Shown: positions 1-64,000 of the stretch, piece by piece
How positions within the stretch are numbered: position 1 is the first letter of the stretch
How the letters are laid out: every line of letters begins with the position of its first letter
DNA from: Chloroflexota bacterium
GTDB lineage: Bacteria; Chloroflexota; Dehalococcoidia; Bin125
Direction: 5' to 3'
Assembly (NCBI GenBank): GCA_003228175.2
Contig: QGNQ01000007.1
Coordinates: 1 to 64,000 of the forward strand
Length of the DNA: 64,000 bases
Notes under the pieces: generated by a model
Databases searched by the model: none
The model's input: only the letters and a program-made list of their open reading frames with translations
Told to the model about the DNA's origin: nothing
Position numbers and translations under genes: made by a program

Positions 1-870
1 CCCCACCGCCCGATCCAGCGCCGCGGCCGCCCCCAGACCCTGGCTGCGCCCGCGCGCATACATCGCGATCAGGATATCGCCCGCGCCCGTCGTGTCCGCC
101 TCCCCCCTCAGCGACGGACCAGCGACGTCCACCACATCGCCCGGCGAGGCGCCCCCCGGCAGCGCCACCAACGCGCCGCCCGCGCCCAGCGAGACGATCA
201 CCTCGGCCCGCAATTCTCGTGCCGCTTCCACCGCCGCCACCCGCCATTCCGATCCTCTCCCCAGGCCCGCGTAGACGCGGAACTCCCGCTCGGAGAACTT
301 CACCGCCCGCACCCCCACCAGCGCCTCCCGCAGATCGACACGGCGCGTCTCGATCTGGCCCTGGCTGCCAGGGACGCGCAGGAACCCCTGTGCGTCGGCC
401 GCCACGAACGCCCCCGCCGCCGACAGCATCGCGCCCGCCCCCGCGAGCGTATCGCCCGGCATCAGCGGCGAGACGACCGCCGCCGCCGGCGCCAGCCCCG
501 CCAGCGCCCGTGCCAGGGCCTCCCTCGTCAGCGGCTCACCTGCGGAAAGCAACGTCTGTCGCCGGCGATCGGCGTCGTAGCGGTTCACGAACGCGGTCTC
601 CGTCGCCGACTCCACCCCGCGCCACCCCACCCCTGTGGCCACCAGACCCGGAATCCCGTTCCGGCCCGCCCAGGCTCCGGCCGTTCCAATCGCGAACACG
701 CCCGCATCCGGCTGGTCGGACGTCAGCACCAGCGCTAATCCGGCGTGCCAGACCGCCCCACCCGGCTGCGACCATTGCACCCAGCTCTCAGGCGCCCTGC
801 CCAGCCCCTTCCCGGGCCAACGGATGAAATCGCGGGTCAGCGGGCCGATTAGGATCGTCGCGTGCGTCAC
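1..870 (-). CDS. PfkB-family carbohydrate kinase (C-terminus cut by window edge)
   Basis: An open frame of 290 codons runs from a GTG start to the left edge with no stop, so the C-terminus is missing. The protein resembles ribokinase/PfkB-type sugar kinases, which phosphorylate sugars or nucleosides with ATP. The best evidence is the DTTGAGD signature near residues 266-272: it supplies the anion hole and the catalytic Asp and defines the second PfkB motif. The preceding [14 protein letters not shown] segment also fits the Rossmann-like core. The N-terminus is less typical and lacks an obvious first PfkB motif. The GTG was chosen because a GGAG-like site precedes it and no other start lies in frame nearby. 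It is divergent from pdxS. Substrate cannot be assigned. Confidence 0.8.
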
Positions 871-922
871 AGTGAGCGTCTCCGCCGGCCCTCGCGGCCC
901 CTCGACCGGTCCGGACCCCACA

Positions 923-949
923 CTGACACGGCCCCCACGATGATAAACT
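923..949 (+). promoter_or_regulatory. weak sigma-70-like promoter upstream of pdxS
   Basis: CTGACA (923-928) and TAAACT (944-949) match the -35 and -10 consensus at 5/6 and 4/6. The spacer is only 15 bp, which is short. They lie about 57 bp before the pdxS start in the divergent gap with the kinase gene. This is a pattern match only. Confidence 0.3.
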
Positions 950-1005
950 CGCACCGTCCGTCAAGGTCGGCAGCGGATTGCCGACGGGCGGCCGCGGAGG
1001 CCCCC

Positions 1006-1893
1006 ATGGTCGTGGAAACCGGCACACACACCGTCAAGTCCGGCTTGGCAGAAATGCTCAAAGGCGGCGTCATCATGGATGTCGTCACCGCCGAGCAGGC
1101 CCTCATCGCGCAGGAGGCCGGCGCCTGCGCCGTCATGGCGCTGGAACGCGTCCCCTCCGACATCCGCAAGCAAGGCGGCGTCGCGCGCATGAGCGACCCC
1201 ACCAAAGTGCGTGAGATCATCGATGCCGTCACGATCCCGGTCATGGCCAAGGCCCGCATCGGCCACTTCGTGGAAGCCTCCATCCTGCAAGCCCTCGGCG
1301 TCGACTACGTCGACGAATCCGAAGTCCTCACCCCCGCCGACGAAAAGCTCCACATCAACAAATGGCGCTTCGATGTCCCCTTCGTCTGCGGCTGTCGCGA
1401 CTTGGGCGAGGCCCTACGACGCATGGCGGAGGGCGCCGCAATGATTCGCACCAAGGGCGAGGCCGGCACCGGCAACATCGTTGAGGCCGTGCGGCACATG
1501 CGCGCCGTCCAGGGCGCCATCCGTGCCCTCGTCGCCATGGATGACGAAGAACTCGTCAACTACGCCAAAGAGATCGGCGCCCCCGTCGAATTGGTCCGCC
1601 AGACCAAGCAGGCGGAACGGCTGCCCGTCGTCAACTTCGCCGCCGGCGGCATCGCCACCCCCGCCGACGCCGCCCTCATGATGCGCCTCGGCGCGGACGG
1701 CGTCTTCGTCGGCAGCGGCATCTTCAAGTCGGACCAGCCGGAACGCATGGCCGACGCCATCGTCCGCGCCACCACCCACTACAACGACGACGCCATCCTG
1801 GCGGAAGTCTCCACCGGGCTCGGCGACGCCATGCCCGGCTTGAGCATGGATGAGATTCCGGAGTCGGAGCGCCTGTCCAAGCGAGGTTGGTGA
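1006..1893 (+). CDS. pdxS: pyridoxal 5'-phosphate synthase lyase subunit PdxS
   Basis: PdxS makes pyridoxal 5'-phosphate from ribose 5-phosphate, glyceraldehyde 3-phosphate and ammonia supplied by PdxT, in a cytosolic 12+12 complex. The 295-residue protein is of family length and opens with the typical [19 protein letters not shown]. Lys82 (in VMAKARIGH) and Lys150 (in [10 protein letters not shown]) align with the two catalytic lysines of the family. The frame stays open upstream, but ATG 1006 has a GGAGG site six bases ahead and gives the canonical N-terminus. The gene overlaps pdxT by 4 bases, so the two subunits are translationally coupled. Confidence 0.97.
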
Positions 1894-2552
1894 CCTTGCA
1901 GCCAACCATCGGTGTTCTCGCACTCCAGGGCGACTTCCATCAGCACGCGGTCACCTTGCGTGCACTCGGGGCATGCGTGCATGAAGTACGCAAGCCGTCC
2001 CAACTCGATGGCCTCGACGGACTCATCATCCCCGGTGGCGAATCGACGACGATCGCGCGACTCATGCTCGCCTACGACCTGCACGAACCGGTGCGCCGCC
2101 GCGGACTCGCCGGGCTCCCGATCTGGGGCACCTGCGCCGGCGCCATCCTGCTCGCCGACGACGTCCCCGGACTCGACCGCCCCGCCTTGGCCCTGCTGCC
2201 CATCACCATCGAGCGCAACGCCTACGGCCGCCAGATTGACTCCTTCGAAACCGACCTCGACGCACCCGCCCTGCCCCCGACGACGGACGGCACTCGGCCC
2301 CCCTATCACGCCATCTTCATCCGCGCGCCCCGCATCCGCTCCCTCGGCGACGGCGTCGAAGTGCTCATGGCGCACGATGGAGAACCGGTCGCCGTGCGCT
2401 ACCGCGCCCTCCTCGCCACCACCTTCCACCCGGAGCTGACCACCGACCAACGCTGGCACCAATACTTCCTCAATACCGTCAACCGGGACCGGATCCAACG
2501 CCCAGCCCAGACCAAAGGCCCCATCCTGCAAGCGGCCGGCGGCGGACCATGA
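1890..2552 (+). CDS. pdxT: pyridoxal 5'-phosphate synthase glutaminase subunit PdxT
   Basis: This class-I glutamine amidotransferase hydrolyses glutamine and channels ammonia to PdxS. The triad is visible: Cys82 in [11 protein letters not shown], and His180 with Glu182 in TTFHPEL. The [10 protein letters not shown] motif, which shapes the oxyanion hole, is also present. I chose GTG 1890, which overlaps the pdxS stop (GTGA); TTG 1887 one codon upstream is the alternative. At about 220 residues it is slightly longer than many homologues because of a proline-rich C-terminal extension. It overlaps the next gene by 4 bases. Confidence 0.95.
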
Positions 2553-3505
2553 GTGTCGCCACGCGGCCCCTGGGCATCGCCGATCTGCCCCTAATCGCAC
2601 TCACCGGCCGCGCGCCCTACAAGAACCACGCCGTCACCGTGGAGCACGCCGCCGCCGCCGCCGCCCAACGACCGGGCCTGGCCCGGCTGCTGCGCGCCAG
2701 CCTGCAACCGGGTGGCCGCCAGGTCTGGATCAGTCGCGACGGCCTCTCCCTGCTCGGCCTCGCCGCCGTCCGGTCGCGCAGCGGCCCCAGCGCTTGGGAG
2801 ATCGACGCGCTGGTGCTCGGCCTCAGCTCGGAGGCGTTCGCCCTGGACCTCCTGGAGCGCTGTATCGCCACCGCGGGCGCGCGCGGCGCGCACCGCCTCT
2901 TCCTGCGATTGCCCGCCGCCAGCGACCTCATCGTCGCCGCCCGGCGCCAGGGCTTCTCCCCTGCCGGCGGCGAGACCCTCCTCGTTGATACGGCCGCGAC
3001 CGGCGCCCCAACGCGTGACGCCGGCCGCTGGCGGCAGCGCTCCCGGGCGGACGATCGAGACCTCTTCCAGATCTTCTGCACCACCGTGCCGCAGGAGACC
3101 CGCTGGCAGACCGCCCTCACGCCCGCCGAGTGGCGTGCCGCCCTGGACCCCATGGGCCGCGGCGCGCAGGAGTGGGTGCAAGACCACGCCGACGGGCCGG
3201 CCTTGCTCCGCCTGCGCCTCCACGACCACGGCATCCGCGCCACTCTGCACGCGCCGGACCGCGCCGATCTCGCCCGCGACGCCGTCGCCGCTCTGCGCCA
3301 CTGGGCCCACCAGCACCGCCCAGCCTGCCGTCTGGAGGTCCTCCTGCCTGACCACCTCCCCCTGGTCGCCAACACATTCCGCGATCTGGGATTCCAGGAT
3401 CTCGCACGCTATGAGCTGAACGCCCGCCCCATTGCCCAACGCACCCAGCGCCTACAGTTGGCGGAGCGGTCTGTGGAAGGGACGGTCCGGCCCGTCATTC
3501 AATAG
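2549..3505 (+). CDS. uncharacterised protein with GNAT-like regions
   Basis: The 318-residue protein has no function I can assign. Its secondary-structure pattern suggests two tandem GNAT-type acetyltransferase folds: residues 60-150 contain repeated beta strands followed by a DLLERCIATAGARGAHRLFLRLP segment, and residues 160-300 contain a second similar half. No clear acetyl-CoA-binding (Q/R-x-x-G-x-G/A) loop is visible, so it may not be catalytic. The ATG overlaps the pdxT stop by 4 bases (ATGA), placing it in the pdxST operon. The ATPase gene follows after 9 bases. Confidence 0.75.
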   Translation: MSVATRPLGIADLPLIALTGRAPYKNHAVTVEHAAAAAAQRPGLARLLRASLQPGGRQVWISRDGLSLLGLAAVRSRSGPSAWEIDALVLGLSSEAFALDLLERCIATAGARGAHRLFLRLPAASDLIVAARRQGFSPAGGETLLVDTAATGAPTRDAGRWRQRSRADDRDLFQIFCTTVPQETRWQTALTPAEWRAALDPMGRGAQEWVQDHADGPALLRLRLHDHGIRATLHAPDRADLARDAVAALRHWAHQHRPACRLEVLLPDHLPLVANTFRDLGFQDLARYELNARPIAQRTQRLQLAERSVEGTVRPVIQ

Positions 3506-3514
3506 GGCCACACC

Positions 3515-5164
3515 ATGCGCGACTCTGAAGAACTCGCCTTGACCCCCGCCCCGTTCACGGACGGCGCGCCAGCCACGCACATCACGCCGCCACCGGAGCC
3601 GGCGCACACCGACGGCGTCACCGATGACCTCGACCTCCTCGTCGCCGTCCTGCCGGAGACCTTCCGCAACGCCCTGGCGCTGCAACCAGACGACGGCCTC
3701 TTGCTGGAGATCGTGCTGGACCTGGGCCGACCCGCAACGGCACGCTACGCCGATCGCGAGGTGGTCCTGGGCGCCGGCGAGGTCCGCGCCGAGGACTTGC
3801 AGGCCGTCGTGCGCGAGCTCGGCGAGTTCGGCGGCGACAATCGCGCCGGCATCGCCCGCACGCTGCACCGAATCTCCTGCATCCGCAACCGCCGTCAGGA
3901 CATCGTCGGCCTGACCATGCGCGTCGGCCGGGCCGTGTACGGCACCGTGCAAGTGATCGAAGACCTCGTCCATTCCGGCCAAAGCATCCTCCTCCTGGGT
4001 CGGCCCGGCGTCGGCAAGACCACCATGCTGCGCGAGATCGCCCGCGTCCTCTCAGAGACGGGCAAGCGCGTCATCATCGTCGATACCTCCAACGAGATCG
4101 CCGGCGACGGCGACATCCCCCACCCCGGCATCGGCAAGGCCCGCCGCATGCAAGTCCCCACCCCCGCGGAACAGCACGCCGTCATGGTCGAGGCCGTCGA
4201 GAACCACATGCCGGAAGTCATCATCATCGATGAAATCGGCACGGAACTGGAAGCCCAGGCCGCCCGCACCATCGCCGAGCGCGGCGTCCAGCTCGTCGCC
4301 ACCGCCCACGGCAACACCCTCGCCAATCTGATGATGAACCCCACCCTGGCCGACCTCGTCGGCGGCATCCAAACCGTCACGCTGTCCGACGAAGAAGCCC
4401 GTCGCCGCGGCACCCGCAAATCCGTCCTGGAGCGCAAAGCGCCCCCCAGCTTTGCTGTGCTCGTCGAAATCCAGTCATTCCACCGCGTCTCCATACATAG
4501 CGACATCGCACGCACCGTCGACGCGCTGCTGCGCGGCGAGGCCGTCGAACCCAAGCAGCGCGAAATGGATGACGAAGGCGAAATCCACATCACGAATCGT
4601 CCCGCCTCCGGGACCGTCCCTCCGGGCGAGCGGCGCAGCGCGGGATTCAGCGAGCCCATCGAGCTGGAGCTGGAGCGCGCCCCCGTCCGACTCCAACCCA
4701 CCGGACCCCACCGGCGCATCTACCCCTTCGGCGTCTCCCCCGCCCGGCTCGGGGAAGCGATCCGTGAGTCCGGCGCCAACGCCTCCGTTGTCGGCGGTCT
4801 GGAGGAGTCCGACGCAATGATGACCCTGCGCTCGATCTTCCGTCGTCGGCCCGGTCCCGTCCGCGACGCCGAGGCACGCGGACTGCCGATCTTCGTCCTC
4901 AAGCACAACACCGTCGTGCAGATGGAGCAGAGCCTGCGCGCCCTCTCCCAGGGACAGGCCGAGTTCGACCCCGTCACCAGCGCGCTTGCCGAAGCCGAAA
5001 CCGCCATCCAGGCGCTCAACACCGGCGAGGAATTGGCCGTAGAGCTCGCCCCGCAGAGCGCCTACATCCGGCGCCTGCAGCACCAGCTCGCCGAGCGCTT
5101 CGACCTCTTCTCGACCAGCAAGGGCCGCGACCCCGAGCGTCGCGTGCGCGTCTTCCGGACCTGA
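3515..5164 (+). CDS. SpoIIIAA/Ycf45-type AAA ATPase with C-terminal R3H-like region
   Basis: This 549-residue P-loop ATPase resembles the Ycf45/SpoIIIAA-like family, probable single-stranded nucleic-acid-binding ATPases whose exact role is unknown. Walker A is GRPGVGKTT (about 162-170) and Walker B is EVIIIDEIG (about 234-242). The segment IVDTSNEIAGDGDIPHPGIG between them is characteristic of the family. Residues 400-500 form a variable region. The last 40 residues (RRLQHQLAERF...RVRVF) look like an R3H nucleic-acid-binding motif. It sits between the GNAT-like gene and tmk, 6 bases before tmk, so cotranscription is likely. Confidence 0.85.
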   Translation: MRDSEELALTPAPFTDGAPATHITPPPEPAHTDGVTDDLDLLVAVLPETFRNALALQPDDGLLLEIVLDLGRPATARYADREVVLGAGEVRAEDLQAVVRELGEFGGDNRAGIARTLHRISCIRNRRQDIVGLTMRVGRAVYGTVQVIEDLVHSGQSILLLGRPGVGKTTMLREIARVLSETGKRVIIVDTSNEIAGDGDIPHPGIGKARRMQVPTPAEQHAVMVEAVENHMPEVIIIDEIGTELEAQAARTIAERGVQLVATAHGNTLANLMMNPTLADLVGGIQTVTLSDEEARRRGTRKSVLERKAPPSFAVLVEIQSFHRVSIHSDIARTVDALLRGEAVEPKQREMDDEGEIHITNRPASGTVPPGERRSAGFSEPIELELERAPVRLQPTGPHRRIYPFGVSPARLGEAIRESGANASVVGGLEESDAMMTLRSIFRRRPGPVRDAEARGLPIFVLKHNTVVQMEQSLRALSQGQAEFDPVTSALAEAETAIQALNTGEELAVELAPQSAYIRRLQHQLAERFDLFSTSKGRDPERRVRVFRT

Positions 5165-5170
5165 CCCGGC

Positions 5171-5803
5171 GTGGCACTGTTCATCACCCTGGAAGGCGGC
5201 GAGGGCGCCGGGAAATCCAGCCTCGCGGAGGCGCTGGCCGAACGGGCGAACGCGGGCGGCGCCAACGTTGTCCTCACCCGCGAGCCCGGCGGGACGCCGT
5301 TGGGCGACTCCATTCGAGAGGCGCTATTCCGCAGCCACGACATCAACGCCTGGACGGAAGTCTTCCTCTTCCTCGCCGCCCGCGCCGATCACGTGGAGCG
5401 CGTCATCCGACCCGCGCTCGCCCGCGGCGCCGTGATCATCTGCGACCGCTTCACAGACTCCACCATCGCCTATCAGGCCTACGGCCGCGGTCTCGACCAG
5501 GACCTGCTGCGGCGGCTCAATCGTGAGGCCACGGGCGGCATCAGCCCCAACCTCACGCTCCTCCTCGATGTCCCCGTCTCGCTCGGCCTGGCGCGCTCGC
5601 GCGCCGAGACGTTCGACCGCATCGGACGCGAGAGCCAGGTCTTCCACTCACGCGTCTACGAGGGATTCGGCCGTCTCGCGCTGGCCGAACCAGACCGCAT
5701 CAAGTCAATCGACGCCGCCCAGCCACTGGACGCCGTGATCGAGGACTCCTGGGCGCTGGTGGCCGCCCGCTTGGCGCGGCTCGGCTTCCGGACCACCCCC
5801 TGA
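5171..5803 (+). CDS. tmk: thymidylate kinase
   Basis: Tmk phosphorylates dTMP to dTDP with ATP, an essential step of dTTP synthesis in the cytosol. The 210-residue length is typical. The P-loop GGEGAGKSS is at residues 9-17, REPGGTPLG (substrate site) near 38-46, and CDRFTDSTIAYQAYGRG carries the DR-F/Y dTMP-binding motif. The start is GTG 5171. It lies 6 bases downstream of the ATPase gene and is convergent with the thiolase gene, separated by 27 bp. Confidence 0.96.
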   Translation: MALFITLEGGEGAGKSSLAEALAERANAGGANVVLTREPGGTPLGDSIREALFRSHDINAWTEVFLFLAARADHVERVIRPALARGAVIICDRFTDSTIAYQAYGRGLDQDLLRRLNREATGGISPNLTLLLDVPVSLGLARSRAETFDRIGRESQVFHSRVYEGFGRLALAEPDRIKSIDAAQPLDAVIEDSWALVAARLARLGFRTTP

Positions 5804-5830
5804 GGTCGCCCCGCTGGAGCGCGCCGGGCC

Positions 5831-7012
5831 CTAGTGGTCGATCCGCTCGAAAATCGTCGCAATGCCCTGGCCACCACCAATGCAGAGCGTCACCAGCCCG
5901 TATCGCCCGCCCGTCTTCTCCAGGTGGTAGAGCGCCTTCACGGCCAAGATCGCCCCCGTCGCGCCCACCGGGTGCCCCAGCGCGACCGCGCCGCCGTTGG
6001 GGTTCGTGCGCTCCGGGTCCAACCCCAGCTCCCGGGAGCAGACCAGCGCCACCGACGAAAACGCCTCATTCAGCTCGATGACGTCCATGTCGTCGGGGCT
6101 CAGACCCGTCCGCTCCATCACCTTCTGCGTCGCCGGGATCGGGCCCGTGCCCATGATCGTCGGATCGACGCCCGAATTGGCCCGACCCACCAGGCGCAGC
6201 TTCGGCTTCAGGCCCAGCGCCTTCGCCTTCGACGCCGTCGTCATCACCACCGCCGCCGCGCCGTCATTGATGCCGCTGGCGTTCCCCGCCGTCACCTGCC
6301 CCTCGTCCTTGAAGGCCGCCCGCAGCGCGCCCATCCCCTCGATCGTCACATCCCGGCGCGGGTGCTCGTCCGTGTCGATCACCGCCGTCTTGCGACCCTG
6401 CCGCACTTCCACCGGCACGATCTCATCCGTGAATCGCCCCGCATCGATCGCCGCAATCGCCTTCTGATGGCTGCCCACCGCGTGCTCGTCCAGCTCCTCC
6501 CGCTCCAGCGACCACTGCTCGTTCAGATTCTCCGCCGTCACCCCCATGTGGTACCGATTGAAGGGGTCATTGAGCACGCCCAGCAGCCCGTCACTCATCC
6601 GACCATCACCCATGCGCTTGCCCCAGCGTGCGTCCTCCAGCAGGTAGGGGTAGCGGCTCATGTTCTCCGCGCCGCCCGCCACCACCACATCCGCGTCGCC
6701 CGTTTCCAGCCACCGCGCCGCCGTGTTCAGCGCCTCCAGACCACTGCCGCAGAGCCGATTCACGCTGTACGCCGGGGTCGTCACCGGCAGCCCCGCCCCC
6801 ACCGATGCCGTCCGCGCCACATACGCGTCTTCGCCGAACTGCCCCGCGCACCCCAGGATCACCTGGTCCACCTGCTCCGGCGACAGCCCGGACCGCTCCA
6901 CCGCCGCCCGGATCGCCGCCGCCCCTAGCGCTTCAACCCCCATCTTCTGGAATCCGCCGCCGAAACGGCCGATCGCCGTCCGCGCCCCATCGATGATCAC
7001 CACGTCGTCCAT
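5831..7012 (-). CDS. thiolase family protein (acetyl-CoA C-acetyltransferase-like)
   Basis: Thiolases condense two acyl-CoAs or cleave 3-ketoacyl-CoA. At 393 residues it has normal family length. The active-site residues are all present: Cys88 in RLCGSGLEALN, His347 in ALGHPVGATGA and Cys377 in TLCIGGGQG. The family segment ELNEAFSSVAL is also present. Biosynthetic (acetoacetyl-CoA) and degradative roles cannot be separated by sequence. The acyl-CoA dehydrogenase, MaoC and crotonase genes elsewhere in the window fit fatty acyl-CoA turnover. It is divergent from thrB. Confidence 0.93.
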   Translation of the reverse strand: MDDVVIIDGARTAIGRFGGGFQKMGVEALGAAAIRAAVERSGLSPEQVDQVILGCAGQFGEDAYVARTASVGAGLPVTTPAYSVNRLCGSGLEALNTAARWLETGDADVVVAGGAENMSRYPYLLEDARWGKRMGDGRMSDGLLGVLNDPFNRYHMGVTAENLNEQWSLEREELDEHAVGSHQKAIAAIDAGRFTDEIVPVEVRQGRKTAVIDTDEHPRRDVTIEGMGALRAAFKDEGQVTAGNASGINDGAAAVVMTTASKAKALGLKPKLRLVGRANSGVDPTIMGTGPIPATQKVMERTGLSPDDMDVIELNEAFSSVALVCSRELGLDPERTNPNGGAVALGHPVGATGAILAVKALYHLEKTGGRYGLVTLCIGGGQGIATIFERIDH

Positions 7013-7076
7013 GTTCGGCTCCGTTCAGTGTGCGTTTTTCCGCCCAAGTCTACCGCCCGCCCCGCGTCCCACCGAA

Positions 7077-7099
7077 CACCAACGCCTCGCACCAACGCC
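7077..7099. repeat. 10-bp direct repeat pair in the thiolase/thrB gap
   Basis: CACCAACGCC occurs at 7077-7086 and again at 7090-7099, 3 bases apart. The copies lie in the divergent intergenic region. They could be a tandem regulator-binding site, but nothing else supports this. Confidence 0.5.
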
Positions 7100-7128
7100 G
7101 CCTACCAACCCGAGCGAGACACAATCGA

Positions 7129-7158
7129 TTGCCCGCGCCGAAGATCGAACCCTAGACT
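7129..7158 (+). promoter_or_regulatory. predicted sigma-70 promoter of thrB-lysC
   Basis: TTGCCC (7129-7134) and TAGACT (7153-7158) are separated by 18 bp. A start site about 7 bases after the -10 would fall near 7165, only about 6 bases before the thrB ATG. No Shine-Dalgarno sequence is visible, so this transcript may be nearly leaderless. Confidence 0.45.
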
Positions 7159-7170
7159 CGCAGCCCCACC

Positions 7171-8088
7171 ATGAGTGCACGAACCGTCTCCGTCCGCGTC
7201 CCGGCCACCAGCGCCAACCTGGGGCCCGGCTTCGATGCCGTGGGCCTCGCCGTCTCCATCTTCGCCACCATCACCGTGCGCGTGCAGGACAACGGCCCAC
7301 CGGCTCCCCGGCAGGACCCCATGCGCAGCATGGCCGCCGCCGCCGTCCGCGCCGCCCACAAGCGCGCCGGCCGGCCCGCCCCCCGCGTCATCCAGATCGA
7401 CGTCCAAAGCGACATCCCGCTCGGGCGCGGCCTGGGCGCAAGCGCCGCCGCCCGTGGGGCCGGCATCGTCGCGGGCAACGCCCTGCTCGGTGGCCCCCTC
7501 GACGACCAGACCCTGCTCGAAGTGGGCACCAAACTCGAAGGCCACGCCGACAACATCGCGCCGGCCCTGTTCGGCGGCTTGCAGGTCGTCGCTGCCACGC
7601 AGGAGTCCGGCCGCCGCCACCTGGAGCGCGTGCCCGTGCCCCTGCCCGAAGGCCTCACCGGGGCTGGCTTCTCGCCCGACTTCTCCATGCCCACCAACGA
7701 AACGCGCGAGTCGCTACCGGAGTCGTTGAGCCGTCACGACGCCGTCTTCAACAGCAGTCACGCCGCCTTGCTCATCGCCGCGCTGGCGACGGGCTCCTGG
7801 CACGCGCTCCAAGTCGCCTGCGAGGAGCGTTTGCATCAGCGCCCGCGCAGCCGCCTCTTCCCCCAAATGTTCGACTTCTTCGACGCCGCCCGCGAGGCCG
7901 GCGCCTACTGCGCCTACCTCTCCGGCGGTGGCTCCACCATCATGGCGCTCACCGCCCCTGAGCGGGCCGACGCCGTACGCCAGTCCTTCGCCAACGCCGC
8001 CACCCGCTACGAAATCAGCGGTCGCCCGTTCATCGCCGCCCCCTGCGCCACCGGCGCGACGGTCGTCGCGGGACCAGAGCCCGCATGA
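7171..8088 (+). CDS. thrB: homoserine kinase
   Basis: ThrB phosphorylates L-homoserine to O-phosphohomoserine for threonine synthesis. The N-terminal VRVPATSANLGPGFDAVGLA is the hallmark of the enzyme. The GHMP-kinase ATP motif PLGRGLGASAAA is at residues 83-94, and the C-terminal GGGSTIMAL motif is present. The 305-residue length is normal. The ATG at 7171 has no clear ribosome-binding site and closely follows a predicted promoter. The stop overlaps the lysC start (ATGA), so the aspartate-pathway enzymes are coupled. Confidence 0.95.
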   Translation: MSARTVSVRVPATSANLGPGFDAVGLAVSIFATITVRVQDNGPPAPRQDPMRSMAAAAVRAAHKRAGRPAPRVIQIDVQSDIPLGRGLGASAAARGAGIVAGNALLGGPLDDQTLLEVGTKLEGHADNIAPALFGGLQVVAATQESGRRHLERVPVPLPEGLTGAGFSPDFSMPTNETRESLPESLSRHDAVFNSSHAALLIAALATGSWHALQVACEERLHQRPRSRLFPQMFDFFDAAREAGAYCAYLSGGGSTIMALTAPERADAVRQSFANAATRYEISGRPFIAAPCATGATVVAGPEPA

Positions 8089-9326
8089 GCGCCCCCATCA
8101 CGGTGCAGAAATACGGCGGCACCAGCGTTGGCACCAGCGAGCGCCTGCAGAACGTCGCCCGCCGCATCGCCGCCCGGGCGGCCGGCGGCGACCGCGTGAT
8201 CGCCGTCGTCTCCGCCATGGGCAAGACCACGGACAGTCTCGTCGCCCTGGCCAGAGAGATCACGCCCAACCCCGCCGGCCGCGAGTACGACATGCTCCTC
8301 GCCTCTGGAGAGATCGTCAGCGCTGCCCTGCTCGCAATGGCGCTCGATGCGCTCGGGGTCCCTGCGATCGGTCTGACCGGCGCGCAGGCCGGCGTCTTCA
8401 CGGACGACACCCACAACCGCGCCCGCATCACCCGCATCGAAACCGACCGCATCATGACCGCCATGGACGCGGGCCAGGTGGTGATCATCGCCGGCTTCCA
8501 GGGCATCAGCCCCCACTCCGATTTCACCACCCTCGGCCGTGGCGGCTCCGACACCTCCGCCGTCGCCCTCGCCGCCGCCGTCCACGCCCAGCGCGCCGAG
8601 ATCTACACCGACGTCGACGGCGTCTATACCACCGACCCCCGCATCGAGCCCAACGCGCGCAAGCTGCACGACATCGCCTACGAGGAGATGCTGGAACTCG
8701 CCTCGCAAGGCGCCGGCGTCATGCACCCCCGAGCAGTCGAGATCGGCCTGCTCTACGACCTCCCCATCCTCGTCGCCTCCTCCTTCAAGGAGGATCTCCC
8801 GGGCACCCTGATTCGAAAGCAGGTCCAGATGGAACCCAGCAATCGCGTGCGCGGCATCGCCCTGGACCGGGATGTGGCGCTGATCACAATCCGCGCCGTC
8901 CCGGACCGCCCCGGCATCGCCGCCCAGGTCTTCGGGCCCCTCGCCGACGCCGGCATCAACGTCGACACCATCGTCCAGAACGCCAGCGCCGCGCGCCTCA
9001 CCGACCTCACCTTCAGCGTCGCCCACGACCAGGCCGCCGCCGCCCACGACCTCTGTCGCCAAGTCGCAGCCGACCTCGGCGCCGGCGCCGTCATCTTGGA
9101 CGAGCACGCGGCCAAAGTCTCCATTGTCGGCACCGGGATGCAGTCCGGTGTCGGCTACGCGGCCAAGATGTTCCGTGCCTTGGCCGGGGCCAGCGTCAAC
9201 ATTGAGCTCATCTCCACCAGCGAGATTCGCATCACCGCCATCGTGCATGAGGACGACGGCCGCAAAGCCGTGCAGGTCCTGCACGCCGCCTTTGAGCTGG
9301 ACGAGCCCGTCACCGCCACCAGCTAG
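8085..9326 (+). CDS. lysC: aspartate kinase
   Basis: Aspartate kinase performs the first step of lysine, threonine and methionine synthesis, phosphorylating aspartate. The protein has 413 residues. VQKYGGTSVG at the N-terminus and FTTLGRGGSDTSAVALAAA (substrate and ATP site) are the kinase signatures. Residues from about 265 onward form two ACT domains (for example VPDRPGIAAQVFGPLADAGINVD), the usual site of feedback inhibition by lysine and/or threonine. It overlaps thrB by 4 bases. Its pathway partners asd, dapA and dapB lie about 45 kb away on the other strand. Confidence 0.96.
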   Translation: MSAPITVQKYGGTSVGTSERLQNVARRIAARAAGGDRVIAVVSAMGKTTDSLVALAREITPNPAGREYDMLLASGEIVSAALLAMALDALGVPAIGLTGAQAGVFTDDTHNRARITRIETDRIMTAMDAGQVVIIAGFQGISPHSDFTTLGRGGSDTSAVALAAAVHAQRAEIYTDVDGVYTTDPRIEPNARKLHDIAYEEMLELASQGAGVMHPRAVEIGLLYDLPILVASSFKEDLPGTLIRKQVQMEPSNRVRGIALDRDVALITIRAVPDRPGIAAQVFGPLADAGINVDTIVQNASAARLTDLTFSVAHDQAAAAHDLCRQVAADLGAGAVILDEHAAKVSIVGTGMQSGVGYAAKMFRALAGASVNIELISTSEIRITAIVHEDDGRKAVQVLHAAFELDEPVTATS

Positions 9327-9355
9327 GCCGCCCCAGACAATCATTTCGCCGCACC

Positions 9356-9420
9356 GCGCATCAGCCCCCTTCGCGCATCGGCCCCTTCGCGCATAAGCCC
9401 CCTCCGCGCATAAGCCAACG
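9356..9420. repeat. short tandem repeat between lysC and dnaE
   Basis: About four imperfect copies of a 16-17 bp unit, GCGCAT(C/A)(A/G)GCCCCCTTC-like, start at 9356, 9373, 9389 and 9406. They fill the middle of the lysC-dnaE gap. No gene is carried here. Confidence 0.75.
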
Positions 9421-9461
9421 CAGCCACTCCACGCGCGCTTGCTACTCTCAGCCTCACGTCC

Positions 9462-12400
9462 ATGTTCACGCATCTTCACACCCACACCGAGTTCAGCCTG
9501 CTCGACGGCCTGGCCAAGATCGACGCACTCATGGAGCGCGCCAATCTGCTGGGGCAGGAAGCCCTGGCCATCACCGATCACGGCAATCTCTACGGCGCGA
9601 TCGACTTCTACAAGGCCGGTAAATCGGCCGGCATTCACCCCATCCTGGGCATGGAGGCCTACGTCACGCCCGGCAACATGACCGAGCGCAACGCCAGCGC
9701 CCGCGTCAACTACCACCACCTCACCCTCCTGGCGACCAATAACACCGGCTGGCGCAACCTCATCGCGCTGTCCAGCAAGGCGCACCTGGAGGGCTTCTAC
9801 TACCGCCCCCGCGTTGACCGCGAATGCCTCGCCGCCCACAGCGAGGGCATCATCGCCCTCTCCGGCTGCCCCTCCTCCGAGCTCCACAAAGCCCTCGCTG
9901 AGGCCCGCGAGCCCGACGCCCGCGAGACCGCACGCTGGTACCGCGAAGTCTTCGGCGACCGCTACTACCTGGAGCTGCAGAACCACCACGACCCCAAGTT
10001 CACCCCCGTCATCCCCAAAATCGTTGATCTCGCCCGCTCCATGGACCTGCCCCTCGTCGCCACGCACGACTCCCACTACACCTCTCCAGAAGACGCGATC
10101 AGCCATGAAGTGCTGCTCTGCATCGGCACCAACTCCACCATGGATCAGGAGGACCGCTTCAAGCTGGACGGGCACGACTACTACCTGGCCAGCGAAGCGG
10201 AGATGGCGGAGCGCTTCCCAGAGCTACCCCAGGCGCTCAGCAACACCGTCGCCATCACCGAACGCTGCGACGTCGAAATGGAATTCGGCCGCCTGCGACT
10301 CCCGGACCCCGACCTGCCGCCCGGCAAGACCGCCCTCCAGCACCTCACTGACCTCAGCGCCAGCGGCCTCCAGCAGCGCTACGGCGCCCCCACCGACGCC
10401 CAGATCGAGCGACTCAAGTACGAGCTCAGCGTCGTCGAAGAAACCGGCTTCGCCCAGTACTTCCTCATCGTCCGGGATTTCGCGCAGTTCGCCCGCTCGC
10501 AGCGCATCGCCATGGGCGTCCGCGGCAGCGCCGCCGCCAGCATCATCCTCTACTGCCTGGAAATCACCGACATCGACCCGCTCGCCTACGACCTCGTCTT
10601 CGAGCGCTTTCTCAACGTCGAACGCCGCGAGATGCCCGACATCGACATGGACTTCGCCGACGACCGCCGCGACGAGGTCATCCGCTACGTCGCCGAAAAG
10701 TACGGCTACGACCGCGTCGCGCAGATCATCACCTTCGGCACCCTGGGCGCCAAGGCCGCCATCCGCGACACCGGCCGCGCCCTGGGCATGACGTTCGGTG
10801 CGGCTGACCGCATCGCCAAGCTCGTCCCCACGCAGCTCAACATGACGCTCAGCACTGCCCTGGAGCACAGCCAGGAGCTCCGCGCCGCCTACGACTCCGA
10901 AGACGAGACCCGCAAGCTCGTCGACCAAGCCCGCAAGCTGGAAGGCGTCGCCCGTCACGCCGGCACGCACGCCGCTGCCGTCGTCATCGCCAACGAGCCC
11001 CTGATCGAGAACGTCCCCTTGCAGCGCCCCGTGCGCGCCGAAAACGACGACGACACCGCCATCCCCATGACCCAGTGGGCGATGAATCAGTGCGCCGAAA
11101 TCGGCCTCCTCAAGATGGACTTCCTCGGCCTCACCAACCTCACCATCCTCGATGCGGCCGTCGGCATCGTGGAGGCGGAGACCGGCGAGCGCCCGGACTA
11201 CGCCAAGCTGCCTGACGGTGACCCTGAGACCTTCGCACTGCTCGCCCGCGGCGAGACCTTCGGCGTCTTCCAGCTCGAATCGTCCGGCATGCGTCGCTAC
11301 GTGCAGGAGTTGAAGCCCACACAGCTCTCGGACCTGGCCGCCATGGTCGCCCTCTACCGCCCTGGACCCATGGAGCACATCCCGCGCTTCATCCGCTCCA
11401 AACACGGCGACGAGAAGATCACCTACCCCCACCCCGACCTCTCCGAGATCCTCGACCCCACCTACGGCGTCATCGTCTACCAGGATCAAGTGCTGCAGAT
11501 CGCGCGCAAGTTCGCCGGCTACTCGCTGGGCCAAGCCGACATCATGCGTAAAGCGATGGGCAAGAAGATCGCCGCCGTCATGCAGGCCGAGCGCGGCAGC
11601 TTCGTCGCCGGCGCGCAGGAGATGGGCTACAGCACCGACCAAGCCAACATCGTCTTCGACCTCGTCGAGCCCTTCGCCGGCTACGCCTTCAACAAAGCGC
11701 ACGCCGTCTGCTACGGCAGCATCGCCTACCAGACCGCCTACCTGAAGGCGCACCACACCGTCGCCTACATGACCGCCGTCCTGCGCTCTGCCCAGGGCAA
11801 CACCGACCGCGTCGGCCTCGCCGCGGGCGAGTGCGCCCGACTCGGCATCCCCCTGCTGCCCCCAGAGATCAACCGCTCCGCCGACACCTTCCAGGCCGAA
11901 GACATGGCGGACGAACGACAGGGCATCCGCTTCGGCCTCGCCAACGTCAAGAACGTCGGTCACGGCGCCGTCCAACTGCTCATCGACGAGCGCGACCAGA
12001 ACGGACTCTTCGCCTCCCTGGAGGACCTTTGCCGTCGCGCGGACCTACGCGCCCTCAACAAACGCTCGCTCGAAAGCCTGATCAAGGCCGGCGCGATCGA
12101 CAAGCTCGTCGCGCGCGGCCCCGCCCTCGCCGGCATCGACAGCATCATGCGCCTCGCCGCCCGTGAGCGTGAACTGCGCGAGAGCGGCCAGACCACCATG
12201 TTCGACCTCTTCGGCTCCCAGGTCGACACGCCCCGCCCCGCGCTCGGCTTGGAGGACGTCGCCGAAGCCGACGTCACCGGCGCAGAGCAGCTCCAGTGGG
12301 AAAAGGAGTTGCTCGGCGCCTACGTCTCCCAGCACCCCTTCCAGCGCGCTGCCGCCGCCCTGGAATCGCACGTCACCGTCAAGGCCGGTGAGGTCAGCGC

Positions 12401-13250
12401 CGATCACGAGGGACAAGACATCATCCTCGCCGGCACCGTCACATTGGTTCGCTCCCTCACCACCCGCAAGGGCGACCCGTTCGCCGCCGTCCAGATCGAA
12501 GACCTCACCGGCTCCGTCGAACTCACGGTCTGGCCAGACATCTACGCCAAGACCCGGGAGCTCTGGGAGGACGGCAAGATCCTCGTCGTGCACGCCCGCG
12601 TGCGCACCCGCGGCGAACGACTGACCGTCGCGGTCGAACGCGTCACGTTCTGGGAGGAAAGTCCCCAAGGCGGCACGCTGCGCGAGGACCCCAGCGCCTG
12701 GGACTTGAGCGCGCGCCGCCCCTGGCAGCGATCCCCCTCGCAAGAGTCCCAATCGCGAGGTTCCCCCTCACGAGAATCCCCCTCCCGAGGATCGAGCGCG
12801 AACGGCAATCGCGGCGGCCAGTCGCGTGAAGCGGCCCCGGACTACGCCACCCCCGCCCGCCCGGCGCCCTCGACCGCCAAGATCGACAAGCAGCAAACCG
12901 CCTCCCCGAACGAAGCCGCCAGCCCCCCATCCGACGATCCGCCCACGCAGCCCGCCCCGGCCGACCCGACGCCAACGCCCGGCGCCGCCCTCTCGCTCCG
13001 CGTGCAACTGCGCGAGACAGACGACGAATCGGCCGATCAGGCACGCCTGCAAGAAATCCTGCGCCTCCTGCGCGACTCCCCCGGCGAGCAGCCCGCTTAC
13101 CTCACCGTCGCCGGCGCCGGAGAGACCGTCACCTTGGAGCTTCCCACCTGTGCCGCCAGCTGGGCGCTCGTGGAGGCCCTCACCCGATCCCTTGGCGACT
13201 TCGGCCGCGCTGAAATCGAATCACTGCCCGTGGCAGTAGCAGGCGCATAG
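9462..13250 (+). CDS. dnaE: DNA polymerase III subunit alpha
   Basis: This is the replicative polymerase, 1262 residues. The N-terminal PHP domain begins FTHLHTHTEFSLLDG and continues to about residue 205. The palm carries PDIDMDF at about 392-398, containing two catalytic Asp residues. The GVRGSAAASIILYCL motif lies just before it, and VYQDQVLQIA and the fingers follow. Residues about 985-1065 form an OB-fold. A linker rich in Ser, Pro, Arg and Gln follows, containing 15-bp repeats, and then a C-terminal domain of about 90 residues. No strong ribosome-binding site precedes the ATG. The first reading-frame Met gives the canonical MFTHLHTHTE start. Confidence 0.97.
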   Translation: MFTHLHTHTEFSLLDGLAKIDALMERANLLGQEALAITDHGNLYGAIDFYKAGKSAGIHPILGMEAYVTPGNMTERNASARVNYHHLTLLATNNTGWRNLIALSSKAHLEGFYYRPRVDRECLAAHSEGIIALSGCPSSELHKALAEAREPDARETARWYREVFGDRYYLELQNHHDPKFTPVIPKIVDLARSMDLPLVATHDSHYTSPEDAISHEVLLCIGTNSTMDQEDRFKLDGHDYYLASEAEMAERFPELPQALSNTVAITERCDVEMEFGRLRLPDPDLPPGKTALQHLTDLSASGLQQRYGAPTDAQIERLKYELSVVEETGFAQYFLIVRDFAQFARSQRIAMGVRGSAAASIILYCLEITDIDPLAYDLVFERFLNVERREMPDIDMDFADDRRDEVIRYVAEKYGYDRVAQIITFGTLGAKAAIRDTGRALGMTFGAADRIAKLVPTQLNMTLSTALEHSQELRAAYDSEDETRKLVDQARKLEGVARHAGTHAAAVVIANEPLIENVPLQRPVRAENDDDTAIPMTQWAMNQCAEIGLLKMDFLGLTNLTILDAAVGIVEAETGERPDYAKLPDGDPETFALLARGETFGVFQLESSGMRRYVQELKPTQLSDLAAMVALYRPGPMEHIPRFIRSKHGDEKITYPHPDLSEILDPTYGVIVYQDQVLQIARKFAGYSLGQADIMRKAMGKKIAAVMQAERGSFVAGAQEMGYSTDQANIVFDLVEPFAGYAFNKAHAVCYGSIAYQTAYLKAHHTVAYMTAVLRSAQGNTDRVGLAAGECARLGIPLLPPEINRSADTFQAEDMADERQGIRFGLANVKNVGHGAVQLLIDERDQNGLFASLEDLCRRADLRALNKRSLESLIKAGAIDKLVARGPALAGIDSIMRLAARERELRESGQTTMFDLFGSQVDTPRPALGLEDVAEADVTGAEQLQWEKELLGAYVSQHPFQRAAAALESHVTVKAGEVSADHEGQDIILAGTVTLVRSLTTRKGDPFAAVQIEDLTGSVELTVWPDIYAKTRELWEDGKILVVHARVRTRGERLTVAVERVTFWEESPQGGTLREDPSAWDLSARRPWQRSPSQESQSRGSPSRESPSRGSSANGNRGGQSREAAPDYATPARPAPSTAKIDKQQTASPNEAASPPSDDPPTQPAPADPTPTPGAALSLRVQLRETDDESADQARLQEILRLLRDSPGEQPAYLTVAGAGETVTLELPTCAASWALVEALTRSLGDFGRAEIESLPVAVAGA
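12732..12791 (+). repeat. 15-bp tandem repeat inside dnaE (pentapeptide repeats)
   Basis: Four 15-bp units encode SPSQE, SQSRG, SPSRE and SPSRG (residues 1091-1110), followed by a decayed unit, SSANG. The array lies in the linker between the OB-fold and the C-terminal domain, so it should vary in length without harming catalysis. Confidence 0.85.
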
Positions 13251-13321
13251 CGTCCCCCCAACGCGCTGCGCGCATCCCGGTACACTCTCGGAGCTGGCAC
13301 AACGAGACATCGGGAGTACCC

Positions 13322-14410
13322 ATGAGCGATTGGGCCCCTCCGCGAGCGCAGGACACCCCCCGCCCCCAAGACGGTGATGCGTCCGCGCCCCCCGTCGCCC
13401 CCCCCTCCGAGCAGACCCCATCCGAAGCAGCCCAGCCGGAGTCCGCCGCGCCCGCCCTTGCCGACGCAGAGGCGGACTTGCAGGCCGTACGCGACGCCGT
13501 GCAACGCACCATCGTCGGCCAGGAAACGCTCGTCTCCCGGCTGCTCATCGCCCTCCTCTGCGACGGCCACTGCCTCCTGGAAGGCGTGCCCGGTCTCGCC
13601 AAATCGCTCAGCGTCTCCACGCTGGCCGCGGCGCTGCATGCGGACTTCGTCCGCGTGCAGTTCACACCAGACCTGCTGCCCGCGGACCTGACCGGCACGG
13701 AGATCTACAACGCCCGCACCTCGGAGTTCGAGACCCGCAAAGGCCCGATCTTCGCCAACATCGTCCTCGCCGACGAGATCAACCGCGCCCCCGCCAAGGT
13801 CCAATCCGCCCTCCTCGAAGCCATGGAGGAGCGCCAGGTCTCCATTGGTGGCCACAGCTTCCCGCTACCGCAGCCATTCATGGTCCTCGCCACGCGCAAC
13901 CCCATCGAGCAGGAAGGCACCTACCCCCTGCCCGAGGCCCAGCTCGACCGCTTCATGCTCAAGATCGTGATCGACTACCCCCCCGAGACCGACGAGCGCG
14001 AGATCCTCGAGCGCCGGCTCGGCGTCACGCCACCACTTGCCCAGCCCGTCATCACCACCGAAGCGCTCCTGGCGGCGCGCGCCGCCGTGACCCAGGTGCG
14101 CCTCGAGCCGGCGATCCGCGACTACGTCGTGCGCCTGATCCGCGCCACCCGTCAGCCCGGCCGGATTGACCCCGCCCTGGAGCGACTTGTGCGCTACGGT
14201 GCATCGCCGCGCGCCACCATCGCCCTCGCTGAGGCGGCCCGCGCACATGCCTTCCTTGACGGCCGCACCCACACCACCCCGGAGGACGTGAAGGCCCTCG
14301 CCCCCGACGTGCTGCGCCACCGCATCATCGTCACCTATGAGGCGGAGGCGGACGGCGTTGCGCCGGAGGCCGTCATAGAGCGGATGCTCGACGGTGTCCC
14401 GGTTCGCTAG
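13322..14410 (+). CDS. MoxR-family AAA+ ATPase
   Basis: MoxR ATPases are chaperone-like AAA+ proteins that usually act with DUF58 and von Willebrand factor A (VWA) proteins. The 362-residue protein has a Pro-rich N-terminal extension of about 45 residues, then GVPGLAKS as the modified Walker A typical of Mox[24 protein letters not shown] as Walker B with the following helix, and [22 protein letters not shown] as the sensor region. GGGAG lies 6-7 bases before the ATG. It heads a run of six tightly packed genes (MoxR, DUF58, BatD-like, BatA, BatB-TPR, DUF2007). Confidence 0.93.
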   Translation: MSDWAPPRAQDTPRPQDGDASAPPVAPPSEQTPSEAAQPESAAPALADAEADLQAVRDAVQRTIVGQETLVSRLLIALLCDGHCLLEGVPGLAKSLSVSTLAAALHADFVRVQFTPDLLPADLTGTEIYNARTSEFETRKGPIFANIVLADEINRAPAKVQSALLEAMEERQVSIGGHSFPLPQPFMVLATRNPIEQEGTYPLPEAQLDRFMLKIVIDYPPETDEREILERRLGVTPPLAQPVITTEALLAARAAVTQVRLEPAIRDYVVRLIRATRQPGRIDPALERLVRYGASPRATIALAEAARAHAFLDGRTHTTPEDVKALAPDVLRHRIIVTYEAEADGVAPEAVIERMLDGVPVR

Positions 14411-15353
14411 CCGCCTCACCCGCTGGCTGACCCCAGACGCGGCGCTGCAAGCCGAACCCGAAACCGCCGCCCAGGCGGAGGCGCGCATCCGTCGCGACGT
14501 CCGCGCCATCGAAATCACCGCGCGCACCGCCATCCGGGAGCGCATGGCCGGCGAGTTCACCAGCGCCTTCCGCGGCCGTGGGCTGGAGTTCTCCTCGATT
14601 CGCGCCTACACCCCCGGCGACGAGGTCCGCTTGATCGACTGGAACGTCACCGCGCGCCGCGGCGCACCCTTCGTCAAGGAGTTCGTCGAGGAACGGGAGC
14701 GCACCCTGCTGCTCCTCATCGACGTCAGCGCCTCCCTGGACTTCGGAACGACCGGCGCAAGCCTGCGCCGCTTCGCGATCAAAGTCGCCAGGCTACTCGG
14801 CTTCGCCGCTTCGGCCAGCAATGACCGCGTCGGCGTCATCGCCTTCAGCGACCGCACCGAATACACCCTCCGGCCGGCCCGCGGCGGCGCCCACATGCTG
14901 CGCCTCCTGCACGACCTCCTGCACTTGCGTCCGCAGGGACGCGGTAGCAACCTGATCGCTGCCCTGGAACAAGCCGCTCGAACCTTGCGAGGCGGCAGCA
15001 TCGTCGCCGTCATCTCCGACTTCCACGGTGAGGCCGGCGCCACCGACTGGCAGCCCGCCATGCGCCGCCTGGGCATCGCGCACGATCTCCTGGCCCTGCA
15101 CGTCTTCGACCCGGCACAGGCCCAACTCCCCTCGGGCGGCCTGCTGACGCTGGAGGACGCCGAGTCAGGCCGCGTCGTCACCGTCGATCCCGCGACGAGC
15201 GCGGAGGCCTTCGCAACCGTGACCGCCCAGCAGGCCGCAGACCTCCAGCAGCGACTGCGCGCCGCCGGCGCCGACTACCTGGCGCTGCCCAGCGACCAAC
15301 CCCCCGCCCCCGCCCTGGCGAAGCTCTTCCGCCTGCGGACGCTGCGCAGATGA
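14394..15353 (+). CDS. DUF58 domain protein
   Basis: The 319-residue protein carries the DUF58 signature: a central FRGRGLEFSSIRAYTPGDEVRLIDWNVTARRG segment (about 60-90), followed by a VWA-like core with LLLLIDVSASLDFG and VGVIAFSD. DUF58 proteins normally accompany MoxR and are thought to be MoxR clients or adaptors, but the biochemistry is unclear. The start is GTG 14394, overlapping the MoxR stop by 17 bases. The stop overlaps the next gene by 4 bases (ATGA). Confidence 0.92.
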   Translation: MSRFASRLTRWLTPDAALQAEPETAAQAEARIRRDVRAIEITARTAIRERMAGEFTSAFRGRGLEFSSIRAYTPGDEVRLIDWNVTARRGAPFVKEFVEERERTLLLLIDVSASLDFGTTGASLRRFAIKVARLLGFAASASNDRVGVIAFSDRTEYTLRPARGGAHMLRLLHDLLHLRPQGRGSNLIAALEQAARTLRGGSIVAVISDFHGEAGATDWQPAMRRLGIAHDLLALHVFDPAQAQLPSGGLLTLEDAESGRVVTVDPATSAEAFATVTAQQAADLQQRLRAAGADYLALPSDQPPAPALAKLFRLRTLRR

Positions 15354-16366
15354 AGCGCCTGCTCGTCAGCCTCGCCACGAGTCTCTCCCTCCTGCTCGCC
15401 CTCACGATCGCCGTGGGCGCCCAATCCCCCCTGCCGCCCGGCGTGGATGTCAGCGTCAGCGTCGAGCGCGACGGCGACACCATCGGCGACCCAGTCCTGC
15501 TCACCGTCGTTGTCACGCATCCATCGTCGGGCGAATTGCTCGTCCCCCCGCCCGAAGGACCCCTGGGTGAACTCGAACCCGCCGCGCCAAGCGTCTCCCG
15601 CACCACCATCACCACTGGCGACACGCGCGTCACGCTGATCTACGAGACCCGCGCCTTCAACACCGGCCCCCTCACCCTGCGACCCCAGAGCCTGTCCTAT
15701 CGCAGCGACGGCGTCATCACGCCCATTCAGCCCGCCGACCAGATCGTCGATGTCCGCTCCCTCCTGCCCGATGACGGTTCCCTCGTCGTGCGCGGGGCCA
15801 AGCCACCCGAAGCGATCGCCGCGCCCGGATTCCCCATTCTGCCGCTGGCCCTGGCGATCGGACTCGCCACCGCCCTGCTGCTCACAGCCGCCGTTGCTGT
15901 CCGCCAACGCCGCCGCCCCCTCGTCCTCGAACCGGGCGCCACCGCGCCCGACCCGGCCGATATCGCGAGTGAGGAATTGGACGGCATCGCCGCCGCCGGC
16001 CTCCTCCCCCACGCCGTCGACGAGTTCTGCGCTCGCCTCAACGTCGCCGTCCGGGGCTATCTCGCCAGCCGCTACGCCCTTCCCGCACGCAACCTCACCG
16101 CCGCCGAGCTCAGCGCCCGCCTCGCCCGCGCCGGGGCCGACGCCGGCACGGTCCAGCGTGTGCGCAACCTCTGTCAGGCCTGCGACGACATCGCCTACGC
16201 CGGCGCAACCCCAGACCCCACCCGCGTCGAGCGCTACCTCGACCTCGCACTGGCCATCATCCGCGCCCCCATCGACGCGAGCACCCCCGCCGCCGAACAC
16301 TGGGCCCCGCCCAAGCCGGATCCCGCCTCGGCCGGGGGGGCGGCTGATGCGCTTCGCCGATCCTGA
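15350..16366 (+). CDS. BatD-like membrane protein with signal peptide
   Basis: The 338-residue protein starts with a hydrophobic signal peptide (KRLLVSLATSLSLLLALTIAVGAQS) and continues with an extracytoplasmic beta-rich region (about 25-155). A single transmembrane segment follows at about 162-182 (FPILPLALAIGLATALLLTA). The cytoplasmic tail contains the FC-RLNVAVRGYLASRY...LTAAELSARL pattern typical of BatD/DUF4381-type proteins. The position between DUF58 and BatA supports this. Its role is unknown; it probably anchors or organises the VWA proteins at the membrane. Confidence 0.8.
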   Translation: MKRLLVSLATSLSLLLALTIAVGAQSPLPPGVDVSVSVERDGDTIGDPVLLTVVVTHPSSGELLVPPPEGPLGELEPAAPSVSRTTITTGDTRVTLIYETRAFNTGPLTLRPQSLSYRSDGVITPIQPADQIVDVRSLLPDDGSLVVRGAKPPEAIAAPGFPILPLALAIGLATALLLTAAVAVRQRRRPLVLEPGATAPDPADIASEELDGIAAAGLLPHAVDEFCARLNVAVRGYLASRYALPARNLTAAELSARLARAGADAGTVQRVRNLCQACDDIAYAGATPDPTRVERYLDLALAIIRAPIDASTPAAEHWAPPKPDPASAGGAADALRRS

Positions 16367-17297
16367 GCTGTTCGCACTGCTCGCCGTGCTGCCCGTCTTC
16401 GCCTGGCTCCTGCGTCGCGACGGCCGCCGCCTCCCGCCCAGCCTCCGACTCCCCAGCCTCGCCGCGCTGCCCACAACCGCCGGCCGCGACTCCCGGCGCG
16501 TTCGCAGCCTGCCCTACCTGCCGGCGCTGCGTCTGGCCGCCGCGGCCCTCATCATCCTGGCGCTGGCCCGGCCCCAAACCGCCGACGCGGACGCCACCTC
16601 CCCCGCTGAGGGCATCGACATCGTCCTGGCGATCGATACCTCCTTGAGCATGGTTCAGGAGTCGATCGGCAACGAACGCCGCATCGACGCCGCCCAGCGC
16701 GTCGCCCGCGATTTCGTCGCCCGCCGTGGTGACGACCGCGTTGGCCTGCTCATCTTCGAATCGGACACCCTGCTGCTCAGCCCGCCCACCCTCGACCTCG
16801 ACGCCATCGACGACCTGATCGCCAACTCCGTCCGTACCGGCCTGCTGCCCGGCGGCACCGCCGTCGGGCTCGCACTGGCACGCTCCGTCGATCTGCTCCA
16901 GGAGTCGGATGCGGCCAGCCGCGTCGTCGTCCTCCTCACCGACGGTGAGGACAACGTACGCACCGTGCGCCCCGTCGACGCGGCGGGCATCGCCGAAGCG
17001 CTCGGCGTGCGCGTCTACACCATCGGCATCGCCCAGCCCGACGCGGTACAGGGCGTCGTCGACGAGCTCGCCCTCCGCTTCATCGCCGACCGCACCGGTG
17101 GCGAGTACTTCCGCGCCTCCGCCGTCGCCGATCTGGAGTCCGCCTACGCCCAGATCGACGCTCTCGAACGCGCGCGCCTCGACACCGAGCGCTTCACCGT
17201 CTTCCGAGAACGCGCGCTCTGGTTCCTCATCCCCGCCATCGCCCTGATCCTGCTGGAGCTGGGCGGACGCGCCACCTGGTGGAGGCGGGCGCCATGA
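16347..17297 (+). CDS. BatA-like VWA membrane protein
   Basis: The 316-residue protein has an N-terminal transmembrane helix (residues 5-20), a second at about 50-67 (ALRLAAAALIILALARPQ), a periplasm-facing VWA domain and a C-terminal helix (about 292-308). The metal-ion-dependent adhesion motif is DTSLSM (DxSxS) with VLLTDGEDN further on. The ATG at 16347 has a run of G eight bases ahead, and it overlaps the BatD-like gene by 20 bases. Such proteins form the Bat aerotolerance-like system with BatB; the function in this lineage is not established. Confidence 0.9.
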   Translation: MRFADPELFALLAVLPVFAWLLRRDGRRLPPSLRLPSLAALPTTAGRDSRRVRSLPYLPALRLAAAALIILALARPQTADADATSPAEGIDIVLAIDTSLSMVQESIGNERRIDAAQRVARDFVARRGDDRVGLLIFESDTLLLSPPTLDLDAIDDLIANSVRTGLLPGGTAVGLALARSVDLLQESDAASRVVVLLTDGEDNVRTVRPVDAAGIAEALGVRVYTIGIAQPDAVQGVVDELALRFIADRTGGEYFRASAVADLESAYAQIDALERARLDTERFTVFRERALWFLIPAIALILLELGGRATWWRRAP

Positions 17298-19153
17298 CCC
17301 ACCCACTGGCCCAATTCGCCGACGCGCCCCTGCTCCTCCTGCTACTGGCCGCTGCCTTCGCCGCCGCTTTGTCGCTCTGGACCCTGCGCCGCCGCGCCCA
17401 TCACGCCGCCCGCCTGCTCAACCGCGGCGGCGGACGAGTCCTGATTGGCAACAACGCCAAACGCGACCTCTACAAGTTCGGCCTGATCACCCTGGTCGTC
17501 GCGCTCCTCGCGCTCGCGCTCGCCCGGCCCCAAGCCGGCGACCGCACCCGCGAGCTCGAACAGCAGGGCATCGCCATCGTTGTCGCCCTCGACGTGTCAC
17601 TCAGCATGGCCGCGGAAGACGCCCTGCCCAACCGCATGCGCGCCGCTCAGCGGGAGCTCGCCGGCCTCCTCGACCGCCTGGCCGGCGACCGCGTCGGGCT
17701 CGTCATCTACGCCGGTGACGCCTTCACCCGTTTCCCGCTGACCCGTGATCTTGGCGCGGCGCGCGAACTGATCGACGCTATGCTCCCCGGCGAGCGCCTC
17801 GTCCCGCCCGGCAGCAACGTCGCGGCCGCCATCGCCCAGTCGCTCGCCCTGCTCGAAACCAGTCAGGCGCAGACCCGCGCCATCCTCGTCGTCGGAGACG
17901 GCGAGAGCCTCACGGGCGACGCCCTCGCCGCGGCGGCAGCGGCCGCGACGCGTGGCGTCCGCATCTTCAGCGCTGGCGTCGGCACGGAGGCCGGCGCAAC
18001 GATCCCCGTCGTCAACCGCAACACCGCGCAAGTCGTGCCCAAGATCGATGCCACCACCGGCGACCCAGTCATCACGCGTTTGGACGCGGCGGCCCTGACC
18101 GCCCTCGCAACCAGTGGCGCCGGGCGCTTCCTGCGTCTCGACCTGCCCGGGGCCCTCAGCGACCTCGCCAGCGACCTCAATGCGCTCGATGCCTCCACCT
18201 TCCGCGTCACCACCGAACGCAGCCCCATCGAGCGCTTCCAAATCCCCCTCGCGATCGCACTCCTCCTGCTTCTGCTCGAGCCCCTGATCGCCACCCGCCG
18301 CACCCCTCGCGACGGCGAGATCCATCCCGCCACGGCGGACGTCGCCCAACCTGGTTCGAACGGCAACCGGCGGCGGCGATTCTTGTTTGTCGGACTGTTG
18401 CCCCTGATCGCGCTCGGTCTCGCCGCTTGCAGCAGCTTCAGCGCGGACCGCAACGCGGACGGCAACCGGGCCTTCGAAGAGGGCCACTTCGCCGACGCCG
18501 TCGACGCCTACTCCGAGGCTCTGGCCCAGGATCCCACGGAGGCCCGTTTGGCCCTCAATCTCGCTCGCGCCCTGCACGAACTCAACGACTTCGAAGCCGC
18601 CATCGCCGCCAGCCGCAGCGCCCTCCGCACCGACGACGACGCCCTCGCCGCGCGCGCCTTCTACCAACTCGGCAACTCCCAGTTCGACCGTCCGGACCTC
18701 ATCGGCGCGCGCAGCGCCTACATCGAAGCGCTACTCCTCGACCCCACGGACATCGATACCAAGGTCAACCTGGAAATCGTCAACGCCCTCCTGAGCACCC
18801 TGCCCTCCGCGCCCGGCGACGGCGAAGCCCCGAGACCGCCCGGCGAGGGCGCCGGCGGTACCGGCGACGGCGATGGTGACGCCGACGGTGATCCGACCGG
18901 TACGGGCGAGCCAACGGATACCGCTCCCGGCCGGCCCGCCGGCCGCGCCCCCGTCGAAGGCGCGGAGCAGTCCGGCGTCCCGACCGGCGAAGCACAAGCG
19001 AACCTGGAATCCGCCATCGACGCGTTCGACCGCGACAATCCCACCGCGGCGGAAGCGCTCGCCATCCTCGAAGCCCTGCGCGAGTTGGACGAAGCGGAGC
19101 GAGCGGGCTCCGGCATCCTCGGCGTTGAGGTTGCCGGCGACAACGATTACTGA
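17294..19153 (+). CDS. BatB-like VWA protein fused to a TPR (BatC-like) domain
   Basis: The 619-residue protein is a fusion. The N-terminal part (about 1-330) is BatB-like: two transmembrane helices, a VWA domain with DVSLSM at 100-105, and a third helix at about 312-328. A further hydrophobic segment ends in GLAACSSF (Cys379), which resembles a lipobox in mid-protein. TPR repeats follow (about 390-500, NADGNRAFEEGHFADAVDAYSEAL and related), then a Gly/Asp/Pro-rich tail. BatB and BatC are separate genes in many genomes. I chose ATG 17294 (GGAGG site 8 bases upstream) over GTG 17279; it overlaps the BatA stop. Confidence 0.85.
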   Translation: MTHPLAQFADAPLLLLLLAAAFAAALSLWTLRRRAHHAARLLNRGGGRVLIGNNAKRDLYKFGLITLVVALLALALARPQAGDRTRELEQQGIAIVVALDVSLSMAAEDALPNRMRAAQRELAGLLDRLAGDRVGLVIYAGDAFTRFPLTRDLGAARELIDAMLPGERLVPPGSNVAAAIAQSLALLETSQAQTRAILVVGDGESLTGDALAAAAAAATRGVRIFSAGVGTEAGATIPVVNRNTAQVVPKIDATTGDPVITRLDAAALTALATSGAGRFLRLDLPGALSDLASDLNALDASTFRVTTERSPIERFQIPLAIALLLLLLEPLIATRRTPRDGEIHPATADVAQPGSNGNRRRRFLFVGLLPLIALGLAACSSFSADRNADGNRAFEEGHFADAVDAYSEALAQDPTEARLALNLARALHELNDFEAAIAASRSALRTDDDALAARAFYQLGNSQFDRPDLIGARSAYIEALLLDPTDIDTKVNLEIVNALLSTLPSAPGDGEAPRPPGEGAGGTGDGDGDADGDPTGTGEPTDTAPGRPAGRAPVEGAEQSGVPTGEAQANLESAIDAFDRDNPTAAEALAILEALRELDEAERAGSGILGVEVAGDNDY

Positions 19154-19175
19154 GCCGGAAGGCAAGGGAGCGGCC

Positions 19176-19427
19176 ATGGCGAACGAATCCAACGATGCCT
19201 GGATCGTCATCGCAGAGGAGCCGGATCAGCTCAGCGCCGAGATCGTGCTGCAGTTCTTGCGCGGCGCCGCGATCCCGGCCCGGCTCGCGGCGGGCGACGC
19301 AATCTCGTTCCTTGGCCCATCCCTCATGCCCACCCGCGTGCTCGTGCCGCAGAAGTGGGAGCAGGAGGCCCTCGTCGCGCTGGAGCGACGTGGTGAGGAC
19401 GACCTGCTACCCGGCGTCGTGCTCTGA
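19176..19427 (+). CDS. small DUF2007-like protein
   Basis: The 83-residue protein resembles DUF2007 (putative signal-transducing) proteins: an N-terminal strand (WIVIAEEPDQLSAEIVLQFLRGAAIPARLAA) and a C-terminal RVLVPQKWEQEALVALE segment, which in that family forms an ACT-like fold. ATG 19176 is preceded by AAGGGAG at good spacing. It lies 22 bases after the BatB-TPR gene and ends the MoxR operon. Function unknown. Confidence 0.75.
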   Translation: MANESNDAWIVIAEEPDQLSAEIVLQFLRGAAIPARLAAGDAISFLGPSLMPTRVLVPQKWEQEALVALERRGEDDLLPGVVL

Positions 19428-19474
19428 ACGCGCATCGCTCCCAGACGCGCGCTCCCCAATGCACAGAGCGCTCG

Positions 19475-22189
19475 CTAGTCCTCCGCCGTGCTCTCAGAAT
19501 CCGTCTCGGCGGCGGCTTCGCTGGGCTCCATCGTGGTCTCCCCGACCAACGGAGCCTTCGGGACCGGCAGGCGCAGCACACGGCGGAGCAACCGCCCGCG
19601 CACTGCGCGCCAGGCGCCCTGGGCCTCCACGTAGTCCAACTCCGACAGCTCCCCCGGCCCGAAGCGCGCCCGAGTGTACGTCTGCGCCAAGGTCCGCGTC
19701 GCCTCCGGGTGCCGCACCACTTTGCCAAGCACATCCGCGTACTCGTTCGGCGTGTCGGACCGGTCCGCTCGCAGCCCACCCAGTCGCGACAACCGCTGCG
19801 TCGATGTCCACAGCCGCTCCACCGGCGTCTGCCCGCGCAGCGACAGACGCCAGACGGCGAATCCACCGCCGCCCGTCGCCACCACCGCCGCCAGCACAGC
19901 CAGCGGAGCCAGCACCCACCACAGCTGGAAACTCGACTCGGAATCGCGTGCGAAGTCCGTCAGTTGAGTATTTTGCAGCTCCTCCAACAGCAAGAACTCG
20001 TCAAACGTACCCAACTCCCCAAACGTACCGTCGAGCCCAGCCGGCAGCACGTCCGACGCGAACGGCCGCAAGCGTTGCGCCGCGATCCGCTGCCCCGCGA
20101 TCGAACCAAACTCCTGCGACACCACAGGCGGTGTCGGGTCGAAATCCACCCAGCCGTACTCCGGGAAGAAGACCTCCACCCAGCTATAGGCGTCCTGCCC
20201 GCGCACAATGAACGTCCCCGTCCGAGTATCGAAATTGTCTTCCGTCAGCACGTAGCCGGTGCTCACGCGCGCCGGCACCCCCAGCGTGCGCAATAACACC
20301 GCCATCGCACTGGCGTGGTAGTCGTAGTAGCCGCCGATCGGCAGCCCATCGTCGGCAAGGTTGTCCAGCAGCCACCAGGTCACCGCGTCCGCCCGCAGCG
20401 GCGGCACGGGAATATCCGTCGTGAACGGATACAGCAGCCGCGGCTCCCCCTCGGCGTTCAGCAGGACCGCGCCGGACGCATCCCGTAGCGGTGTGCAGCA
20501 GAGGTACCCCTCGATCGCCGCAGCGAAGTCATACCGAGTTGGTGTACCCGCCACGATGCCCTCCGCCAGCGACCGCAGACGCCCCAGGCTCGTGTCGTCC
20601 AGGTCCGACGGCAGCTGTAAGTAACGCTGCTCCACCCAGAACGGGTAGTCGCCGCCCGCCGCCTTGAGCTCATCCACGCTCGCCGTCGAGACGGACCCAC
20701 TCACGCTGTACGTGAAGCCCGCCCGCACCGAGTCGTCCGGATGCACCGTCACCACATCCGGCTCCGCCGGACGGTTCTCCAGCTCCAGCGCCAGCAGCGC
20801 CCCATCGTCCGCCACCACTGACCCCACCGGCACCCAGCCCGCCGGGATCACCTCCGCAGAGAACGACTCGCCCTCAGCCTCCCGCGCCGCAATCGCCTCC
20901 GCCACCGGTACCAACTCTGGCGGCGCCCCCGCGCCCCCGTTCTCGATATCCAGTGTCACCTGCACCGGCGCCGTCTCATCAATCAGCACCTCGCGGCTGA
21001 TCTCCGTCGGCAGGCCAAACGTGAACAGCACCCGCGGCGACTGCTCCACCGACAGCCGTGTTTCCACCTCCCGACGCTCCAGATACGCGCTCTCCGCTTC
21101 CCCGCGGAAGGCCTGCTGCGGGACCGGCGCGGACGTGATAATTGCGCTCTGCTGCCAGCCCCGCGTGGTGTAGCGGTCATAGCTCGCCCCACGCAGCAGC
21201 CCCACCTCCGGCGCGTCCACCCGCACCACAATGCCCTGTCCCGGGCTGATATCGCCCTGCAGGATGAAGTTCGCCCCGAAATTGTGAATCGGCGCGCCGC
21301 GCTGCGAATCAATCCCGCCAAACAGACGCTCGAACTCCAGACTCAGCTCGTCGAAGGGAGACGTGATGCCACTCCAGAACTGCGTCAGCGGCTCCGCCCG
21401 GTCCGGACGCGGCGCCGCCCGCGACACCACCATCAAGCCCACCACCCCCACCAGCGTCACCGCAAAAAAACTGACCGAGATGAGGTCCGGGAACGGCGTC
21501 CCCCGCTCCTGCCAGCGCGCCATCCGCGTCAGCAAGCTGGTCCGCATCACCAGCAGCGCCGCCCCCGCCGCGAAGAACGCAAAGTGGACGTCCCACTGCT
21601 TCCCGTCCAAGTAACTCACGTTGATGGAGAGCAGGACGCCCAGCACAATCAGCATCGGCCACGGGTTCCGCCGCCGCAGCACCAGCAGCGCCGCCGGGAA
21701 CGTGGCCAGCCAGACCCCCACCACCACGAAAAAGACGAACGGCACGTTGTCCGTCGTGATCCCATCGTTGAACGCCTGCGAGAACCAATCCTCCAGCCGG
21801 AAGCGCAATTCCACGAACCGCTCCCAGAACCAGGACTGGCCCGTGAACTGATCCATCTGCAGCACTTGCCGCAGCACGACCACCGCCCCCAGGCCGATCC
21901 CCCCCAAGTACGCCAGCGTCCAATGCACCAACCCCGACGACATCCCCACCGCCACGCCCAGCGCCAGCAGCGCCGTCAGCCGCACGTCCGGCATCCCCTC
22001 AACCCACCCCGCCGCCTGGATAGAGTCCGCCACGGACACAACCACCACCAGCAAGATGCCCAGCGTGATCGAGGCCTCCATCGCCCGCCACGCCCACGAC
22101 TCCTGCGTCGTTCGCGTTTGATCGGGCGCAACGTTCCCGCGAATCAGCGCCGCGGGGGACAGCTCGGCGGCGGGATTCCGTGCGCTCAT
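19475..22189 (-). CDS. TgpA-like membrane transglutaminase-like protein, catalytic residues replaced
   Basis: The 904-residue protein has about six N-terminal transmembrane helices (residues 30-260), a large extracytoplasmic region with a transglutaminase-like core (about 600-690), another helix at about 785-805 and a cytoplasmic tail of about 100 residues. The core is clear (LLRTLGVPARVSTGYV, WVEVFFPEYGWVDFDPTPP). However, the Cys of the usual GYCE-F-ASAM motif is Tyr622 here (GYYDYHASAM), and the His of DAHAWVEV is Tyr668 (DAYSWVEV). Only the Asp remains. Overlap with the upstream DUF58 gene (4 bases) indicates one operon. Confidence 0.88.
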   Translation of the reverse strand: MSARNPAAELSPAALIRGNVAPDQTRTTQESWAWRAMEASITLGILLVVVVSVADSIQAAGWVEGMPDVRLTALLALGVAVGMSSGLVHWTLAYLGGIGLGAVVVLRQVLQMDQFTGQSWFWERFVELRFRLEDWFSQAFNDGITTDNVPFVFFVVVGVWLATFPAALLVLRRRNPWPMLIVLGVLLSINVSYLDGKQWDVHFAFFAAGAALLVMRTSLLTRMARWQERGTPFPDLISVSFFAVTLVGVVGLMVVSRAAPRPDRAEPLTQFWSGITSPFDELSLEFERLFGGIDSQRGAPIHNFGANFILQGDISPGQGIVVRVDAPEVGLLRGASYDRYTTRGWQQSAIITSAPVPQQAFRGEAESAYLERREVETRLSVEQSPRVLFTFGLPTEISREVLIDETAPVQVTLDIENGGAGAPPELVPVAEAIAAREAEGESFSAEVIPAGWVPVGSVVADDGALLALELENRPAEPDVVTVHPDDSVRAGFTYSVSGSVSTASVDELKAAGGDYPFWVEQRYLQLPSDLDDTSLGRLRSLAEGIVAGTPTRYDFAAAIEGYLCCTPLRDASGAVLLNAEGEPRLLYPFTTDIPVPPLRADAVTWWLLDNLADDGLPIGGYYDYHASAMAVLLRTLGVPARVSTGYVLTEDNFDTRTGTFIVRGQDAYSWVEVFFPEYGWVDFDPTPPVVSQEFGSIAGQRIAAQRLRPFASDVLPAGLDGTFGELGTFDEFLLLEELQNTQLTDFARDSESSFQLWWVLAPLAVLAAVVATGGGGFAVWRLSLRGQTPVERLWTSTQRLSRLGGLRADRSDTPNEYADVLGKVVRHPEATRTLAQTYTRARFGPGELSELDYVEAQGAWRAVRGRLLRRVLRLPVPKAPLVGETTMEPSEAAAETDSESTAED

Positions 22190-23445
22190 CCCCGCACCCC
22201 CACCGGCGCCCGGCCGGGCGTCCCCAGGGACGCGTCCAGCACCTCCGGAATGAAATCCCCCTGCGCGATCACATTCGTCTGGACGCCCGCCGCCCGCAGC
22301 AGCATCGCCGCGTCTGTGCCGCCCGCGCGCCCGCCGAACGACTGCGCGTCCACCAGCACCGCCGCCACCTGCACCCCGTGCTGCTGCAACGAACGGATCC
22401 CGTCCAGCGTCCGCTGGTCAGAAGCGGCCGTGACCACAATCACCGTCGTGTGCCGCCCCCAGCGCGCGGATTGCTGGAACAGCAGCGTCGCCACCGGCAC
22501 ATCGCCGGTCGGCCGGGCCAGCGCCAGATCCTCCAGCATCCGCGTCAGCTGCTGGTTGCCACGATCCGCCTCGATCAACCGGAAGTGGTCCCCGAACATC
22601 ATCATCCCCACCGACCGATTCTGCGCCAGGAACAGCCGCGCGATCGACGCCGCCGCCGTCACCGCATACTCCACCGTCGCCTCATCCTCCGCGCCCGCGT
22701 GGTCGCTCTGATTCAGATCCAGCACCACCCAAAGCTGCGACGCCGGATCCAGCTCGAACGTCTTCACCTGCAGCCGGCCCGTGCGCAGCGTGCTGGGCCA
22801 GTGGATCCGATTGACGCTGTCGCCCGGCGCGTACTCCCGCAGCCCCGCCGCATTCGGCGTCACGTAGTGCGTGCGACGGCGGAAGCGCCCCTCGCCCGGC
22901 AGATTCGCCGGCGGCACCGTGTAGCGCGGCAGCTCCATCGCCTGCGGATAGACCAGCAACTGCTGCGCGGCGCCAAACGTGCTGCGCTTGTGGAAGATGT
23001 CGAAGGGATCCCCAGAGCGCACATGCACCGGCCCCAGCGTGAATAGCCCCCGGCGGCGGCACTCCGTCTCAATGCGCCAGTGCCGCCGCGCCCGCCCCGA
23101 CAAACTCACCACATGCTCCGACTGATGCTGCGGCAGATCCGACTCCTCCTCCACCTCCAGCCAAAACTTCGCCAGCCGGGAGCCGTTCGTAATCTGCAAC
23201 TGCTCCGTAATCGTCTGCCCCACCTGGACGCGCTCCGTGTCCCGGCGCATCCGCACCTGCAGTCGCCGCCCGCTGAGCCAGGTCCACAGAGCGGCCGAAA
23301 GCAACCCGAACAGCAACAGGTAGCCCAGCCGCAACGGCAGCCAGAAGCTGGTCGAAAAGCCAATCCCAAACACGATCACAATCAGTAACGTGACCAACGT
23401 GAGCGAGCGGCGACTCCCGAACGTCGCCCGGTAGATGCGGCGCAT
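22186..23445 (-). CDS. DUF58 domain protein (second copy)
   Basis: The 419-residue DUF58 protein has two N-terminal transmembrane helices (about 15-55). These anchor it, unlike the soluble first copy. The DUF58 core has LREYAPGDSVNRIHWPSTLRTGRLQVK (about 215-245) and a VWA-like segment WVVLDLNQSDHAG. It lies between a MoxR gene (7 bases upstream) and the transglutaminase-like gene (4-base overlap). That is the common MoxR-DUF58-TgpA order. Confidence 0.92.
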   Translation of the reverse strand: MRRIYRATFGSRRSLTLVTLLIVIVFGIGFSTSFWLPLRLGYLLLFGLLSAALWTWLSGRRLQVRMRRDTERVQVGQTITEQLQITNGSRLAKFWLEVEEESDLPQHQSEHVVSLSGRARRHWRIETECRRRGLFTLGPVHVRSGDPFDIFHKRSTFGAAQQLLVYPQAMELPRYTVPPANLPGEGRFRRRTHYVTPNAAGLREYAPGDSVNRIHWPSTLRTGRLQVKTFELDPASQLWVVLDLNQSDHAGAEDEATVEYAVTAAASIARLFLAQNRSVGMMMFGDHFRLIEADRGNQQLTRMLEDLALARPTGDVPVATLLFQQSARWGRHTTVIVVTAASDQRTLDGIRSLQQHGVQVAAVLVDAQSFGGRAGGTDAAMLLRAAGVQTNVIAQGDFIPEVLDASLGTPGRAPVGVRG

Positions 23446-23452
23446 CCGACGC

Positions 23453-24406
23453 TCAGCTCACACCCACCCGGGCGCCCGGGACGGTCACCCGATCGAGCGC
23501 GTCCTCAACGATGGTGAGCGCGCTCACGCTGCGCACCTGCGCCGAAGGGCTAATGATGATCCGATGCCCCAGCGTCGGGTAGGCCAGCTCCTTCACGTCG
23601 TCCGGCGTCACATAATCGCGACCACTGACAAGCGCGTTCGCTTGCGACGCTCGGAACAGCGCCAGCGACCCCCGCGGCGACGCCCCCAGATAGACCGCGT
23701 CGTGTTGCCGTGTCGCGGACGCGATCTCCACGATGTACTGCTTGATCAACGGGTCCACCCACACCCCCCGCACCGCCTGCTGCAACGCTCCCAGCTCCTC
23801 CGGATCCGTCACCGCGCCCACCGAGTGGATCGGGTGCTCCGTCTGCTGGCCCTCCAACACCGCAATTTCGTCGCTGGCGGCCGGATAGCCCAAGTGAATC
23901 CGCATCAGGAATCGGTCCAGCTGCGCCTCCGGCAGCGGGAACGTGCCCTCGTACTCGATCGGGTTCTGCGTCGCCATCACCATGAACGGGCGCGGCAACT
24001 GGCGCGTCACTCCATCGCTCGTGATCTGGCGCTCCTCCATCGCTTCCAGCAGCGCGGATTGCGTCTTCGGCGTCGCCCGGTTGATCTCATCGGCCAGCGC
24101 GATCTGCGCGTAGATCGGCCCCGGTCGCCACTCGAAATCGCCCGTCTTCTGGTTGTAGACCGAGACCCCGGTCACGTCCGACGGCAGCAAATCCGGCGTG
24201 AACTGGATCCGACTGAAGCTGCACCCCGTGGAGACCGCCAGCGCCCGCGCCAGCATCGTTTTGCCCGTCCCCGGCACGTCTTCCACCAACAGGTGCCCGT
24301 CGCTCGCGAGCGCGAGCACAGCGCGCCGCACCTCGGCGCTCTTGCCCAGAATCACCCGTTCGACGTTCTCACTGATCCGGCGTATTGTCGCCTGCGGATC
24401 GTCCAT
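23453..24406 (-). CDS. MoxR-family AAA+ ATPase (second copy)
   Basis: The 317-residue MoxR ATPase has the canonical Walker [11 protein letters not shown] (about 38-47), [18 protein letters not shown], Walker [24 protein letters not shown] and [22 protein letters not shown]. The first copy has GLAKS instead of the GTGKT here. I chose ATG 24406 over the in-frame codon 15 positions upstream because [22 protein letters not shown] is the normal family N-terminus. It heads the - strand MoxR-DUF58-TgpA operon, converging on the + strand one. Confidence 0.93.
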
Positions 24407-24497
24407 CACGGATCCCCTGGCTCCCCCATACCCGCTGGCGCAGCCGAGCATAGCAGTCTCAAACGAGCCTGCGGCCCGCTCTCTGGATGTGTTCCCG

Positions 24498-24525
24498 TTG
24501 TGACTACGACCGTTGCACCTATTCT
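24498..24525 (+). promoter_or_regulatory. predicted sigma-70 promoter for the first M23 gene
   Basis: TTGTGA (24498-24503) and TATTCT (24520-24525) are separated by 16 bp, matching 4/6 at each box. They lie about 30 bases before the GTG start in the gap divergent from the MoxR gene. Confidence 0.45.
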
Positions 24526-24555
24526 GATTAAGTCGGCGGGGTAAAGGTAGCGCGC

Positions 24556-25740
24556 GTGGGCCGACGCCAACTCCTCCTGATCCCCTCGCTCGTCCTGCTC
24601 GCGGCCCTGCTCAGCGCCGCCTGCTTCAACGATTCAGTCGGCCCCGACGCCCCAGCCGAGCCCTCGGCAGCCTCCGATCCCAGCGCCACGCCGCCCACCG
24701 CGCCGGACGGCCAGCCCGATTCCGGGCAGCCCCAAGGCACCGGCGCCGGGCTCGCCGCCAGCGCTGACGCCCAAACCGACGCCGACGCCGCTCCCCCCGC
24801 CGACAATACGACCGCCTCCACCCAGGAGGATCCGCCGACCGATCCCCCCACCGCGCCCCGGGCGCCCCCCGTGCCCCCCCTACAGGCCGTCCTCTTCGTG
24901 CAGCCCGCCATCGTCACGCCCGGGCAAGTCTTCCTCGTCGCTATCGACACCGTCAACGCGACCGCTGCCTCAGTCGCCCTCGATGGCCAATTCGTCTCCC
25001 TAGCCCGGGAGGGCGACCGCTTCTACGCGATCCTCCCCGTCCCCTTCCAGACCGAGCCCGGCATCCTGCCCCTCGTCATCGCCGTAGCCGACCTCAACGG
25101 CGACCTGGCGCTGCAACAGCTCGTCCAGATCGAAGTGCAAGACGGCGATTTCCTCGTCGAGTCGGTCACGATCGACACAACACTCTCCCGCCTCTTCGAC
25201 CCAGAAGTCGTCGAGGAGGACCGCGCGCTGCGCGCGGCCGTGCAAAGCGTGCGCACCCCCCTCCGAATGTGGCAGGGATACTTTCGCCTGCCCACGGAAG
25301 GCGTCATCAGCTCCACCTTCGGCCTCCTGCGCTCCTACAACGGCGCTGAGCCCACCGACTTCCACAGCGGCCTGGACTTCGCCGGCCCGCTCGGGACAGA
25401 CATCCTCGCCGCCAACGCGGGCATCGTCGCCTGGACCGGCGAAACCGAGCGCCGCGGCCGCGGCGTCATCATCGATCACGGGCAGGGCGTCTTCAGCAGC
25501 TACTGGCACATGGCCAACGTCGCCACCGCCCCCGGAACACCCGTCGCCGCCGGCGCCGTCATCGGCCGCGTCGGCAACACCGGCCTCTCCACCGGACCCC
25601 ACCTGCACTGGGAGCTCACGGTCTACGGCGTCCCCGTGGACCCTTTGCCCTGGCTGCGCGAGCTGGAAGTCCCCGATCCCTTGGCCGTTTTCGATCCCCT
25701 CCAAGCCGTCAACCAACCCGCCCAGGCCAGTGGTGGATAG
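24556..25740 (+). CDS. M23 family metallopeptidase, Sec-type lipoprotein
   Basis: The 394-residue protein is a predicted lipoprotein: a basic N-terminus, hydrophobic core and LLSAAC lipobox (Cys23). A long Pro/Ala/Thr/Asp-rich linker (about 28-115) follows, then a beta domain, then an M23 (LytM-type) zinc peptidase domain at about 255-365. Visible metal and catalytic elements are FHSGLDFAG (HxxxD) and HLHWE. Such enzymes cleave peptidoglycan cross-links. The start is GTG 24556 with AAAGG about 8 bases before. The stop lies inside a 15-bp tandem repeat. It is paralogous to the next gene. Confidence 0.9.
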
Positions 25741-25769
25741 GCCGGTGGTGGCCAAGCCGGTGGTGGCCA
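25725..25769 (+). repeat. three 15-bp tandem units across a stop codon
   Basis: GGCCAGTGGTGGATA, GGCCGGTGGTGGCCA and AGCCGGTGGTGGCCA follow one another. The TAG stop of the first M23 gene (25738-25740) spans the junction of units 1 and 2. The duplicated stretch therefore includes the extreme 3' end of the gene. Confidence 0.85.
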
Positions 25770-25869
25770 GCCGCGTGAACGGGACATTGCCAGCGAACCT
25801 CCAACGCCGCCGCCGCGCGGTACGATAACGCCGCAGAGCGTCGATCCAACCAACGCCGCCGCGAGCGCC

Positions 25870-26967
25870 ATGACATTGCCACACGACCCCCACCGCCAAG
25901 CCGCCTTGCGACGCTTCAGCCGCCGCAAGTTGCTCGGCGCCCTCGGCGTCGCCGGCGCTGGCGTCGTCCTGGCCGCCTGTGGCGACGGCACCAACGAAGG
26001 CGTCGTCAGCGTCGATCCGGCGGACCAAGCCAACGCGACCGACGCCACGGAAACCGGCGTGGAGCAAGCCCAGGCCCAGGCAGAGCTCAGCGTTGGCCTT
26101 GAGACCGAGCCCCTGATCTGGGTCGAACCACGCGAGGTGCTGCAAGGATCATCGTTCCTCATCGCCATCGACGCCCCCGGCGCGGGCTTCGCCTCCGTCG
26201 CATTCGCTGGCGAAGTCCTCTCGATGCGGCAGGAAGAGTCGCGTTTCTTCGCCGTTCTCGGCCTCGACGCGCTCACCCCGGTCGGCCCCATCCCGCTCAT
26301 TATCTCCGTCGCCGACGGCGCCGGAAATCCCGTTGTGAGTCGCGAAACGCTGATCGACGTCCAGGATTCTGAGTGGCAAACCGAGGTCGTCGAACTCGAC
26401 GACGATAACCGTGCCCTGCTGGACCCCAACGTCATTCGCGAAGACGAAGAGACCCGGGGCCCCTTCCTGCGCGGCCAGAGCGCCGAACGCTTCTGGACCG
26501 AGCTCTTCGACCTCCCCGTGGAAGGCGTCATCACCTCCGGCTACGGGCTCCTACGCTCCTACAACTTCCGGCCACCGACCGAGTACCACGGCGGGATGGA
26601 TTTCGCCGGCGCCTCCGGCGACACCATCGTCGCTCCGGCCCCCGGCCGCGTGCTCTGGGGCGGGCAGACCCTGCGCCGCGGCGTTGGCCTCCTCATCGAC
26701 CACGGCGCGGGCATCGTCAGCGGCTACTACCACATGTCGGATTTCGCCGTGCAGCCGGGGGACTTCGTGCAACCCGGCCAGTTCATCGGCCGGGTTGGCG
26801 CGACCGGCCTCTCCACCGGGCCGCACCTGCACTGGGAAATCGTGGTCCACGGCGTCACCGTCAACCCGGTGCAGTGGATCCGCGTCTCGGACTTCCCCGA
26901 TCCAGCGCAGGACTTCGAGCCGATCAACGCCCTGCCCACCCCCATCCGGGTCCAGACCCAGAGCTAG
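25870..26967 (+). CDS. M23 family metallopeptidase, Tat-type lipoprotein
   Basis: The 365-residue paralogue of the preceding gene has the same order: linker, beta domain and M23 domain (EYHGGMDFAG, HLHWE). Its signal differs: SRRKLL at 17-22 begins a twin-arginine (Tat) signal ending in the lipobox LAAC (Cys37). It is therefore probably exported folded and lipid-anchored. The two M23 domains share long identical blocks such as [11 protein letters not shown]. Its TAG stop overlaps the rsmE stop on the opposite strand in a CTAG. Confidence 0.9.
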   Translation: MTLPHDPHRQAALRRFSRRKLLGALGVAGAGVVLAACGDGTNEGVVSVDPADQANATDATETGVEQAQAQAELSVGLETEPLIWVEPREVLQGSSFLIAIDAPGAGFASVAFAGEVLSMRQEESRFFAVLGLDALTPVGPIPLIISVADGAGNPVVSRETLIDVQDSEWQTEVVELDDDNRALLDPNVIREDEETRGPFLRGQSAERFWTELFDLPVEGVITSGYGLLRSYNFRPPTEYHGGMDFAGASGDTIVAPAPGRVLWGGQTLRRGVGLLIDHGAGIVSGYYHMSDFAVQPGDFVQPGQFIGRVGATGLSTGPHLHWEIVVHGVTVNPVQWIRVSDFPDPAQDFEPINALPTPIRVQTQS

Positions 26968-27770
26968 CCCGGCCTCCCAAGCGACGCCGGCGGCGCAACC
27001 TGCGGCAAGGCCCGCAGCGCCAACGCCGTTTGCACCACCGCCAGGGCCACCATGCCCGCGGTCTCCGCCCGCAGCGGCCGCGGCCCCAGCGTGACCGGCT
27101 CCCATCCCGCCGCCAGCGCCGCCTTCGCCTCCTCCGCCGAGAACCCCCCCTCCGGCCCGATCAAGATCTGCACCGCGACAAGATCATGCACGTGCGCCGC
27201 CGCATCCGGGATGGTGTGTTCGGGCTCCAGCGCGGAGGCCATGACCCGCAAGGTGCCCGGCAAGCGAGGCTCGCTGAGCAACTCCAAGATCTCCATCGGC
27301 TCCTGGATTGGGGGCCGCTGCTCGCGCCGGCACTGCTCCGACGCTTCCGTGATCAACCGCTTCCAGCGCCCCAGGCGCTCGTTCCCCTTGCCATGCGTCA
27401 GCGAACGCGTCGCCCGCACCGGCCGAATCTCCGACGCGCCCAGCTCGGTCGCTTTCTCCACCAACAAATCGAAGCGTTGGGGGCGAATCAGGCTCGGGCA
27501 CAGCTCAATGCGCGGCGGTGGATCATCGGCCAGCGGCCGCGAGCTCACGATCTCCGCCTCCGCCGCATCCCGGCCCACCCGCATCAACTCCACCACATGC
27601 AGCTGGCCCTCGTGGATCACCTCTAAGTGGTCGCCCCGGCGCAACCGCAGCACCCGCGAGAGCCGGTGCACCAACGACCCTTGTAGCTGGACCAGCCCCG
27701 CCTCCACCGCGCCCGGATCGTCAACGAACACGCGGGGCACGAGTGAGACTGATGCTCCGCCATTCGCCAT
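26964..27770 (-). CDS. rsmE: 16S rRNA (uracil1498-N3)-methyltransferase
   Basis: RsmE methylates U1498 of 16S rRNA using S-adenosylmethionine through a trefoil-knot (SPOUT) fold. The family hallmarks are LVEKATELGASEIRPV, SEQCRREQRPP and the knot motif LIGPEGGFSAEE followed by LGPRPLRAETA. I took ATG 27770 (MANGG); GTG 27740 (VPRVFVDDP) would look closer to family N-termini. Either start overlaps the end of prmA (50 or 20 bases). It is the last gene of the hrcA operon, as in many Gram-positive-type operons. Confidence 0.92.
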   Translation of the reverse strand: MANGGASVSLVPRVFVDDPGAVEAGLVQLQGSLVHRLSRVLRLRRGDHLEVIHEGQLHVVELMRVGRDAAEAEIVSSRPLADDPPPRIELCPSLIRPQRFDLLVEKATELGASEIRPVRATRSLTHGKGNERLGRWKRLITEASEQCRREQRPPIQEPMEILELLSEPRLPGTLRVMASALEPEHTIPDAAAHVHDLVAVQILIGPEGGFSAEEAKAALAAGWEPVTLGPRPLRAETAGMVALAVVQTALALRALPQVAPPASLGRPG

Positions 27771-28725
27771 CGCTGTACACCTCATGTTGTTGCAACGGTG
27801 TCGCCCGGACGGCCGCCGCCACGCGGGGCAGCCGCGGCGCAATGATGCCGCCCAGAAGGCAGTGCCCCCCCGGGCGCGTGTTGGCCGCCAGCGCCGGCAG
27901 CATCGTCACAATCACACCGGCGCTGATGTTCGCCACGACCACATCGTACGGATCCCCATCGCCTGGGGTAGCCCCATCCAACTCCGCGACCGCCGGCGCG
28001 TCCGCCAGACGCACCTCCACGTTCTCCAGCCCGTTCAGCGCCACGTTCCGACGCGCCGCCTCAACGGCCTGCGGATCGATGTCGAACGCGTGCACAGACG
28101 CGGCGCCCAGCTTTCCCGCCGCACAGGCCAGGATGCCCGATCCGGTACCCACATCCAGCACTCGATCCCCAGGCTGGATCACACGCTCCAGCGCCGCCAG
28201 CGCCATCCGCGTCGTGGGATGGCCGCCCGTGCCGAAGGCCAATCCCGGCTCCAGATTCACCACGATCTCGCCCCGCTGAGGCACCTCTGCGCAGGGACGC
28301 GGACGCACCAGCAACCGACCGGCCCGCACCGGCTGCAAGTACCGATGAAAGGCGGTCTCCCAGTCCGACCGCCGTTGCGCGTCGAATTCCAGCGCCGCGA
28401 ACTCCGCTCCCCGGCCCGCCCTCTCCAACAGCGCGCGCAGCAACGCCCGCGCATCGCTCAACTGCGACGCGGGCACGTAGCAGCAAACGCGGGGACCCAA
28501 CGCGCCCCCCGCGCCGGCATCGCCGCCCAGCGTCACCTCCCCAAAGTCCTCGCCCTGCTGGAACGGCCAATCCACCACGACCCCCGCCGGTGTCACCTGC
28601 TCGAAAATGGCCGTCGTGAGCTCCAGGGCGTCCACAGCGACCGTCAGCGAGACGCGCCACCACTCGTCCTCCCGACGCGCGGGAGCCGGCGCTCGCGGAC
28701 CGGCCGATTTAGGCGCTGAAGGCAT
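27721..28725 (-). CDS. prmA: ribosomal protein L11 methyltransferase
   Basis: PrmA trimethylates ribosomal protein L11. Residues about 20-150 form the L11-recognition domain, and the class-I methyltransferase domain carries [19 protein letters not shown] (SAM-binding) and the ANISAGVI motif that replaces NPPY in this family. The [12 protein letters not shown] segment before it is diagnostic. I chose ATG 28725, overlapping the dnaJ stop by 17 bases, over an upstream start that would extend into dnaJ. At 334 residues it is slightly longer than E. coli PrmA. Confidence 0.93.
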
Positions 28726-29830
28726 CCTTGACCCGCGAGAAGAAGCCGCGACCGTTCCCCACCGCGGGCGTTTCCAGCACGCCATCCAACTCCTCGAACA
28801 GCGCGCGCTGCTCCGCGCTCAGCTTCGTCGGCACCTGCACGTCCACGCCCACAATGAGGTCGCCACGAGAGCGGCCGCGCAGGTGCGGGACGCCACGCTT
28901 GCGAACCCGGAAGACGGACCCGGCCTGCGTCCCGGGCGGGATCTCCAACGCCTCGTCCCCCTCCTCCACATCCAACGTCGGAATCGCCGCCGTCGTCCCC
29001 AGCGCCGCCTGCGCTACGGTAATCGGCAAGCTGATCCGCAGATCGTCCCCCTCCCGCTCGAACACCTTGTGCGGCTTCACGTGCAGCTCCACGTACAGAT
29101 TCCCCCGCGGCCCTCCGCGCTGGCCCGCGTCGCCTTCGGCGCTGAGGCGCATCTGCGACCCGTCATCCACGCCACCCGGCACCTTCACCTGCAGCCGTCG
29201 GTTCCGACGCTCCCGCCCCAGCCCCCCGCAATTCCCGCAGGGACTCGTAATGATGGCGCCCTCCCCCGCGCAGCGGTCGCAGGCGGAGACGTTCACGAAC
29301 TGCCCAAACACCGACCGCTGCACGCGGCGCACCTCGCCGCTGCCGGCGCACTGGCCGCAGGCCTCCGGTTGGGTTCCCGGTTCCGCGCCGCTGCCTGAAC
29401 AGACCGTGCAATCCTCCAGCCGGCTGACCCGGACCTCCTTTTCCGCCCCGAACACCGCCTCCTCGAACTTCAGCTCTTGGCGCACCCGCAGATCCTCACC
29501 GCGCGAGGGCCCGCGCGCCCCCCGGCGCCCCCCGAAAAACGCATCGAAGATGTCGCCAAACCCGCCGAAGTCGAACCCCTCGAACCCGCGCGACGGACCA
29601 AAGTCCGCGCTCGGGCCGTACTGGTCGTACCGCGCACGCTTCTCCGGATCCGACAGGATCTCGTACGCCTCGCCGATCTCCTTGAACCGCTCCGCCGCAT
29701 CCGCTGCGCTGTTCCGGTCGGGGTGGTACTGCATCGCCAGCTTGCGAAAGGCGCTCTTCAGCTCCTCCGCCGACGCGGACCGCTCAACACCCAAGACTTC
29801 GTAGAAATCGCGCTTGCTCGCAGTGGCCAT
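28709..29830 (-). CDS. dnaJ: chaperone protein DnaJ
   Basis: DnaJ stimulates DnaK ATPase and delivers unfolded clients. The J domain (residues 1-70) has the HPD motif in QYHPDRN. A Gly/Phe-rich region follows ([14 protein letters not shown]), then a zinc-binding region with four CxxCxGxG motifs ([32 protein letters not shown]) and the C-terminal peptide-binding domains. ATG 29830 ([14 protein letters not shown]) is preferred over an in-frame TTG three codons upstream. It lies 92 bases after dnaK and overlaps prmA by 17 bases. Confidence 0.96.
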
Positions 29831-29880
29831 ATCGCTCAATCGTAACGGAGGCCCATCCTAACGACGGCCACCCCCACACC

Positions 29881-29896
29881 GGGCGCTGAAGCGCCC
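29881..29896 (-). other. hairpin in the dnaK-dnaJ gap
   Basis: GGGCGC and GCGCCC (positions 29881-29886 and 29891-29896) form a 6-bp stem with a TGAA (TTCA on the - strand) loop. No T-run follows, so it is more likely an mRNA processing or partial attenuation element than a full terminator. Confidence 0.4.
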
Positions 29897-29922
29897 CCTG
29901 CGGAATCCACCAGCCCCGACGG

Positions 29923-31884
29923 CTAGACCTCGCGGAACTCCCCCTCAACCGTCCCAGCCTCTTCGGCATTCTCCGAACTCGCGCCGCCCTCGCCATCCGG
30001 CTCGGGACCAGCAGCGCCCCCATCGGGACCGCCATCAGGACTGCCATCAGGACCGGCCGCGTCCGCCTCCGGCGCACCTTGGCCGTAGACCGCCTCACCC
30101 ACCTTCATCAACGTCCCGTTGAGCGCATCCAGCGCGGCTTGCAGCGCCGCCGCGTCCGGCGTCTCGGCCGCCAGGCCGTCCCGCACCGCCTTGATCTGCG
30201 CTTCGACTTCGGTCTTCAGCTCCGCGTCGATCTTGTCTTCCTGCTCTACCAGCAGCTTCTCCGCGCGGTAGGCAGACGTGTCCGCAACGTTGAGCAGCTC
30301 CGCCGCCTCGCGACGCGCCTTGTCCTCGTCCGCGTGCAGCTCCGCGTCCTGGCGCATCTGCTCCACTTCCGCATCATCCAGGCCAGAGCCCGCCTGAATC
30401 GTGATCTTCTGTTCCGCCCCGCTGCCCTTATCGGCGGCCGCCACATTGATGATCCCGTTCGCATCAATGTCGAACGTCACCTCAATCTGCGGCAGCCCGC
30501 GCGGCGCCGGCAGGATCCCGTCCAGCACGAACTTGCCCAGCGACTTGTTGTCGCCGGCCATCTCGCGCTCACCCTGCAGCACATGAATCTCCACCTGCGG
30601 CTGGTTGTCGGCAGCGGTCGAAAAGACCTGACTCTTGCTCGTCGGGATCGTCGAGTTGCGCTCGATCAGCGGCGTACGCACCCCGCCCAGCGTCTCGATA
30701 CCCAGCGTCAGCGGCGTCACGTCCAGCAGCAGGACATCCTTGACGTCGCCCTTCAGCACCCCGGCCTGGATCGCCGCCCCGATCGCCACCACCTCGTCCG
30801 GATTGACCGAGCGGTTGGGCTCCCGACCGAAGAACGCCTGCACCTTCTCCTGCACCAGCGGCATTCGCGTCTGGCCGCCCACCAGGACCACCTCGTTGAT
30901 GCTTGAGGCGGCCACACCCGCGTCCTTAAGCGCCGCCTGGCAGGGCCCCAAGGTGGACTCCACCAAATCCTCCGTCAGCTGCTCCAGCTTGGCCCGCGAG
31001 AGCGGGATGTTGAAATGCTTGGGCCCGCTGGAGTCCGCCGTGATGTACGGCAGGTTGACCTCCGTCGCCTGCGTCGTCGACAGCTCAATCTTGGCCCGCT
31101 CCGCTGCCTCCTTGAGACGCTGCAGCGCCATGCGGTCCTCCCGCAGATCGATGCCCTGGACCTTGCGGAACTCGTCCACCAAGTAGTCGATCACCCGCTG
31201 GTCGAAGTCGTCGCCACCCAGGTGGGTATTGCCATTCGTCGATTTGACCTGGAAGGTGCCCTCGCCGATCTCCAGAATCGACACGTCGAACGTGCCGCCT
31301 CCCAGGTCGTAGACCGCGATCAGCTCCTCCCCCTTCTTCTCCAGCCCGTACGACAGCGCCGCCGCCGTCGGCTCATTCACAATGCGCAGCACGTTCAAGC
31401 CCGCGATTTTGCCCGCATCCTTCGTCGCGTTGCGCTGACTGTCGTCGAAGTACGCGGGCACCGTGATCACGGCATCCGTCACCGTCTCGCCCAGGTAGGC
31501 TTCCGCGTCCGCCTTCAGCTTCTGCAGGATCATCGCCGCGATCTCAGGCGGGCTGTACGCCTTCCCGCTCATCGTCACCCACGCGTCGCCGTTGTCCGCC
31601 TTCACCACCTCGAACGGCAGCAGCTTCATCGACTCCTGCACGATCGGATCCTCGAACCGACGCCCCATCAGCCGCTTCACGCTGAAGATCGTGTTGTCCG
31701 GATTCGTGATCGCCTGTCGTTTCGCGACCGTGCCAACCACCCGCTCCTCGTCCTTACTCATCGCCACCATGGACGGCGTCGTTCGGTTGCCCTCCTGGTT
31801 CGGGATGACGATCGGCTCGCCGCCCTCCATCACCGCCACGACCGAATTCGTCGTGCCCAGGTCAATGCCAATGACTTTCGCCAT
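29923..31884 (-). CDS. dnaK: molecular chaperone DnaK (Hsp70)
   Basis: This 653-residue Hsp70 has the ATPase domain with [14 protein letters not shown] at the N-terminus, [13 protein letters not shown] and [14 protein letters not shown], and a substrate-binding domain beginning [17 protein letters not shown]. The C-terminal lid ends in a low-complexity tail of Gly/Pro/Asp/Glu in which a short proline/aspartate/glycine unit recurs. It sits between grpE and dnaJ. Expression should be controlled by HrcA through the CIRCE ahead of hrcA. Confidence 0.98.
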
Positions 31885-31935
31885 GGTCTCGTCTACCTTC
31901 CCTCCCGGCCGGGTCTCTCGCCCGTGCCGGTATTC

Positions 31936-32565
31936 CTACACCGTGTCGTTGTCGTTGTCGTGCGCGTCGCCTATCGCCGACGCCGAATCTCCGCTGCCGC
32001 TCGCCGCGCCGCCCTGCCCCACAACCACCAACGCCGGCCGCAGCACACGCGCGCCCAGCAGATAGCCCTTGCGCACCTGCGCCAGGACTTCGTTGTCTGG
32101 GCCCGGCCCCTGGCTCACGGCCTCGTGATAGTTCGGGTCGAAGGCGTGCCCCTCCGCCGCAATCGGCTGCACCCCCAGGCGATCCAGGAAATGCCCCAAG
32201 TCCTTGCGGATCAGCAGGATCCCCTCGGCCCACGCCTCCGGATCGTCCTGCCGATCCGTCTCGAAGGCCCGCTCGAAATTGTCGATCACCGACAGCAGCT
32301 CAAGCAGCAGCGCCCCCGTCGCCTGGGCGGAACGCTCGCTGACCTCCGCGCTGCTGCGGCGCTTCAGATTCTCGTAGTCTGCCCGCGCCCGTTTCCAGTC
32401 CGCCAACCGCTCTTCGGACGCCGCACGCGTGCGCTCCAACTCCCCCCGCAGCTCCTCGACCTCCGCCGCCAGCACACCGTCCGACAGCCCAGGCAGATCG
32501 CCCAACGCCTCGCCGTCCGCTTCGGCCCCGCCCTCCTGCGACTGCCCGGCATCCATCGCGCTCAT
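31936..32565 (-). CDS. grpE: nucleotide exchange factor GrpE
   Basis: GrpE releases ADP from DnaK. The 209-residue protein has a long N-terminal coiled coil (VLAAEVEELRGELERTRAASEERL...) and the compact beta domain with the GVQPIAAEGHAFDPNYHEAV signature. The C-terminus carries an acidic tail of Asp/Asn repeats (DAHDNDNDTV). It overlaps the hrcA stop by 4 bases and is followed 51 bases later by dnaK. Confidence 0.95.
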   Translation of the reverse strand: MSAMDAGQSQEGGAEADGEALGDLPGLSDGVLAAEVEELRGELERTRAASEERLADWKRARADYENLKRRSSAEVSERSAQATGALLLELLSVIDNFERAFETDRQDDPEAWAEGILLIRKDLGHFLDRLGVQPIAAEGHAFDPNYHEAVSQGPGPDNEVLAQVRKGYLLGARVLRPALVVVGQGGAASGSGDSASAIGDAHDNDNDTV

Positions 32566-33584
32566 CCGTAGACGCGCTCCATCATCTCTTCAAGCAGGCT
32601 GCTCAGGTAGCGCACCGTCGCCACCCCGCGGCCATAGTGCATCCGCGTTGGTCCCACCAACGCCACGTATCCCGACATGTCCGCCTGGTCGCCGTAGGGC
32701 GCAACCACCACCGAGCAATGCTGCAGCTCGAAGGCCGGATTCTCATCGCCGATCACCACACTCACGCCGCCACGCTCCAACGACCCCATCGGCACCACGC
32801 GCTCCGTCGCCCGTTGGTCCACCAGGTTCATGATGTCCAGCGCGCTGGTGTGGTCCTCGCGGTACTCCGGCTGGCCCAGCATCCCGGCCACGCCCTCCAC
32901 CCGCACCGCCGCCTCACGGGCAGACTCCTCTCTCAGAATGCCCGTCAATGTCTCCAGCATCCGCTGCTCGTTTGCGTCCTCGGCATCCGTCGCCAAGCGC
33001 AGTTCGCTCGCCGTCCGGCCTGACACCCGCTCATTCAATCGGGCCGCCATCAGACTCAGATCCGCCTGCGCAAACGCCCCGTCCAGCGGCACGAGCTGCT
33101 TCAGCACCCGGGCCTCCCGCAGCACCACGACCAGCAGCGCCAGTAAGTCGTTCAGGCTGATTAACTCCAGGTGCTTGACGCGCAACTCCCGCGATCGCGG
33201 GGGCGACACGAGCGCCAACAAACCCAACGACCGCGCCAGCAAGCCGGCCGCCAGATCCGCCCACTCGTCCAGCTCGGGCGCCGCCTGGAAGAACTGGTGC
33301 CGGATCGTGGCTTGCTCATCAACCGGCAGATCCGCCTGCCCCATCAGCGACTCCACGAAGTAGCGGTAGCCCAGATCCGACGGCACCCGCCCGGCCGAGG
33401 TGTGTGGCTGCTCCAGCAGCCCCTCCTCTTCCAGGGCCTGCATCTCGTGCCGAATCGTCGCCGGCGACGCCGGCACCCCGTACTTGTCGTGAATCGTGCG
33501 CGATCCCACCGGTGCAGCCGTCTCCACGTACTCCCGCACAATGATTTGGAGGATCCCGGCCCGTCGATCCGTGACAGCCGCCAT
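32562..33584 (-). CDS. hrcA: heat-inducible transcription repressor HrcA
   Basis: HrcA binds the CIRCE operator and represses chaperone operons until misfolded protein load rises. The 340-residue protein starts with a winged helix (ILQIIVREYVETAAPVGSRTI) followed by ASPATIRHEMQALEEEGLLEQPHTSAGRVPSDLGYRYFV, the family signature. The C-terminus has the dimerisation domain with ISLNDLLALLVV. A GGGAGGGG ribosome-binding site precedes the ATG. A perfect CIRCE lies 17 bases upstream, so the operon should be autoregulated. Confidence 0.97.
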   Translation of the reverse strand: MAAVTDRRAGILQIIVREYVETAAPVGSRTIHDKYGVPASPATIRHEMQALEEEGLLEQPHTSAGRVPSDLGYRYFVESLMGQADLPVDEQATIRHQFFQAAPELDEWADLAAGLLARSLGLLALVSPPRSRELRVKHLELISLNDLLALLVVVLREARVLKQLVPLDGAFAQADLSLMAARLNERVSGRTASELRLATDAEDANEQRMLETLTGILREESAREAAVRVEGVAGMLGQPEYREDHTSALDIMNLVDQRATERVVPMGSLERGGVSVVIGDENPAFELQHCSVVVAPYGDQADMSGYVALVGPTRMHYGRGVATVRYLSSLLEEMMERVYG

Positions 33585-33600
33585 CTGGCCCCTCCCTCAG

Positions 33601-33627
33601 TTAGCACTCTCGCATGGAGAGTGCTAA
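33601..33627 (-). promoter_or_regulatory. CIRCE operator (HrcA binding site)
   Basis: TTAGCACTC, a 9-base spacer and GAGTGCTAA match the CIRCE consensus exactly. The site lies between the predicted promoter and the hrcA ribosome-binding site, so bound HrcA would block transcription initiation or early elongation. Confidence 0.97.
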
Positions 33628-33636
33628 TCCGCGCTG

Positions 33637-33666
33637 ATCGTAGCAGCGGGCCCGTCGAGGGGTCAA
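33637..33666 (-). promoter_or_regulatory. predicted sigma-70 promoter of the hrcA operon
   Basis: On the - strand TTGACC (33666-33661) and TACGAT (33642-33637) are separated by 18 bp, matching 5/6 and 4/6. A start site would fall at the edge of CIRCE, the normal arrangement for HrcA repression. Confidence 0.7.
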
Positions 33667-33725
33667 TCGAGCACCGCGTTATTCCCGCGCTTGGCCTTGC
33701 GCCGAACGCGGGCCACACTGCAACC

Positions 33726-34949
33726 ATGCCAGCTGAATCTGCGCCCGATGAAGAACGACGCGTCGTCATCACCGGCGTGGGCGCCATCGCCGCCGCTGGC
33801 GCCGACGCCCCGGCCGTCTGGGACGCGCTCCTCGCCGGTCGATCCGCCCTGACCCCGCTGCCGCCCGGACTCCTTCCTCGTCCCGCCCTCGCCGGCCAAA
33901 TCGAGAACTACCCGGGCCCCGCCGGCGTCCCCGCCGACTTCGCCGCCCGACTCAGCCGCGCCTCCCAATTCGCCCTCGACGCCGCCATCCAGGCCATCGC
34001 CGACGCCCGCATCGCGTTTACCGCCGAGAACGCCTACTCCGTCGCCTCGCTCGTGGGCGCCGCCCACGGGGCCGACCCCGCAGGTCCAGCGGCGCCGCTC
34101 TTCAGCGCCGGACTGGCCGGCGCAAGTACCGGACTCAACATCGCCGGGCCCAGCTACGCGATTAACGCCGGCGCCGCCTCCGGCCTCGTCGCAATGCTCC
34201 AAGCGGCGGCCATGATCCGCGCGGGCGACGTGCATGCCGCCCTCGCCGGCGGCGCCGAGGCCCCCCTCCGCCCCGAGATCATCGCCGCCTACGACTCGCT
34301 GCATCTGCTCTCCTCGCAAGCCACCCCAAATGCGCTCCGCCCCTTCGACCTCCTGCGCGACGGCACGGTCCTGGGAGAAGGCGCCGCCATCTTCCTGCTC
34401 GAGGATCGCGAGTTAGCCGTCCAGCGCGGCGCACGCGTCTACGGCGAAATCCTCGGCGGGGCCGTGACGGCGGGCCCTGCCGGTGACGGCGCCCCCCCCA
34501 CCGACGTCGATATCGCACGCCAGGCCATCGGCCGCACCCTGCGAACGGCCGGCCGCAGTCCCCAAGAGGTCGACCTCGTCTTCACCGCGGGCGGCGGCAC
34601 CCAGGCCGGCGACGCCCGCGAGACCGACATCCTGGAGCGATCGTTCGGCACCCGCATCCTCGACATGTACGTCACCGCCACCACTCCCGTGCTCGGCCAC
34701 ACCATCGGCGCCAGCGGCCCCCTCGCCACCCTCGCCGCGCTCTTCGCACTGGCGCAGCAAACCGTGCCGCCCCACCCCACCTACGCGGACCCAGACCCGG
34801 ATTGCGCCCTGGACATCACCGTGCGGCCCCAGACCGATCACCTGCACTCCGCCCTCATCAGCGCCTACGGCTCCGCCGGGCAGAACGCCGCGATGCTGAT
34901 CGCGCCGCATCGGGCCGAGCGGGGCGACGAACTCCCTGTCGTCCTCTAA
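33726..34949 (+). CDS. beta-ketoacyl-ACP synthase-like protein lacking the catalytic Cys
   Basis: The 407-residue protein has a thiolase-superfamily KAS II (FabF)-like layout. It begins RRVVITGVGAIAAAG and retains GHTIGASGPLATLAALFAL, with the conserved His325. The usual TACASG nucleophile motif, however, is NAGAASG (147-153), placing Ala150 at the Cys position. The AHGTST motif is AGGGTQ, so Gly289 sits at the first catalytic His. It therefore probably does not condense acyl chains; chain-length-factor-type (KS-beta) subunits are known Cys-less relatives. No partner synthase is adjacent. It is divergent from hrcA, and the MBL-like gene follows. Confidence 0.85.
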   Translation: MPAESAPDEERRVVITGVGAIAAAGADAPAVWDALLAGRSALTPLPPGLLPRPALAGQIENYPGPAGVPADFAARLSRASQFALDAAIQAIADARIAFTAENAYSVASLVGAAHGADPAGPAAPLFSAGLAGASTGLNIAGPSYAINAGAASGLVAMLQAAAMIRAGDVHAALAGGAEAPLRPEIIAAYDSLHLLSSQATPNALRPFDLLRDGTVLGEGAAIFLLEDRELAVQRGARVYGEILGGAVTAGPAGDGAPPTDVDIARQAIGRTLRTAGRSPQEVDLVFTAGGGTQAGDARETDILERSFGTRILDMYVTATTPVLGHTIGASGPLATLAALFALAQQTVPPHPTYADPDPDCALDITVRPQTDHLHSALISAYGSAGQNAAMLIAPHRAERGDELPVVL

Positions 34950-34969
34950 CACCGCGAAGGAGCAGACGT

Positions 34970-35698
34970 ATGGACATCGCCTGGATCGGTCATGCCGCCT
35001 TTCGCCTGCGCGGTCGCGACGCCGCCGTCGTCCTGGACCCCTGCCCCTCCAGCACCGGTTTCCGCTTGGGCCGCCCCCAAGCCGACATCGTCACCATCTC
35101 CAATCCGGCCCCGGAGCACGCCTGGGCCCAAGGCGTCGGCGGCGAGCCCGCCCACCTGGACGCGCCCGGTGAATATGAGATCCACAACGTCCTGGTCACC
35201 AGCGTCGTCACCAACCGGCCCGCCGTCGCCCGCCCCGCGCCAGACCCGGACGAGCCAGCTGATGGGGATGAGCCGGACAAGCCCCTGACTCCCCCGCCAA
35301 CCCCGACTCCCCCCACAGCCACCGTCATCCGCAATCTCGGCTTCGTCGTCACCATCGATGAAGTAGTCGTCGCGCACTTGGGCGACCTCCGGAGCGAGCC
35401 CTCTCCCCAAGCGATGGAGGAGCTCAGCCGCGCCGACGTGCTCCTGATCCCCGTGGGCGGGAACGGGCACCTCGATGCCAAGACGGCCGTCAAGGTCGCC
35501 GGCGCCATCGACGCCCGACTCGTCATTCCCATGCTCTACAAAGTCGGCCCGGAAACCGCGCTGCTGGACCCCGTCGACGCCTTTCTCAGCGCCATGGGCG
35601 CGGCCGCCCCCGAGACGCTCGACAATCACATCAACGTGACCAGTGGCGGCCTCGGCCAGCACACCGTCGTGCAGGTGCTCGCGCCGCGCGGCGTCTGA
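34970..35698 (+). CDS. metallo-beta-lactamase-fold protein with degenerate metal site
   Basis: The 242-residue protein resembles the UlaG-like/Lactamase_B_3 group: IAWIGHAAFRLRGRDAAVVLDP at the start, APGEYEI, VVAHLGDL and the family C-terminal PVGGNGHLDAKTAVKV and VIPMLYK. The usual SHxHxDH zinc motif is ISNPAPEHAW (near residues 39-48), with Asn and Ala in place of two His. A Pro/Asp-rich insert (about 85-118) separates the halves. AAGGAG precedes ATG 34970 at good spacing. It lies 20 bases after the KAS-like gene, so they form an apparent pair. Catalysis is doubtful. Confidence 0.8.
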   Translation: MDIAWIGHAAFRLRGRDAAVVLDPCPSSTGFRLGRPQADIVTISNPAPEHAWAQGVGGEPAHLDAPGEYEIHNVLVTSVVTNRPAVARPAPDPDEPADGDEPDKPLTPPPTPTPPTATVIRNLGFVVTIDEVVVAHLGDLRSEPSPQAMEELSRADVLLIPVGGNGHLDAKTAVKVAGAIDARLVIPMLYKVGPETALLDPVDAFLSAMGAAAPETLDNHINVTSGGLGQHTVVQVLAPRGV

Positions 35699-35836
35699 CG
35701 CCAGCGCCACGCCCCCGGGAACGCCCTCAGAACATGGGCGCGCGATCAACTTGCGGTGCGACGAAACCCTCGGGTCGCCATCAGAAACCTTGCCGCGCCA
35801 TCAGACCAAGGCGCCGGCAGCGCGGTCGCGCGACGA

Positions 35837-37102
35837 TCAGGCGTCGGCAGTCGCCAGCGACTCCAAGAACTCAACATTCGTCTTGGTCCGCGAGATGCGG
35901 TCCAGCAGACGCTCCGTCGGCTCCGTGGAACTGCCGTTGCTGCTCAGCATCGACATCATCCGCCGCAGTAGCCACACCTTCTGCAACTCGTCGCCCGTCA
36001 GCAGCAGCTCCTCACGACGCGTGCTGCTCGCCGCGATATCGATCGCCGGGTAGATGCGACGCTCGGCAAGCTTGCGGTCCAGACGGACCTCCCAATTGCC
36101 CGTGCCCTTGAACTCCTCGAACACCACGTCATCCAGGCGGCTGCCCGTATCCACCAGGCAGGTCGCGATGATCGTCAGGCTGCCGCCGCCCTCCGCCTTC
36201 CGCGCCGCGCCGAAGAAACGCTTGGGCGGATACAACGCCACCGGGTCAATCCCACCCGACAGCGTGCGACCACTGGTCGGCATCTCCAAGTTGTAGGCCC
36301 GGGTGAGCCGCGTGATCGAATCCATCAGGATCACCACGTCCAGGCCACACTCCATCAGCCGCTTGGCACGCTCCAGCGCCATCTCCGCCACCCGCGTGTG
36401 GTCGTCCACCGGGTCGTCGAAGGTTGAAGCGAACACCTCGCCGCGCACATGGCGACGCATGTCCGTCACCTCCTCAGGCCGCTCCCCAATCAATACGACC
36501 ATCAGATGCACATCGTTGTAGTTCGACGCGATCCCATTCGCCAGGGACTGCAGCAGCATCGTCTTGCCGGCCTTCGGCGGAGACACGATCAGCCCGCGCT
36601 GGCCCCGGCCCATCGGCGCGATCAGGTCCACCAAGCGGCCTGACATGTCGGTCGGATCCTCGGTCTCCAGGTGGAAGCGCTCATGTGGGAAGACCGCCGT
36701 CAGATTCTCGAAGTACGGCCGCTTCGAGGCCTCCTCCGGGCTCATCCCGTTCAGCGCGTCCACCCGCTGCAGCCCGTAGTACTTCTCGCCCTCTTTCGGC
36801 GCCCGCACCTGCCCCGTCACATAGTCGCCCGTGCGCAACCCGAAGCGGCGCACCTGCGATTGCGACACGTACACATCGGTGTTCGTCGGCAGCAACGACT
36901 CACCCCGCAGGAACCCGTACCCATCGTCGACGATGTCGATCACACCGCCCGCGAAAATGTTGCCCTGCTTCTCGCTATGCGCCTGCAACAGCCGAAAGAT
37001 CAGGTCTTGCTTCTTGAGGCTGCTCACCCCGGAGATCTCAAGCGCTTTGGCTTGTTCGAGCAGTTCGTCCCGGGTCAGGGATTCGAGATCAGCGATATTC
37101 AC
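35837..37102 (-). CDS. rho: transcription termination factor Rho
   Basis: Rho is the RNA-dependent hexameric helicase that terminates transcription. The 421-residue protein has an N-terminal helical domain ([22 protein letters not shown]), an RNA-binding OB-fold with [14 protein letters not shown], Walker [22 protein letters not shown] and the C-terminal [26 protein letters not shown] 37102 was chosen because it yields the standard Rho N-terminus. An in-frame extension of about 57 codons upstream looks unlike any Rho. A leader of about 200 bp separates it from the transaldolase gene. Confidence 0.95.
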
Positions 37103-37309
37103 GCTTCGTGAACCTTCACCAGCCGAGATCGGCGGTGCTTCATCAAAGGAAAAAGGGGTGCGGCGATCGCTTTTCGACCGTTCGCTGCCCCGATCGTATC
37201 CGCTCACGCGCTGGCCTGGCAAGTCCGCGGGGCACAGAGATCGCCGTAGGACGATCGCCCCGGTACGACCCACCTGGACGCCCCGGCGCCGAGCGACCTA
37301 CCGCGCGCC

Positions 37310-37996
37310 CTACCGCGCAACCGACTCCGCGCCGCTGCGCTGTTGCGCCTGCGCCCGATCCCAGTCCGCCAGAAACGTCGCGATGCCCTTGTCCGTCAGC
37401 GGATGCTGCAGCATCGAGGCCAGCACCGGAAACGGCAGCGTCGCAATGTGCGCCCCCACAGACGCGCACGCGGTCACGTGCTGCGTGTGCCGCACGCTGG
37501 CCGCGATCACCTGCGTGGGCAGGTGATACCGATCCAGCATCTCCACGATCTCGGCCACCAGCGTCACCCCGTCCTGGCCAATATCGTCCAGCCGTCCAAT
37601 GAACGGGCTCACGTAGGCGGCCCCCGCATTCGCCGCCAGCAGGGCCTGGTTGGCCGAGAAAATCAGCGTCGTGTTCACCTGAATGCCCGCCGCGCTGACC
37701 CGGCTGATCGCCTCCAGGCCCGCCGCGTCGATCGGAATCTTGACGACAACGTTCGGGTGCCAAGACGCGATCTCGCGCGCCTCCTCAACCAACGCGTCCG
37801 CCGTGCGGCTAACGCATTCGGCGGAGATCGGCCCATCCACGATTCCCGCGATCTCCTGTACCCGCTCCTTGTACGACCCCGCCGACCCGCTCACCTTCGC
37901 GAACAGACTCGGGTTCGTCGTCACCCCATCGCAGACGCCCCAGGCCACCGCCTGACGAATCTCATCGCTGTCCGCTGTGTCCAGATAGAGCCGCAT
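37310..37996 (-). CDS. transaldolase (fructose-6-phosphate aldolase/TalC type)
   Basis: The 228-residue protein belongs to the short transaldolase family, which transfers dihydroxyacetone units between sugar phosphates (pentose phosphate pathway). Visible motifs are RLYLDTADSDEIRQ, DGVTTNPSLF, the Schiff-base lysine in VVKIP, VNTTLIFSANQALLAANAGAAYVSPFIGRLDDIG and VIAASVRHTQHV. Transaldolase and fructose-6-phosphate aldolase cannot be separated by sight. It lies upstream of rho in the same direction. Confidence 0.94.
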   Translation of the reverse strand: MRLYLDTADSDEIRQAVAWGVCDGVTTNPSLFAKVSGSAGSYKERVQEIAGIVDGPISAECVSRTADALVEEAREIASWHPNVVVKIPIDAAGLEAISRVSAAGIQVNTTLIFSANQALLAANAGAAYVSPFIGRLDDIGQDGVTLVAEIVEMLDRYHLPTQVIAASVRHTQHVTACASVGAHIATLPFPVLASMLQHPLTDKGIATFLADWDRAQAQQRSGAESVAR

Positions 37997-38056
37997 GAGT
38001 TGCCTTTCGCGCCGTCCTAGGAACCAAGCCGCACGCCGCTACGAGCGCCCCGACGA

Positions 38057-38536
38057 TCAGAACGGCTTCGTGATCGCCAGGGCCGCCATCAGCGCCACCA
38101 GCATGAGCATGAGTGTACCGAAGACGATCGGACCCTTGTCCTGCAGCGTTTCACGCAACTCGTCGCTCACCTCCCCCGTGTGCTGCGCCTGCAGCGCCAA
38201 CAGCCGCGCCCGGCGCAAGCCCGCCGCCATCGCCGGCAGGCAGATGAACAGCGCGCCCAAGTAGATCATCTCCACGGCCAGCAGCCAGCCCGTCTCCACC
38301 GGATCGATGTCCTCATCCACGATCGCCCAAAAGACACCCGTCACACCGCTCAGGATGATCCCGGGCAACAGCACCCCCGCCTGATTGCGCCCCGCCTCCT
38401 GAAACGCGTACACCTGCCGCTGCACGTCGTCGCTGTTCCACGCCCGGTAGAGCGGCAGCATCGTCGCGCCAAGACCGCCCAGGAACACGAACAGCGACAA
38501 CATGTGCAGCAGGCGAAACGCCTCGTCCTCACTCAT
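38057..38536 (-). CDS. four-helix integral membrane protein (DUF2269/CopD-like)
   Basis: The 159-residue protein has four predicted transmembrane helices (about 9-28, 54-72, 83-104, 136-156). The start LLHMLSLFVFLGGLGATML carries a conserved His in the first helix, as in CopD/DUF2269 membrane proteins. The function is unknown; a similar protein (51,419) lies near purA. It follows pyrG on the same strand after 94 bases and precedes transaldolase. Confidence 0.75.
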   Translation of the reverse strand: MSEDEAFRLLHMLSLFVFLGGLGATMLPLYRAWNSDDVQRQVYAFQEAGRNQAGVLLPGIILSGVTGVFWAIVDEDIDPVETGWLLAVEMIYLGALFICLPAMAAGLRRARLLALQAQHTGEVSDELRETLQDKGPIVFGTLMLMLVALMAALAITKPF

Positions 38537-38630
38537 GCCTTCGGCCTCTCGGGCTGGGACTCATGGCGCGTCATCCAGCCCATGGGGCGCCTCCCAACGC
38601 TGCTCGGCGTCCTGTGACACAGACTGCGCG

Positions 38631-40277
38631 TCAGGCGCGACGCAGCTCCGACGGAATCGCCGCCGTCACTGGATCGTCCGTCGCCGTCTCGAATGCGGCC
38701 GCCATGAAGGCGGCGAACAACGGATGCGGCCGCCCCGGCCGCGATCGCAACTCCGGATGGAACTGCGACCCCAGCATGAAGCGGTGATCGCGCAACTCCG
38801 CGATCTCCACCAGCCGGCCATCCGGCGACACCCCACTGGCCTGCAAGCCCGCCGACGCCAGCGCATCCCGGTACGCGTTGTTGAACTCCCAGCGATGCCG
38901 ATGCCGCTCATCCACCGTGTCGGCCCCGTACGCCGCCTGGGCACGGCTCCCCTCGACCAGGTGGCAGCGATAGTGCCCCAGCCGCATCGTGCCGCCCAGC
39001 TCGACCACCCCCTCCTGCTCCGACAAGAGCGAGATGACCGGCGCCGGCGTCTCCGATGCGAACTCCGTCGAATCCGCCCCCGGCTCGCCCAGCACGTGCC
39101 GCGCGAATTCGATCACCATCTGCTGCATCCCCCGGCACAGCCCCAGGTACGGCAGGTTCGTCTCACGCGCCCAGCGCGCCGCCGCGATCTCACCCTCGGC
39201 GCCGCGTTCGCCGAAGCCCCCCGGCACCACGATCCCCGCCACGCCCGCCAGCTCCGCCGCCACGTCGCGCTCCTCCAACCCCTCCGACTGCACCCAGCGC
39301 ACGTCCACATCCACGCCGGACTCGACGCCCGCGTGAATCAGCGCCTCCCGCACCGAAAGGTACGAATCGTGGAACTCCACGTACTTCCCCACCAACCCAA
39401 TCGTGCAATGGCTGGAGGGGTTCCGGAGCTGCTGCACCCAGGCACGCCATTCCCGCAGGTCCCGCGCGCCCGCCCTCAGCTTCAGCTTCTCCACCACCAG
39501 GTCCGTGACCCCAGCGTCGTCCAGTATCTGCGGCACCTGATAGATGCTTGGCATCGTCTCCAGCGGGATCACGGCCCGCGGCTCCACGTCGCAGAAGAGC
39601 GCGATCTTGCTCTTGATCCCCTCGTCCACCGGCATCTCCGCCCGCGCGATGATCATGTCCGGCTGCAGCCCCATGGAGCGCAGCTCCCGCACCGAGTGCT
39701 GGGTTGGCTTCGTCTTCAATTCCCGCGACGCCCGCAGGTAGGGCAGCATCGTCACGTGGATCGAGAGCGTGTCCTCACGCGGTTCCTCAGAGCGAATCTG
39801 CCGAATCGCCTCCAGGAACGGCTGCCCCTCAATATCCCCCACTGTGCCGCCGATCTCCACGATCAGCGCCTCCACACCGGCCGCTTCCGCCAGCCCTCGC
39901 ACACGGGATTTGATCTCGTCCGTGATGTGCGGGACCGTCTGAATCGTCCCGCCTAAATGGTCCCCGCGTCGCTCCTGCGCGATCACCGCCGAGTTGATCT
40001 GGCTCATCGTCACGGACGACGCGCCGTGCAAGTCCTGATCCAGGAAGCGCTCGTAGTGCCCCAAGTCCAGGTCCGTCTCCGCCCCATCCGCCGTCACGAA
40101 CACCTCGCCGTGCTGAAACGGCGACATCGTCCCCGGATCGACGTTCAGGTACGGGTCAAGCTTCTGCACGGTGACGGAGAGGCCGCGACTCTTGAGCAGT
40201 TTCGCGAGGGAGGCAGCCGTGATGCCCTTGCCGACAGAGCTAACCACGCCACCCGTGACGAAGATGTACTTCGGCAT
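38631..40277 (-). CDS. pyrG: CTP synthase
   Basis: PyrG aminates UTP to CTP using glutamine. The 548-residue protein has the amidoligase domain (MPKYIFVTGGVVSSVGKGITAASLAKLLKSRG, DPYLNVDPGTMSPFQHGEVFVT, HLGGTIQTVPHITDEIK) and a C-terminal glutaminase domain. The nucleophile lies in LGLCRGMQQM, where the usual motif is GICLGMQ; FHPE provides the His-Glu pair. I chose ATG 40277 over GTG 40298 because it gives the canonical N-terminus. A 24-bp palindrome ends 19 bases upstream of the ATG. Confidence 0.96.
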   Translation of the reverse strand: MPKYIFVTGGVVSSVGKGITAASLAKLLKSRGLSVTVQKLDPYLNVDPGTMSPFQHGEVFVTADGAETDLDLGHYERFLDQDLHGASSVTMSQINSAVIAQERRGDHLGGTIQTVPHITDEIKSRVRGLAEAAGVEALIVEIGGTVGDIEGQPFLEAIRQIRSEEPREDTLSIHVTMLPYLRASRELKTKPTQHSVRELRSMGLQPDMIIARAEMPVDEGIKSKIALFCDVEPRAVIPLETMPSIYQVPQILDDAGVTDLVVEKLKLRAGARDLREWRAWVQQLRNPSSHCTIGLVGKYVEFHDSYLSVREALIHAGVESGVDVDVRWVQSEGLEERDVAAELAGVAGIVVPGGFGERGAEGEIAAARWARETNLPYLGLCRGMQQMVIEFARHVLGEPGADSTEFASETPAPVISLLSEQEGVVELGGTMRLGHYRCHLVEGSRAQAAYGADTVDERHRHRWEFNNAYRDALASAGLQASGVSPDGRLVEIAELRDHRFMLGSQFHPELRSRPGRPHPLFAAFMAAAFETATDDPVTAAIPSELRRA

Positions 40278-40296
40278 CAACCCGCTAATTTGCGCC

Positions 40297-40320
40297 ACAG
40301 ACCGTCGATCGACCGTCTGT
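40297..40320 (-). promoter_or_regulatory. 24-bp near-perfect palindrome upstream of pyrG
   Basis: ACAGAC...GTCTGT flanks a TCGATCGA core; 11 of 12 base pairs match. It lies 19 bases before the pyrG ATG on the transcribed side, so it could be a protein operator or an mRNA hairpin controlling translation. There is no T-run on the - strand. Confidence 0.55.
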
Positions 40321-40361
40321 TCTAATTTCGGAGACTACGAGCGCCCCTATGAAGTGTCAAT

Positions 40362-40640
40362 CTACCACCCGCGCGGCTTCACACACGACACCCTCAGGCC
40401 CGATCCCCCCTGCAAATTGACGATGAACTCCACCGCATCGCCGTCCTGCAGCGTCTGCTCGAACTGCGCCTGCGCCCCGTTCACGACGGCCGCAATCGCC
40501 TCCGCGTCCTGACCGCGGAAGCCCTCCCCCGCCACCACATCACCGACCGTCAACCCCTCGCGCCAGTCCAAATCGAACGCCGGCTGCTTCGTCTTCGAGA
40601 GCGTCACGAGCGTTGAGAACATGCGGATGTGAATCGTCAC
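40362..40640 (-). CDS. MoaD/ThiS-like beta-grasp protein with C-terminal extension
   Basis: The 92-residue protein resembles ubiquitin-like sulfur carriers (MoaD/ThiS): IHIRMFSTLVTLS, a TVGDVVAGEGF helix-turn, and VNGAQAQFEQTLQDGDAVEFIVNLQGG. In true carriers GG is the C-terminus. Here GG78-79 is followed by 13 residues (SGLRVSCVKPRGW), so it would need cleavage or has another role. Start GTG 40640 is preceded by AGGAGG at 9 bases. The pyrG gene follows. Confidence 0.7.
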   Translation of the reverse strand: MTIHIRMFSTLVTLSKTKQPAFDLDWREGLTVGDVVAGEGFRGQDAEAIAAVVNGAQAQFEQTLQDGDAVEFIVNLQGGSGLRVSCVKPRGW

Positions 40641-40664
40641 GGGATCGCTCCTCCTGGCACCAGT

Positions 40665-41603
40665 CTACCGAGCCGCCCCCGGCAGCTCGCGAGCGCGCTC
40701 CGCAACCTCCCCTGCGACCCCTCCCGCCGACGCCAGCGCCCGCGCCCCCGCCTCGCGACCGCCACCCAGAACATCCCCGCCCGCGGGGTACGGGAAGAGC
40801 GTTGCGAATCGCGAGTACGCCAGCGCCAGCTGAGCCGCCGGCTCCACCACCGGCGCAACCCAGGCAACCCCCCCCTCCGCGCACCCGCGCCAGAACCGCG
40901 ACGCCTCCCCGGCCGCCGCGGCCAATGCCTGCGCGGACTGCGCATGGCCCGGCGCGTCGATCTCGACATCCGAGCGAAGCACCGCCATCCACTCTCGCAG
41001 CGCCTCGTCGGCCCTCGCCTCCGCACAATGCTCCCCGGCCCGACGCGCCAGCCGATCAACGCTCGCCACCCCACCAGCCGCAACACCCTCCGCCACGACC
41101 AGCGCCAGCCAATCGGCGTCGGCCGCCGGTAGCCGATCCACCGAGAGCCAGCCCCCCGTCTCCTCGGTCAGCGGGCCCCGTACCCGATACGCACGCCGCT
41201 CCTTGTCGAAGCCCACCAGCAGGCCAAAGCCGTTCCCCACAGACCCGTAGGCCGCGACCGCATGACCCGCACCCAGCGCCCGGCGCAGCCCCCGGCCTAC
41301 CCGCCGGCCCAGGAGCAGCGGCCTGCCGGAGCGCAGATCCCACACGTCCACGCGCGCCCGCAACCCCAGTAGCGCCAGATCGGCGGCCAGCCTCGCGAAG
41401 TCGCGCGGCACAACCACCCCGCCCAAAAACGCCACACCATCAACGGACAGGGGCGGCACGACCACCCGGAACGCCTCGCCGCTCACCGCGCTCACGCGGG
41501 CCGCGTCATGCGGGAGCCCCTCGGCCCGCAGCAGCGACTGCAGGCAGCCCACCAGCGGGTTCCAGTTGTACTCGTAGTGGATGTCCAGGATCGCCTTGCT
41601 CAT
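40665..41603 (-). CDS. uncharacterised protein, possible C39-peptidase/BtrH-like fold
   Basis: The 312-residue protein has no function I can assign. The N-terminus (ILDIHYEYNWNPLVGCLQSLLRAEG) places a Cys (residue 20) before a helix, as in papain-like C39/BtrH-type domains. A later HAVAAYGSVGNGFGLLVGFD segment resembles the His-containing half of such folds. The C-terminal 130 residues are Ala-rich and helical. It is 24 bases upstream of the MoaD-like gene, so they are probably cotranscribed. It is divergent from the M16 peptidase gene. Confidence 0.7.
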   Translation of the reverse strand: MSKAILDIHYEYNWNPLVGCLQSLLRAEGLPHDAARVSAVSGEAFRVVVPPLSVDGVAFLGGVVVPRDFARLAADLALLGLRARVDVWDLRSGRPLLLGRRVGRGLRRALGAGHAVAAYGSVGNGFGLLVGFDKERRAYRVRGPLTEETGGWLSVDRLPAADADWLALVVAEGVAAGGVASVDRLARRAGEHCAEARADEALREWMAVLRSDVEIDAPGHAQSAQALAAAAGEASRFWRGCAEGGVAWVAPVVEPAAQLALAYSRFATLFPYPAGGDVLGGGREAGARALASAGGVAGEVAERARELPGAAR

Positions 41604-41678
41604 CTCGGAATCCTATCCAGCCGTGATAGCCTGCCGCCCTCGCGGCAGACCCCCACCCTGGCAAAAGGAGCGACGCGC

Positions 41679-42986
41679 ATGACGACCACGGCCAGCTGGC
41701 AAGAGCAGGAGCCCGGCGCAACCTGGCGCATCGCAACGCTGGCCAACGGCCTGCGCCTGGTCGTCACGCCGCTGCCGCAATCGCAGGCCGCCTCGCTGGC
41801 CGTCTACGTTGGCGTCGGCAGCCGCCAGGAGGCACGACAGACCCTGGGGCTCTCCCACTACCTGGAGCACATGCTCTTCAAAGGCACCGCATCGCGCCCT
41901 ACCGCCCTCGAGATCAGCGCCGCCATCGAAGGCGCCGGCGGGACCCTCAACGCCTTCACCTCCAAGGAGCTGACCTGCTACTGGAACCGCGTCCCCTTCG
42001 ACAAACTCGAGCTCGCCATGGACATCCTCTCCGACAGCGTCCGCAGCTCCCTCCTCGACCCGGAAGAGATCGAGCGCGAGCGCACCGTCATCCAGCAGGA
42101 GATCCGCCGCGCGGACGATGAGCCCGGACAGCGCGCCTCCCAACTGCTCTCCGACGCCGCCTACGGCGACCAGCCCCTGGGCTGGGACATCGCCGGCGAC
42201 CTCCAAAGCGTGGCCGCCGTCGAGCGTCAGCACCTCGTCGACCACATCGACAGCTGGTACCGGCCCCAGAACCTCGTCTTCAGCGTCGCCGGCAACGTCG
42301 ATCCTGACGCGGTCCTGGAAATCGCCGAACGCTGCTGGACCGACGAGAGGCCCGGCCAGACCCCTGCAGCAAGCGACGCCTCCGATGCCATGGACGCCCG
42401 CCCCGTCCGCCTCGAAACCCGCCCCATCGAGCAGTGCAATCTGGGCCTGGCCATGCGCACCTTCCCCCGCGACGACCCGGATCGCTACGCGCTCAGCCTC
42501 CTCAATCAGGTGCTCGGCAGCGGCATGAGCAGTCGCCTGTTCGTCGAGGTGCGCGAGCGACGCGGCCTCGCCTACAGCGTCGGCTCCGGCGTCGGACGCT
42601 TCCGCGACACCGGCCATCTCAGCATCGGCGCCGGCGTAACCAAAGAGAACCTCCTCGAGACGATCGAGGTCAGTCTGGCCGAAGTCAACAAACTCACCGC
42701 CGATCTGGTCGGCGCCGAAGAGCTCGCCAAGGCGCGTGAGCACGCCACCGGCTCCTTCCGGCTCAGCCTCGAAACCGCCCAATCGCACGCCCATCGCACC
42801 GGAAGCATGCTGCTCAGCGAGGGCCGAATCCGCACCGTCGATGAGCACCTCGCCGGCCTCCAAGCCGTCACCGCCGACGACGTCCGCCGCGTCGCCCAGC
42901 GCGTCGTGCGACCGGGCAATCTGGCCATCTCCGTCGTCGGCCCATTCGACGATGAGCCCAAACTGGCCGAGCTGATCGGCGCCTGA
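41679..42986 (+). CDS. M16 family zinc metallopeptidase (processing-peptidase type)
   Basis: The 435-residue protein is a single-chain M16B protease. The inverted zinc motif HYLEH is in GLSHYLEHMLFKGT, followed by the expected distal Glu in EIERERTVIQQEI. The R-x-Y-type C-terminal domain has FVEVRERRGLAYSVGSGVG. Such enzymes degrade peptides or process signal peptides; the substrate here is unknown. ATG 41679 is preceded by AAAAGGAG, which overrides earlier in-frame codons. The next gene follows after 16 bases. Confidence 0.93.
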   Translation: MTTTASWQEQEPGATWRIATLANGLRLVVTPLPQSQAASLAVYVGVGSRQEARQTLGLSHYLEHMLFKGTASRPTALEISAAIEGAGGTLNAFTSKELTCYWNRVPFDKLELAMDILSDSVRSSLLDPEEIERERTVIQQEIRRADDEPGQRASQLLSDAAYGDQPLGWDIAGDLQSVAAVERQHLVDHIDSWYRPQNLVFSVAGNVDPDAVLEIAERCWTDERPGQTPAASDASDAMDARPVRLETRPIEQCNLGLAMRTFPRDDPDRYALSLLNQVLGSGMSSRLFVEVRERRGLAYSVGSGVGRFRDTGHLSIGAGVTKENLLETIEVSLAEVNKLTADLVGAEELAKAREHATGSFRLSLETAQSHAHRTGSMLLSEGRIRTVDEHLAGLQAVTADDVRRVAQRVVRPGNLAISVVGPFDDEPKLAELIGA

Positions 42987-43002
42987 CCGCGAAAGGTCCG
43001 CC

Positions 43003-43707
43003 ATGGACTCCGTCCGCTCCCTGCTCCTCGTCCCCGCCGACGACCCGGCCGCCAGCGATCGGGCCACCGCTGCCGGTTCCAGCGCCCCCCCCGACGCCAC
43101 CCTGATCGATCTCATGCACACCGACGCCGCCGGTCACGACGACGCTGCCGCATCCATCCGCGCACGCATCGCCGCCGGCCATCGCATCTACCTCCACACC
43201 CGCGGCCCACAATCGCCCGACCTGCGCGACCAGCTCCTGGCAACGCTCCCATCCACCGGCGTCTACGGCGTCTCCATCCCCGGCGTCGTCCATCTCGACC
43301 AGTTGCGCTTCGTCGACTCCCTCCTCGAAGACATCGAGCAGCACGCCGGCATCGAGCCCGGCCTCACCGCCATCGGCCTCTGGGTCGAGAGCGCCGCCGC
43401 CCTCGGCAAGGCCGGAGAGCTCGCCGCCGCCAGCAGCCGCCTCACCTGGCTCGGCGTCGCCACCGCCCACCTCGCCATGGAGCTCGCCCTCGACGCGCCC
43501 GCCGCCACGCTGCTCGATCACGCCCGCGCCCGTGTCGTCTTCGCCGCCCAGGCCTCGGGCCTGCCCGCCATTGAGGGCCTGCCCCTCCCACCCATCGCCC
43601 CCAACGACGCGCACCTCCGATCGCTCGGCCTCCGCGGCCGCATGACCCGCCACGTCTCAGAGGTTGCGGGCCTGCACGCCGCCTTCCCCGCGATGCCCAG
43701 CGCCTAA
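43003..43707 (+). CDS. degenerate CitE-like (HpcH/HpaI family) protein
   Basis: The 234-residue protein aligns with the CitE-like lyase two frames downstream: RSLLLVPADDPA matches RSMLSVPGN, and LTAIGLWVESAAAL matches the IPWIETAAAV segment. It lacks the metal-binding FDLEDSV motif (here LIDLMHTDA) and is about 60 residues shorter, so it probably has no lyase activity of the usual type. It is between the M16 peptidase and the intact CitE homologue. A pseudoenzyme or a strongly divergent paralogue are both possible. Confidence 0.7.
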   Translation: MDSVRSLLLVPADDPAASDRATAAGSSAPPDATLIDLMHTDAAGHDDAAASIRARIAAGHRIYLHTRGPQSPDLRDQLLATLPSTGVYGVSIPGVVHLDQLRFVDSLLEDIEQHAGIEPGLTAIGLWVESAAALGKAGELAAASSRLTWLGVATAHLAMELALDAPAATLLDHARARVVFAAQASGLPAIEGLPLPPIAPNDAHLRSLGLRGRMTRHVSEVAGLHAAFPAMPSA

Positions 43708-43730
43708 CCCTCATCACCACCGTGCCCGCC

Positions 43731-43760
43731 CCGCCCGCTATGCTGCCGCCCGCTATGTTG
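43731..43760 (+). repeat. 15-bp tandem duplication between two CitE-like genes
   Basis: CCGCCCGCTATG(C/T)TG occurs twice without a gap. The duplicated TATG(C/T)T resembles a -10 element 30-50 bases before the next gene, so the duplication may have doubled a promoter-like core. Confidence 0.7.
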
Positions 43761-43795
43761 CCTCCCAACGCCGCAACGCAACGACGGGGACATCC

Positions 43796-44692
43796 ATGAC
43801 CGCACCCATTCTGCGCAGCATGCTCTCCGTGCCCGGCAACCAGCAGCGCTTCATCGACAAAGCGCTCGCCGTCCCCGCCGACATCATCTGCTTCGACCTC
43901 GAAGACTCCGTCGCCTGGGACGACAAGCCCGCCGCCCGCGACACCGTCGCCGCGGCCCTGCCCAACTTCGATGCCCGCGGCCGCCTGCGCTGCGTGCGCG
44001 TCAACGGCATCGAGACCGGCCTCGCCGAGCAGGACTTGGCGGCCGTCGTTGGACCCAGCCTGGACGTCGTCAATTTGCCCAAGGTCTACGACGCCAGCCA
44101 GATCCAGCAGGCCGACCACTACCTCACCCTGCTCGAACGCACCCGCGGCCTGGAGCCCGGCGCCATCCGCCTCATCCCCTGGATCGAGACCGCCGCCGCC
44201 GTCGTCAACGCCTACGAGATCTGCGCCGCCTCCCCCCGCATCCTCGCCTTCACCTTCGGCGCTGACGACTACGCCACGGACAGCGGCGTCGTGCGCACCC
44301 CAGACGCCGCGGAGCTCAACTACCCGCGCGCCGCGGCATCGAATGCGGGCGCCGCCGCCGGCATCGTCCCCCTCGACACCCCCACCACCGAGTTCAAGGA
44401 CCTCGCCAAGTTCGAGCGCGACCTCATCGCCGCCCGCCACCTCGGCTACAAGGGCAAGTTCTGCATCCACCCCACACAGGTCGAAATCGCCAATCGCGTC
44501 TTCGCCCCCACCCAGGACGAGCTCGATTGGGCCCGCCGCATTATCGACGCTTACGACGTCGGCAAGGCCCAGGGCCGCGGCGCAATCGCCCTCGACGGTG
44601 AAATGATCGACGACCCCCTCGTCGATCGTGCCCATCAGCTACTCGACTGGACCCAGCGGGTCGCCCAGCGCGACGCAGAACTCAGCCGCTAG
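43796..44692 (+). CDS. CitE-like HpcH/HpaI aldolase/citrate lyase family protein
   Basis: The 298-residue protein is an intact CitE-type lyase: LRSMLSVPGNQQRF, FDLEDSVAWDDK with the metal-binding acidic residues, RVNGI, DVVNLPKV, IPWIETAAAVVNAYEI, AFTFGADDYATDSG and KGKFCIHPTQVEI. Family members cleave citryl-, malyl- or methylmalyl-CoA-type thioesters. Proximity to acyl-CoA dehydrogenase and MaoC hydratase fits acyl-CoA catabolism. ATG 43796 has GGGGACAT ahead. Confidence 0.9.
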   Translation: MTAPILRSMLSVPGNQQRFIDKALAVPADIICFDLEDSVAWDDKPAARDTVAAALPNFDARGRLRCVRVNGIETGLAEQDLAAVVGPSLDVVNLPKVYDASQIQQADHYLTLLERTRGLEPGAIRLIPWIETAAAVVNAYEICAASPRILAFTFGADDYATDSGVVRTPDAAELNYPRAAASNAGAAAGIVPLDTPTTEFKDLAKFERDLIAARHLGYKGKFCIHPTQVEIANRVFAPTQDELDWARRIIDAYDVGKAQGRGAIALDGEMIDDPLVDRAHQLLDWTQRVAQRDAELSR

Positions 44693-44725
44693 CGGGGTCC
44701 CGCCGGACCCGGAAGGACAACCGTG

Positions 44726-45913
44726 ATGGCCGCGATCAGCGACGTCCGCGAGATCATCGCCGGCGACGGCGAAGTCGGCGCCGACATCGTGCGCAACGTC
44801 CGCCGCTGGGTCGACGACGAAGTCATCCCCACCGCCGACGCCCTCGAACACGCCGGTGAGTTTCCCACCAAACTCCACCGCGACATGGTCGACATGGGCC
44901 TCTACTCCATCACCTTCGCGGAGCAGTGGGGCGGCCTTGGCCTCTCCTACGAGACCTACTCCGCCGTGATCGAGGAGATCTGCCGCGGCTGGATGGGCCT
45001 GGGCGGGATCGTCAACGGCAACGGCCTCGTCGGCTACGCCCTCCAGTCCTGGGGCACCGACGAGCAGAAACAGCGCTTCCTCCCCGGCCTCGCCAGCGGC
45101 CAAGTCCAGGCCGCATTCAGCATCACCGAGCCCAACGCCGGCACCGACGCCCAAGCGATCGAGACCGCCGCCGTCAAAGACGGCGACGACTACGTCGTCA
45201 ACGGCAACAAGCTCTTTGTCACCAACGGCGACCGCGCCGGGGTCTATCTCACCATGGTCAAGACCAACCCGGACGCCTCGCCCCGCCACCGGGGCATCAG
45301 CGCGCTCGTTGTGGAGCGGGAGACACCCGGCTTCAGCACCGGCCGCCTGATCGACAAGATGGGCTACAAGGGGCCCGGCACCACCGAGCTCTTCTTCGAG
45401 GACGCCCGCGTGCCCGCCGCCAATCTGCTCGGCGGCGACGAGGGACGCGGCTTCCAACACATGGTCGGCGCGCTGGAGATCGGACGCATCAACGTCGCCT
45501 CCCGCGCCGTCGGCGTCGCCCAGGCCGCCTTCGACGCCTCCATCGTCTACGCCCAGCAGCGCCAGACCATGGGCGTCCCCATCGCCCAGCACCAGGCCAT
45601 CCAGCTCAAGCTCGCCGACATGGCCACCAAAATCCGCGCCGCCCGCCTCCTCACCCGCGACGCCGCCCGCAAGAAGGACGCTGGCGCCCGCATCGACCTC
45701 GATGTCGGCATGGCCAAACTCTTCGCCACCGAGGTCGCCCTGGAATGCACCCTGGAGGCGCTGCGCGTTCACGGCGGCATCGGCTACACGAAGGAGATGT
45801 CGGTCGAGCGCTACTACCGCGACGCCCCCCTCATGGCCGTCGCTGAGGGCACCAACGAAATCCAGCGCATCGTCATCGCGCGCCGTCTGCTGGAGCAGTA
45901 CAAGATCGACTAG
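44726..45913 (+). CDS. acyl-CoA dehydrogenase
   Basis: The 395-residue flavoenzyme oxidises acyl-CoA to trans-2-enoyl-CoA, passing electrons to ETF. Family motifs: FAEQWGGLGLSYETY, FSITEPNAGTDAQAI (substrate/FAD), YVVNGNKLFVTNGDRAG, EIGRINVASRAVGVAQAAFD and the C-terminal GGIGYTKEMSVERYYRDAPLMAVAEGTNEIQRIVIARRLL with the catalytic Glu in AEGTNEIQ. A GTG one codon earlier is an alternative start; GGAAGGA lies ahead. It is upstream of the MaoC gene, fitting beta-oxidation-like steps. Confidence 0.94.
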   Translation: MAAISDVREIIAGDGEVGADIVRNVRRWVDDEVIPTADALEHAGEFPTKLHRDMVDMGLYSITFAEQWGGLGLSYETYSAVIEEICRGWMGLGGIVNGNGLVGYALQSWGTDEQKQRFLPGLASGQVQAAFSITEPNAGTDAQAIETAAVKDGDDYVVNGNKLFVTNGDRAGVYLTMVKTNPDASPRHRGISALVVERETPGFSTGRLIDKMGYKGPGTTELFFEDARVPAANLLGGDEGRGFQHMVGALEIGRINVASRAVGVAQAAFDASIVYAQQRQTMGVPIAQHQAIQLKLADMATKIRAARLLTRDAARKKDAGARIDLDVGMAKLFATEVALECTLEALRVHGGIGYTKEMSVERYYRDAPLMAVAEGTNEIQRIVIARRLLEQYKID

Positions 45914-45959
45914 CCGCGCCGCGCCCCCGCCGAGGCCGCACCAATTCCCGGAGGATGCC

Positions 45960-46433
45960 ATGCCCACCAAAGAACTGTTCGGTCGCTATCTGGAAGACTT
46001 CCGGGTCGGCGAAGTCATCGACCACTGGCCCGGTCGCACCATCACCGAGGCCGACGACGTCATGTTCTGCATGCTCACGATGAACCATCACCCGCTCCAC
46101 TCCGACGCCAAGTACGCCGAGGACACGCAGTTCGGCCAGCGCATCGTTGCCGGGCCGCTCGTCTACAGCCTCGTCTTCGGCATGACCGTGCCCGTCGTCA
46201 GTGGCAAAGCGATCGCCAACCTCGCGACCTCCGAGATGCGCCACTCCGCCCCCGTCTTCCACGGCGACACCCTCTACGCCCGCACCGAAGTGCTCTCCGT
46301 CCGCGACTCCAAGAGCCAGCCCGATCGCGGCATCGTCACCGTCAAAACCGAAGGCATCAACCAGAAGGACGAAGTCGTCCTGGAGTTCCAGCGCGCCGTC
46401 ATGCTCCCCAAGCGCACCCCGCCGGTCGACTAG
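45960..46433 (+). CDS. MaoC-like (R)-specific enoyl-CoA hydratase family protein
   Basis: The 157-residue hot-dog-fold protein has the MaoC signature: TITEADDVMFCMLTMNHHPLHSDAKYAEDTQFGQRIVAGPLVYSL, containing the expected Asp and His. It hydrates enoyl-CoA or acts on mesaconyl-type thioesters. GGAGG precedes ATG 45960. It is downstream of the acyl-CoA dehydrogenase and shares a CTAG stop with the opposing DUF402 gene. Confidence 0.88.
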   Translation: MPTKELFGRYLEDFRVGEVIDHWPGRTITEADDVMFCMLTMNHHPLHSDAKYAEDTQFGQRIVAGPLVYSLVFGMTVPVVSGKAIANLATSEMRHSAPVFHGDTLYARTEVLSVRDSKSQPDRGIVTVKTEGINQKDEVVLEFQRAVMLPKRTPPVD

Positions 46434-46981
46434 TCCGCCGACGCCCCCGCAATCGCCTCCTCGATCGCCGCATCCACCCAACCCCGCACCTCCGACGACC
46501 GACTCTCCAGCACGCCCCGCACCCAATCGATCCGCCAGCGCTGCTCCCGGCTCAGCGTTCCCGCCGCCAGCGCCGCCGCCACCTCGTCCTCATCCTCGAA
46601 GTGCAGCGTGAACCCCGCCGACTCCTCCTCGTCAGGCGCCAGCCGCGCGTCCAGCAGCAGATCCCGGTAGCGGATCGTGTCCTCCTCGATCTCCACCGCC
46701 TCGACCACGTCGATGCGGTAGCGCAGCAGCTCTCCGTCGGGCGCGTGCAGCCGGTAGACCCCGATAGGGCGCCCGACCCACCAGACCCCCCAGGAGTAGG
46801 AGCCCGCGGGCAGGCCGAACACATTGTCCGTCTCCGCCAGCCAGCGCCCCACCGCCAGGTCCCGGCGCACCAGCCAGCGCTCCAGCTCGAAGCGCTGCTC
46901 GGAGCCGTCCAGCTTGCGTTTCACCTCCACCAGCCGCCCCGGCGGCGGGCGTGATCCGCTCGCCTCGCTCGCCTCCCTCAT
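46430..46981 (-). CDS. DUF402 domain protein
   Basis: The 183-residue protein carries the DUF402 (FomD-like) core: VEVKRKLDGSEQRFELERWLVRRD, YSWGVWWVGRPIGVYRLHAPDG, YRIDVVEAVEIEEDTIRYRDLLLDARL. FomD-type members act on nucleotide diphosphate conjugates, but most are uncharacterised. The RIDV and RYRDLLLD acidic residues are the expected metal ligands. It overlaps the CPA2 antiporter gene by 4 bases upstream, and converges on the MaoC gene through a CTAG. Confidence 0.82.
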   Translation of the reverse strand: MREASEASGSRPPPGRLVEVKRKLDGSEQRFELERWLVRRDLAVGRWLAETDNVFGLPAGSYSWGVWWVGRPIGVYRLHAPDGELLRYRIDVVEAVEIEEDTIRYRDLLLDARLAPDEEESAGFTLHFEDEDEVAAALAAGTLSREQRWRIDWVRGVLESRSSEVRGWVDAAIEEAIAGASAD

Positions 46982-48984
46982 CGATCGCCTGCCTCCAAGA
47001 CCTCCGGCGAGATCGGCTCGAACGCCGCCGGCGCCGCGGCCGGTTCGCCCGCCGGGTTCGGCGGGTGCGGCATTAACACCGGCGCCGGCACCTCGGCGCC
47101 CGCGAGCCGCTCCAACCGACGACCGCTCAGCAGCTGGAACGCCGTCGCCACCGCCTCATCCTCTCCACCCAGCGTGACGTGATCCTGCAGCTGTAACGGC
47201 GTGTCGGCCTCTGGAATCACAAGCCCCCCCCCACGCAGGATCAGGATCACGCGCGCCCCCCCGGGCAACCCCAAGTCGCGCAGCGCGATGCCCGTCATCC
47301 GGCTGTTCCGCACCGTCACCTCCTCCAGCCCGCCGAAGTCCTCACTGCCCAACGCTTGGTACAGCCCCGGCCGCAGCACCGCGCCCGCCAGCGCTACCGC
47401 CGTCGCCCGCTCCCGCAGGTACACGTCCACCTCCAGCTCCGCCAGCCGATGATCGGGCGCCGCCCGCCACGTCACGATGCGCAAGTCCAGCGCCGCCGCG
47501 CGCAACGCCTGCGCGATCCCGAAGCTGATCGCCTCGTCCGCGACCGCCACCACCGCGACCTCGCTGATCTCTGGCCGCGCCAGTGCCACGATCTCGGCCC
47601 TGCGCGCGTCCCCAACAACGGTGCTACAGCCCGCCTGCCCCAGCGGCCCCAGCGCCTCCTCGTCCGTATCGATCACCACCACCGACAGCCCCTCGTGGTA
47701 TAGCCGCATCGCCACGTAGCGCCCCGTCTCCGTCGCACCCACCACGATCGCCCGGCCGCGCTCCTCCGGCTTGCGCCGTGGCAAGATCGCGTTGAAGCCC
47801 AGCGGCGCTGCCGCCGTCGAGACCAGCGCCAGCACCAGCAGGGCGGCCGAGGTCGCCTCGTCGAAGCGGCCCGAATCCTCCGCGATCGTGATCGCCGCCA
47901 GGATCAGACTCAGATTCGCGCTCAGCAACACCCCCCCGGCCGTCGCCCGCCGCGGCCCAAACCCGGGCCACAGCACCAGCAGCCCCGGCAGTACCTTCGC
48001 CACAATCCCGATCAGCAGGAAGGCCGGGATTAGCAGCGCCGCGTCCGCCTCCTCGCCCAACGCCGACAAGTCCAGCGTCGCCCCCGACGTCACGAAGAAA
48101 ATCGGGATGAAGAACCCATAGCCGATCGCGTCCAGCTTCACGCGCATCGACGACCCATGCTTCGGCGAGATGATCGCCAGGGCCAAGCCCGCAAAGAACG
48201 CGCCCAATACCAGTTCCGTCCCCACCACCTGCGAGAGCACCACAAAGATCACCAGCAACGCCAACGCCCCGCGAATCTGGATCTGCGACGACGCGTGCGC
48301 GAGCTCGCTCATCAGCGTCGCCAATTCGGGCACGCGCGTATTGCCCTGCCGCGCCGCGAACAGCAACACCCCGAACACCGCCGGCAGCGCCAGCAACAGC
48401 AACGCCTCTACACCCAGCCCGTCGCGGTCGATCGCCGCAATGATCCCCAGCCCCACAATGCCCACGAACTCCACCAAGAACCCCGCCACCAGCAGCACCT
48501 GGGCATAGCCCCCCAACCCGCCCCGCTCTTTCAGCACCGGCGCCATCACCCCCACCGCCGTCGCCGAAAGCACAATGAAGAGCAGCGGGAAATCGTCCTC
48601 CTTGCCCCACTCATTGATCAGCAGCACCCCCACCGCCGTGACGCCCATGATCAGGCCCAGCAGCATCGTCCCCGCCACCAGCGGATGCCGCAGCGCCACC
48701 CGCGGATACATCCACCGACGCCCCAACGGCCGCATCAGCAGCGGCACGTCGACCTCCAGGCCCGCCAGGAACATCAGATACGCGAACCCGAACAGCGAGA
48801 GGAAATCCAGCCAAACGTTCTCGTCGATGATCCCCAGCACCGACGAGCCGAAGATCACCCCGGCCAGGATCTCCCCCACCACTGAGGGCAGCGCCCCCCG
48901 CGTCATTCGGTGCGTAACCAAAGGGATCAGGAACGCCAGTGCGGAGACCAGTAGCAGCGGAGCGAAATCGATCTCCGACTCCAT
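46978..48984 (-). CDS. CPA2-family cation/proton antiporter with TrkA/RCK domains
   Basis: The 668-residue protein has about 12-13 transmembrane helices (residues 5-400) of the monovalent cation/proton antiporter-2 type (LPSVVGEILAGVIFG, LFGFAYLMFLAGLEVDV, GTELVLGAFFAGLALA). The cytoplasmic part has a TrkA-N nucleotide-binding domain (RAIVVGATETGRYVAMRLYHEGLSVVVIDTDEEALG) and a TrkA-C domain (about 580-640). These probably regulate K+ (or Na+) efflux by NAD(H) or nucleotide. It overlaps DUF402 by 4 bases downstream and is divergent from the crotonase gene. Confidence 0.9.
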   Translation of the reverse strand: MESEIDFAPLLLVSALAFLIPLVTHRMTRGALPSVVGEILAGVIFGSSVLGIIDENVWLDFLSLFGFAYLMFLAGLEVDVPLLMRPLGRRWMYPRVALRHPLVAGTMLLGLIMGVTAVGVLLINEWGKEDDFPLLFIVLSATAVGVMAPVLKERGGLGGYAQVLLVAGFLVEFVGIVGLGIIAAIDRDGLGVEALLLLALPAVFGVLLFAARQGNTRVPELATLMSELAHASSQIQIRGALALLVIFVVLSQVVGTELVLGAFFAGLALAIISPKHGSSMRVKLDAIGYGFFIPIFFVTSGATLDLSALGEEADAALLIPAFLLIGIVAKVLPGLLVLWPGFGPRRATAGGVLLSANLSLILAAITIAEDSGRFDEATSAALLVLALVSTAAAPLGFNAILPRRKPEERGRAIVVGATETGRYVAMRLYHEGLSVVVIDTDEEALGPLGQAGCSTVVGDARRAEIVALARPEISEVAVVAVADEAISFGIAQALRAAALDLRIVTWRAAPDHRLAELEVDVYLRERATAVALAGAVLRPGLYQALGSEDFGGLEEVTVRNSRMTGIALRDLGLPGGARVILILRGGGLVIPEADTPLQLQDHVTLGGEDEAVATAFQLLSGRRLERLAGAEVPAPVLMPHPPNPAGEPAAAPAAFEPISPEVLEAGDR

Positions 48985-49108
48985 GTCGACCCTTCACCTG
49001 CGCCCGTCTGATCGCCGCTCAGTGTATCGGGGGGTCCCGTTGCCGCACCCGGCCGGTATCCTCAGCACCGCCGCGGCGGGACCAACCCGGCGACGGCCGG
49101 GAGGCCCC

Positions 49109-49894
49109 ATGACCGACGCCAGCTTCGAGAAGATCATCTACGAGCGCGACGGCTTCATCGCCCGCGTCACCATCAACCGCCCCGAACGCATGAACGCCGT
49201 GGACCGCCAGACCGGCGAGGAGCTGCGCGCCGCCTTCGAAGACTTCCGCTACAACGACGACCTCCGCGTCGCCATCCTCACCGGCGCCGGCGATCGCGCC
49301 TTCTCCGCCGGCGCCGACCTCGTCGCCCGCTCCAAGGGCGAAACACGCACTCCCCTGGTCCACGTCAGCCAAGGTGGCCTCACCAAAGGCCCGCCCATCT
49401 ACAAGCCCATCATCGCCGCCATCAACGGCTACTGCCTGGCCGGCGGGCTGGAGATGGCGCTCGCGTGCGACATCCGCATCGCCGCCCCACACGCCCGCTT
49501 CGGCCTCGCCGAAGTGCGCTGGGGCATCATCCCCGGCGGCGGCGGCACCCAACGCCTGCCCCGCGCCATCCCCCAGGCGATCGCCAACGAAATGATCCTC
49601 ACCGCTGAGCAGATCGACGCCGAGCGCGCCCTGCAGGCCGGCCTGATTAGTCGCATCGTCCCCGCCGACGAGCTGCTCGCCGAGGCCAACCGCCTGGCCG
49701 AGGTCATCAGCACCCGCGGCCCCCTCGCGATCCGCGCCGCCAAGGAGCTCATCCTCCGCGGCGCTGACCTCCCCCTCGCCGACGGCCTCCGTCTGGAGGA
49801 CTACTTCTCACTGCAGCTCTACACCACCGAGGACGCAACCGAAGGCCCCAAGGCCTTCGCCGAAAAACGCACGCCCAAGTTCAAGTCGCGCTAG
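49109..49894 (+). CDS. enoyl-CoA hydratase/isomerase (crotonase) family protein
   Basis: The 261-residue crotonase has the oxyanion region SAGADLVARSKGE, PIIAAINGYCLAGGLEMALACDIRIAA and FGLAEVRWGIIPGGGGTQRLPR, where the Glu (AEV) is the catalytic acid/base. It hydrates enoyl-CoA to 3-hydroxyacyl-CoA. ATG 49109 has GGGAGG a few bases ahead; longer in-frame starts lie inside the divergent antiporter gene and are unlikely. It fits the acyl-CoA dehydrogenase/thiolase content of the window. Confidence 0.93.
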   Translation: MTDASFEKIIYERDGFIARVTINRPERMNAVDRQTGEELRAAFEDFRYNDDLRVAILTGAGDRAFSAGADLVARSKGETRTPLVHVSQGGLTKGPPIYKPIIAAINGYCLAGGLEMALACDIRIAAPHARFGLAEVRWGIIPGGGGTQRLPRAIPQAIANEMILTAEQIDAERALQAGLISRIVPADELLAEANRLAEVISTRGPLAIRAAKELILRGADLPLADGLRLEDYFSLQLYTTEDATEGPKAFAEKRTPKFKSR

Positions 49895-49978
49895 ACCCGA
49901 ACCGCCCCCTCCCCGTTGCCCCACCCCCAAACGCACCCCAGAGGAGTGGTACGCTCCCCCACGGAACGCCGTCCGCGC

Positions 49979-50038
49979 GGCCCCGCCCACGGCGGGGTCG
50001 TCGAACGCTTACTGGCAGCCACGTTTGCTTCGAACGTG
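49979..50038 (+). other. two hairpins in the purA leader
   Basis: GGCCCCGCC and GGCGGGGTC (49979-49987 and 49991-49999) form a 9-bp stem with a 3-base loop. CACGTT and AACGTG (50020-50025 and 50033-50038) form a second 6-bp stem with a 7-base loop. They lie in the 185-bp crotonase-purA gap. They could be a crotonase terminator (no T-run) or leader regulation. Confidence 0.4.
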
Positions 50039-50079
50039 CCGGGCAGCGATCAAAGGACGGACCCACAGCGGGGGATCGA

Positions 50080-51369
50080 ATGCCGGCTGTCGTAGTCATT
50101 GGTGGGCAGTGGGGCGACGAGGGCAAGGGCCGCATCGTCGACCTCCTGGCACGCAAGGCCTCAATCGTCGCGCGCTACTCGGCCGGGCACAACGCCGGCC
50201 ACACCATCGTCAATCACATGGGCAAGTTCGCCCTGCACGTGGTCCCGGCCGGCATCTTCTACCCCGAAAAAACCTGCGTCATCGGCAACGGCCTCGTCAT
50301 CGACCCCGCCGTCCTGATCGAAGAAATCACCTCACTCGAAACTCGCGGCGTCAGCACAGAGAAGCTCCGCGTCTCCGATCGCGCGCAGCTCGTCATGCCC
50401 TGGCACCCCATGATCGACATCGCCGACGAGCAGCTGCGCGGCGTCAACGCCGTCGGCACCACCGGCAAAGGCATCACCCCCGCCTTCGCCGACAAAGTCG
50501 GCCGCCTCGGCATCCGCATCGCTGAACTCGCCGACCCGGACGGCTTCTCCGAGCGCCTGCGCTTCGTCCTCGAGCACAAGAACCGCCTCCTCACGCGCTA
50601 CTACGACCTGGACCCCCTCGACCCGGAGCCGATCGAGGACGAATACCGCGAACACTGGTCGCGCCTGGCGCGCTACGTCACGGACACCGGCGAACTCTGC
50701 CGTGAGGCCCTGCGCCAGGGCGAGCGCGTCCTCCTCGAAGGCGCCCAGGGCACCCTGCTCGATCTCGACAACGGCACTTACGACTTCGTCACCTCCTCCG
50801 TGCCCACCTCCATGGCCGCCGGCGCCGCCATGGGTACCGGCATCAGCCCCCGCGACATCGATCGCGTCGTCGGCGTCTACAAGGCCTACCAAACCCGCGT
50901 CGGCGCCGGCCCCATGCCCACTGAACTCACCGACGCCACCGGCGACCGCCTGCGCGAATGCGGCCAGGAGTACGGCACCACCACCGGCCGGCCCCGCCGC
51001 TGCGGCTGGTTCGACGGTGTCGCCGCCCGCTACACCGTCCAACTCAACGGCTGTCAAAGCATCTCCCTGACCCGCCTGGACGTCCTCGATACCTTCGAAT
51101 CACTCAAGGTCTGCGTCGCCTACGAACTCGACGGGCGCCGCATCATGACCGTCCCGGCCGGCCGCCGTGCCCTCTTCAGCACCCGCCCGATCTACGAAGA
51201 AATGCCCGGCTGGCAGACCGACACTAGTCGCTGCCGCAACTTCGATGACCTCCCCACCGCCGCACAGGACTACGTCCGCCGAATCGAGAAATTGATCGGC
51301 GCGCCCGCGGCACTGGTCAGCGTTGGGCCGGAGCGGGACCAAGCGATCATCGTCGACCCGATCATCTAA
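50080..51369 (+). CDS. purA: adenylosuccinate synthetase
   Basis: PurA joins IMP and aspartate with GTP in AMP synthesis. The 429-residue protein has the N-terminal VVVIGGQWGDEGKGRIVDLLA (GTP P-loop), the catalytic GHNAGHTI, TTGKGITPAFADK, LEGAQGTLLDLDNGTYDFVTSS and the C-terminal TTTGRPRRCGWFD. A promoterless-looking but structured leader precedes it. The CopD-like gene follows with a gap of 49 bases. Confidence 0.97.
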   Translation: MPAVVVIGGQWGDEGKGRIVDLLARKASIVARYSAGHNAGHTIVNHMGKFALHVVPAGIFYPEKTCVIGNGLVIDPAVLIEEITSLETRGVSTEKLRVSDRAQLVMPWHPMIDIADEQLRGVNAVGTTGKGITPAFADKVGRLGIRIAELADPDGFSERLRFVLEHKNRLLTRYYDLDPLDPEPIEDEYREHWSRLARYVTDTGELCREALRQGERVLLEGAQGTLLDLDNGTYDFVTSSVPTSMAAGAAMGTGISPRDIDRVVGVYKAYQTRVGAGPMPTELTDATGDRLRECGQEYGTTTGRPRRCGWFDGVAARYTVQLNGCQSISLTRLDVLDTFESLKVCVAYELDGRRIMTVPAGRRALFSTRPIYEEMPGWQTDTSRCRNFDDLPTAAQDYVRRIEKLIGAPAALVSVGPERDQAIIVDPII

Positions 51370-51418
51370 CCGCACCCCACTGGGCACGCCAGACGGGGAA
51401 CTGCACCAGGGAGCCACT

Positions 51419-51955
51419 GTGTCCGAAGAAGTCCGATCGATCATCCTCTGGCTGCACCTGATTTTCATCACCGTCTGGATCGGCTCGCAGGTCCTGACCG
51501 CCTTCGCCGTCGTCTCTGCCGTCCGCCGCATCGAAAATCGTGACGACCGCCTGGACGTCCTGCGCACCTTCACCCGCCGCTTCAGCCTCATCGCCTGGGG
51601 GTCCCTGCTCATCATCGTCATCACCGGCGGCGGCCTCACCGGCGACCGCATCGACACGATCAAGGAGGGCGTCGATAACATCTACGACCTGCGCTGGGGC
51701 TGGATCTTCTCCATCAAAATGACCCTCGTCCTCGTCATGGTCGCCCTCGTCGCATTCCACAGCTACGTGCTCGGGCCCCGACTCATGGACCTCAACCAGC
51801 GCGCCGTCGATCAGATCGAGGGCGGCGACACCCGGATCCGCCGCCTACAAGTGCAGTCCGGCATCGTCGCGGCGCTGGGCCTCCTCACCTCCCTCCTCGT
51901 CCTCGGCTGCGGCGCATTCCTGTCCAACAGCAGCTTCTCCTTCCTCCCCAGCTAG
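51419..51955 (+). CDS. CopD/DUF2269-like membrane protein
   Basis: The 178-residue protein has four predicted transmembrane helices (about 8-28, 58-78, 97-118, 145-165) and the His-containing IILWLHLIFITVWIGSQVL first helix typical of CopD-like families. It is similar in type to the protein at 38,057. GTG 51419 was chosen because AGGGAG precedes it; earlier in-frame codons overlap purA. It is followed by the cytochrome c gene. Function unknown; a role in copper or redox chemistry is only suggested by the family name. Confidence 0.78.
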   Translation: MSEEVRSIILWLHLIFITVWIGSQVLTAFAVVSAVRRIENRDDRLDVLRTFTRRFSLIAWGSLLIIVITGGGLTGDRIDTIKEGVDNIYDLRWGWIFSIKMTLVLVMVALVAFHSYVLGPRLMDLNQRAVDQIEGGDTRIRRLQVQSGIVAALGLLTSLLVLGCGAFLSNSSFSFLPS

Positions 51956-52123
51956 CCGCCGCGCCCACACACCCAGCCGCCGCCCCCTCCGCACGACGTT
52001 CAAACGCGCTTCTGTCACGGTTCCCGCAAAGCGGGGCCTTCGCTAACATGGGGCGCGCCCGGCCCACCTGCGCGTGCCCTGCCCCTCCGCAGGCGCGCCA
52101 ACGAGTCGGCGCGAAAGGTCGCT

Positions 52124-52690
52124 ATGCCGTCACGAGGGATTCCGCAGTCCTTCTGGCTGATTTTTGTCTTCGGGTTGCTCGCCGCCGGGATCATCTCCCT
52201 GGCCGGCTTCGCAATCGATAAGGCCGACAGAAAAGACGCCAACGTCGCCCTGGCCGGAGCGGAAGCCGCCGTCCTCGCGCAGCTCGATTCCGGACGCATC
52301 ACGCTCGCCGACCTGGACCCGACTGACCCGGTCCGCGTCCGTCTCGAAGAGGAGGGCGCGGAGGTGCCCGAGGAAGAGCAACCGCCCGCGGAAGAAGAGC
52401 AGCCGCCCGCCGAACTCCAGCCCGGCGACGCCGACCGTGGCCAGCAGGTCTTCTTCCAAAACGGCTGTAGCGCCTGCCACGGCGACACCGGTCAGGGCGG
52501 CATCGGCCCCACCCTCGCCCTGACCAGCTTGACCGTGGAGCAAGTGCTGCAGCAATACCGCAGCCCGCGCGGCTTCATGCCCGCCTTCGGGCCAGACGCC
52601 GTCAGCGATCAGGAAGTCGCCGACGTCCGCGCCTGGCTGCAGACCCTGCCCCTGCCCGACACCATTGTGCCCGGTGAGGGCACGCCCTAG
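52124..52690 (+). CDS. membrane-anchored c-type cytochrome
   Basis: The 188-residue protein has an N-terminal transmembrane anchor (about 9-30), an acidic linker with a perfect 7-residue repeat (EEEQPPA twice, 83-96) and a single class-I cytochrome c domain. Heme attachment is CSACH (Cys115, Cys118, His119), and Met152 in GFMPAFG is the likely axial ligand. It should face the outside of the membrane and carry electrons. Its TAG stop overlaps that of the selenoprotein candidate on the other strand. Confidence 0.9.
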   Translation: MPSRGIPQSFWLIFVFGLLAAGIISLAGFAIDKADRKDANVALAGAEAAVLAQLDSGRITLADLDPTDPVRVRLEEEGAEVPEEEQPPAEEEQPPAELQPGDADRGQQVFFQNGCSACHGDTGQGGIGPTLALTSLTVEQVLQQYRSPRGFMPAFGPDAVSDQEVADVRAWLQTLPLPDTIVPGEGTP

Positions 52691-52929
52691 CCGCCCCCAG
52701 CCCCATCCAGCAGCGCCTCCAGGCGGTCCGGGTCGTACCCCTCCACCACGTCCTCCCCAATCTCCACGACCGGTGGCAGGCGCCAGCCGCGCGCACGGAA
52801 CGCCTCCGCCGCGTCCCGATCCGCACCCACACGTCGGAGGTCGTAGGTCACCGCGCGCTCGTCAAGAAACTTCTTGACCACCCGGCACGCGCTTCAACGC
52901 TCATGTGACCACAGCACCACATCGCTCAC
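52687..52929 (-). CDS. glutaredoxin-like candidate selenoprotein (in-frame TGA as Sec)
   Basis: Read through the TGA at 52894-52896, the 80-residue product is a glutaredoxin-type protein: VVLWSHER-U-SAC (redox site UxxC, with Sec12 and Cys15), VVKKFLDERAVTYDLRR, cis-Pro loop LPPVV and a C-terminal VVEGYDPDRLEALL typical of this family. Reading downstream from GTG 52881 gives 64 residues without the redox site. The GTG start (52929) overlaps the upstream DinB stop by 4 bases (GTGA). A hairpin at 52861-52878 resembles a bacterial SECIS. Ala codons are nearly all GCG, as in its - strand neighbours, on both sides of the TGA. Alternatives: a Cys-to-stop mutation or a sequencing error. No sel genes are in the window. 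Confidence 0.75.
52861..52878 (-). promoter_or_regulatory. SECIS-like hairpin after the in-frame TGA
   Basis: On the - strand GTCAAGA-AGTT-TCTTGAC forms a 7-bp perfect stem with an AGTT loop, or 8 bp with a GT loop. It starts 15 nt after the TGA; the loop G is about 23 nt away, within the range described for bacterial SECIS elements. G is the second loop base, as expected. The typical bulged U is not obvious. Confidence 0.55.
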
Positions 52930-53480
52930 CCCGCGCCCGCCGCATTCACCGCCTGGCTCACCGCAGCGCGCGCCCGCGCCAGCAAATCCTCGGCGCCTGC
53001 CCAGTTCGGCTCGACGCCCGCCCGCATCCGCGCCAGCCGATCCGCGTCCGCCAGCTCCGCCAGCGCCACATGCGTCAGCGCCTCTCCCAGCGAACGTCCC
53101 TCCGCCACCGCCGACCGCGACACATGCGCTCGATCGAGCGCTGCCGCGTCCGTCGCCATCAGCAGCTCCTCCGTCACCGCGCGGTGCCGCACCAGGCCAT
53201 AGAGCACCTCCACCAGCGTCGGCGTCGCGGGAAGCGCCGGCGCTTCCATCTCAGCCGGCCAGAGCCAGTGCCACTCGCGATCCCAGGCCCCCCGCGCGAT
53301 TGCCCCCGGGGCCTCCCCCCCCTCCGGCCAGAGTCGCCCCTCCGGCAGCCCCACGAGTGTTTGGGTCAGCGTCCGTCGCACCGCGAAGATCGCGAACGCC
53401 AGCGCCTCAAGACGACTCTCCGGTGGCTCCCACGCGTCGAACGACGCCGGCCCAGACGGGGAGACGGAGTGGTCCGCCAC
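52926..53480 (-). CDS. DinB-like four-helix protein
   Basis: The 184-residue, mostly helical protein resembles DinB-superfamily members: an N-terminal helix (LEALAFAIFAVRRTLTQTLVGLPEGRLW), a central RHRAVTEELLM and a C-terminal LTHVALAELADADRLARM. These superfamily proteins are metal-dependent thiol-related enzymes or transferases. The expected three metal-ligand histidines are not all evident, so the call is tentative. The stop overlaps the start of the glutaredoxin-like selenoprotein candidate, coupling the two; dapA is 22 bases upstream. Confidence 0.6.
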   Translation of the reverse strand: MADHSVSPSGPASFDAWEPPESRLEALAFAIFAVRRTLTQTLVGLPEGRLWPEGGEAPGAIARGAWDREWHWLWPAEMEAPALPATPTLVEVLYGLVRHRAVTEELLMATDAAALDRAHVSRSAVAEGRSLGEALTHVALAELADADRLARMRAGVEPNWAGAEDLLARARAAVSQAVNAAGAG

Positions 53481-53502
53481 GACGCGCAGCCCTGGCTCTC
53501 CC

Positions 53503-54414
53503 CTACACCCGCGCCGGCAAATCGATCTGGGCCCGCTCTAGCTCCGCATCGATCGCGGCCCGGACGGGCGCAGACGGCTCCACCAGCGGCAAGCGCGTCG
53601 GTCCCACCCGGAACCCCGCCTGGTTGAGCGCATACTTCACCGGCACCGGATTCCCCTCCAGGAAGAGCGAGTTCGTCAGCGGCCCCAACCGCCGATGGAT
53701 CGCCGCCGCCTCATCCCGACGCCCCGCCAGGAACGCCTCCACCATGCTCCGCAACTGCCGACCCGCCAAGTGCGAGACCACACTGATCACCCCATAGCCC
53801 CCGAGCGCCAGAATCGGCAACGTGTCGCCGTCGTTGCCGCTCCACACCCGGAAGCCCTCCGGCGCCGCATCGACAATCGTCGCGATCAGGTCCAGATCGC
53901 CGCTGGCCTCTTTGGTCCCGTTGATGTTCGAGACATCCCGCGCCAGTCGCAGCTGCGTCGCCGCGTTCATCGAGATCCCCGTGCGACTGGGCACGTTGTA
54001 GAGAATGCAGGGCCGCGTCACGGACTCCGCGATCGCGCGAAAGTGCCGGTACATGCCCTCTTGCGACGGCTTGTTGTAGTACGGCACGACCAGCAGCAGC
54101 CCATCAACGCCGATCTCCTCCGCCCGACGCGAGCTGTCAATCGCCGTACGCGTGCTGTTCGACCCCGTCCCCGCCACCAGCGCGCCGCCCTGCGCGTGGC
54201 AGATCGGCAGCAACTCGCGGAACAGCGTGCGCTCCTCCTCAAACTCCAGCGTCGACGCCTCACCCGTCGTCCCGCACACCACCAGCCCGTCGCTGCCGTT
54301 CTCCAGCAGGCCCGTAGCCAGCGCCGTCGCCTGCCCCATATCCACGGAGCCGTCCTCACGCATGGGCGTCACCATCGCCGTGAAAATGCGGCCGAAATCG
54401 GCGAAGTCGGTCAT
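53503..54414 (-). CDS. dapA: 4-hydroxy-tetrahydrodipicolinate synthase
   Basis: DapA condenses pyruvate with aspartate semialdehyde, the committed step to diaminopimelate and lysine. The 303-residue TIM-barrel protein has FTAMVTPMREDGSVD, GTTGEASTL, PYYNKPSQEGMYRHF, ILYNVPSRTG (catalytic Tyr) and the Schiff-base Lys in GTKEASGD. ATG 54414 has AGGAG seven bases ahead. It follows asd with a 67-base gap carrying a palindrome and precedes the DinB-like gene. Confidence 0.96.
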   Translation of the reverse strand: MTDFADFGRIFTAMVTPMREDGSVDMGQATALATGLLENGSDGLVVCGTTGEASTLEFEEERTLFRELLPICHAQGGALVAGTGSNSTRTAIDSSRRAEEIGVDGLLLVVPYYNKPSQEGMYRHFRAIAESVTRPCILYNVPSRTGISMNAATQLRLARDVSNINGTKEASGDLDLIATIVDAAPEGFRVWSGNDGDTLPILALGGYGVISVVSHLAGRQLRSMVEAFLAGRRDEAAAIHRRLGPLTNSLFLEGNPVPVKYALNQAGFRVGPTRLPLVEPSAPVRAAIDAELERAQIDLPARV

Positions 54415-54468
54415 CGCAACGCTCCTACTCAACCGCCCACGCGTGCGCGAACGGCATCCGGCGGCCCC

Positions 54469-54482
54469 GGAGCGATCGCTCC
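54469..54482. repeat. 14-bp perfect palindrome between asd and dapA
   Basis: GGAGCGATCGCTCC is a perfect palindrome touching the asd stop codon. It contains the octamer GCGATCGC. It may form a hairpin that buffers asd-dapA mRNA; a single occurrence does not establish more. Confidence 0.5.
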
Positions 54483-55498
54483 TACAGGCACCCATCCTCA
54501 AGCATCCACTCCACCATCTGCACGATGTTCAGAGCGGCGCCCTTGCGCAGATTATCGGTCACGCACCAAAACGCGAGCCCGTTCGGGCTCGAAACGTCCT
54601 GCCGTGCCCGCCCCACGAAGACCGCATCCTGCGCCGCGCAGTCCAGCGGCGTGGGATAGCCGCCGTTGACCGGATCGTCCACCACCGTCAGGCCTGCCTG
54701 CCCGCCCCACAGCGCCCGTGCCTCCGCCGCCGCCAACGGCGCATCGAAATCCACATGCACCGCGATCGCGTGCGAGACCAGCGTCGGGATGCGCACACAC
54801 GTCGCGCTCAACGGCAGCGCCGGCTGATGCAGAATCTTGCGACTCTCCACCAGCATCTTCCACTCTTCCTTCGTGTAGCCGTCCTCTTGGAACACATCCA
54901 CCTGCGGGATCGCGTTGAACGCGATCTGCTTCGGGAAATTCTCGATCACCACAGGCCGCTCGTCCATCAGCGCCCCAATTTGGTCGGTCAGCTCCGCCAT
55001 CGCCGCCGTCCCCGCGCCCGACGTCGATTGGTACGTGTCCGCGATCACCCGCCGGATCGTGCGTTCCGCCATCAGCGGCCACAGCGCCAGCACCAGCGGC
55101 ACCGTGCTGCAGTTTGGCGTCGCAATAATCCCCGCGTGGTCGCGCAGGTCCACCCCGTTCACCTCCGGCACCACCAGCGGCACGCCCGGCGCCTGCCGGA
55201 ACGCGGACGAGTCGTCGAACGCCACCGCGCCCGCGTCGCGGGCGATCGGGCACAGCTCCTGAGAGGCCGCCGTACTGGCCGAAATGAACGCCACATCCGC
55301 GCCTTCGAACGCGGCGGGCGTCGTCTCCTCGATCGTCAGCTCCTCGCCCCGGAAACGACGCGTCTGCCCCGCCGAGCGCGACGTCGCCAACAGGCGCAAC
55401 TCCTTCACCGGCGTCTCGCGCTCCTCCATCGTGCGCAGGAACTCGGCCCCCACGACACCGCTCGCTCCAACCAACGCGATGGTCAACTCTCGGCTCAT
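54482..55498 (-). CDS. asd: aspartate-semialdehyde dehydrogenase
   Basis: Asd reduces aspartyl phosphate to aspartate semialdehyde with NADPH. The 338-residue protein has the NADP motif VGASGVVGAEFLRTM, FISASTAASQE, the nucleophile Cys in IIATPNCSTVPLVLAL, QSTSGAG and the C-terminal DNLRKGAALNIVQ. It sits upstream of dapA, the next step, and shares a predicted promoter at 55,600 with dapA, the DinB-like gene and the glutaredoxin candidate. Confidence 0.97.
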   Translation of the reverse strand: MSRELTIALVGASGVVGAEFLRTMEERETPVKELRLLATSRSAGQTRRFRGEELTIEETTPAAFEGADVAFISASTAASQELCPIARDAGAVAFDDSSAFRQAPGVPLVVPEVNGVDLRDHAGIIATPNCSTVPLVLALWPLMAERTIRRVIADTYQSTSGAGTAAMAELTDQIGALMDERPVVIENFPKQIAFNAIPQVDVFQEDGYTKEEWKMLVESRKILHQPALPLSATCVRIPTLVSHAIAVHVDFDAPLAAAEARALWGGQAGLTVVDDPVNGGYPTPLDCAAQDAVFVGRARQDVSSPNGLAFWCVTDNLRKGAALNIVQMVEWMLEDGCL

Positions 55499-55599
55499 AG
55501 CACGTTTCTCAGAATCGAGTGCTCAGACTTCACGGCGTCGTGTCCGCCCCGCTCCAACCGAGCGATCCCCAGAGACCGCGGGGCGGCGACTGATGCCAC

Positions 55600-55629
55600 A
55601 TCCTACGGCTGCCCGTTATGCCGTATCAA
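55600..55629 (-). promoter_or_regulatory. predicted sigma-70 promoter of the asd operon
   Basis: On the - strand TTGATA (55629-55624) and TAGGAT (55605-55600) are separated by 18 bp, matching 5/6 and 4/6. They lie about 100 bases upstream of the asd ATG in the dapB-asd gap. Confidence 0.55.
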
Positions 55630-55723
55630 CGCAGCCACCCAGCCCAACCCGCCGCCCGCGTAACCCCGGACGCGTTCGTGCCGCCATCAGAGCCCACCCC
55701 CCCCAGTCCACGCGCGACTCCCG

Positions 55724-56518
55724 TCAGTCCGACCGCAGCCCCAGCACCCGGTCCAGCCCCACCACCAAGTGGTCCAGCTCCATCGCCGCGCGTGTCGCCC
55801 GCAGCACCCCGGGCATGAACGAATCCCGATTCATCGAATCGTGTCGAATCGTCAGCGTCTCGCCCAGACCACCGAACAGCACCGTCTGATGCGCCACCAG
55901 CCCCGGCAGTCGCACCGCGTGCAGCGTCACCCCGCCCAGCGCTGCCCCGCGCGCGTTCGGCAGCGTCTCCCGATCCGCCACATTGCGACGAAAGTCGCTC
56001 CCGCGCGCCTCACGCATCGCCTCAGCGGTCGCCATCCCCGTCCCGGAGGGCGCATCCACCTTGCCATCGTGGTGCTGCTCAATCACCTCCACCGCCTCGA
56101 AAAACGGCGCCGCCACCCGCGCCAGATGCATCATCATCACCGCCCCCAGCGCGAAGTTCGCCGCCACCACCCCACCCAGCGCCCGCGCCGCGCAGCCCCG
56201 CACCGACGCGGCCAGCAGCGCCTCGCTGATCCCTGACGTGCCAATCACCGGCCGCACACCCGACGCGATCGCCACCGGCAACAGCTCCGACGTCCAAGCC
56301 GCGTTCGTGAAGTCCACCACCACATCCGCCCCCCAACCCGTCAGCGCCTGCACCTCCTGCGCCAAAGGCACGACTCCCCCCGCCGGCAGCGTGTAGCGGT
56401 CACCGTCGGAGAACTTCTCCAAGACCCCCACCACCTCCACGTCGTCCGCCGCCGCAAACGCCTCCAGCAGTTGCTGGCCCATCTTGCCCGTCCCACTCAC
56501 CACCACGCGAATCGGCAC
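55724..56518 (-). CDS. dapB: 4-hydroxy-tetrahydrodipicolinate reductase
   Basis: DapB reduces the DapA product with NAD(P)H. The 264-residue protein starts PIRVVVSGTGKMGQQLLEAF (Rossmann dinucleotide motif), with VVVDFT, IGTSGI, and catalytic EVIEQHHDGKVDAPSGTG containing the two His and Lys. GTG 56518 is preceded by AAGGAG at seven bases, which outranks the longer in-frame alternatives. It lies between pnp and asd, giving the order pnp-dapB-asd-dapA. Confidence 0.95.
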   Translation of the reverse strand: MPIRVVVSGTGKMGQQLLEAFAAADDVEVVGVLEKFSDGDRYTLPAGGVVPLAQEVQALTGWGADVVVDFTNAAWTSELLPVAIASGVRPVIGTSGISEALLAASVRGCAARALGGVVAANFALGAVMMMHLARVAAPFFEAVEVIEQHHDGKVDAPSGTGMATAEAMREARGSDFRRNVADRETLPNARGAALGGVTLHAVRLPGLVAHQTVLFGGLGETLTIRHDSMNRDSFMPGVLRATRAAMELDHLVVGLDRVLGLRSD

Positions 56519-56559
56519 GACTGGCTCCTTTCCCCGGCAGGCAGAATCGCACACGTGAA

Positions 56560-56581
56560 GGGCCCCTCCTAAGAGGGGCCC
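56560..56581. terminator. strong hairpin between pnp and dapB
   Basis: GGGCCCCTC and GAGGGGCCC (56560-56568 and 56573-56581) form a 9-bp GC-rich stem with a CTAA (TTAG) loop. It is not followed by a T-run on the - strand. It is likely a transcript-stabilising or Rho-assisted 3' structure for pnp. Confidence 0.5.
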
Positions 56582-56639
56582 CCCAATGCAGACCAACAGT
56601 CTAGAGCCGCGAACCGAGAACCGACGGCCGCAGCGGCCC

Positions 56640-56665
56640 GCCCTAGTGGTTCGCCCTAGTGGTTC
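56640..56665. repeat. 13-bp tandem duplication across the pnp stop
   Basis: GCCCTAGTGGTTC occurs twice with no gap. The pnp stop (56656-56658) lies in the second copy; the first copy duplicates the last codons and the stop downstream. Confidence 0.8.
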
Positions 56666-59499
56666 GCCGGCGCGCCAAAGTCAGGGCGCGGCGGCGGCGG
56701 CGGTCCCGGCGGCTCGTCCGAACCGGCCCCGAAGCGCCGATCCCGAGTGAAGCCCATCCGCTGTCGGCTCCGGCTACCTGAGTCCGTCGAGTCCGGCTGG
56801 CGCTCGGGGCGCTCGGGGCGCTCGGCGGGTGCAGACTCGCTGCTGCCACCACCACCACCACCACCCTCTCCGCTGCGACGACGGCGGCGCCGGCGCCGGG
56901 GCGCCTCGCCCTCACCTGAGCTCTCACCCTCGCCACCACCGGAACGGCCGGCCGGCGCGGACTCGCGGCCCCCGCCACCATCCTGGTTCCGTCCTCGGCT
57001 CGGTTGGTCGCGGGCGGCTTCACGACCGGAATCGCTGCGGCCCCCGGCCCGGTCGGCGCCGCGTGGCCGGTCCCCGTCGCCGCCGCGCGGGCGGTCCCCG
57101 TCGCCGCCGCGCGGGCGGTCCCCGTCGGCGTCACGCGGGCGTTCCCGATCGCCGCCGCGCGGGCGATCCCCGTCGGCGTCACGCGGCCGATCCCCGTCGG
57201 AGCCGCGCGGGCGTTCCCGATCGCCACCGCGCGGGCGATCCCCGTCGGCGCTGCGCGGGCGATCCCCGTCGCCGTCACCGCGGCCACCGCGGTCGCTGCG
57301 GCCGCGCGGACCCCGATCATCATCTCGACCGCCGCGCCCGCCGCGGGGGCCTCCGGCGCCACCACCAGCGCCACGACTCCCGCGATCCCCGCCGGACTCG
57401 CCGCCCCCGCCACCACTGCCGCCGCCGCTCAGCAGCGCCCGGCGCGAGGCGTTGATCCGACCCAAGTTATCGATCTCCGTGACGAGAACCTCAATCTCGT
57501 CACCCAGCTTGACCACGTCCTCCACCGCCGGCACGTGATAGTCCGCCAGCTCAGAGATGTGCACCAGCGCGTCCTTGCCCGGCAGAATCTCCACGAAGGC
57601 GCCGAACGGCAGAATACGAGTCACCTTGCCCGTGTACTTCTCGCCCCGTTCCACCTCCTTGGTCAGCGACTTGATGGCGTTGATCGCCTTCTCCGCCGAC
57701 TCCAAATCGACCGCGGTCACGTAGACAGAACCATCGTCTTGGATGTCGATCCCCGCGCCGGAGTCCGCCTCCAGCGCGCGAATCGTCTTGCCGCCGGGGC
57801 CAATGATCGCCCCGATCTTCTCCTGCGGCACCTCCACCCGATGCATCCGCGGCGCGTAGGGCGACATCTCCTCGCGCGGCGCCGCAATGGTGTCGACGAT
57901 CACGTCGATGATTTGCAGACGCGCGTCCTTCGCCTGCTCCAGCGCCTCCTCCATGATCGACAGCTCAATGCCGCGCACCTTGATGTCCATCTGCAGGGCC
58001 GTCACGCCATCCCGGCTCCCGGCCACCTTGAAGTCCATGTCACCCAGGTGATCTTCGAGCCCGGCGATGTCCGTCAGCACCGCGAAATCGTCCGCGGCCT
58101 CGCCCTTGATCAAGCCCATCGCAATACCCGCGATCGGCTTCTTGATCGGCACGCCCGCGTCCATCATCGAAAGCACGCCCGCGCAGACGCTCGCCATCGA
58201 CGTACTCCCGTTCGACGAGAGCACCTCGGAGACAATCCGAATCGTGTACGGGAAGTCCTCTTTGTCCGGCAGAATGCTGGCCATCGCCCGCTCGCCCAGC
58301 ATGCCATGCCCGATCTCACGCCGGCCCGACGAGCCAATCCGGCCCGTCTCCCCCACCGAGTAGGGCGGGAAGTTGTAGTGGTGCATGAACGTCTTGCTGT
58401 CCTCAGGCGTGAGGTCATCCAAGCGCTGCGCCATCCCCGTCCCCGCCAGCGTCGTCAGCGAGAGCACCTGCGTCTCGCCCCGCTGGAACAGGCCGGAGCC
58501 ATGGGTGCGCGGAATCATGCCCACGCTGCCCGACAGCGGCCGCAAGTCCCGCGTCCCTCGGCCATCCGGGCGGGCGCCGTTCTCCAGAATCTCGTACCGC
58601 ACTGCGCGCTTCTCAATCGCGTCGAAGGCCGCGCCTAAGTTCTCTTCCGCGTCGCCCTCTTTGCCGTCCAACAGCCCCGCGCGCAGCGCATTGCGCTTCT
58701 CGTCGCGCTCCGCCTTGGTCAGCCCCGACGACGGCGACAGCACCGCCACCAACTCGTCGCCGATCGCACCATCGGCCTCCTCCAGCGCGTCCGCGTCGAC
58801 CGCCCGGGGCGTGAAGGCCCGCTTCGGCTTCGCCAGCTCCAGCATCTGCTCTTGCAGCGCCACGATCTCCGAGATCGCCTCCTGGCCCAGCGCCATCGCG
58901 TCCACCAGCAACGACTCCGGCACCTCGCCGGCCTCCGCCTCAACCATCATGATCGCGTCTTTGGTACCCGCCACCACCAGGTTGAGATCGCCGTTCTTGA
59001 GATCCTCCCAGGTCGGCTGCAGAACCAGCTTCCCGTCCACATGGCCAATCCGCACCGACGCCACCGGACCGTCGAACGGCACATCGGAGATCGTCAACGC
59101 CGCGCTCGCCGCAATCGTGCCCAGCGTGTCGATCGGCGTCTCCATGTCAGTCGAGAGCACCGTGATCACGATCTGCGTGTCGTCCATGTAGCCCTTGGGG
59201 AAGAGCGGACGCAGCGGTCGGTCCGTCAGCCGCGCCGACAGGATCGCCGCCGTCGTCGGCCGGCCCTCGCGGCGGAAGAACGAGCCCGGGATGCGTCCCG
59301 CCGCGTACAACCGCTCCTCAAATTCAACCGAAAGCGGGAAAAAGTCGATCCCCTTCCGCGGGCTGCTGGCCGTCACCGTCGCCAGCAGCATCGTGTCGCC
59401 GTAGCGCAGCGTCACCGCGCCGCCCGCTTGCTGTGCCAGCGAGCCCGTCTCCACGACCAGCGATCGCCCGGCCAGCTCCATCTCATACGAATGCGTCAT
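56656..59499 (-). CDS. pnp: polyribonucleotide nucleotidyltransferase with long RG/RD-rich tail
   Basis: PNPase degrades RNA 3' to 5' phosphorolytically. Residues 1 to about 560 form two RNase PH-like domains (MELAGRSLVVETGSLAQQAGG, FEERLYAAGRIPGSFFRREGRP, GRREIGHGMLGERAM). A KH domain (VEVPQEKIGAIIGPGGKTIRALE) and an S1 domain (GKVTRILPFGAFVEILPGKDALVHISE) follow. Normal PNPases end near 700-720. Here a tail of about 240 residues follows, very rich in Gly, Arg, Asp and Ser, including nine 8-residue DGDRPRGG-like repeats and a poly-Arg/Gly stretch. The tail may bind RNA or partners. ATG 59499 gives the canonical N-terminus. It is downstream of rpsO. Confidence 0.95.
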   Translation of the reverse strand: MTHSYEMELAGRSLVVETGSLAQQAGGAVTLRYGDTMLLATVTASSPRKGIDFFPLSVEFEERLYAAGRIPGSFFRREGRPTTAAILSARLTDRPLRPLFPKGYMDDTQIVITVLSTDMETPIDTLGTIAASAALTISDVPFDGPVASVRIGHVDGKLVLQPTWEDLKNGDLNLVVAGTKDAIMMVEAEAGEVPESLLVDAMALGQEAISEIVALQEQMLELAKPKRAFTPRAVDADALEEADGAIGDELVAVLSPSSGLTKAERDEKRNALRAGLLDGKEGDAEENLGAAFDAIEKRAVRYEILENGARPDGRGTRDLRPLSGSVGMIPRTHGSGLFQRGETQVLSLTTLAGTGMAQRLDDLTPEDSKTFMHHYNFPPYSVGETGRIGSSGRREIGHGMLGERAMASILPDKEDFPYTIRIVSEVLSSNGSTSMASVCAGVLSMMDAGVPIKKPIAGIAMGLIKGEAADDFAVLTDIAGLEDHLGDMDFKVAGSRDGVTALQMDIKVRGIELSIMEEALEQAKDARLQIIDVIVDTIAAPREEMSPYAPRMHRVEVPQEKIGAIIGPGGKTIRALEADSGAGIDIQDDGSVYVTAVDLESAEKAINAIKSLTKEVERGEKYTGKVTRILPFGAFVEILPGKDALVHISELADYHVPAVEDVVKLGDEIEVLVTEIDNLGRINASRRALLSGGGSGGGGGESGGDRGSRGAGGGAGGPRGGRGGRDDDRGPRGRSDRGGRGDGDGDRPRSADGDRPRGGDRERPRGSDGDRPRDADGDRPRGGDRERPRDADGDRPRGGDGDRPRGGDGDRPRGADRAGGRSDSGREAARDQPSRGRNQDGGGGRESAPAGRSGGGEGESSGEGEAPRRRRRRRRSGEGGGGGGGSSESAPAERPERPERQPDSTDSGSRSRQRMGFTRDRRFGAGSDEPPGPPPPPRPDFGAPANH
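57055..57270 (-). repeat. 24-bp tandem repeat in the pnp tail (nine units)
   Basis: Nine 24-bp units encode octapeptides such as DGDRPRSA, DGDRPRGG, DRERPRGS and DGDRPRDA, beginning at about residue 744. The variation between units is at codon positions that preserve RPR. Confidence 0.9.
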
Positions 59500-59665
59500 G
59501 CGTTCCCGTGTTCCTCTTCCTGTGCCCGGATTGCATCGTCGGGTCACGTGGGTCGGGCGCCAGCGTCCTTCGCCGGTCTCTCCCGTGTGGGCCGGGGCGA
59601 CATTTCTCGCGCCCGTGCCGCTGCTCTCGCGTCGTCTCGTTCTGACGCGTATAGCCAAATCTGAT

Positions 59666-59680
59666 GCCGCCTGCGGCGGC
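59666..59680 (-). terminator. hairpin in the rpsO-pnp gap
   Basis: GCCGCC and GGCGGC form a 6-bp stem with a 3-base loop. On the - strand ATCAGATTT follows, mildly T-rich. It lies 118 bases after the rpsO stop and could act as a partial terminator or RNase processing site in the pnp leader (about 298 bp without other features). Confidence 0.45.
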
Positions 59681-59797
59681 CTGTGGGCGTTCGCCCCGGC
59701 GCGCGCAGCGCCCTGCCTCCTCAGCCCGTCCTTGCGATCCCGTCCAATACTGCCGTCGGATCAACGCCGCCGGATCCACGCCTCGGATCGGCGCGTC

Positions 59798-60064
59798 CTA
59801 TCGACGCAGCCCCAGGCTCGCGATCAGCGACCGGTAGCGCCCCACGTCCGTCTTGTTCAGGTACGCCAGCAAGCGCCGCCGCCGCCCAACCAACTTCATC
59901 AACGACCGGCGGCAGCTGTAGTCGTGCTTGTTCGCACGCAGATGGTCCGTCAGTTGGCTGATGCGCGTGGTCAGCATCGCCACTTGCACTGCTGCGGATC
60001 CCGTGTCCTTCTCGTGGGCACGGTACGCACTCGTAATCGTGGTCTTCTCGTCTTGCGTCAGCAT
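59798..60064 (-). CDS. rpsO: 30S ribosomal protein S15
   Basis: S15 binds the central domain of 16S rRNA. The 88-residue protein contains the signatures [50 protein letters not shown], matching S15 helices 2-4 and its DxGS and K-x-D-x-x-x-R rRNA contacts. The ATG lies seven bases after GCAGGGA. The gene order rpsO then pnp is the classic bacterial one; S15 autoregulation at the leader is common but not demonstrable here. Confidence 0.97.
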
Positions 60065-60378
60065 CTAGTCCCTGCGGGTGACGGTTCGCGGGCTGCTCTT
60101 CCGACCCGCCTTGGAGTGGGAAGGATTGGAGTGGCAAGGAGCCGAGGCCGCCTGCCCGTCGCATCGCTCATCCGTGGCCATCACACGGCCCACGGCGGTC
60201 GTCCTGGGGATTCACCCACAGGCTTCGTATCGACGGAATGCTACCACAGCCCCGCACCCAGGCAACATTGGGTGCAACCCGAAATCCACGCCCCCACCCC
60301 CAACGCGCCCCGGAATCGTTGGCGACGAAACGGTGATATTGCGTAGACCCCTGTCAACCAGCCTGGGAACATCACACG
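60065..60378. other. 314-bp divergent gap between rpsO and the EthD-like gene
   Basis: I see no gene here. It contains the predicted rpsO promoter with a palindrome over its -35 box (60254-60275), and a perfect TTGACA (- strand) at 60352-60357 without a well-placed -10. No clear S15-binding fold or riboswitch could be recognised. Confidence 0.6.
60238..60265 (-). promoter_or_regulatory. predicted extended -10 promoter of rpsO with overlapping palindrome
   Basis: On the - strand TTGCCT (60265-60260) and TAGCAT (60243-60238) are separated by 16 bp. TGG precedes the -10 (extended -10). GCACCCA and TGGGTGC at 60254-60275 form a 7-bp inverted repeat over the -35 region, so a regulator could block it. 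Confidence 0.5.
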
Positions 60379-60726
60379 ATGCCCACCGTCGTCAACGATC
60401 GTCCCAGCCTCTGGGTCCGCGCCCGCATTGAGCCCTCCCAGCTGGAGGCGTTCGAGGCCTGGTACCTCGCCACCCACCTCCCCAACGTGCTGCGCATCCC
60501 CGGCATCGTGCGGGCGCAGCGCGTCCGCGGCACGCATGACCCGGCCGGCACCCACCTGATGATGTTCGAATTCGCCAGCGACACCGCCGTCCAGCCCGCC
60601 CTCGCCTCCCCGGAAGCCCAGCACGCCCGCAGCGACTGGGACCACTGGCGGCCCCACCTGCAAGAACTCAGCATCGAAATCTACGCCCCCCTGGGCGCCA
60701 TCGACACCTACCACCATCGCAACTAG
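60379..60726 (+). CDS. small EthD-like (dimeric alpha/beta barrel) protein
   Basis: The 115-residue protein looks like a ferredoxin-like dimeric alpha/beta-barrel: LWVRARIEPSQLEAFEAWYLATHLPNVLRIPGIVRAQRVRG, and MMFEFASDTAVQPALASPEA. Such proteins include EthD and short monooxygenase-like families. No catalytic residues can be named. The start ATG 60379 has no strong ribosome-binding site. It is alone on its strand, convergent with the YbjQ-like gene. Confidence 0.75.
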   Translation: MPTVVNDRPSLWVRARIEPSQLEAFEAWYLATHLPNVLRIPGIVRAQRVRGTHDPAGTHLMMFEFASDTAVQPALASPEAQHARSDWDHWRPHLQELSIEIYAPLGAIDTYHHRN

Positions 60727-60746
60727 CCACGCAGCCCAGCGGCGGA

Positions 60747-61061
60747 CTACCGCAGCTTCACCGCCGTGCCGTAAGCCAGAATCTCCGACGCCCCCTGCGC
60801 CACCGACGACGTCGTGATCCGCAGCGCCACAATCGCATCCGCGCCCTCCGCCGTCGCCGCATCCTCCAGCCGCGACAGCGCCTCCGTCCGCGACTCCGTC
60901 AGCAACTGCTGGTACGCCCCGATCTCGCCCCCAACCAGGTTCTTCAGCCCCGCCAGTACATCGCGGCCCACGTGACGGGCGCGCACCGTATTCGCCGTCA
61001 CCAGCCCCCGCGTCTCTGTGATCTCGCGCACCGCCACGTCATCGGACGTCGTCATCAGCAT
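60747..61061 (-). CDS. YbjQ/DUF74-family heavy-metal-binding-like protein
   Basis: The 104-residue protein has the YbjQ signature: TTSDDVAVREITETRGLVTANTVRARHVGRDVLAGLKNLVGGEIGAYQQLL, and EALSRLEDAATAEGADAIVALRITTS. These pentameric proteins are widespread and of unknown function. ATG 61061 was chosen (GAAGGGC ahead); ATG 61055 is two codons later. It overlaps the end of the PAP2 gene by 23 bases. Confidence 0.88.
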   Translation of the reverse strand: MLMTTSDDVAVREITETRGLVTANTVRARHVGRDVLAGLKNLVGGEIGAYQQLLTESRTEALSRLEDAATAEGADAIVALRITTSSVAQGASEILAYGTAVKLR

Positions 61062-61863
61062 TCGCTTGCCCTTCAATCCTGTCTCGTCGTTGCCGCCAGT
61101 ATTGCGCAGCCGCCAGCCCAAACCCAGCCGCCCCCGCCCCCGCCGCCGCATCGATCAGAAAGTGGTTGCCCGTCAGCACAATCGCGAAGAGCTGCCCCAG
61201 CGGAATCAGCACCGCTCCCAGCGCAAACACCGGATTCCAGCGCCCGCCCGGCCGCGCCAGCCACAGCGCCACCCCCAACAGCAGCGCCCAACCGAAATGC
61301 AGACTGGGCAGCGCCGCGTAGGGATTCACGAAGATCCCCACCTCTTGCGCCTGATAGTTCGCCTCGCTGTACAGCGCCATCGTGTCCACGAAACCAAGCT
61401 CCGGGAAAAAGCGCGGCGGGGCCAGCGGTAGCGTCGCGTAGATCAGCAGGCCCACCAGCGCCGAGCCCACGAACGCGTTCCGGATCACGCGGTACACCGC
61501 CCGCTTGCGCCAGAAGAGCCACAGCCCCATCCCTGCGATCAACGGCATGTGCAGCCAGAAGTACACACCGTTGAACACATCGATCAGGAAGCGCGACTCC
61601 AGGATCCAACCCTGCATCTCCGGCTCCCAGAAGATCCCCAGCCGGCGTTCCAGCGCCATCACATCGCGGGCCCGACCCAAGGCCTCGTCGGCCCGGTCCA
61701 CCACGCCCCCCCGAATCAGGAAGTAGACCAGCCCGCCCAGCGCCGCCAGGCCCAGCTCCCGACCCAAAGAACGCAGCTCCGCCCCCAACACACGCCCGCG
61801 GAATCGCCCCAGCGATCGCCCCGCTCCCGGCCGCACCCGCCCTGCAATCGACATGTTGCTCAC
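61039..61863 (-). CDS. PAP2-family integral membrane protein
   Basis: The 274-residue membrane protein has about six helices and belongs to the PAP2_3/inositol-phosphotransferase-like group. The phosphatase-like residues are LPSLHFGWALLLGVALWLA, and GNHFLIDAAAGAGAAG with the second His and Asp. The first (KxxxxxxRP) motif is not evident. Such proteins act on phospholipids or polyprenyl phosphates. GTG 61863 or ATG 61854 could be the start. It overlaps the YbjQ-like gene and is divergent from pepA. Confidence 0.82.
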   Translation of the reverse strand: MSNMSIAGRVRPGAGRSLGRFRGRVLGAELRSLGRELGLAALGGLVYFLIRGGVVDRADEALGRARDVMALERRLGIFWEPEMQGWILESRFLIDVFNGVYFWLHMPLIAGMGLWLFWRKRAVYRVIRNAFVGSALVGLLIYATLPLAPPRFFPELGFVDTMALYSEANYQAQEVGIFVNPYAALPSLHFGWALLLGVALWLARPGGRWNPVFALGAVLIPLGQLFAIVLTGNHFLIDAAAGAGAAGFGLAAAQYWRQRRDRIEGQANADDDVR

Positions 61864-62007
61864 GGTACCCAGGCCCGCAAAGCTGCGACAGCAGCCGCAC
61901 CCGCAGCGCGATGCTAGGATCGCGCCGCTTCATCACTGCGAGAGATCGCCCGCCCGCGCGTGGCAATCGCCAACGCCCCCGACGGAGCAATGAATTCGAG
62001 GAGTCTC

Positions 62008-63516
62008 ATGGAGGTCGGCGCAGCAACCACGGCGGCGGCGGACAGCACCGCCGCCAACCTATTGATTTTCGTTCCCCGCGCCGACGACCCACTCGCCGGC
62101 GGCCCCGCCCACGCCATCGACGCGCTCCTCGACGGCGCTCTTAGCCTGCTCGTCGCGGCCGGCGAGCTGACCGGCAAACGCGGCCAAGTCACCGTCGTGC
62201 ATACCCTCGGGCGCGCGCCCATGACCCGCGTCCTCGTCGCCGGACTCGGCGACCCCGGCGCGATCGACTTAGAACGTGTGCGCAACGCCACCGCCACCGC
62301 CGCCCGCCGCGCTCGCGCGCTCGCCGACGGCACACTCGATGTTGCCATCGCCGGCCCCCCACTGGACGCGCTCGACGAAACGGACCTGGCGCAGGCCATC
62401 ACGGAAGGCCTCCTCCTAGGGCTCTACCGCTTCGACCGCCACCTGCACCCCAAAGAAGCGCCGAAATCCATCAGCGGCGCCCGCATCCTCGGCCACGACG
62501 CAGCCGCCCTCGCAGAGGGCGTCCGACGCGGCGCAATCCTGGGCGAAGCGACCAACTTCTGTCGCGACCTCGCCAACGAGCCCAGCAACCTCCTCACCCC
62601 AACCGAAATGGCCGCCCGCGCCGAGACCATGGCCCGCGACACCGGCCTGGAGATCCAAGTCCTGGAGGAAAGCGACGCCGCGGAGCTCGGCATGGGCTCC
62701 TTCCTCGGCGTTGCCAAAGGCTCCCATCAGCCCGCCAAAATGATCATCCTGCGCCACCGCGGCGGCGGCGACGAGCCCGGCCTCGCCCTGATCGGCAAAG
62801 GCATCACCTTCGACACCGGCGGCATCTCCCTGAAGCCCTCCGCCAGCATGGTCTCCATGAAGCAGGACATGAGCGGCGGCGCCGCCGTCATCGCCGCCAT
62901 CGGCGCTCTGGCGCGCCTCAACGCGCCCGCCAACGTCACCGCCATCGTCCCCGCCACGGAGAACATGCCCGGCGGCAGCGCCATCAAGCCCAGCGACGTC
63001 CTCACCGCCATGAACGGCAAGACGATCGAGGTCCTCAACACCGACGCCGAGGGACGCTTGGTCCTCGCCGACGCGCTCTGCTACGCCAATCATCTCGGTC
63101 TCACCCCGCTGATCGATGTCGCCACGCTCACCGGCGCCGTCGCCGTCGCCCTGGGCACCACCACCACCGGCCTGATGACCAACGACGACGCGCTCGGCGC
63201 TGAGGTCATCGCAGCCGGCGCCGTCAGCGGCGAGAAGATCTGGCAACTGCCCATGTTCGACGACTACGACGACCTCATCAAAAGCCCCATCGCCGACGTC
63301 AAGAACACCGGCGGCCGCTACGCGGGCGCAATCACCGCCGCCAAGTTCCTCGAAGTCTTCGCCGGCGATACCCCCTGGGTCCACCTCGATATGGCCGGCA
63401 CCGACGACGCCGACAAAGACAGCGGCGCAACCGTCCGCGGCGCAACAGGGGTGCCCGTCCGCACATTGGTACGCTGGGTGCTGGACCGCGCCGCCAAGCA
63501 GAAGGAATCGTCATGA
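62008..63516 (+). CDS. pepA: leucyl aminopeptidase (M17)
   Basis: This M17 zinc/manganese aminopeptidase removes N-terminal residues. The 502-residue protein has the N-terminal macro-domain-like region (about 1-165) and the catalytic domain with LIGKGITFDTGGISLKPSASM, MKQDMSGGAAV, NTDAEGRLVLADALCYA and the final IADVKNTGGRYAGAITAAKFL. The Lys, Asp and Glu ligands are present in these motifs. ATG 62008 has GAGGAG five bases ahead. It overlaps ftrB by 4 bases. Confidence 0.95.
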   Translation: MEVGAATTAAADSTAANLLIFVPRADDPLAGGPAHAIDALLDGALSLLVAAGELTGKRGQVTVVHTLGRAPMTRVLVAGLGDPGAIDLERVRNATATAARRARALADGTLDVAIAGPPLDALDETDLAQAITEGLLLGLYRFDRHLHPKEAPKSISGARILGHDAAALAEGVRRGAILGEATNFCRDLANEPSNLLTPTEMAARAETMARDTGLEIQVLEESDAAELGMGSFLGVAKGSHQPAKMIILRHRGGGDEPGLALIGKGITFDTGGISLKPSASMVSMKQDMSGGAAVIAAIGALARLNAPANVTAIVPATENMPGGSAIKPSDVLTAMNGKTIEVLNTDAEGRLVLADALCYANHLGLTPLIDVATLTGAVAVALGTTTTGLMTNDDALGAEVIAAGAVSGEKIWQLPMFDDYDDLIKSPIADVKNTGGRYAGAITAAKFLEVFAGDTPWVHLDMAGTDDADKDSGATVRGATGVPVRTLVRWVLDRAAKQKESS

Positions 63517-63854
63517 GTGAAGACCAGATCACAGACCTCTCGCCCGAAGAAGAGGCCACGCTGCGCGCCAAGTACCGACGAGAGATGGTCGAACTCGCCG
63601 ATCGCTTCTGCGAAGAGCGCGGCTACGTCCTCACCAACGCCGAAATGACCATCGAAGACTTCGTCTCCATGCGGCTCAAGTTCGGCAAGTTCTACTGCCC
63701 CTGCCAGCCCGCCAACGACGACGACACGATCTGCGTCTGCCCGCCCGTGCAGAACGGCCTCGTCGACTTTGAAGGCACCTGCTTCTGCAATTTCTTCTCG
63801 CTGCCGGAAGGCAAAGCGCCGCTCAAGGAAACGCTCTCCCAGGGCCTCGGCTAG
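63513..63854 (+). CDS. ferredoxin-thioredoxin reductase catalytic chain-like protein
   Basis: The 113-residue protein has the FTR catalytic-chain cysteines in order: CPC (62, 64), CVC (74, 76) and CFC (90, 92), with KFGKFYCPCQP and DTICVCPPVQNG as family context. In FTR these bind a [4Fe-4S] cluster next to a redox-active disulfide and pass electrons from ferredoxin to thioredoxin. The partner variable chain is not in the window. Its ATG overlaps the pepA stop by 4 bases. Confidence 0.92.
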   Translation: MSEDQITDLSPEEEATLRAKYRREMVELADRFCEERGYVLTNAEMTIEDFVSMRLKFGKFYCPCQPANDDDTICVCPPVQNGLVDFEGTCFCNFFSLPEGKAPLKETLSQGLG

Positions 63855-64000
63855 CGCCCCGGCGCGTCGATCGGCCCGTCACGAAGCGGCCCCGCATCCA
63901 GTTGCGCCGCCACGCGGTCCAGGATCGTGCACGCCACGTCGTACTTGTGCAGGAGTGGTAGCGCCTCCGGCTCCTCGCCGGGCGCAAGCAGCGTCACCGC
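63851..64000 (-). CDS. 3' end of an unrecognised gene (N-terminus outside window)
   Basis: An open frame of 49 codons runs from the right edge to a TAG at 63853-63851. The product ends ...LLAPGEEPEALPLLHKYDVACTILDRVAAQL.... I do not recognise the family. G-ending codons match other - strand genes here, which supports it being real. Its stop overlaps that of ftrB within a CTAG. Confidence 0.6.
   Translation of the reverse strand, partial: AVTLLAPGEEPEALPLLHKYDVACTILDRVAAQLDAGPLRDGPIDAPGR

Follow-up and report, generated by a model that had tools for sequence, protein, structure and literature searches.

The minus-strand frame at 52687-52929 of the window (by which we mean the whole stretch of 64,000 nucleotides of Chloroflexota DNA that was analysed) is, as judged from its sequence, almost certainly a genuine selenoprotein gene, in which a selenocysteine inserted by SelB at residue 12 would complete a glutaredoxin with a USAC active site. 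This reading is based on an open frame, on conservation at both sides of an in-frame TGA, on the presence of the machinery genes, on pair changes in a hairpin, on the alternation of Sec and Cys among homologues and on the predicted fold. With the TGA read as U, the frame encodes 80 residues, VSDVVLWSHERUSACRVVKKFLDERAVTYDLRRVGADRDAAEAFRARGWRLPPVVEIGEDVVEGYDPDRLEALLDGAGGG. The features of the locus are collected in Table 1.

Table 1. Features of the Sec-glutaredoxin locus (positions in the window)
Feature	Position	Strand	Remarks
Sec-glutaredoxin gene (predicted), 80 aa	52687..52929	-	GTG start, TAG stop, single in-frame TGA
UGA codon, candidate Sec, first residue of U-S-A-C	52894..52896	-	TGA in 12/12 close-clade members
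bSECIS-like hairpin GUCAAGA-AGUU-UCUUGAC	52861..52878	-	7 bp, loop 52868-52871, 22 nt past the UGA
Stop of the upstream ORF and start of the glutaredoxin, overlapping as GTGA	52926..52929	-	TGATG in relative L002
184-aa ORF upstream of the glutaredoxin	52926..53480	-	helical bundle, weak DinB/YfiT-like fold matches

The TGA is shared by the nearest relatives of the gene. Among the matches listed in a family-profile search of 393 genomes of the class, its own genome included, 12 members scoring at least 91 bits form a close clade, and each of them (our gene and 11 others) contains one TGA, located at the active-site codon. Five of the 12 (G001, G181, G313, G322 and G342) are relatives labelled as Chloroflexi, Chloroflexota or Dehalococcoidia MAGs, with the TGA at the same codon in 5/5. 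The clade has the motif R-U-S/A-x-C-R-V-V, and the next-best match among those listed, at 67.9 bits, is a Cys protein with HCAAC (G043). Indeed, more distant homologues carry either Cys or TGA at the Sec codon, for example HCAAC in L041 and HCAPC in L068, and such Cys forms are found outside the close clade only. The first-pass annotation had proposed an alignment of homologues as a check: in those with an aligned redox site that were read residue by residue, the position is occupied by Cys or by TGA, and none has neither. L036 (G003), the alignment of which stops short of the redox site, was dropped. A tree of 41 homologues groups the 12 in a clade composed of Sec forms alone (support 98/94), the others being a mixture of Sec and Cys; this tree is built on few columns, and the branch of G121 is long. 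These 41 rows were drawn from the 51 homologues scored for the hairpin, leaving out G011, G014, G025, G039, G041b, G059, G059b, G099, G100 and G188.

The hairpin that follows the UGA has, taken alone, a folding energy of -8.6 kcal/mol. According to the available part of PMC13188914, the bacterial SECIS model has a loop of 3-9 nt, an upper stem of 4-16 bp, a spacing of 16-37 nt, a G within the first two loop positions and an MFE <= -7.5 kcal/mol, and the hairpin agrees with all of these constraints (7 bp, AGUU, 22 nt, -8.6 kcal/mol). Folded by itself, the 76-nt window sequence is unremarkable (z -1.07), and it is the comparison between homologues that argues for the hairpin. A stem of at least 5 bp at the hairpin's place, defined by five allowed loop registers, was observed in 27/30 Sec homologues and in 0/21 Cys homologues, the best Cys form reaching 3 bp. 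When stems of at least 7 bp were counted anywhere within 48 nt, the proportions were 28/30 and 1/21, respectively. The Cys exception (G025) has an 8-bp hairpin elsewhere than at the common place. As for the Sec exceptions, the stem of G121, of 7 bp with a 6-nt loop, is shifted out of register by one base, and a different 7-bp hairpin, closer to the UGA, occurs in G047 and G074 (L027 and L078; UTAC/UMSC). In G090 the hairpin has 5 bp, with -4.9 kcal/mol for its 20-nt core.

Within the close clade the pairs are altered on both sides, from C-G to G-C or G-U and from A-U to G-C, as scored by ungapped counts rather than by RNAalifold; with the latter, run on 9 sequences, the covariation term was small (-0.22) and L018 was shifted by one base. 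Most of the 18 Sec forms outside the close clade have an 8-bp version of the hairpin. Of 100,000 synonymous recodings of the window peptide, drawn with local usage, 124 had at least 7 bp where the hairpin lies, and 32 of 5,000 had at least 7 bp anywhere. Furthermore, the hairpin includes the codons TTT and CTT; in six window genes, TTT represents 8/62 Phe codons and CTT 6/205 Leu codons. Rfam gave two matches close to the gene (AS-pc02 and MIR5534), which stayed below gathering scores and which we regard as chance.

Could the TGA be an error of sequencing or assembly for TGC or TGT, in an ordinary CxxC glutaredoxin? A Cys codon is only one base away and Cys homologues do exist, but the 11 other members of the close clade, which come from other genomes, all carry TGA at this position. 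Furthermore, the 21 Cys homologues tested have no hairpin at the common place, whereas the present gene has one, and we give such an error next to no credit.

That the frame is a selenoprotein gene is also argued by what lies ahead of the TGA. The mechanical ORF list gives in this frame just a 64-aa ORF (52687-52881, from the GTG at 52881), in agreement with the earlier prediction that standard annotation would call a truncated protein of 64 residues. This ORF matches PF00462 with 26.9 bits over profile positions 14-60. The read-through protein reaches 38.5 bits over the whole profile (1-60 of 60; gathering score 22.9), and the residues ahead of the TGA are also conserved in relatives that come from different assemblies, so the read-through frame is not a product of chance. 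A pseudogene, or a true start at GTG 52881 producing the 64-aa protein, would be consistent with the ORF list and with a PF00462 score that still passes the cut-off after truncation. The conservation of the pre-TGA residues stands against it, and so does the comparison with G001, in which the 80 codon pairs (stop included) divide into 40 identical, 20 synonymous and 20 other, with the frame kept. Moreover, a redoxin deprived of its first strand and of its redox pair would have no plausible activity. We thus hold a pseudogene or a truncated protein to be highly improbable. Both the TGA-interrupted minus-strand frame with U-S-A-C, here an 80-residue glutaredoxin with its TGA at 52896-52894, and the coupling of its start to the preceding gene, which the first-pass annotation had put forward, were borne out: the GTG at 52929-52927 and the TGA with which the 184-aa ORF ends (52928-52926) overlap as GTGA. 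The same junction reads TGATG in L002, and the two genes are presumably co-transcribed.

The predicted structure is that of a glutaredoxin. An AlphaFold model, computed with Cys in place of Sec, has a mean pLDDT of 89.9 and the order strand-helix-strand-helix-strand-strand-helix, and in it U12-S-A-C15 stands at the start of helix 1 of a thioredoxin-like fold, U12 coming just ahead of the helix (residues 13-24). Used as a query, this model retrieved 7c10 as the top PDB match by fold (TM 0.87, 32% identity), and 7c10 is also the top PDB match by family profile (73.5 bits).

The genome, an assembly of 76 contigs that is 84.7% complete, contains the genes expected for selenocysteine use, the search for which had been proposed together with the initial claim: selA, selB and selD are all present, together with a tRNA-Sec gene that is interrupted by the end of a contig. 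selA scores 444.5 bits, over its cut-off; selB scores 319 bits for a cut-off of 242 and has a long open frame; selD scores 358 bits and has one TGA, in the frame TCGG-U-ASK-YGP. This selD (L054, contig C8:27124-28056), with its in-frame TGA in TCGG-U-ASK, is itself likely a selenoprotein gene, and it fits the SelD motif UxxK given in the available text of PMC9312934. The tRNA-Sec gene occupies the first positions of contig C61 (L045:1-83), the edge of which removes its 5′ end. Infernal aligns it to model positions 13-91, with the anticodon loop CUUCAAA, at 45.6 bits, just below the gathering score of 47; ARAGORN made no call on this gene. By itself the tRNA-Sec model is weak, non-specific evidence here, because two other tRNAs of the genome, called Ser and Gly by ARAGORN, score slightly above the cut-off (48 and 47.6) and because all of the control genomes (14/14) have a match. 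The tRNA is identified by its UCA anticodon and by the cmscan output, in which tRNA-Sec is the sole family at this position; cmscan keeps just the best family per clan.

Near-cognate tRNA read-through of the UGA, or its genome-wide reassignment, is scarcely credible: we found no point supporting either, the upstream ORF terminates in TGA, the Sec machinery is present, and the hairpin stands where bSECIS elements sit. We thus considered and rejected all three alternatives, namely a sequencing error, a pseudogene and a general reassignment of UGA. The reading initially proposed, a Sec in the U-S-A-C of a glutaredoxin-type protein, is supported by the machinery, by the TGA common to the clade (12/12) and by the conserved bSECIS-like hairpin.

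The distribution of selA in the class agrees with a selenoprotein gene. With p-values that serve as guides only, the genomes being related, selA (E <= 1e-20) was found in 12/12 close-clade genomes against 256/393 class genomes (chance of 12/12, 0.005), and in 63/69 genomes with a TGA-bearing glutaredoxin match against 34/62 without (p=2e-6), a count in which the TGA may lie anywhere in the match, its placement at the active site being established for a minority of rows. This second comparison covers 131 genomes: a glutaredoxin match occurs in 146 genomes, the matches are listed for 132 of these, and G306 (TAA) was left out. The matches of G048 and G326 begin just past the redox site, where a TGA is found (UHSC and UFTC, respectively), and they were counted as TGA-bearing. 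Six genomes (G034, G047, G059, G295, G325 and G340) have a TGA-bearing match and no selA at E 1e-20. Four of them are 71-89% complete; the two others, G059 (L043) and G340, are 94% complete, and both have the TGA at the active site (UPYC). These six cases may reflect missing contigs or another story.

The class contains further TGA-bearing glutaredoxins (L022, L025-L031, L043, L069, L071, L073, L076-L079, L081, L083 and L104-L106), of the UPYC, UPHC, UMFC, UTAC, UHSC, UFTC and other types, Sec and Cys being mixed in the tree. Most of those scored for a stem have an 8-bp hairpin.

How would the protein be made and how would it work? SelB, with Sec-tRNA(Sec), would be recruited by the hairpin just 3′ of the UGA and would deliver Sec at residue 12, giving a complete 80-residue redoxin of glutaredoxin fold whose active site is U-S-A-C. 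If the protein acts like cGrx1, the U12 selenolate would then attack a disulfide and Cys15 would resolve the intermediate. We infer both the insertion of Sec in the cell and these catalytic roles of U12 and C15.

The source of electrons is a second issue. Glutathione use is doubtful, because no GCS2-family gene, the one family searched in this respect, was found in the incomplete genome. Thioredoxin reductase is above the cut-off in 8/12 close-clade genomes and below it in G002 and G342; at E 1e-30 there is none in the genome of the window (G000), where weak matches of up to 39.9 bits occur, or in G001. In G090 (L099), trxA-trxB lies ~4 kb from the glutaredoxin gene. The absence of a GCS2 match, the distribution of thioredoxin reductase and the trxB/trxA neighbourhood in G090 suggest that the electrons would come from a thioredoxin-reductase-type or other flavoprotein system rather than from glutathione. 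The other PF00462 protein of the genome has CGSC.

The genes follow one another in the window in the order asd, dapA, 184-aa ORF and glutaredoxin. The pair formed by dapA and the 184-aa ORF is retained in 7/7 sister-genus loci examined (L088-L094), with asd also in L089, L092 and L093, and a glutaredoxin match occurs in 0/7 of them (flanks of ~1.5 kb); the Sec-glutaredoxin was therefore either gained at the window locus or lost in the sister loci. Elsewhere the gene is found near groEL (L100) or directly after a sigma-70 gene (L103). None of the six window neighbours tested by Pfam is a ribonucleotide reductase, and the neighbourhood gives no function for the Sec-glutaredoxin. The 184-aa ORF belongs to no Pfam or NCBIfam family, and at E 1e-5 it has matches only in the window's own family (17/393 genomes). 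The fold search with its product placed DinB/YfiT-like and other proteins on top, with E-values of 0.18 and worse; the protein weakly resembles DinB/YfiT helical bundles, which is only a lead. A bolder proposal, to which we attach little probability, is that of a Sec-obligate Chloroflexota lineage with no Cys reversion, glutathione-free and reduced by thioredoxin reductase or, where a genome has none, by another flavoprotein, the gene having been added to a lysine-pathway run beside a DinB-like putative thiol transferase, its possible partner. In the same window, a 24/72-bp tandem repeat (57048-57283) encodes the C-terminal tail of the polynucleotide phosphorylase (minus-strand ORF, 56656-59658), the tail reading as DRPRG-type repeats.

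When the window protein and three close relatives were scanned with the NCBIfam models, every score stayed below the cut-off of its model, and ordinary annotation would therefore probably truncate or miss the gene; the distant homologues L025 and L031 do exceed the YruB and Uxx-star cut-offs. The best models for the window protein are TIGR02194 (50 bits) and TIGR02196 (46.7 bits). NrdH redoxins have GFRP near the C-terminus, and the GY/GF-x-P present there in this case resembles it. However, the window protein remains under the NrdH and YruB cut-offs (85.75 for TIGR02194 and 88.55 for TIGR02196, respectively) and has Sec in place of Cys, and we rejected the NrdH label on the TIGR02194 score. 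The Uxx-star families (NF041212, NF041211 and NF041114) are, judging by their names, likewise glutaredoxin-like and may carry Sec, but the window protein scores 18.6 bits for a cut-off of 66 with NF041212 and 21.6 for 100 with NF041211, and no match to NF041114 was listed.

The closest protein of solved structure is cGrx1 of Clostridium oremlandii (7c10/7c12). According to the available text of PMC7642778, it is a native selenoprotein, the site of which is U(or C)PXC, and it is presented there as the proposed reductant of a selenoprotein MsrA and as reduced by GSH. The two proteins share the glutaredoxin fold, Sec as the first residue of UxxC and a small single domain. They differ by the site itself (U(C)PXC in cGrx1, USAC here), by VP in cGrx1 where the window protein has PP, by the R-U-S/A-x-C-R-V-V shared within the window clade, and by reduction through GSH, whereas the genome of the window yielded no GCS2-family gene.

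The kind of protein is already known, because Sec-glutaredoxins with UxxC are, in the available parts of PMC13188914 and PMC1088965, a verified or surveyed family, with which the window protein has PF00462 and UxxC in common; Grx is also listed among selenoproteins in that of PMC1794560. The latter credits Chloroflexi with 3 selenoproteins of 3 families, the names of which are not given in that portion, and neither Chloroflexi nor Chloroflexota occurs in the corresponding portion of the 2026 review (PMC13188914). In the accessible parts of the literature searched we recognised no description of the R-U-S/A-x-C-R-V-V branch. Our search of the class lists many TGA-bearing glutaredoxins, so the use of selenium in small redoxins looks common there and is perhaps under-annotated. 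The homologues, Sec or Cys and with or without the hairpin, provide a natural experiment, already at hand, on the features that a bSECIS requires. In conclusion, the window protein represents a new and well-supported, apparently Sec-only branch of the established UxxC Sec-glutaredoxins.
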